DNA of 20,041 nucleotides from the IMG/VR virus record IMGVR_UViG_3300025238_000004, positions 1 through 20,041 of that record; one strand, written 5' to 3'. Numbering within the stretch: the first letter of the stretch is position 1; every line of letters starts with the position of its first letter. Below are positions 1 through 20,041 of the stretch, piece after piece. Origin of the DNA: a virus. The notes beneath the pieces were generated by a model, which saw only the letters and a list, made by a program, of their open reading frames with translations, did not search any database and was not told where the DNA came from. The position numbers were made by a program, and so were the translations under genes.

Positions 1-102
1 ACAATAAAACATTTAATACTAGCCGTGATGGTGATACCGTTGTTTCCATCCCCGTTTCTGAAAACTCCAGAGATGTTTTTAGGAGAACAGGTTTGTATGG
101 TT
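1..102 (+). CDS. C-terminal end of a plus-strand gene (partial)
   Basis: An open frame runs in from the left edge (codons starting at base 3) and stops with TAA at 100-102. The last residues read SRDGDTVVSIPVSENSRD and then end in RRTGLYG. The composition is balanced and protein-like, and less AT-rich than the neighbours. It would be the only plus-strand gene in the window, converging on gp32, and a hairpin lies just after its stop. I do not recognise the family. A second frame (frame 1) is also open here, to about 155, but it runs through the hairpin and is less protein-like. Only about 33 residues are visible, so the call rests on composition and on the terminator position. Confidence 0.5.
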
Positions 103-107
103 AATCA

Positions 108-132
108 AAAGGGAACTCAAAGAGCCCCCTTT
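108..132. terminator. Bidirectional terminator between converging genes
   Basis: Read on the minus strand, AAAGGGGGCTC and GAGTTCCCTTT form an 11-bp stem (two G-U pairs) with a TTT loop, followed by TGATT. It sits 12 bases after the gp32 stop. On the plus strand the same bases form 6 bp plus 3 bp with two mismatches, followed by ATGTTT. The stem is therefore better for stopping gp32 transcripts, but it lies in a place to serve both genes. Confidence 0.6.
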
Positions 133-143
133 ATGTTTAAGAC

Positions 144-1007
144 TTACTCTTGAGCAAGTTTCTCAAAGTAAGACATAGCATTCTCATCATTAGATGATGT
201 AGTATCGCTATCAACTACTGGTGCTTCTGAAACTTCAGTTAAATCAGCAACATTACCGACAGTAGTAGTGCCTGCAGTTACTCTTTCAAACCTTTCTTTC
301 AATTCACCATATGATTTGAAATTAGTTGCTGAAGTAAATTCAGCAAGTGGGTATTGTTGATGCCAGAGTAGTTCCAATTTCTTGTCATCTCCGTCAATCA
401 CAGCACTAGGTTTTTCAAATTCAGATTTATCATAATTCCAAAAACCATCAACTTTTCTAATTTTCAATTTGAAATTAGCACCTTTCCAAAAATCAAAAGG
501 ATTAATAGGTTTTTCATCTTCAAATTGTGGTTGCATTGCTTCCATCAATTTGTCAAAAATTTTTCTTCCATATTTGAAAAGTCTTACCTTACCTTCATGT
601 TCTGGGTGTTTGGGGTCACTTATTACTAAAATGTTAGAATAGTAATTAAGTTTCCTCTTTCTCTTTCTTGCAAGTTCTTTGTCTGGTTCATTTCCAGTAT
701 TCCAAAGAAGTGTATTTGCTTCAGAGACAGGGTCTTTTTGAGTCAAAGTTGTTAATGAATTTTCAATGTACCATTGTCCAGTCGGGCCTTGAAATGCATG
801 ACTCCAAACTTTAGTCCATGGCATATCTTCCTTATCTGGTGCTGGTAAAAATCTGATAACAGCATAACCATTTCCTGTTTTATCAAGTTCTGGTTTCCAA
901 AATCTTTCATCAACAAAACTTTGTTTATCTGCAGGCGCACTTTCTTTTTGGACTGCAGATAGTAGTTTATCTAAACCACTATTTCGTTTTAATGACTCTA
1001 ACGACAT
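144..1007 (-). CDS. 32: Single-stranded DNA-binding protein gp32
   Basis: This protein coats single-stranded DNA during replication, recombination and repair and recruits gp59 and other replisome proteins. It is 287 aa (T4 gp32 is 301) and aligns along its length: GNGYAVIRFLP (45-55), the H70 region followed by QWYIEN (79-83), SNILVISDP (124-132), FWKGANFKLK (173-182) and GFWNYDKSEF (188-197). An acidic Ser/Asp tail ends the protein, as in T4, where the tail is the protein-interaction region. The Zn-binding residues are mostly absent: T4 H64 matches H70, but the three T4 cysteines fall on S84, D92 and S95. The start is set by AAGGAG at 1015-1020. A consensus promoter lies upstream and a terminator follows. 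Confidence 0.95.
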   Translation of the reverse strand: MSLESLKRNSGLDKLLSAVQKESAPADKQSFVDERFWKPELDKTGNGYAVIRFLPAPDKEDMPWTKVWSHAFQGPTGQWYIENSLTTLTQKDPVSEANTLLWNTGNEPDKELARKRKRKLNYYSNILVISDPKHPEHEGKVRLFKYGRKIFDKLMEAMQPQFEDEKPINPFDFWKGANFKLKIRKVDGFWNYDKSEFEKPSAVIDGDDKKLELLWHQQYPLAEFTSATNFKSYGELKERFERVTAGTTTVGNVADLTEVSEAPVVDSDTTSSNDENAMSYFEKLAQE

Positions 1008-1078
1008 ATCGTTTCTCCTTATGTGTATCTATATTTGTCTTATCCAATTTCTTTCATGATATAAAACATATTTAATAT

Positions 1079-1107
1079 ATTATACTTTATTTCTTAGCAT
1101 TTGTCAA
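1079..1107 (-). promoter_or_regulatory. Perfect sigma70 promoter for gp32
   Basis: On the minus strand TTGACA (1107-1102), a 17-base spacer and TATAAT (1084-1079) match the bacterial housekeeping consensus at all 12 positions. The -35 box lies inside the 3' end of the upstream 58-aa gene and the -10 box just past its stop. The expected start near 1072 leaves a leader of about 65 nt before gp32. T4 gp32 represses its own translation by binding its leader RNA; this AT-rich leader could do the same, but that is inference. Confidence 0.85.
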
Positions 1108-1263
1108 GTCTCGAAAATTCTCATCTGAAAGATTCCAGATACCCATTTGATTCATATTAGATACATCAAAACTAACATGTACTTCCTTAGTTTTATTGAT
1201 ATTATTAGTTAAAGTATATGTCAATAACCACTCATTTTCCGATAACTTTTTTATCTTATTCAT
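1087..1263 (-). CDS. Small 58-aa protein between gp59 and gp32
   Basis: ATG at 1263 to TAA at 1087, 58 residues, starting MNKIKKLSENEWLLTYTL and ending RDLTNAKK. A strong ribosome binding site, GGGAGG, lies nine bases before the ATG and overlaps the end of gp59, so the gene is probably translated as part of the 33-59 operon. It contains WLLTYTL- and VHVSFDVS-like strands separated by a charged turn, then a short polar tail, and looks like a small beta-rich domain. It has no cysteine, signal peptide or membrane segment. I do not recognise the family. Its last codons carry the -35 box of the gp32 promoter. Confidence 0.75.
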   Translation of the reverse strand: MNKIKKLSENEWLLTYTLTNNINKTKEVHVSFDVSNMNQMGIWNLSDENFRDLTNAKK

Positions 1264-1268
1264 TCTTG

Positions 1269-1892
1269 TTAACCTCCCAAATTTGATTTTACCAATTTCT
1301 GCAAAGTAAATTTATATTTAGTCTTATCAAATTCCAGAAATCTTCGATACTTATCAAGAAAGATTTTTGTTTCTGGCCACACTATATCGTCACTCAGCAT
1401 CTTATCCCATTCTTTAAAATAAGAAAGGATATCATCCAAGATAATTAAAGTTTCTGGAAAAATCCTTTTTGCAAGATATCCCTTTAAAAGAATTGGATGT
1501 TTTCCTTTCTCACATTCAAAAATGTATTCAAAATTTTTTATATTATAATCATTTTTATCCATACAAATCTCATTTATCAACAATAAAATATTTTGTTCGA
1601 AAGTGTAAGATAAACTTTCCATTCTTTTTTTCCAATCAGAATAATTCTTTTCAGAAAATTCACCAATCCAACCTTTATGTGATTGAACAAAATTTGCAAT
1701 GTAATAATTTTTTAAATCTGTTGGATTTGAATGTGCTTTAGATGCCTTGTAAAAAATCTTTCTATCATTTCTTTTAAAAAAAGATTCTTTAGTCGATTTT
1801 GTCTTACCACCATATTGAATAAAATCATAATTACCTTTCTCAAAATGTGCCTTCATGCCAAGATATAATTTATATGCATCATATGAATCCAT
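1269..1892 (-). CDS. 59: Replicative helicase loader gp59
   Basis: The gp59 protein loads the replicative helicase gp41 onto gp32-coated forks and recombination intermediates. At 207 aa it is close to T4 gp59 (217 aa). It shows the same N-terminal pattern (DAYKLYLGMKAHF, then YDFIQYGGK, against T4 VYKLYLMIKQHM and YDVIKYNW), the YYIANFVQSHKGWIGEF block (T4 FISNLVANQDAWIGDI) and the all-helical C-terminal half with IFECEKGKHP and LILDDIL-like segments. It starts four bases after the gp33 stop, and its own stop overlaps the ribosome binding site of the next small gene. The order 33-59-32 is that of T4. No strong Shine-Dalgarno precedes its ATG, so translational coupling to gp33 is likely. Confidence 0.9.
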   Translation of the reverse strand: MDSYDAYKLYLGMKAHFEKGNYDFIQYGGKTKSTKESFFKRNDRKIFYKASKAHSNPTDLKNYYIANFVQSHKGWIGEFSEKNYSDWKKRMESLSYTFEQNILLLINEICMDKNDYNIKNFEYIFECEKGKHPILLKGYLAKRIFPETLIILDDILSYFKEWDKMLSDDIVWPETKIFLDKYRRFLEFDKTKYKFTLQKLVKSNLGG

Positions 1893-1896
1893 TATA

Positions 1897-2148
1897 TTAT
1901 AAATCAGGAAGTTTCCCTGCCTTTGGAAAGAAATTTAAATCTCTCGCATCTAATTCTATTTTTTCTTTTAATGTTTTGGATATCAATCGACCAATTGATG
2001 ATGGGTCAATATCATTCATCTCACAATAATGTAACACCGCCTGCATATGCGACATTTCATAATTTTTAACAATCTGTTCTATTTCTAATTCGAATGTTCT
2101 TTGTGTTTTAAATGACATTTTTGACTCTAACATAATATTCACTCGCAT
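1897..2148 (-). CDS. 33: Late-transcription coactivator gp33
   Basis: In T4, gp33 bridges host RNA polymerase (beta flap) and the gp45 sliding clamp so that gp55-bound polymerase can fire TATAAATA late promoters. This 83-aa protein (T4: 112 aa) has the conserved pattern IEQIVKNYEMSHMQAVLHY, then SIGRLISKTLKEKIELDA, and a C-terminal hydrophobic Leu tail (KLPDL, T4 ends DFLL), the likely clamp-binding end. Its position next to gp59 and gp32 supports the call. Three in-frame ATGs open the frame (residues 1, 6 and 11) and none has a strong ribosome binding site, so the exact start is uncertain. It starts about 15 bases past the end of the tmRNA coding piece, so one transcript could carry both. 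Confidence 0.85.
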   Translation of the reverse strand: MRVNIMLESKMSFKTQRTFELEIEQIVKNYEMSHMQAVLHYCEMNDIDPSSIGRLISKTLKEKIELDARDLNFFPKAGKLPDL

Positions 2149-2168
2149 AACTTTTTCATTCTAATAGC

Positions 2169-2198
2169 GGTGGTTTTTCTGTTGCTAAGAAAACCACC
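2169..2198 (-). other. Hairpin at the 3' end of the tmRNA coding piece
   Basis: GGTGGTTTTCT (2198-2188) and AGAAAAACCACC (2180-2169) form a long stem with one bulged base and a seven-base loop TAGCAAC. No T-run follows, so it is more likely a structural 3' helix of the coding RNA than a terminator. GTGGTGG just after the tag stop could also pair with the same CCACC strand, which would allow a pseudoknot or an alternative fold. Confidence 0.6.
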
Positions 2199-2217
2199 AA
2201 ACTCCCACCACTTTTTT

Positions 2218-2253
2218 TTAAGCGGCTAGTTGATAATCAAAGTTATCAGTTGT
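2218..2253 (-). other. tmRNA proteolysis-tag reading frame
   Basis: The frame ending at TAA (2220-2218) reads TTDNFDYQLAA. The resume codon is probably ACA (2253) or ACT (2250); starting at ACT gives ten encoded residues, the same number as the E. coli tag ANDENYALAA. The DNF block matches the ANDNF start of alphaproteobacterial tags such as that of Caulobacter, and the C-terminal LAA is the classic ClpX-recognised ending. An ATG occurs three codons before the ACA, in the same frame, but it should not be annotated as a gene start. Confidence 0.85.
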
Positions 2254-2299
2254 TTTTTCCATAACCCTTTCGTATTGCAATCGAATCCATGGCGCCCCC

Positions 2300-2318
2300 T
2301 CATATCGTTATTAATCAA
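2300..2318 (-). other. Intervening spacer removed between the tmRNA pieces
   Basis: Nineteen AT-rich bases lie between the discriminator A of the acceptor piece (2319) and the first G of the coding piece (2299). In known permuted tmRNAs this segment is cut out by tRNA-type processing (RNase P making the 5' end of the coding piece, 3' nucleases then CCA addition on the acceptor piece). The absence of encoded CCA fits that. The processing itself is inferred from the family. Confidence 0.75.
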
Positions 2319-2376
2319 TGGAGGCGGGAGAAATCGAATCTCCGTCTTACAATCCTACTTAACGGATTACTTAGTT

Positions 2377-2384
2377 TATTTATA
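2377..2384 (-). promoter_or_regulatory. T4-type late promoter for the tmRNA
   Basis: The exact octamer TATAAATA lies on the minus strand. T4 late transcripts start about six to eight bases downstream of it, which here means near 2371, exactly where the P2 strand of the acceptor piece begins. No processing would then be needed for that 5' end. Such octamers also arise by chance in DNA this AT-rich. Confidence 0.5.
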
Positions 2385-2413
2385 AGTATGACATAAAAAA
2401 AATAATTTGTCAA
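2385..2413 (-). promoter_or_regulatory. Sigma70-like promoter for the tmRNA
   Basis: TTGACA (2413-2408) is a perfect -35 box, beginning three bases past the 3' end of tRNA-Ala; 17 bases later CATACT (2390-2385) matches four of six -10 positions. The -35 box is followed by AAAT, as at three other promoters in this window. Transcription would start near 2378, just before the acceptor piece. Confidence 0.55.
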
Positions 2414-2416
2414 GTG

Positions 2417-2489
2417 TGGAGCTAACGGGATTTGAACCCGTAATTTTTCTGTGCAAGAGAAATGGTTTCCCAGATTAGCCTATAGCCCC
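2417..2489 (-). tRNA. tRNA-Ala(UGC)
   Basis: A complete 73-nt cloverleaf. The acceptor stem GGGGCTA/TAGCTCC is seven pairs including G3-U70, the alanine identity element. The D-arm GGCT...AACC has one mismatch. The anticodon stem TTTCT/AGAAA holds loop CTTGCAC with anticodon TGC. A four-base variable loop and the T-arm ACGGG-TTCAAAT-CCCGT follow, then discriminator A. CCA is not encoded. It begins three bases after the exonuclease stop, so it is probably cut from that transcript. It would read GCA and related alanine codons, supplementing the host pool. Confidence 0.92.
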
Positions 2490-2492
2490 TCG

Positions 2493-3206
2493 TTATGTAT
2501 TAAGGCCTTGCATATTATCTTCTTGAGTAAAAATCTTTAAAGATTCTTCAAGTAGGTGTAGATAATCTTTTTTATCTTTAACAAATTCTTGAACAGTTCC
2601 ATCTTCAGTTACAACCAAAATCGCAATCTGGTCTATACTTATTCCAGTTCTTTCTTCAAACATCTCAGAATATGCAGTTGCTTGTATGTAATAATTTTCA
2701 TTCCATTCATCATTTCGTTCACTTCTTGATGTCTTAAAATCAATTACAGTAGGTATTCCATAGTATTTCGCAACACAATCCACCCTACCAGCAACCATTA
2801 ATTTATCTGACCATAATGAAGTTTCCTGTGCATATATGTTATCAATATTTTTTAATACTTGGTCTTTTAATCTATTAAATAAACAATATCCAAGAAAATT
2901 TCTTTGTGAATGTTTTGCAAAATCGGTTGAATTATAAATGTGTTGGTTCATCAAATAATCTTCACACATTTTATGAACAGCAGAACCACGACTAGCTGCA
3001 GTTCTAGCAATATGATTCGCAACATCTTCTCCAACTCGTTGTCGCCATTCAAATAATCCTTCTTTTTTTCTATTGGATAAAACTGTCGTTATAGACGGAT
3101 AAAGAATTCCTTCTGGAGTTATATAATATCGTTTTCTATCTACATTCTTTGTTGAAATTTCTGGAACATATTTTATTTCTCTTTTAAATTCATATAATTT
3201 ATTCAT
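2493..3206 (-). CDS. PD-(D/E)XK family exonuclease
   Basis: This is probably a metal-dependent DNA exonuclease of the RecB/MGME1-like PD-(D/E)XK class, often found beside phoH in T4-like marine phages. Numbered from the ATG at 3206 it shows RGSAVHK (His 78), a Glu at 128, AGRVD (Asp 143), the core VIDFKTS (Asp 156, Lys 158) and Q175-x3-Y179, which together are the catalytic signature of the fold. The frame can be extended to a TTG at 3239 overlapping the phoH end, but the ATG 19 bases after the phoH stop is the more natural start; neither has a strong ribosome binding site. tRNA-Ala follows three bases after the stop. A recombination/repair or host-DNA turnover role is inferred. Confidence 0.85.
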   Translation of the reverse strand: MNKLYEFKREIKYVPEISTKNVDRKRYYITPEGILYPSITTVLSNRKKEGLFEWRQRVGEDVANHIARTAASRGSAVHKMCEDYLMNQHIYNSTDFAKHSQRNFLGYCLFNRLKDQVLKNIDNIYAQETSLWSDKLMVAGRVDCVAKYYGIPTVIDFKTSRSERNDEWNENYYIQATAYSEMFEERTGISIDQIAILVVTEDGTVQEFVKDKKDYLHLLEESLKIFTQEDNMQGLNT

Positions 3207-3225
3207 AATATATATTTTTTCGTTA

Positions 3226-3939
3226 TCAACCACCAACAAGTCCTAATTTAATTTTATTAATCAAATAATTTCTAACAAATCCTGAACGAACTATATCACC
3301 GAGGTTATATTCAATTAATGTAAATTCTTCCATTTGTTCAAGAATTCTAGTAAAATCTAAAATAGCATTTTTCTCTCGTGTCTTAACTAAATCAGTTTGG
3401 TCTATATCACCACAGAAAATTATTTTACTATCTTGACCAACTCTTGTAATAATAGTATCTAATTCATGAAAATTTAAATTTTGAGATTCATCTACAATAA
3501 TAATAGAATTATCAAAAGTTAATCCTCGAAGAAAAGAAGTTGAAAGAAAATATAAAGTTTGTTGTGTTTTCAATCTATCATACAACGAACTAAATGCAAC
3601 TTCATTTGGTTGTTCAAACATAAACTGCACCATATTTTGATATACCGTTTGATATAAAAGTGTTTTATCTTCTTCATCACCAGAAACAGATTCTATATCT
3701 CTTGTTGGCATTAATGAACGAACAAGACATACTCTATGATATGGACTTTTTAAATCCAGAACATCTTTAAGTGCAAGATATAATGCAACAAAAGTTTTTC
3801 CTGTTCCAGCAGCACCATATTGAAAAAGATTTTGTCCTTTTTTAAATGCATCAAATGCTACTTTTTGATTATCCGTAACTGGTTTTATATTAACCAATTG
3901 AGAATCTGTAATTTCTTTTACTTTCTTTTGTGTCGCCAT
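3226..3939 (-). CDS. phoH: PhoH-like P-loop ATPase
   Basis: PhoH-family proteins are RNA/DNA-helicase-like ATPases, common in marine phages, with an unproven role (phosphate-stress and RNA-metabolism links have been proposed). At 237 aa it contains Walker A GAAGTGKT (42-49), a conserved LVRSLMPTRDIESVSGD segment (72-88), Walker B IIIVDESQN (146-154) and the motif GDIDQTDL (177-184), in the family order. GAGGG lies upstream of its ATG. The downstream exonuclease frame begins within or just past its 3' end, so the two are probably cotranscribed. An intergenic region with a possible small ORF and a late-type promoter precedes it. Confidence 0.92.
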   Translation of the reverse strand: MATQKKVKEITDSQLVNIKPVTDNQKVAFDAFKKGQNLFQYGAAGTGKTFVALYLALKDVLDLKSPYHRVCLVRSLMPTRDIESVSGDEEDKTLLYQTVYQNMVQFMFEQPNEVAFSSLYDRLKTQQTLYFLSTSFLRGLTFDNSIIIVDESQNLNFHELDTIITRVGQDSKIIFCGDIDQTDLVKTREKNAILDFTRILEQMEEFTLIEYNLGDIVRSGFVRNYLINKIKLGLVGG

Positions 3940-3952
3940 TATCTAAAACCCT

Positions 3953-4081
3953 CTATAAAAAAGGGATTGTCATGCAACAACCCCCATTGATACATGAGCT
4001 GATTGATTTCAAAGCTTCCAAACCCTTTTTTGATGATACTTTAATATCGAAGGTCATGCTGAAATTTCTAGCTCGTATCAT
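3953..4081 (-). CDS. Possible 42-aa protein upstream of phoH
   Basis: ATG at 4081 to TAG at 3953 encodes 42 residues (starts MIRARNFSMTFDIKVSSKKG, contains SSCINGGCCM). It fills an otherwise empty 155-base gap. No clear ribosome binding site precedes either Met (residues 1 or 9); a late-type TATAAATA lies six bases upstream, which would make the message nearly leaderless. The three cysteines near the C-terminus could bind a metal. No family recognised. An overlapping plus-strand frame (3930-4124) is a competitor but has no expression signals. Confidence 0.35.
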   Translation of the reverse strand: MIRARNFSMTFDIKVSSKKGLEALKSISSCINGGCCMTIPFL

Positions 4082-4086
4082 TGTAA

Positions 4087-4094
4087 TATTTATA
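4087..4094 (-). promoter_or_regulatory. T4-type late promoter upstream of phoH
   Basis: The exact octamer TATAAATA lies in the gap right after the 104-aa gene. A start near 4080 would drive the possible 42-aa ORF and phoH (leader of about 140 nt). Chance occurrence cannot be excluded. Confidence 0.4.
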
Positions 4095-4409
4095 TCATTC
4101 CTTATCTTTCAATTGTTTATTTAGATGTCGTTGAAACACTCTTTCACCCTTTTTTTGTTTAATTGTCCTGTTATTTCCATATCTACCTGCAAGTGGACTA
4201 TTCGGATGTCCTTCTGAAATCTTTTGTAAAGTTTCTTTCCATCCCGAATCCATTTTATGTTCCATATTAACACCAGACACGATTGCTGGAGCAGCAGGTA
4301 CTATTTTGATATGTGGATTTTGTTCTAAATATTCTTCCATTTCTGAAATAGACATAAAAACTTCTTCTATTTTATTCGTTTTTGAATCTATTAAGTCGTA
4401 AGTTGGCAA
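4095..4409 (-). CDS. Conserved marine T4-like phage protein, FmdB-like N-terminus
   Basis: A 104-aa protein of a type I know from T4-like cyanophages. It starts MPTYDLIDSKTNKIEEVFMS (FmdB-like beta-hairpin layout but without the zinc-ribbon cysteines), continues with EEYLEQNPHIKIVPAAPAIVSG, then DSGWKETLQKISEGHPNSPL, and ends in a basic lysine-rich tail. The function is not known. The start is a TTG, supported by GGGAG eight to nine bases upstream and by the lack of a suitable ATG. It is driven by a perfect sigma70 promoter (4442-4470) with extra TATAAT-like repeats next to it, so it is probably an early gene. Confidence 0.8.
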   Translation of the reverse strand: MPTYDLIDSKTNKIEEVFMSISEMEEYLEQNPHIKIVPAAPAIVSGVNMEHKMDSGWKETLQKISEGHPNSPLAGRYGNNRTIKQKKGERVFQRHLNKQLKDKE

Positions 4410-4441
4410 AATTATATCTCCCTATTATAAAATATTATAAT

Positions 4442-4470
4442 ATTATACTCTATCTAAGTGGATTTGTCAA
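4442..4470 (-). promoter_or_regulatory. Perfect sigma70 promoter
   Basis: TTGACA (4470-4465), a 17-base spacer and TATAAT (4447-4442) match the consensus at 12 of 12 positions. It lies across the 3' end of the metallopeptidase gene and points at the TTG-started 104-aa gene. Two further TATAAT boxes follow within 25 bases, so alternative start sites are possible. Confidence 0.85.
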
Positions 4471-5019
4471 GTCATCATATTTTCCATATTTTCGAATTAC
4501 ATCAGATAATCCAAATTTTATATCACTATACATGGTGCTTTCTTGTGTCCAAGATTCTTTTGACCATTTAAGTTTTTCACACATACGCACATACATGCCG
4601 ATTTCTCTACCATGTGCTTCTACTTCCCATGGCAAATCATAATAATCTAATCCTTTGATATCCAATACTGTATCTTGCCATTTATATCTATTCGCATCTC
4701 TGACATATTCATACATTTCACCTTTTGTCCATTGTTTAAGATGTACTAGTTCGTGTGCTAATGCTATAAGTTTATTTCTAAGTTTTATTTTATTATCTAA
4801 ATTGATAGTAAATTTTTTTGGTCTACGGGTATCAATTTCATCATTCCATATACATTCCCCTTCTATTTTTTGTTTTTTAAAAAGAGTATCACTATAAAAA
4901 ATAGAAATTGAAAGTTTAGATTGAATTCGTTTGGATAAAAGATGGTCAAGATACCATCTTACAGATAATCTAGTTTTTATTTTGGTTTCGGCATCACATC
5001 CTCTTATAAATAATCTCAT
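4450..5019 (-). CDS. Putative zinc metallopeptidase (HExxH)
   Basis: A 189-aa protein with a zincin signature: ALAHELVHLKQW places H89, E90 and H93 in the HExxH motif, and a later WEVEAHGRE block (131-139) offers an acidic third metal ligand, the arrangement seen in phage zincin-like proteins. The N-terminal 80 residues have strand-like segments (KLSISIFYSD, KKFTINLD) typical of such small domains. There is no signal peptide, so it would act in the cytoplasm. Possible roles are processing of a phage or host protein, but the substrate is unknown. No ribosome binding site precedes the ATG. The promoter of the next gene lies in its last codons. Confidence 0.7.
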   Translation of the reverse strand: MRLFIRGCDAETKIKTRLSVRWYLDHLLSKRIQSKLSISIFYSDTLFKKQKIEGECIWNDEIDTRRPKKFTINLDNKIKLRNKLIALAHELVHLKQWTKGEMYEYVRDANRYKWQDTVLDIKGLDYYDLPWEVEAHGREIGMYVRMCEKLKWSKESWTQESTMYSDIKFGLSDVIRKYGKYDDLTNPLR

Positions 5020-5024
5020 AATAT

Positions 5025-5032
5025 TATTTATA
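5025..5032 (-). promoter_or_regulatory. TATAAATA octamer (late-type, doubtful)
   Basis: An exact TATAAATA lies six bases before the metallopeptidase ATG. A late start would fall at or inside the first codons, giving a leaderless message, which is consistent with the missing ribosome binding site but equally consistent with chance in AT-rich DNA. Confidence 0.3.
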
Positions 5033-5070
5033 TTACAAATAACTTTATAAAATCTTTAGTAAATGAAAAT

Positions 5071-5110
5071 GGAGTCTCTTAGGTACAAGACTCCACTAAC
5101 CGATTAGTGG
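5071..5110 (-). terminator. Tandem overlapping hairpins, terminator
   Basis: On the minus strand CCACTAA-TCGG-TTAGTGG (5110-5093) is a perfect 7-bp hairpin with a 4-base loop. Its last GG also begins a second perfect 7-bp stem, GGAGTCT...AGACTCC (5094-5071), followed by ATTTTCATTT. The second looks like an intrinsic terminator for the 81-aa gene. Because the stems share two bases they cannot both be complete. Confidence 0.65.
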
Positions 5111-5113
5111 GTT

Positions 5114-5359
5114 TTATAACCCATAAACTGATTCTAATCCCGCTGTGATGATAGCTTGACTTGGTGTGCCAATTCTATAAGAAGTACCAGTTGCATCAGC
5201 ATTTGCATATATGCAATAACCTTGTCTTCTAAAACCATCTACGACAGTTCTTGGGGATTTGAAACCATATTTTTTTTGGACATTCATCCAAGAAATGGAT
5301 TCGCCTCTGATAAGCGCATTTAAGAACTTTTTAGTTCTCGTCATAGTTTGTTTCGCCAT
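5114..5359 (-). CDS. Small conserved phage protein, probable winged helix
   Basis: An 81-aa basic protein: TKKFLNALIRGESISWMNVQ, then KYGFKSPRTVVDGFRRQGYC, then a Tyr/Gly-containing beta part (IYANADATGTSYRIGTPS). The helix - helix - 'RTVVDGFRRQGY' - wing layout is that of a winged-helix DNA-binding domain, and similar short proteins occur in T4-like marine phages. AGGAG lies eight bases before the ATG. It stands alone between a gap and a terminator and so may be separately regulated. A DNA-binding or regulatory role is inferred from the fold pattern only. Confidence 0.7.
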   Translation of the reverse strand: MAKQTMTRTKKFLNALIRGESISWMNVQKKYGFKSPRTVVDGFRRQGYCIYANADATGTSYRIGTPSQAIITAGLESVYGL

Positions 5360-5435
5360 GATATAATCTCCTGCAACTCAATTCATTTTTTTATACTAAG
5401 TTAAAAATCTGTTGCTCGTATTTCTACCTTAGTTC

Positions 5436-5457
5436 TCATGTTATTTTTTTAACATGA
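5436..5457 (-). repeat. Perfect palindrome over a stop codon
   Basis: TCATGTTA-AAAAAA-TAACATGA on the minus strand: an 8-bp perfect stem with a six-base loop that contains the TAA stop of the 155-aa gene. There is no T-run behind it on the minus strand. It may be an RNA-stabilising 3' hairpin or weak attenuator. Confidence 0.5.
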
Positions 5458-5908
5458 AGTTATCATTCCAATTAAATGCTTCTTTGCAAACTGGAATTGA
5501 TAAACCTTTATAAACCCTACTTAATCTTCTTTCCTTTGCTAGTACTAACAAGTCTGCTTCGCCTGCACTCAATCCTTCTAATAATTGAATAAAAAGTGTT
5601 TCCCTACGAGCTTCCGAAAGAGCAGGTTTAGCAGGAATGCCAAGAACTGATATAAAATTATCAAGAACTCTAAATTCTCTATGTAATCTTGTATGTTCTG
5701 TACCCTCTGGAGCATCATTCGCTCTAAACGGAACACTACCTTCTGGTAATAACCAGTCTACATCTGGGTCAAAAGCAGCTCTTAAAAACCAACGCAATCC
5801 ATCAGTATTGTATTGTTTTAAAATCTCAACCTTTTCGTCTTTTGTCTTTGCTTTATGTACTCGTTCAAGAATTTCATGAAAAAGTGGAACATATGTTTCT
5901 ACAACCAT
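5441..5908 (-). CDS. Conserved T4-like marine phage protein, function unknown
   Basis: A 155-aa protein of a family I recognise from T4-like cyanophages but for which I know no function. Its marks are HKAKTKDEKVEILKQYNTDG near the N-terminus, FDPDVDWLLPEGSVPFRAND in the middle, and the well-conserved RRETLFIQLLEGLSAGEADL, then YKGLSIPVCKEAFNWNDNF near the end. No transmembrane segment or signal peptide is seen; it is mainly helical and probably cytoplasmic or virion-internal. GGAG lies ten bases before the ATG, two bases past the RNase H stop. A late-type promoter inside the RNase H gene (5952-5959) leaves a leader of about 37 nt, suggesting it can be expressed late. Confidence 0.8.
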   Translation of the reverse strand: MVVETYVPLFHEILERVHKAKTKDEKVEILKQYNTDGLRWFLRAAFDPDVDWLLPEGSVPFRANDAPEGTEHTRLHREFRVLDNFISVLGIPAKPALSEARRETLFIQLLEGLSAGEADLLVLAKERRLSRVYKGLSIPVCKEAFNWNDNFMLKK

Positions 5909-5910
5909 AA

Positions 5911-6759
5911 TTAAAAATCTCCTAAATTATTTATTAAGTCTTTCAACTTATTATTTATAAAGTAATTTATAAGATTTTTTCTCTTACCAATAACAGATGT
6001 CGTCTTATAAGTTTCTTTAATCTTGTCTTTAAGGTCTTGTGGTATCTTAGATAAATCTACCAATGTCGTATTCCTATGATAATTTCTTTTCGCTTCTTCA
6101 TTAGGTGCAACATCCATAAAATCATGGTCTATCCATGCTTGTATCTTCTTTGTTGTAAGTGGTGTTTGTCTAATCTTCTCCACAAAACTATTATCGGCAG
6201 AAAGAACATTTGGTATTCCATCACTTCTATCACCTTTGATGATATGTTCTTTCAAATACAATTCTGGATTTTTACCATTCAACATTTTCTTTTGAACAGG
6301 ATTCCATTGTCTTACATTCTTATATTTGTGTAATTGAATAAAATCCTTATCACCAGAAATAATCATAATATCTTCTTTTTCCGATTCACAAATAATCGCA
6401 ATGATATCATCTGCCTCTGCACCATATACTTCTAAAATTTTATATGGAAAATTTTCTTTAAGTTCTTCTTTTAATAAATTAAGTGTATCAAATATAGTTT
6501 CCCAATCAAAATTACTTGCTTCTCGCATTTTCTTACGATTGGATTTATATTGTGGGAAAAAGTCTTTTCTCCAATAGTGTTTGCTATCATAACATAAGAC
6601 CAATTCTCCATAATTTTTAACAAATTTCGTTCTATACATACGAATAGAATTCAATACCATATGTCTAACCAAATCTGCATTCACTTCTGAATCTTTTGCA
6701 TGTCCTATCTGTATCATTAATGAAGATAGAGTAACCTGATTCATATCAACTAATACCAT
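5911..6759 (-). CDS. rnh: RNase H / 5'-3' flap exonuclease
   Basis: T4 RNase H is a FEN-family nuclease that removes RNA primers and adjacent DNA from Okazaki fragments. This 282-aa protein (T4: 305) aligns throughout. It has VDMNQVTLSSL (T4 IDFSQIALSTA), VRHMVLNSIRM, LVLCYDS (Asp 58), YWRKDFFPQYKSNRKKMREA, VYGAEADDIIA (Glu 115, Asp 117, Asp 118), IISGDKDFIQLHKYKNVRQW (Asp 137, Asp 139) and IIKGDRSDGIPNV (Asp 177, Asp 180). These with Asp 5 make up the two-metal site. A good AAGGA lies upstream of the ATG, and a late-type TATAAATA lies 23-30 bases upstream (6782-6789). It follows the 131-aa gene by two bases. Confidence 0.95.
   Translation of the reverse strand: MVLVDMNQVTLSSLMIQIGHAKDSEVNADLVRHMVLNSIRMYRTKFVKNYGELVLCYDSKHYWRKDFFPQYKSNRKKMREASNFDWETIFDTLNLLKEELKENFPYKILEVYGAEADDIIAIICESEKEDIMIISGDKDFIQLHKYKNVRQWNPVQKKMLNGKNPELYLKEHIIKGDRSDGIPNVLSADNSFVEKIRQTPLTTKKIQAWIDHDFMDVAPNEEAKRNYHRNTTLVDLSKIPQDLKDKIKETYKTTSVIGKRKNLINYFINNKLKDLINNLGDF
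5952..5959 (-). promoter_or_regulatory. T4-type late promoter for the 155-aa gene
   Basis: Exact TATAAATA inside the 3' end of the RNase H gene. A start near 5945 would leave a leader of about 37 nt carrying a good ribosome binding site, the usual geometry for a late gene. Confidence 0.5.
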
Positions 6760-6761
6760 AA

Positions 6762-7157
6762 TTATTCCTTATTATCATCACTATTTATATTGAATTGCCT
6801 ATTGTTTAATTTTGATAAATCAAACTGTGAATAAATCCTTTTTGTTTCCTCATCAACATTAGAAATCATCGCTACATCTGATATCAATTGGATGGGATGA
6901 AAAAATCCGAAATGTCGAAAAATACATGCCTTCAAAGCTTCATTGACCAAACCAAAATCTTTTATAAATTCATGTTTTTCTCTATTCGCAATATCATTTT
7001 CGTCAAGAACATGAATTGCCTGTAGTATAATAGCTTCTGCTAAATCTTCGGCAAACATCAAATTATATCTCAATCTATTAGTTTCAGTTATTTCTGGAAC
7101 TTTGATAGGAGTTTTCCATGGACCTTTTATAACATTATCAACATTATCATCCATCAT
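6762..7157 (-). CDS. Conserved marine phage protein, function unknown
   Basis: A 131-aa protein with a central helical region YNLMFAEDLAEAIILQAIHV, then HEFIKDFGLVNEALKACIFR and HFGFFHPIQLISDVAM. I associate this pattern with unassigned proteins in T4-like cyanophages and pelagiphages. The N-terminus (MMDDNVDNVIKGPWKTPIKV) is polar and the C-terminus ends in an acidic/Asn tail. There is no membrane segment. Its ATG overlaps the TGA of bS21 (ATGA), so the two are translationally coupled and probably coexpressed from the bS21 promoter. A role linked to translation or early takeover is possible but not shown. Confidence 0.75.
   Translation of the reverse strand: MMDDNVDNVIKGPWKTPIKVPEITETNRLRYNLMFAEDLAEAIILQAIHVLDENDIANREKHEFIKDFGLVNEALKACIFRHFGFFHPIQLISDVAMISNVDEETKRIYSQFDLSKLNNRQFNINSDDNKE
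6782..6789 (-). promoter_or_regulatory. T4-type late promoter for rnh
   Basis: Exact TATAAATA within the end of the 131-aa gene. A start near 6775 gives a leader of about 15 nt that includes the AAGGA ribosome binding site of rnh. Confidence 0.45.
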
Positions 7158-7402
7158 TTCTTATACCCTTTGGATACAAATGTTTTGTTCTGTAGCTTTT
7201 TTTGTCGTAGAATAGCAGCAGCTTTTTTCACTCTGCGTTTCTCACTTGGTTTCATATAAGATTCTCTTTTCTTCAATTCAAATAATAGACCATCTTTTTG
7301 TAGTCTTTTCTTTAGAATACGCAACGCTCCATCTACATTATCATTTCTTACAATAACAGTAAAGTAATCACTATCGTCTTTTTTATATTCTGGTCTTGTC
7401 AT
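7154..7402 (-). CDS. rpsU: Ribosomal protein bS21, phage copy
   Basis: bS21 sits on the 30S subunit near the anti-Shine-Dalgarno end of 16S rRNA and assists initiation. This 82-aa protein has the family core TVIVRNDNVDGALRILKKRL (E. coli [20 protein letters not shown]), QKDGLLFELKKRESYMKPSE (E. coli [20 protein letters not shown]) and the basic KRRVKKAAAILRQKK tail. Phage copies of bS21 are known from pelagiphages. The gene is driven by TTGACA-16-TATAAT (7418-7445). The predicted start near 7411 leaves a leader of only about nine bases, and there is no Shine-Dalgarno. The phage copy may replace or outcompete the host protein and change which messages are read. Confidence 0.92.
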   Translation of the reverse strand: MTRPEYKKDDSDYFTVIVRNDNVDGALRILKKRLQKDGLLFELKKRESYMKPSEKRRVKKAAAILRQKKLQNKTFVSKGYKK

Positions 7403-7417
7403 AATATATTAGTAAAT

Positions 7418-7445
7418 ATTATACCATATCACAAAGATTTGTCAA
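7418..7445 (-). promoter_or_regulatory. Consensus sigma70 promoter for bS21
   Basis: TTGACA (7445-7440), 16 bases, TATAAT (7423-7418), all 12 box positions correct. The extended -35 sequence TTGACAAATC is identical to that of the promoter at 4442-4470. Confidence 0.8.
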
Positions 7446-7460
7446 ATCGGAGTTAAAAAA

Positions 7461-7898
7461 CTACTGTAACACCCTGTCATTATTAGATTTTTCTTTTGCG
7501 ACCATATCCCCTGAATCCCTTCGTTCAATAGCTTTCCAATAATAGTGTTCTCCCAAATCCTGAATAACCATCAAAATATGGATTCGAAATTCTTTTAATT
7601 TCCTATCTTCATGGTATTCCTTAAATATATGTGTATTCAATTTATGGAAGTTATCAATAATCTTACGGTATGATTTTTCAATCTTAATCTCATGCTCATC
7701 AGTCGAAATGTTTAACTCATCTAAATGTTTAAGTCTTCTTACATCTGATATTAATCCATCTTCGAATGGTTTTTCGAATTCTATTAATAATGCTTTCAGT
7801 ATGCCATCTTTATTAAATTTTTCTTTAATATATTTGCTTATATCTTGAAATTCGTCAAATAGTGTGGTATAACTAACTGACATTTGGCTCTTTTTCAT
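7461..7898 (-). CDS. Unassigned helical protein, 145 aa
   Basis: No family recognised. The protein is predominantly helical and highly charged: LFDEFQDISKYIKEKFNKDG, then LLIEFEKPFEDGLISDVRRL, then YRKIIDNFHKLNTHIFKEYH and RIHILMVIQDLGEHYYWKAI. It has no cysteine, signal peptide or membrane segment. The start at 7898 is fixed by AAGGAGAG nine bases upstream; a second Met at residue 6 has no such site. It lies between the 87-aa acidic gene and the bS21 promoter, so it probably closes the transcript started at 8236-8264. Early expression is inferred. Confidence 0.7.
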   Translation of the reverse strand: MKKSQMSVSYTTLFDEFQDISKYIKEKFNKDGILKALLIEFEKPFEDGLISDVRRLKHLDELNISTDEHEIKIEKSYRKIIDNFHKLNTHIFKEYHEDRKLKEFRIHILMVIQDLGEHYYWKAIERRDSGDMVAKEKSNNDRVLQ

Positions 7899-7944
7899 AT
7901 ATCCGCTCTCCTTTATATAACCTTGTCATTCCATGTTATATTTT

Positions 7945-8208
7945 CTAAGAATCTAATCGAAATATTCCAACCTTATAAACAGATTGTTTATCCTCATCTT
8001 TGCCTTCATAATAATATGCCTTTGCACCAGGTATTAATTCTGCGCTATCGATAAGTTTAATAATTTCTTCACTATGTTCTTTACCTTTTTCGTCATTATT
8101 GGAAAAAACAAGTTCATCACCATCCCAATCGTATTCAAGTTCTCTACTATAACAATAGTCGTGTATCGTATGCTCGATATCTACAATGAAAGTATCCATA
8201 TCCGACAT
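7945..8208 (-). CDS. Small acidic protein, 87 aa
   Basis: No family recognised. The protein is very acidic, with many Asp/Glu in DIEHTIHDY, YDWDGDELVFSNNDEKGKEH and YYYEGKDEDKQ, followed by a short VYKVGIFRLDS strand. That composition is typical of small phage proteins that mimic nucleic acid or bind host enzymes, but this is only an analogy. AGGAGG sits seven bases before the ATG (strong), and a near-consensus promoter lies at 8236-8264, so it is probably expressed strongly and early. The 45-base gap to the next gene contains only that gene's ribosome binding site and a weak inverted repeat. Confidence 0.75.
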   Translation of the reverse strand: MSDMDTFIVDIEHTIHDYCYSRELEYDWDGDELVFSNNDEKGKEHSEEIIKLIDSAELIPGAKAYYYEGKDEDKQSVYKVGIFRLDS

Positions 8209-8235
8209 ATCAGTCCTCCTGCAATTATATTATAT

Positions 8236-8264
8236 AGTATAACCATTTTGGTCCAAAAAGTCAA
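8236..8264 (-). promoter_or_regulatory. Near-consensus sigma70 promoter
   Basis: TTGACT (8264-8259), 17 bases, TATACT (8241-8236): 10 of 12 consensus positions. It points at the 87-aa acidic gene, whose strong ribosome binding site follows after about 20 bases. It accounts for most of the 118-base gap before the membrane coiled-coil gene; nothing else was seen in that gap. Confidence 0.75.
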
Positions 8265-8326
8265 TAGTACGCTATATTTAGGCAGATTTATTTTCTTTTC
8301 TCTGGATTTCTAAATGACGCTTTTTG

Positions 8327-8593
8327 TCAGTTGCCCAAAGGATTACTGACCTTCAAAGCTAATTCATTCATTTTCGCATCTAAAACTTCAATTGTTTTGC
8401 GTAACACTTCATTCGCTGTTTCAAGTGTCGCAACTCTTTTTTGAAGTTTTTCTGTAAAATCTGAACCTTGTAATGATTCTATGGTTTCCAAACGGGTATT
8501 AAACTGTCCCCAGGCGTAAAATCCACCACCCAATGTCGTAATCAAACCAATAATCAATATCCAGTTTTGTGCTTTTGATACAATGTTTTCCAT
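8327..8593 (-). CDS. Small membrane-anchored coiled-coil protein
   Basis: An 88-aa protein with one N-terminal transmembrane helix (about 12-29, ILIIGLITTLGGGFYAWG), then a heptad-rich region (RLETIESLQ, LQKRVATLETANEVLRKTIE, LDAKMNEL) that should form a coiled coil. This layout occurs in many T4-like marine phages in several paralogous forms; compare the proteins at 15636 and 17757. GAGG nine bases before the ATG supports the start. It follows the large secreted protein by a few bases and may share its transcript, so an envelope function is likely. The exact role is unknown. Confidence 0.75.
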   Translation of the reverse strand: MENIVSKAQNWILIIGLITTLGGGFYAWGQFNTRLETIESLQGSDFTEKLQKRVATLETANEVLRKTIEVLDAKMNELALKVSNPLGN

Positions 8594-8596
8594 ATG

Positions 8597-10696
8597 TTAT
8601 TTCCTCATGAGAATATATAATTCCCATTCTTTTTGCTTCCTTATATTTATCGCATTATTCAGGTCGGTTTGGTATTTGAGAACTGGGTCGTTTGCAGTTA
8701 TTAATGCGAGTAGTTTGTTTTCATTTTCATATATGTTAAATTTATAAGTATCCAACATTACATTATTATCTTGGTAAATCGGTTTTTGATTATCATATAA
8801 TTGTCGAGTATCAAATAAATTTGCATTTATATTGCCATATTCTTTTCCTATATCAATCTGATTTTTTATCATAACAGCAGCAAGAATATGATGCACCGCC
8901 TCCAATTGTTTATCCAATCCCTTAATTCTTTCTCCAATCTTTTGAGCAATCTTATCTACATCTACTTTAAGTTCAATTTTCTTCTGTTTCTTTTCTTTAT
9001 CAACTTTTGCCTTTTTATCCTTTATCTTTACCTTACTTTTTACCTCTGCTTTTTTCTCTTTTGGTTCATCTTCTTCTTCTTCATCAGATTCTTCTTTGGA
9101 TACGATAGTTGATTTTTCTTCTTTCTCCTCAGTTGGAGTATCTATTTCTTCTTCAACATCATCTGTTTTCGCAATTGGTGTTTCTTCAGGTTCTTCTTCA
9201 ACCACTTCTTCTTTTGCTATACTTGTAAATGTTTGTGTAGTAGATTTTTCTTCTTTCATAACAGGTTCATCATTTATTTCTTCTGGCGATTCTGCAATAA
9301 ATTCTTCATTTTCCCCAACAGATTCATCTCCATCAAATTCTTCTGGTTCATTATTACCAATATTAGTAAATGTTACAGTAGGTGGTTCTTCATCCATATC
9401 CATATCCATTTCCATATCCATTTCCATTCCCGAATTTACTTCTTCATACATTTCTGTTTCTATTTCTTCAAAAACTTCCATTATTTCTGGTTCTTCAAAT
9501 TCCATATCACCCAACGATTCTTCCGTATAATCAGGCACATCTATCATATCTTCATCAGGTTCAAATAATTGAAACATATTTTCCATTCCTTCAAAAACAC
9601 CAGCAAACATATCTTCAATATCATCTTCAATTGAAGTTGTTGCAAAACTTTCTGTAAAGATTTCATTATCTTCTATATAAAATGTTTCTTCAATAATTTC
9701 TTCATAATATCCTATTTCTTGACCAACATACATATTTTCACTTTCAATTTCATCTTCAATTAAATTTTGAACGATATTAAGGTCATCATCCATATTCTCT
9801 ATTATATCAGATACACCTTCATCAGGACAAGTTGATGGTGTTTGTTCCCAGCAATATAAAATTAATGTGTTAACCGATTCCGTTACAGCTGTGCTTGATG
9901 TTGTAACTGGTTCAACCCATTCAACAGTAATTTCATTATATCCTACATCTAATTCTACATCATCAATATCTGGTCCCCAATGATAAGCAGTATATCCACT
10001 ACCAGCATTTGATACAGTTACTTTGATACTATAATCTGTTTCTGAATTTCCAGTATTAATATAAGTATCAGTATAATTAATATAAGTATTACCAGTATTA
10101 GAATAATTCTTTCCAGATATTATTCTTTCTTGTGTCGTTACATTCCCACTAGCACCTGTTATGGTTTGTGTTAATTTGGTAGTATTACCTGTAAGATTAT
10201 GCCAATACCATAAATCTGCTGACATCTTAGATGAAAATCCATTATTGATTTCTGCTTGTGATAGTTCAGCATCATCTTTAACAGATATGGTTTGTTCTAT
10301 TTTAGAATCATAACCTGAACAAAAAGAACCACCAGGTGAATTGCCACCTCCTTGCGATACATTATTGTGTCCACAATTATAACCAGTAATCGTCCAACCA
10401 TCATTTGAATATGATGTGCCTGTACCAAATGTAGAGTTAGTTAAAACATCTCCTGTTTGTGTTGTATCTTCGGAAACTATATTTTGATTATACCCTGGCA
10501 CGGTTGTCGTGGTAATCGTAGTAGTTGTTGTAGTAGTCGTTGTGGAAATATCACCTTGTTGTGGGATATTCTGTTGAACAACATCAGCTGATGTCGATGT
10601 AGAAGTAACATCTGATTTTACGGTTATAGGTGTTAACCAGAAAATCAGAAAAAGTATCCCAACAAATTTTAATATAGTTTTAATAAATTTGGACAA
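8597..10696 (-). CDS. Large secreted acidic low-complexity protein
   Basis: 699 aa, not assigned. Segments: signal peptide (1-28); a Thr tract (52-65); a Gly/Asn/Thr-rich beta domain (about 85-260) with cysteine pairs 108/126 and 282/290; a very acidic stretch (295-545) including a Met-Glu-Met-Asp repeat (424-435); a Lys-rich segment (546-575); and a helical C-terminal domain (576-699). The start is TTG, supported by GGGAG seven bases upstream, by the signal peptide it completes and by the lack of a nearby ATG. It lies just after another secreted protein gene. The two probably act in the periplasm or at the cell surface (adsorption control, exclusion or envelope change), but no known domain confirms this. 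Confidence 0.8.
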   Translation of the reverse strand: MSKFIKTILKFVGILFLIFWLTPITVKSDVTSTSTSADVVQQNIPQQGDISTTTTTTTTTITTTTVPGYNQNIVSEDTTQTGDVLTNSTFGTGTSYSNDGWTITGYNCGHNNVSQGGGNSPGGSFCSGYDSKIEQTISVKDDAELSQAEINNGFSSKMSADLWYWHNLTGNTTKLTQTITGASGNVTTQERIISGKNYSNTGNTYINYTDTYINTGNSETDYSIKVTVSNAGSGYTAYHWGPDIDDVELDVGYNEITVEWVEPVTTSSTAVTESVNTLILYCWEQTPSTCPDEGVSDIIENMDDDLNIVQNLIEDEIESENMYVGQEIGYYEEIIEETFYIEDNEIFTESFATTSIEDDIEDMFAGVFEGMENMFQLFEPDEDMIDVPDYTEESLGDMEFEEPEIMEVFEEIETEMYEEVNSGMEMDMEMDMDMDEEPPTVTFTNIGNNEPEEFDGDESVGENEEFIAESPEEINDEPVMKEEKSTTQTFTSIAKEEVVEEEPEETPIAKTDDVEEEIDTPTEEKEEKSTIVSKEESDEEEEDEPKEKKAEVKSKVKIKDKKAKVDKEKKQKKIELKVDVDKIAQKIGERIKGLDKQLEAVHHILAAVMIKNQIDIGKEYGNINANLFDTRQLYDNQKPIYQDNNVMLDTYKFNIYENENKLLALITANDPVLKYQTDLNNAINIRKQKEWELYILMRK
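9392..9430 (-). repeat. Hexamer repeat coding Met-Glu/Met-Asp
   Basis: About six near-perfect copies of a TCCATA/TCCATT hexamer on the plus strand, coding alternating Met-Asp and Met-Glu pairs. Slippage of such a repeat would change the protein by pairs of residues without breaking the frame. Confidence 0.7.
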
Positions 10697-10709
10697 GATA
10701 TTCTCCCAA

Positions 10710-11549
10710 CTAATCTATGGTGATTCCGCCTACACTTTTGTGTCTTGAAAAATCTTGTGGTTTACTTTCCATATGTTTAAAATTAAACTTAAACCAACTT
10801 TTACCCTTTTCTTTTATATTGGAAGATTGATTATCTTTTTTCTTTGCTTCAACATCATATAATTCTTTCATTTTTCTTCTAGTTTCTATTTCAGCTTTCT
10901 TTTGTTCTGCTCTCTTAATCGCATCAATTTTTTCTTGTGCTTCTTTACTTAATTTTTCATTAATATATTCTCTCTTTTTAAGTTTATCAGTATATCTATC
11001 ATAATCTGGTCTTTCTATATCATATTTTTTCCATTGGTTTTTAGCATCTCGTCCAATCTTACCTTCAAATGGACATGGAGTTCCAGCATGTTCCATTGCA
11101 CTAAACACTCTATCATCTTGGCAGAGTATCGCAACAGCAGCAACTCTCATCTGATAATCATAAAGAAGTTTTGATAATTTCATTCTTTCACAATTCGGGT
11201 CAGTAAAATATGTTCCACCCGATATACCAAGTCCAAGTGTTTGAATACCAAATCCTAGACCAACGGTGCAAAGGTCTTGTGAGTAACTCGACATTGAAGG
11301 AGCACTTGCATTCCCAACTGGTATTGATTTTTGGTTTGTGCTTGATGTATTAGTAGATGTAGTAGTCGTGGTATTTGTTTGCCCACCATCAAAAGTATTT
11401 GTTGTTTCAGATGTATAACCACCACTTATAGAAGTGTTACTGCCACTTGTGTTGGTTTGTGTAGAATCAGAATTGTCATCTGCAAAAACAGGATTTAAAG
11501 GCGTAATTATCAGCGATAATAGTAGAAAAAAAAGTAATATTTTATCCAT
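10710..11549 (-). CDS. Secreted Thr/Asn-rich protein with conserved cysteine domain
   Basis: 279 aa. A signal peptide (1-23, LLFFLLLSLIITPLNPVFA) is followed by a Thr/Ser/Asn linker (24-75) and a compact domain with four cysteines (94, 120, 143, 159). The domain includes VGLGFGIQTLGLGISGGTYF and LLYDYQMRVAAVAILCQDD, and is followed by a charged helix (about 170-245) and a basic tail. I have seen this cysteine domain in unassigned marine phage proteins but know no function. It should be exported, with two possible disulfides. A late-type promoter lies at 11582-11589, leaving a leader of about 26 nt. The next gene downstream is the larger secreted protein, and the shared Thr-rich linkers suggest they work together. 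Confidence 0.8.
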   Translation of the reverse strand: MDKILLFFLLLSLIITPLNPVFADDNSDSTQTNTSGSNTSISGGYTSETTNTFDGGQTNTTTTTSTNTSSTNQKSIPVGNASAPSMSSYSQDLCTVGLGFGIQTLGLGISGGTYFTDPNCERMKLSKLLYDYQMRVAAVAILCQDDRVFSAMEHAGTPCPFEGKIGRDAKNQWKKYDIERPDYDRYTDKLKKREYINEKLSKEAQEKIDAIKRAEQKKAEIETRRKMKELYDVEAKKKDNQSSNIKEKGKSWFKFNFKHMESKPQDFSRHKSVGGITID

Positions 11550-11581
11550 TTAGAAGCTCTCTCCTTACCTTCTATTACTGA

Positions 11582-11589
11582 TATTTATA
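11582..11589 (-). promoter_or_regulatory. T4-type late promoter for the secreted-protein genes
   Basis: Exact TATAAATA in the 66-base gap upstream of the 279-aa gene, with expected start near 11575 and AAGGAGAG downstream. It is the best placed of the octamers in this window. Confidence 0.55.
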
Positions 11590-11615
11590 CAATCAGAACA
11601 TCAATAAAACACTTA

Positions 11616-11873
11616 TTATATCTTTCCTAAAGTATAATCAATTAATTTCTGCTCATTTCTTCTACCCAGTTCTTCCTGTGCTTGACCTTTCCAATCGAAG
11701 ATGATTGCCCCCAAATTATTTTCAATCAATTCTTCTAATTCTTCTTTAGATAATTCTGCAAAAACTTGTTGAACTGCAGTCTCTAATTCTATAACCAGTT
11801 TATTAATTTTTGTGATAATGAAAATATATTGCCTCATCTTTCTCTTGTTATCATCAATTTTATCTTTATTCAT
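11616..11873 (-). CDS. Small helical protein, 85 aa
   Basis: No family recognised. The protein is helical and charged: YIFIITKINKLVIELETAVQ, then FAELSKEELEELIENNLGAI, then DWKGQAQEELGRRNEQKLID. The frame is open back to 11909, but the ATG at 11873 is chosen because it overlaps the RuvC-like stop by a few bases, the usual coupling in this genome; the upstream Mets lie deep in the RuvC-like gene. The middle segment could form a coiled coil or helical hairpin. A role with the resolvase is possible but rests only on position. Confidence 0.65.
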   Translation of the reverse strand: MNKDKIDDNKRKMRQYIFIITKINKLVIELETAVQQVFAELSKEELEELIENNLGAIIFDWKGQAQEELGRRNEQKLIDYTLGKI

Positions 11874-12450
11874 ATTTTTTTCCATATTTACAAATAAAAT
11901 AAGCATCAACTATATCAGTCAAAGGATTTGTGATAGAACAATTTAATATGTTTTGTAAATCAACTTTTGTTTCGTTATAGAATGCCTCATACATTAATTC
12001 TTTATTGGCATTTCCTTTTCCAGTAGCATATTTTTTTATTATACTGGGTGGTATTAACTTCACAGGATTGCCTTGTAGATAAAGATTATATTTTAAAATA
12101 CCAGTATTTTCTGCGATAGAAAAAACTCTACCTTTGCTTCCCAAAGAGTAGTCTTCCAAATATACTTTGATACAACTATCAAGTTTCAGCTGAATCATAA
12201 TCCAATTGCTTAGTGCGTGAAACCTTTCTTGCTGGCAGTCCCAATCTTTATAAAGAATTTCTCCAACAATCTTTCCATCAGCAAAACTACCTATATATTT
12301 TCTCTTGTCCGTAAGATAATGAATTTTACAGGTGTCCCAAGAAACGTCTTCAGCAAACGAGAGACAAATGGCGGGACATGTCATGCTGTAATCTATTCCT
12401 ACTTTTAGAGCTTTTGGGTTGAATTCGCTACCCGGCCTGGATTTTCGCAT
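11866..12450 (-). CDS. RuvC-like Holliday junction resolvase (RNase H fold)
   Basis: A probable structure-specific endonuclease that resolves branched replication and recombination DNA, standing in for T4 endonuclease VII (gp49), which is not seen here. The 194-aa protein shows the RNase H-fold order: KVGIDYSMTCPAI (Asp 20 on the first strand), KVYLEDYSLGSKG (Glu 99), a Lys-rich KKYATGKGNANKE segment (139-151) and LTDIVDAYFICKYG (Asp 179 and Asp 182). The acidic residues give a plausible two-metal site. Similar proteins are common in T4-like cyanophages. GAGA precedes the ATG inside a short tandem repeat. It is separated from nrdJ by a terminator, so it probably has its own promoter. Confidence 0.75.
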   Translation of the reverse strand: MRKSRPGSEFNPKALKVGIDYSMTCPAICLSFAEDVSWDTCKIHYLTDKRKYIGSFADGKIVGEILYKDWDCQQERFHALSNWIMIQLKLDSCIKVYLEDYSLGSKGRVFSIAENTGILKYNLYLQGNPVKLIPPSIIKKYATGKGNANKELMYEAFYNETKVDLQNILNCSITNPLTDIVDAYFICKYGKKYE

Positions 12451-12452
12451 AA

Positions 12453-12480
12453 TATTCTCTCATATATTCTCTCATATATT
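12453..12480 (-). repeat. 12-bp tandem repeat carrying ribosome binding sites
   Basis: Two perfect copies of TATGAGAGAATA on the minus strand plus a third diverged copy. Each carries GAGAGAA, and the copy nearest the RuvC-like ATG acts as its ribosome binding site. The repeated ATGs are out of frame with the gene, so slippage would add or remove short upstream reading frames. Confidence 0.6.
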
Positions 12481-12551
12481 CTTTCTTCTTTTCTTTCTGT
12501 TCTGGTTTTTCATAATATTCTTTACTATAATTTTTAGGTCATTTAAAGCAA

Positions 12552-12578
12552 AGACACTTACACACTTCGAAAGTGTCT
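12552..12578 (-). terminator. Terminator after nrdJ
   Basis: AGACACTT (12578-12571) and AAGTGTCT (12559-12552) form an 8-bp stem followed by TTGCTTT. Within it ACACTT-TCG-AAGTGT is an alternative shorter hairpin. It lies in the 176-base gap between nrdJ and the RuvC-like gene; the rest of that gap shows only the tandem repeat and a pyrimidine-rich (plus strand) stretch. Confidence 0.65.
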
Positions 12579-12626
12579 AAAAGGGGGTTTAAAATGCGCC
12601 TGGCAGCGGATTTTTCGTCAATCATC

Positions 12627-14570
12627 CTACGAAATTCCAGCGGGGGTAAAAGTGATATCACAACTATTTCCATCTTGCCCACCACATGCCAATTCTTGAC
12701 TTGAAATAGTCGTATCTGTAGATTCGTATCTTGATAACATTCGCCAGTCTACATTTTTAGGCATCTTCTTTAAAAATTCATTATATTCTTCTTCCGTACA
12801 ATCTTGATACGGTGCTTGTTTATAAACATGGTCGGTAAATGGTAAAAATGACACGCCGCTCATAAAATCAAAATTATTATAAACCCATGCTCCTACTTCC
12901 ATCCATTCTTTTTCTTTTACAGAAATCGTTACAGATGGTTTATGTTCGCACCAATGTTCTTGATAAATTTTCCAAACCTCTAATTGTTCAATAGCAGTCA
13001 TATCACTACGAAAGACTGCATCTTTATCACATGATTGTGGAAACGAAAATACAACATTATGTTTGTTCGTATAATCTTCTTCATTTGGAAATCCTGCATC
13101 AATCATCATTTTTGAAAGTGGGTCTTTCACATCTCCACGAACTGTACGAATATAAAATGGATTATGTCTCGCATGAATACCAGACGCAGAATTAACTAAT
13201 TGTGAAACTGTTCCAGATGGTTTTACACAAGTAATCGCAACTGAATGATTAATACCAATATCCTTTGCATATTTTTTATTTGTATCAATTGCAACTTGTT
13301 TTAACTCTTGTAATCTTTTATCCAAGCCCTTTTCTTTACCATTCGTAAAACAACATTCCATTATACCTGTAAGAGAAACCCCAAGAAGTCTTTCTTCTTG
13401 GCAATTCTTTTTCCATTCTTTTGCAATATATTTAAAATTAAGTAATGTGGATTGAAAAGTGCCTAAAATAGTCGCAAGTCTTACCTTTTCCTTTAAGGTT
13501 TCCATAGTATCTTCTGGTCTTATTACAACTTCCGATAAATTACAAAATTCTCTTGAACGTAAGATGATTTCAGAACAAGGATTTGTTCCAAAGTCTATTC
13601 CATCAGTTTGTCTTCTGCCATTTTGAGCAGCAATCTTGACAGCAGAAGCACGATTAAAAATTCCTCTTTCACCAGATTTAGAATCATATAATGATTTCCA
13701 TTCTTTTAAGAAAATTCCCGTATCTGGAGTTTCATTATATATCGCAGAATTGTTTGCAAGTGCTCTCTGTGGTTCTGTTTCCCACCATCTTCCAGTCTTT
13801 GCAGCTCTCATTCTATCATCAGATAAATTAGAAAGAGAAATCAATGCAGAACGTCTTACACCACCCACGACAACTATCTCTGCAATCTTACAAATAATAT
13901 CATGACATTCAAGAGAAGTAAGTTTTCTACCAGCTGCATTGCGTAATATTTTTATACAAAATTTAAATAAATCATCTAATGGTTCTGGCCCAGATGCACG
14001 ACCACCAAAAGTTTTTAATGGTGTGCCTGCTGGTCTTACTTTACTTAAATCCCATTTTGGAATTTGTCCATGATATACCATTGCAAGAAGGTCTTTAAAT
14101 GCTTTTGCCCAACCAAGTTTTGAATCTGCAACAACTATCTTTGTATCAGTTGGATGAAATTCTTCTGCAACAACTGGAAGACTATTAACTGCTTGTCTGT
14201 CAACAGAAAATCCAACTCCTGTTCCATTCATTAAAATATAAAGAATTTCATCAAATGCTTGTGGTCTATCTACTGCAACATACGAACAATTATATCCTGC
14301 AATATTTTCTTTTTCAAGTGCATCACCAGCAGTCATAAGACATCTCATAGAAGGCATAATTTTTAACTCTAATATAAAATCTCTCAATTGTTTTTTCAAC
14401 TTATCCGTCATTTTATATTTGTGCATTTTCTTTAAATGTTTCTCAAAAAAAGTAAAATATCTTGATATCGTTTCATTCCAAGTTTCTCGTCTATTTTCTT
14501 CAGGTATCCATCTTGAATATCTTGATAAATGAATAAATTGTTGATATTGAGTAGGTAAATTATTAGGCAT
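12627..14570 (-). CDS. nrdJ: Class II (adenosylcobalamin-dependent) ribonucleotide reductase
   Basis: This enzyme makes deoxyribonucleotides using a 5'-deoxyadenosyl radical from vitamin B12 coenzyme and needs no oxygen or second subunit. The 647-aa protein matches the monomeric Lactobacillus-type enzyme (739 aa) but is about 90 residues shorter. It has PSMRCLMTAG (73-82), YNCSYV with C95, ILMNGTGVGFSVDRQ (112-126), VVGGVRRSALIS (234-245), GTNPCSEI with N330, radical C332 and E334, C343 eleven residues later (the redox partner of C95, same spacing as 408/419 in the model enzyme) and KPSGTVSQLVNSASGIHARH (450-469). The tail keeps two cysteines (629, 637) for re-reduction. AAGGAG lies 11 bases before the ATG. 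It follows the primase gene closely. Confidence 0.95.
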   Translation of the reverse strand: MPNNLPTQYQQFIHLSRYSRWIPEENRRETWNETISRYFTFFEKHLKKMHKYKMTDKLKKQLRDFILELKIMPSMRCLMTAGDALEKENIAGYNCSYVAVDRPQAFDEILYILMNGTGVGFSVDRQAVNSLPVVAEEFHPTDTKIVVADSKLGWAKAFKDLLAMVYHGQIPKWDLSKVRPAGTPLKTFGGRASGPEPLDDLFKFCIKILRNAAGRKLTSLECHDIICKIAEIVVVGGVRRSALISLSNLSDDRMRAAKTGRWWETEPQRALANNSAIYNETPDTGIFLKEWKSLYDSKSGERGIFNRASAVKIAAQNGRRQTDGIDFGTNPCSEIILRSREFCNLSEVVIRPEDTMETLKEKVRLATILGTFQSTLLNFKYIAKEWKKNCQEERLLGVSLTGIMECCFTNGKEKGLDKRLQELKQVAIDTNKKYAKDIGINHSVAITCVKPSGTVSQLVNSASGIHARHNPFYIRTVRGDVKDPLSKMMIDAGFPNEEDYTNKHNVVFSFPQSCDKDAVFRSDMTAIEQLEVWKIYQEHWCEHKPSVTISVKEKEWMEVGAWVYNNFDFMSGVSFLPFTDHVYKQAPYQDCTEEEYNEFLKKMPKNVDWRMLSRYESTDTTISSQELACGGQDGNSCDITFTPAGIS

Positions 14571-14585
14571 TTGTTATGTGACTCC

Positions 14586-15587
14586 TTAAATCTTTTTCCA
14601 GTCTATTAATCTCGTTTTGGCATGGAGATTGGAGAAAGTATTATTACTTATAATTCCATGAATTTCTGCAGAAGTTTTACCAGAAAGCACCATGTCATTA
14701 ATATCTTTTTCATTAATATTGTCAGGCCAAATTACAATCGACTGATTTTGTTTAATGGACTTTTCCATTCTTTTTATTATCTCTACGTTTCTTGGTTCAT
14801 TATCATAGATAACTGTGTAATTTTTTTCATCCATATCTAATTTAAAATCAGCACCAGCAACAGCAAGACAATTGTCAAGAAAAAGACTATCAATCGGGCC
14901 TTCAACAACATAAACATGTTTATTAAAATCAATTCTATCAAGACCAAATATTTTATTTCTTTCTTCTAACATTATCGTAATATATTTTGGATTTTCTTTC
15001 CCGAATGCTCTACCCTGATAACCAAATAAAATATTTTCCTTATTAAAAAATGGAATAACTAATCTTGGATGGTCATCTTTAAGTGATGGAAATTTATCAG
15101 GTAAAAGTGTATTGGTAAATTCAAAAAATCCAGATGTAAAATATAATTTAGAATAATATTTTTTTGGAATTTTTCTTTCTTCCAAAAATTTTACTGCTGG
15201 GTGTGAAGTTTCTAAAACATCAAAACTTTTAAGTTCATGTAAATCTATATCAATACGTTTTTTAAACTCTGGTGGTTTAAAATCAAATTTTGGTTTTTCC
15301 GAGGAATGTATATTAGATGTATATCTCGACATTATATATTGTTTATGTAAATCTATATCAACATATTTTATTAAATTACCCAAGGTTAATCCTACTGAAC
15401 AATTGTGGCATTTATAAAAAAAGTCATTCTTTTTTTGAAAGACATATCCTCTTGCTTTGACTTTACTTTTTTTACTATCACCACAAACTGGACATCTGAA
15501 ATTGAATAAATTATTCCCTTTCTCTTTATATGATTTTAATTGAGAAGATAATCTTCTCATGAATTCTACATCAATATGATTGTACAT
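14586..15587 (-). CDS. 61: DNA primase gp61
   Basis: The gp61 protein makes RNA primers for lagging-strand synthesis together with helicase gp41. The 333-aa protein (T4: 342) has an N-terminal zinc ribbon, RCPVCGDSKKS with C32 and C35 and KCHNCS with C60 and C63, then a TOPRIM catalytic domain: VIPFFNKENILFGYQGRAFG (177-196), VVEGPIDSLFL with Glu 229 (227-237), YDNEPRN (261-267, Asp 262) and WPDNINEKDIND (287-298). The layout is that of phage DnaG/gp61-type primases. No strong ribosome binding site precedes the ATG. A weak sigma70-like promoter lies just upstream at 15605-15633, and nrdJ follows 15 bases after its stop, linking primer synthesis and nucleotide supply. Confidence 0.9.
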   Translation of the reverse strand: MYNHIDVEFMRRLSSQLKSYKEKGNNLFNFRCPVCGDSKKSKVKARGYVFQKKNDFFYKCHNCSVGLTLGNLIKYVDIDLHKQYIMSRYTSNIHSSEKPKFDFKPPEFKKRIDIDLHELKSFDVLETSHPAVKFLEERKIPKKYYSKLYFTSGFFEFTNTLLPDKFPSLKDDHPRLVIPFFNKENILFGYQGRAFGKENPKYITIMLEERNKIFGLDRIDFNKHVYVVEGPIDSLFLDNCLAVAGADFKLDMDEKNYTVIYDNEPRNVEIIKRMEKSIKQNQSIVIWPDNINEKDINDMVLSGKTSAEIHGIISNNTFSNLHAKTRLIDWKKI

Positions 15588-15604
15588 AATAAAGTCTTTC
15601 TTAT

Positions 15605-15633
15605 ATATTACATTAAAAAAATAGAAAAGTCAA
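15605..15633 (-). promoter_or_regulatory. Probable sigma70 promoter for gp61-nrdJ
   Basis: TTGACT (15633-15628), 17 bases, TAATAT (15610-15605): nine of twelve consensus positions, in the 48-base gap before the primase gene. Weaker than the others in this window. Confidence 0.5.
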
Positions 15634-15635
15634 CA

Positions 15636-16127
15636 TTAAAACTGTATAAATTTATTCAATACAAATCCTATCACAATCGCACCACCAACAATTAACCATC
15701 TCCAATTTTCCAGAACACCAACTCTATTATTCAACCCAATTCTTAAATCGTCAATATGTTTTTTAGTATTTTCTATAATGTGTTTTTCAGTATTGCTAAC
15801 TCTATCATATAATTCGCTATTAATGGCAGTAATTCTACTATGAATTTCTTTGATATCTATCGCTAATTCTTTTCTTTTTGCTTCTATCTGTAGTGTATTA
15901 TCATTAATAATTTCTTCTTGTCTTTCAAGCTTTTCTTCATGAACTGCTAACATGATATGAATAGAACTTGATACTTCTATAATTTTTGTAATCGCTTTAT
16001 CTAATCTAATATGAAGATGTTTCATCTCTGAAACGTCTCGTTGCAAAACTTCAAATTCTGTACGTAAATTTTTTTCCATTGATACACTTGATGACCATGA
16101 ATTTCCTTTAGTCGTTTCATTTGCCAT
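15636..16127 (-). CDS. Tail-anchored coiled-coil protein
   Basis: 163 aa. A long heptad-rich region (about 20-135: LRTEFEVLQRDVSEMKHLHI, HEEKLERQEEIINDNTLQIE, HSRITAINSELYDRVSN) is followed by one C-terminal transmembrane helix (WRWLIVGGAIVIGFVLNKFI, 142-161). The protein would hang in the cytoplasm as a coiled coil anchored in the inner membrane. Similar layouts are widespread in marine T4-like phages without an assigned role. AAGGAGGGC nine bases before the ATG is one of the strongest ribosome binding sites here. It closes the envelope block that starts with the spanin-like pair. Confidence 0.8.
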   Translation of the reverse strand: MANETTKGNSWSSSVSMEKNLRTEFEVLQRDVSEMKHLHIRLDKAITKIIEVSSSIHIMLAVHEEKLERQEEIINDNTLQIEAKRKELAIDIKEIHSRITAINSELYDRVSNTEKHIIENTKKHIDDLRIGLNNRVGVLENWRWLIVGGAIVIGFVLNKFIQF

Positions 16128-16149
16128 GTTAACAGCCCTCCTTATTCAA

Positions 16150-16314
16150 TTATTTTTCTTCGGTCATTAAAGTCCATGCACCATAAATTATAGCTGCGTA
16201 TGCACACAACTTAGCAATAGGACTAAAAAAAATAACAACAATACCGAATAAAATCAATGTTGTTCCATCCCAAGTCGTTCTTTCATCAAATCTATCTTTC
16301 ATCCATTTAGACAT
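16150..16314 (-). CDS. Small two-helix membrane protein, holin-like
   Basis: 54 aa from the ATG at 16314, chosen because GGAG lies seven bases upstream and the ATG overlaps the end of the preceding gene; the open frame to 16353 runs into that gene. A basic N-terminus (MSKWMKDRFDERTTWDG) is followed by two hydrophobic helices, LILFGIVVIFFSPIAKL and CAYAAIIYGAWTLM, and an acidic end. Size, helix pair and the neighbouring lipase and spanin-like genes are compatible with a class II holin. I know related short proteins from marine phages but no proven function. Confidence 0.65.
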   Translation of the reverse strand: MSKWMKDRFDERTTWDGTTLILFGIVVIFFSPIAKLCAYAAIIYGAWTLMTEEK

Positions 16315-16558
16315 TTTTATTCTCCATTTGTTCAATTTTTTGTTCCAAATCATTTATTTTCTTTGCAATATTTGGATACTTTTTCTTCCATTGTTCTTCT
16401 GTTTCAAGAATATTTAAATCATATCTATCTGCAGCCCAATTATAAAATTGAGAAAACTTTGCATATGTCCATATGCCTAAAGCAGTTGTCTCAAACCATT
16501 TTGCCGTTGCACTACCAATAATACCACTAGCGATTGCTTTTAATAAAAAATACCACAT
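16307..16558 (-). CDS. Small membrane-associated protein, 83 aa
   Basis: No family recognised. The N-terminal 35 residues (MWYFLLKAIASGIIGSATAK, then LGIWTYAKF) are hydrophobic with small residues, suggesting a membrane-inserted or amphipathic helix. The remainder (KKKYPNIAKKINDLEQKIEQ) is a charged helix with heptads. AAGGA lies upstream of the ATG. It sits between the lipase and the two-helix membrane protein, with an overlap to the latter, so the three are probably made together. A role in membrane perturbation at lysis is possible. Confidence 0.65.
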   Translation of the reverse strand: MWYFLLKAIASGIIGSATAKWFETTALGIWTYAKFSQFYNWAADRYDLNILETEEQWKKKYPNIAKKINDLEQKIEQMENKNV

Positions 16559-16570
16559 AACTTTTTCCTT

Positions 16571-17365
16571 TTATACTATTGCAGACCAAATATTTCTTAG
16601 TTTATTTGAATAACGAGTAGATGAATGGTCTTTAAATCCATCAAAAAACTGCCACTTTTTAAGTGCAGCCCATCTGCCTCTCATTTTATCTTTGAATCTC
16701 TGCCAGTATGATTCTCCATTCCTCATATTTCCGTAATGGTTGATATAACACAATTCCCCATGATGTGAAAACCCCATTATCCATAATGGAAATTTTGGAA
16801 CTACATCATTATTATTAACAAATCTTTTATGTTCTACTTTCAATCCTTTACAAAAAATTTCACCACCTACTCTGGGTGAACCATATGTATATAATTTTGG
16901 ATTTAGGTGTTCCAATCTTGATGCACAAATAGTTGCCATGGCAGCACCGAGTGAATGTCCAGTAATCCAAATCTGTTTTTTAGTTGTATTCGGCAATACC
17001 TCTAAAATACTATTCCAAAGTTTATCAACTTCTTTTTGAAATCCTCTATGTACCCAACCTTCTTGACCACTTTTTGCTGGTCTTTTAAAAAGAGATATAT
17101 CCGCTTTAATATCATTCAATTCTTGTGGTTCTGTTCCACGAAATGCAATTATAATATGTCCTGTATTACTTGCAATATGAACTTGAGCACTTTTAATACT
17201 TAAATATGTATGATTTTTAAAACCTATATTGTCAAATTGTTCTTTGACAAATTTTCCACGGTGGTAAGCAAGTGAAGAACACTCTGCAAAAAAATAATTA
17301 TTTTGCACATCATTTTCAAAAGTTATACCTAGACAATAATTAAAATATTTTTTTAAACTTGGCAT
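16571..17365 (-). CDS. Class 3 lipase (alpha/beta hydrolase)
   Basis: A probable esterase/lipase hydrolysing acyl lipids. The 264-aa protein has the Lipase_3 order: HIIIAFRGTEPQE (70-82, oxyanion strand), VHRGFQKEVD (105-114), the nucleophile elbow ITGHSLGAAMA with Ser 138 (134-144), LYTYGSPRVGG (158-168), NNNDVVPKFP with Asp 187, and FSHHGELCYI with His 201 or 202, giving a complete Ser-Asp-His triad. No signal peptide is seen, so it would need a holin or lysis to reach the outer membrane, or could act on the inner membrane from inside. It directly follows the lipoprotein of the spanin-like pair (one base gap), which suggests a lysis or lipid-remodelling task. No endolysin is present in this window. 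Confidence 0.88.
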   Translation of the reverse strand: MPSLKKYFNYCLGITFENDVQNNYFFAECSSLAYHRGKFVKEQFDNIGFKNHTYLSIKSAQVHIASNTGHIIIAFRGTEPQELNDIKADISLFKRPAKSGQEGWVHRGFQKEVDKLWNSILEVLPNTTKKQIWITGHSLGAAMATICASRLEHLNPKLYTYGSPRVGGEIFCKGLKVEHKRFVNNNDVVPKFPLWIMGFSHHGELCYINHYGNMRNGESYWQRFKDKMRGRWAALKKWQFFDGFKDHSSTRYSNKLRNIWSAIV

Positions 17366-17366
17366 T

Positions 17367-17750
17367 TTATTCTTTCTCTTTTTTTAGTTCTCTTTTTGTA
17401 CCTTCTGCTACTATCTCATAATATATAATAATTTCTTTTTGTTGTTTGATGTATCGTTTTACATCTTGGACATTAAACGCAAGATTTTCATAATCTCTTA
17501 TAGACATTGCAATAAATACCAAGTCAGAATTTTGCTTTAAAAATCGTTCCTTAAAATCTTCAAGATTTTTTGCTGTTACAACATAAAAATGTATACCATT
17601 CATTGATACTGGTTTTGGCCATGGTTGAATGGGAATAGTTCTATCAACCCGAATGGTTCTTACATTTAAAGCCTTTGTTCCACTTAAAAAAGAACAACCA
17701 GTTGTTCCAAAAATTAATCCTAATATTAATAGTACCGCTTTTATTTCCAT
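17367..17750 (-). CDS. Lipoprotein, possible outer-membrane spanin
   Basis: 127 aa. The N-terminus MEIKAVLLILGLIFGTTGC is a lipoprotein signal with Cys 19 as the lipid site (the residue at -3 is Thr, less usual). It is followed by a proline-containing segment PIQPWPKPV (41-49) and a small alpha/beta domain (IHFYVVTAKNLEDFKERFL, VQDVKRYIKQQKEIIIYYEI). A proline-containing lipoprotein made directly downstream of a membrane coiled-coil protein is the arrangement of Rz/Rz1 spanins. The folded C-terminal domain is longer than classic Rz1, so the spanin reading is tentative. GAGG nine bases before the ATG supports the start. Confidence 0.65.
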   Translation of the reverse strand: MEIKAVLLILGLIFGTTGCSFLSGTKALNVRTIRVDRTIPIQPWPKPVSMNGIHFYVVTAKNLEDFKERFLKQNSDLVFIAMSIRDYENLAFNVQDVKRYIKQQKEIIIYYEIVAEGTKRELKKEKE

Positions 17751-17756
17751 GACATA

Positions 17757-18140
17757 TTACCTCGTTGGTCGTTGTGTTAAATCCTCTATAGATTTATGTT
17801 CTCTTTTAGTCGCCCTATTTATTATCTTTTCTATTAAACCTGGTTTTCTTAATGCATTTCTCGTTAAATTATGTCTTTGTAATTTTTTATGTAATGCGTC
17901 TTGCTCCTTTTCAGCATCATCTAATTTAATTTGCAATTGATGATTTAATTTATTAAATTTCTCTGCATCTTCTTGTAAAGTATCTATTGCTGTTTGTTGA
18001 ATTTGAACTGCAGTTGCTAATTTTGCATTGTTCTCCGTCAACACTCGAATACGATTTTGTGTATCCTTATAATAAAAATAAAAACCACCTGCCATAGCAA
18101 CCATCAAGACACCCATAATTAACATTCCCTTTAATCCCAT
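17757..18140 (-). CDS. Membrane coiled-coil protein, possible inner-membrane spanin
   Basis: 127 aa. A single N-terminal transmembrane helix (about 3-24, MLIMGVLMVAMAGGFYFYY) is followed by a long periplasmic-type coiled coil (TQNRIRVLTENNAKLATAVQ, then LQEDAEKFNKLNHQLQIKLD, then KEQDALHKKLQRH, to about residue 90) and a basic tail. This is the i-spanin (Rz) layout, and the next gene is a lipoprotein in the o-spanin position. GGAG lies nine bases before the ATG. The 114-base gap upstream contains a possible 22-residue membrane peptide and a late-type promoter. Similar proteins without lysis function also exist, so only the topology is firm. Confidence 0.7.
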   Translation of the reverse strand: MGLKGMLIMGVLMVAMAGGFYFYYKDTQNRIRVLTENNAKLATAVQIQQTAIDTLQEDAEKFNKLNHQLQIKLDDAEKEQDALHKKLQRHNLTRNALRKPGLIEKIINRATKREHKSIEDLTQRPTR

Positions 18141-18155
18141 TTCATATCACTCCTT

Positions 18156-18224
18156 TTACTTATATACCGTATAAACATACCATACGAGTATTACTACACA
18201 TATTCCTATCGCATAACTATCCAT
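18156..18224 (-). CDS. Possible 22-residue membrane peptide
   Basis: ATG at 18224 to TAA at 18156: MDSYAIGICVVILVWY followed by VYTVYK. Nearly the whole peptide is one hydrophobic helix with a charged end, unlikely from random AT-rich DNA but not impossible. The stop lies just before the ribosome binding site of the membrane coiled-coil gene. There is no Shine-Dalgarno of its own; a late-type TATAAATA six bases upstream would make a leaderless message. Confidence 0.35.
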   Translation of the reverse strand: MDSYAIGICVVILVWYVYTVYK

Positions 18225-18229
18225 ACATC

Positions 18230-18237
18230 TATTTATA
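18230..18237 (-). promoter_or_regulatory. T4-type late promoter for the envelope/lysis block
   Basis: Exact TATAAATA upstream of the spanin-like, lipase and membrane genes, with expected start near 18223. Late expression would fit lysis genes. Confidence 0.45.
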
Positions 18238-18254
18238 TCTTCTGTTGTTTGGAA

Positions 18255-19148
18255 TTATCTTTTTCGATTATAAGTTTGTAAAAGTTTTATAGATGAATAC
18301 TTTCTATTATTTAAAAGATTAGTTAACCAATGTGGAAAACTGTCATCATGTTTAACATCATAAATCTCTATTTTACCGTCTTTCCAAGATGCACCAAGCT
18401 TCTTTTTACCTTTTGTAGCATATCTAGTATCAGTCGTACCACCAGTAATACCAGATAATTGAACAGTAACTTGTGAACCTGATTTAAGTATAGGTATTAA
18501 TTTTAGAGCATCTTTCGTTTTTATAAAAATTTGAGCACCAAAAGTTTTATCAGAAATTTTAGGTTTCTTTGCTTCATCAACTTCACGAACTTTTTCTAAT
18601 AATTCTCGAAAGTCATGAAAATTCTTAAAGTTTTCTACTCTTAATATTGGATTAGTCGACTTAAAATCTTTCTTTCTTATTATAGTTTTTGCAACCAAAT
18701 CGAGTTCATTATTTTTTTTATCTACGGCTAATACAAATGGTAGATTAATATCGCTGTTCATATCTTTGATTACTGCTTGTGCTTCTGAACCCATAGATTT
18801 TATTTTAGTTCCATATTTTTCTCGTGATTTTTTAAATAAAGTAAGTAATTCGTTTGTTGTGATTTGTTCTTTATTTCTTGCATCATTTAATCTCGCAAGA
18901 AAATGATTACTAAATTCTATATCAATCTTTAAAGACCTAAAAATCTTATCTGCATACTTTTCAACTTGGTCTAATTGGGATTTAGATACTAATTGTCTTT
19001 TTTGCCCTGTTACCATTGGTTTAAAAGTATCAAAGCCCGCACCACTAGAACCATAAGCATCCATTGTAGACGCATTCAAATCTGATATCGGTTTGTACGA
19101 ATCAATAGGAAGATAGGGGTAGGTATATTCCCTGAAGGTTTTTTTCAT
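18255..19148 (-). CDS. Conserved marine T4-like phage protein, 297 aa
   Basis: Two parts. The N-terminal half (about 55-180) holds FSNHFLARLNDARNKEQITT, LLTLFKKSREKYG, INLPFVLAVDKKNNELDLVA and KTIIRKKDFKS. I recognise this domain from T4-like marine phage proteins; its beta-strand end with basic residues recalls RelE/ParE-like folds, but I would not assign activity. The C-terminal part (about 205-297) has strands ending DDSFPHWLTNLLNNRKYSSI. No membrane segment or signal peptide. It starts eight bases after the 95-aa gene. A virion or virion-assembly role is a guess from its neighbours. Confidence 0.7.
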   Translation of the reverse strand: MKKTFREYTYPYLPIDSYKPISDLNASTMDAYGSSGAGFDTFKPMVTGQKRQLVSKSQLDQVEKYADKIFRSLKIDIEFSNHFLARLNDARNKEQITTNELLTLFKKSREKYGTKIKSMGSEAQAVIKDMNSDINLPFVLAVDKKNNELDLVAKTIIRKKDFKSTNPILRVENFKNFHDFRELLEKVREVDEAKKPKISDKTFGAQIFIKTKDALKLIPILKSGSQVTVQLSGITGGTTDTRYATKGKKKLGASWKDGKIEIYDVKHDDSFPHWLTNLLNNRKYSSIKLLQTYNRKR

Positions 19149-19155
19149 TTCGTAG

Positions 19156-19443
19156 TTATACCTTTACTTGTTTTTTTAATTCTTCTCTTTTTGCTCTTAA
19201 TGACATAATACGTTCAACGAATTTTTTAGCTTCTCTCACTCTGCCATCCATTTGAATAAATTTTTTCTTCTTTTTGGGGCGAACTGGAACAGTCGAACTA
19301 TCATCACCTGTTCCCGCTACTGCAGTACCAGTTGCAGTTGTCGGTACATCTTCTGGTAATACGGTAGTCGGTTTTTGAAGACCTAACTTTTCATCTTTAT
19401 AGTATCGTTTCATCACTTCAGCAAATTTTGGTTTTTTGTTCAT
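19156..19443 (-). CDS. Small charged protein with lysine-rich centre, 95 aa
   Basis: No family recognised. N-terminal basic helix (KPKFAEVMKRYYKDEKLGLQ), a Thr/Ala/Gly linker (TTVLPEDVPTTATGTAVAGT), a run of five lysines (57-61) and a C-terminal basic helix (VREAKKFVERIMSLRAKREE). Low complexity in the middle suggests a disordered protein that may bind nucleic acid or act as a scaffold. Its ATG overlaps the stop of the preceding gene (ATGA), so it is translationally coupled. Confidence 0.65.
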   Translation of the reverse strand: MNKKPKFAEVMKRYYKDEKLGLQKPTTVLPEDVPTTATGTAVAGTGDDSSTVPVRPKKKKKFIQMDGRVREAKKFVERIMSLRAKREELKKQVKV

Positions 19444-20041
19444 CTTTCTTTTATATCCTCTAAACTTATATATAATGTCTCTTTTGATTTTTCGTGGATA
19501 ACAGGAAAAATTTCTACACCTAAAACCGTATCAATAGGCGAAGTATCCTGTGTTGCAAAAACTTTATCACCTTTCTGTGCAACTATATCTTCAGATTGTT
19601 TGCTTAAAATATCATTTTGAAGCATATATTCCCCTTTAGGTAATATCTCTCCAAACCCAATGACTTCTTCAGATACACTATCATCTATTTCATAATTTTC
19701 TTTTAAATATTCCAAAAATGTTTTTTCTATAAATCGGGGGTCTTCAAAATGTTCTTTAAATGTATCTTTAAGTAAAAATAATGCAGCTGCATATGTACCC
19801 ACTTTTGTCCTTAAACCAGGTACTTTCGCAAATATTTTTTTAATATTAAAAACAAGTTTATGTAAAATAGTATATGAATTTTTTAAATCTGAAGTTGTTA
19901 ACTCAACAGCAGGTTTAGATGAATTTAGTTTTCTAATTCTATTGCCTTTTTTATCAATAATACCAAATTTAAATGCATCTGATTTTTCGAATGAAGTCGT
20001 AAGTATTCTCAAAAAACGATATGCTACAAATAAATCAATTG
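19440..20041 (-). CDS. Conserved T4-like marine phage protein (5' end outside the window)
   Basis: At least 200 residues; the frame stays open to the right edge, reading IDLFVAYRFLRILTTSFEKS before continuing DAFKFGIIDKKGN. A TTG at 20012 could serve as a start, but the upstream residues LFVAYRFLRIL match what I know of this family in T4-like cyanophages, so the gene is taken as cut by the window. Other marks are YTILHKLVFNIKKIFAKVPG and KVGTYAAALFLLKDTFKEHF, then an acidic beta-rich C-terminal half (GEILPKGEYMLQND, PIDTVLGVEIFPVIHE). Function unknown; possibly a virion internal or assembly protein. Confidence 0.75.
   Translation of the reverse strand, partial: IDLFVAYRFLRILTTSFEKSDAFKFGIIDKKGNRIRKLNSSKPAVELTTSDLKNSYTILHKLVFNIKKIFAKVPGLRTKVGTYAAALFLLKDTFKEHFEDPRFIEKTFLEYLKENYEIDDSVSEEVIGFGEILPKGEYMLQNDILSKQSEDIVAQKGDKVFATQDTSPIDTVLGVEIFPVIHEKSKETLYISLEDIKER

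Follow-up and report, generated by a model that had tools for sequence, protein, structure and literature searches.

How much of a tmRNA, the RNA by which bacteria release stalled ribosomes and mark the incomplete proteins, can a bacteriophage do without? The question is raised by a locus in a stretch of viral DNA of 20,041 nucleotides (IMG/VR record IMGVR_UViG_3300025238_000004, hereafter the window), in which a gene recognizable as a tmRNA has neither the PK1 segment, nor the usual start of the tag, nor an encoded CCA. The same design recurs in 12 further contigs (L002-L008 and L010-L014), which together with the window form a clade of three groups, namely the window type, the L005/L006 type and the L010 type. 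With such genes, the clade allows a natural test of whether a tmRNA can dispense at once with PK1, with a GCN resume codon and with an encoded CCA. In the reading that we prefer, to which we give a probability of roughly 0.7, the gene would belong to a T4-like marine phage and encode a working two-piece tmRNA of miniature size, which would use the SmpB of the host and would have been reduced from the gene of related phages.

Identification of a Permuted tmRNA Gene

By its sequence, the interval 2165-2372 on the minus strand of the window is a circularly permuted two-piece tmRNA gene, as proposed in an earlier note made from the letters of this DNA. The Rfam model tmRNA_permuted (RF04321) matches positions 2371-2218 (-) with 55.2 bits, over its gathering threshold of 47, and an E value of 1.5e-8; this value refers to both strands of the window, searched in full with all 4227 Rfam families, and the match is therefore far beyond chance. 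The note had named as counter-evidence the absence of any covariance-model match in either orientation; the RF04321 match is present, and all the elements listed for a phage-borne permuted tmRNA were located. The permuted order proper to the tmRNA_permuted family, i.e., acceptor piece, spacer, coding piece, is read in the window. A broken tRNA was considered as a reading of the match and ruled out, because the T-arm/acceptor half runs on into this permuted order and the tag.

The detection tools that the note had recommended gave divided answers. Among the covariance models, RF04321 exceeds its threshold, whereas alpha_tmRNA (RF01849) stays at 15.6 bits against a threshold of 50; the beta (RF01850, 44.1 bits against 84) and cyano (RF01851, 43.1 bits against 70) models are likewise below threshold on the locus. 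ARAGORN, also recommended, reported in the window only the neighboring tRNA-Ala(TGC) and missed the tmRNA, and it detected a tmRNA in none of the 13 records of the clade, compared to 17 of 30 records of other phages.

Architecture of the Two Pieces

The acceptor piece (2319-2372, minus strand as all features below), delimited by the Rfam match and by reading of the sequence, comprises the 3' side of P2, the T-arm, the 3' half of the acceptor stem and A73, with no CCA encoded. Its T-arm, GGAGA-TTCGATT-TCTCC (2343-2327), is complete as read in the sequence and is compensated in L005/L006. Then comes an intervening spacer (2300-2318), which is expected to be excised, with RNase P acting at G1, and which is identical to that of L010 at 13/19 positions and to that of L005 at 15/19. 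The coding piece (2168-2299, with a predicted 3' end) carries in turn GGGGGCG, the signature GGATTCGA (2288-2281, by reading of the sequence), P2, a short A-rich linker, the tag, H5 and a 3' hairpin. The linker from P2 to the tag (2248-2260) has 13 nt and replaces the PK1 segment of 44-45 nt of related phages. The tag frame (2247-2218) reads GAU AAC UUU GAU UAU CAA CUA GCC GCU UAA, i.e., DNFDYQLAA-stop, and an H5-like helix, recognized by covariation, spans its stop codon by pairing GCCGCUU with AAGUGGU (2207-2226). The 3' hairpin (2168-2199), placed by alignment, bears a loop of the CUURGCAACAG type, and a similar loop follows the tag in the phage tmRNAs L015 and L016.

The two pieces are joined by an acceptor stem in which GGGGGCG (2299-2293) pairs with CGCCTCC (2326-2320) at 7/7 positions, including G3:U70. 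All 13 clade records preserve this stem intact, together with G3:U70 and A73, which are elements of alanine identity. The 7-bp acceptor stem, the complete T-arm, the signature and the tag frame described earlier for this DNA are thus all confirmed.

Pairing and Conservation

The covariation alignment includes six clade sequences, five of them distinct, and 98.1% of its cells pair. Three of the five T-stem pairs are changed on both sides in L005/L006 (GTGGG-TTCAATT-CCCAC), and in the L010 group one H5 pair is changed on both sides (C-G to U-A) and another on one side. None of 500 shuffles reached the observed covariation score, percentage paired or count of double-change cells; the other two of the five measures were not outstanding, the number of pairs with a double change being matched in 50/500 shuffles and that of further pair types in 386/500. 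The three T-stem changes may represent a single event, in which a T-arm was swapped in from a tRNA. The whole T-arm differs between these close relatives, with GTGGG/CCCAC around TTCAATT at L005:3863-3879 (the same in L006) and GGAGA/TCTCC around TTCGATT in the window.

The two 7-bp P2 helices across the break, also put forward in the earlier note, can be drawn, but all changes in them are one-sided, one position is mismatched in the L010 group, and the minimum-energy fold computed with RNAcofold for the two pieces of three sequences contains the acceptor stem and the T-arm without choosing P2. In homologous phages, where the note had named uncompensated breaks of the acceptor and P2 pairings as counter-evidence, the acceptor stem is intact and the T-arm changes are compensated, while the support for P2 is weak.

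Between the window and L010, identity reaches 49/54 in the acceptor piece and 34/39 in the tRNA-like/P2 part of the coding piece, compared to 631/777 in the exonuclease gene, 24/43 in the promoter gap and 13/19 in the spacer. In the comparison of the window with L005, identity is slightly lower in the acceptor piece (47/54) than in the exonuclease gene (693/766).

A Clade Without the PK1 Segment

Measured from G1 through the stop codon, the clade genes span 80-82 nt, compared to 108-209 nt in all others measured. The latter include 30 other parsed phage records (120-181 nt), 48 alphaproteobacterial genomes with a strictly parsed tag (112-209 nt) and six alphaproteobacterial loci parsed by looser rules (120-181 nt), and 13 unparsed alphaproteobacterial loci gave by eye no sign of shortening. 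The alphaproteobacterial sample consists of 70 loci from 68 of 132 genomes with a match (142 examined); among its 51 strictly parsed loci, one is cut off before the tag and two are second copies in genomes already counted.

The shortening falls mainly on the position of the PK1 segment, which has 11-13 nt in the clade vs. 44-45 nt in 30/30 other phage records. In the window, only 13 nt lie between P2 and GAU, and the PK1 that characterizes alpha_tmRNA (RF01849) is missing. The first two tag codons are absent from the clade as well. Among other phages, 17/30 show a simple 4+4 pseudoknot pattern in their PK1 segment, vs. 8.1 expected from shuffles, which supports a PK1 in these phages as a set and not in each one. 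No clade record (0/13) encodes CCA, while ACCA is encoded in 34/34 loci of the other phages (30 records) and in 48/51 alphaproteobacterial loci, with ACCC or ACCT in the remainder. All clade records (13/13) have TTCGATT or TTCAATT as T-loop, compared to 0/34 loci of other phages and 0/51 strictly parsed alphaproteobacterial loci; in one unparsed alphaproteobacterial locus (L216), a TTCGAC loop is seen by eye.

The loss of PK1 need not destroy function, because in Escherichia coli PK1 is reported to be replaceable by single-stranded RNA or a hairpin (PMC4236655; PMC3968760; see also PMC2481249), although one of these papers cites older work according to which tagging requires PK1 (PMC3968760). 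No description of a phage tmRNA without PK1 was found in the mostly open literature, and one may stand in the supplementary tables of PMC11915505.

Tag Frame and Resume Codon

The most probable tag is DNFDYQLAA (DNINYQLAA for the L010 group), with GAU as predicted resume codon. In E. coli, the resume codon is set by the base at -4 (A86) together with a pyrimidine at -5 (PMC2481249; PMC8363625), and GAU as first codon gives precisely a pyrimidine at -5 and an A at -4, the two bases being CA, CA, and UA in the three clade groups. The corresponding bases are UA before GCA in 30/30 other phage records and pyrimidine-A in 30/39 alphaproteobacterial loci with a readable ANDN start, ten more loci falling outside the ANDN pattern. 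Two other resume codons were considered and ruled out: ACA/AUA would have T at -4 in the L005 group, and ACC, the L005 counterpart of ACU, would have a purine at -5.

Throughout the clade, the frame closes with a stop preceded by a hydrophobic degron in -AA (DNFDYQLAA-stop, DNINYQLAA-stop), and the tag length, LAA and the stop are kept while the linker before them varies between 11, 12, and 13 nt. An ordinary open reading frame cannot explain the frame in L005/L006, where ACA ACC GAU directly follows an in-frame UAA, nor in L010-L012, where the nine codons preceding GAU include no ATG, GTG or TTG. Only in the window, and not in the other two groups, does an in-frame ATG (2262-2260) precede GAT, by five codons; this codon, which the earlier note does not mention, would permit a 14-codon open reading frame, MEKTTDNFDYQLAA, and counts against the tag reading.

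Tag sites are changed at 5/60 positions and sites of linker plus spacer at 20/64 (Fisher p = 0.0016, window vs. L005 and L010 pooled), a pooled value that is optimistic, as both comparisons share the window sequence. Taken separately, the difference gives p = 0.013 for L005 and p = 0.076, not significant, for L010. The count for L010 includes four changed tag sites when the one-base length difference is put in the A-run after the stop, and five with the gap placement of MAFFT itself. A search of 84,980 genomes for the pattern NFDYQLAA followed by TAA returned one exact match, in a Rhodobacterales MAG without RF04321 match, which we treated as chance.

Genomic Setting and Distribution

The gene order around the locus is PhoH, PD-(D/E)XK exonuclease (2493-3239, -), tRNA-Ala, tmRNA, gp33-like late-transcription coactivator (1897-2148, -), gp59, and gp32, in agreement with the replication/late-transcription region to which the gene had been assigned from the sequence alone. 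With a PhoH 66.4% identical to that of Melnitz and 64.5% to that of HTVC008M, the window phage is related to these T4-like phages. In a search for named phages with similar DNA, 61 records matched, none of which covered 80% of the query; the best 20 of these had at most 12% coverage and a lowest E value of 0.3, and none was taken as a homologue.

Just before the acceptor piece, a putative promoter of the sigma-70 type (2385-2413, -) consists of TTGACA, 17 nt and CATACT, with TG before the second hexamer; its 10/12 consensus bases are a consensus match only, in a stretch with six promoter-like sites vs. 2.0 expected. At the same place, L010 presents TTGACA-17-TATAAT, with 12/12 consensus bases and two sites vs. 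2.0 expected. Directly upstream of the promoter lies the tRNA-Ala with anticodon TGC (2416-2489, -), found by both Rfam and ARAGORN, and a tRNA-Ala occupies the equivalent place in all eight clade loci scanned (L002, L005, L006, L010-L014). The sequence of this tRNA varies by lineage, with only 40/74 identical positions between the window and L010 and an anticodon CGC in L011, as if the tRNA had been replaced between lineages with the isotype kept.

Of 103 exonuclease relatives found, 80 were kept, and the records of 48 were searched with RF04321, which matched over threshold in 40, including six from the clade itself; the eight records without match are little informative, since their contigs end 8 to 1305 bases past the exonuclease. 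The match is flanked by the exonuclease and gp33 in 33/33 loci (L124-L156, comprising Melnitz and HTVC008M, one contig of the clade and 30 more), two of them (L125, L152) being placed by a match from another search, and four further matching records stand outside this position count. None of 16 records reached by a gp33 search outside the 12 clade contigs carries an RF04321 match, one beginning inside the gene and the other 15 being contigs in which the interval is possibly incomplete; the tmRNA gene is thus not universal in the wider phage group.

A search for SmpB gave no match in the window, in nine contigs (ten virus records in all, to our knowledge none of them a complete genome) or in two related phages with complete genomes; the two bacterial controls were both recognized. 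The tmRNA would thus have to work with host SmpB, and the proposal in the earlier note that the virus has its own ribosome rescue goes too far, even though its tmRNA is there. One may ask why a phage would supply a ribosome-rescue RNA along with a tRNA-Ala and, to judge from these records, leave SmpB out.

Other genes of the window also deserve mention. A B12-dependent ribonucleotide reductase (12627-14570, -) has its best named-phage matches in, among others, Sinorhizobium phage phiM6 (63.1%) and Puniceispirillum phage HMO-2011 (62.3%), whereas PhoH has its closest matches in Melnitz and HTVC008M. A class 3 lipase/esterase gene (16571-17365, -) is present in this T4-like phage (Pfam Lipase_3, 1.4e-22; PHROG esterase/lipase). 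Finally, a protein of 699 residues (8597-10696, -), without PHROG match, shows by eye a signal-like start followed by Thr-rich and then very acidic or charged stretches.

Proposed Function

From the elements, the frame, their position and their conservation, all read in the sequence, we infer transcription, processing, charging, SmpB binding, and tagging as follows. A single transcript would begin directly ahead of the acceptor piece, RNase P would cut at G1 (2299), the spacer would be removed and CCA would be added post-transcriptionally. The two pieces would pair through the acceptor stem and P2, and the RNA would be charged by the host AlaRS, which would recognize G3:U70 and A73. Host SmpB and EF-Tu would then carry the charged RNA to stalled ribosomes, which would switch to the GAU codon at 2247 and add (A)DNFDYQLAA, a tag ending in the LAA signal for ClpXP.

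A bolder version, to which we give slightly less than an even chance, is that the tRNA-like domain, P2, a linker of 11-13 nt, a GAU-started tag of nine residues, H5 and one hairpin would make a fully working tmRNA without PK1, and that together with the tRNA-Ala it would form a two-gene alanine module by which the phage would take over host ribosome rescue in infected cells and put a degron of its own choice on stalled proteins. If this is true, the clade would provide the natural counterpart of the PK1 replacements made in E. coli.

The main rival to a working tmRNA is a decoy that would titrate SmpB, i.e., a reduced tRNA-like RNA that would bind host SmpB and/or AlaRS and block trans-translation, its mRNA part having fallen into disuse. 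The loss of the PK1 segment and of part of the tag would fit such a role, as would the lack of SmpB in the window and in the two complete related genomes, and a tmRNA limited to the tRNA-like domain (TLD) is known in mycobacteriophage DS6A, a similar molecule being a strong inhibitor of tmRNA (PMC4131195). However, a decoy would need neither the tag frame, nor LAA, the stop, H5 and the A at -4, all of which are kept, and the tag changes less than the linker and spacer, so that we consider this role unlikely.

Origin of the Reduced Gene

The most likely ancestor of the miniaturised tmRNA is the tmRNA of the ANDN...DYALAA type found at this place in related phages, from which the PK1 segment and five tag codons would have been lost. 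Compared with the phage-type tag ANDNFASQDYALAA (L016/L137), the tag can be read as less AN and ASQ and with A changed to Q. The alternative that the clade acquired its tmRNA separately, from a non-alphaproteobacterial host of the beta or cyano lineage, draws on the higher scores of the beta (44.1 bits) and cyano (43.1 bits) models over the alpha model (15.6 bits) and on the TTCRATT T-loop, found neither in the 51 strictly parsed alphaproteobacterial loci nor in the 34 loci of other phages. Yet the losses specific to the clade lower the alpha score by themselves, other phages of the group have intermediate TGCAATT T-loops, one base from TTCAATT, and the TTCGAC loop of the unparsed locus L216 is alphaproteobacterial. 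Moreover, the gene sits between exonuclease and gp33, its slot in each of the 33 loci L124-L156, its tag is readable as ANDNF...DYALAA minus codons, and the exonuclease tree puts the clade beside Melnitz (support 95/94, with long branches), among neighbors of which most, where searched, have a tmRNA match. Although the beta and cyano models outscore the alpha one, we therefore prefer the reduction of an inherited phage gene as the probable origin and regard separate acquisition as improbable.

That the inherited gene is simply decaying on its way to loss, as its large losses and the RF04321 scores of six clade records, the lowest of 40 with a match (55-61 vs. 78-124 bits), could suggest, is hardly credible given an identical reduced design in 13 records of three groups, compensatory changes, and, between the window and L010, an acceptor piece and a tRNA-like/P2 part more conserved than the exonuclease gene and the promoter gap.

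Comparison with Known Systems

As a kind, two-piece tmRNAs in marine phages are not novel, having been described in 2022 (PMC9004378). In the ARAGORN survey of that paper, 53 of 133 unique phage tmRNA structures were two-piece, 50 of these 53 having a marine or aquatic phage as their source; one was also reported for 17 of 47 contigs resembling Melnitz (PMC9004378). The closest relative with an annotated gene is the Methylophilales (OM43) phage Melnitz (MZ577097), a T4-like marine phage whose record includes ssrA as a permuted two-piece tmRNA between the PD-(D/E)XK nuclease and the late-transcription coactivator, the same two flanking genes as in the window. Unlike the window, Melnitz has 127 nt from G1 to the stop, a length that accommodates PK1, the tag ANDNYVPVDYALAA, an encoded CCA, a spacer of 146 nt and, just downstream, a match to a glutamine riboswitch, whereas the window has a tRNA-Ala upstream. 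Pelagibacter phage HTVC008M (KC465899) also has a permuted tmRNA in this slot (L110:8379-8588; RF04321 90.6 bits, RF01849 83.8 bits), at a place where its GenBank record has no RNA annotated. Its ACAAAU before the resume codon resembles the ACAACU of the window, but it differs by its tag ANFNEYALAA, an encoded CCA, and 108 nt from G1 to the stop.

As to families, the window gene resembles tmRNA_permuted (RF04321) in its order, tRNA-like domain and tag and in its score over threshold, and lacks features usual in alphaproteobacteria, namely the GGCRGTA T-loop, a segment of PK1 length, the ANDN tag start and CCA. Like the TLD-only tmRNA of mycobacteriophage DS6A, it is phage-borne and reduced; the DS6A molecule is little more than a tRNA-like domain (PMC4131195), whereas the window retains a tag frame in a permuted gene. 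The earlier note did not contain what is unusual in the gene, namely the absence of the PK1 segment, a shortened tag that starts at GAU, the lack of an encoded CCA and a tRNA-Ala next to it. Phage tmRNAs are common in the marine lineage of the window and partly invisible to ARAGORN, the detector of the published survey; while the two-piece tmRNA of a marine phage is not new as a kind, the shortened form described here, on the sequences compared, looks new.
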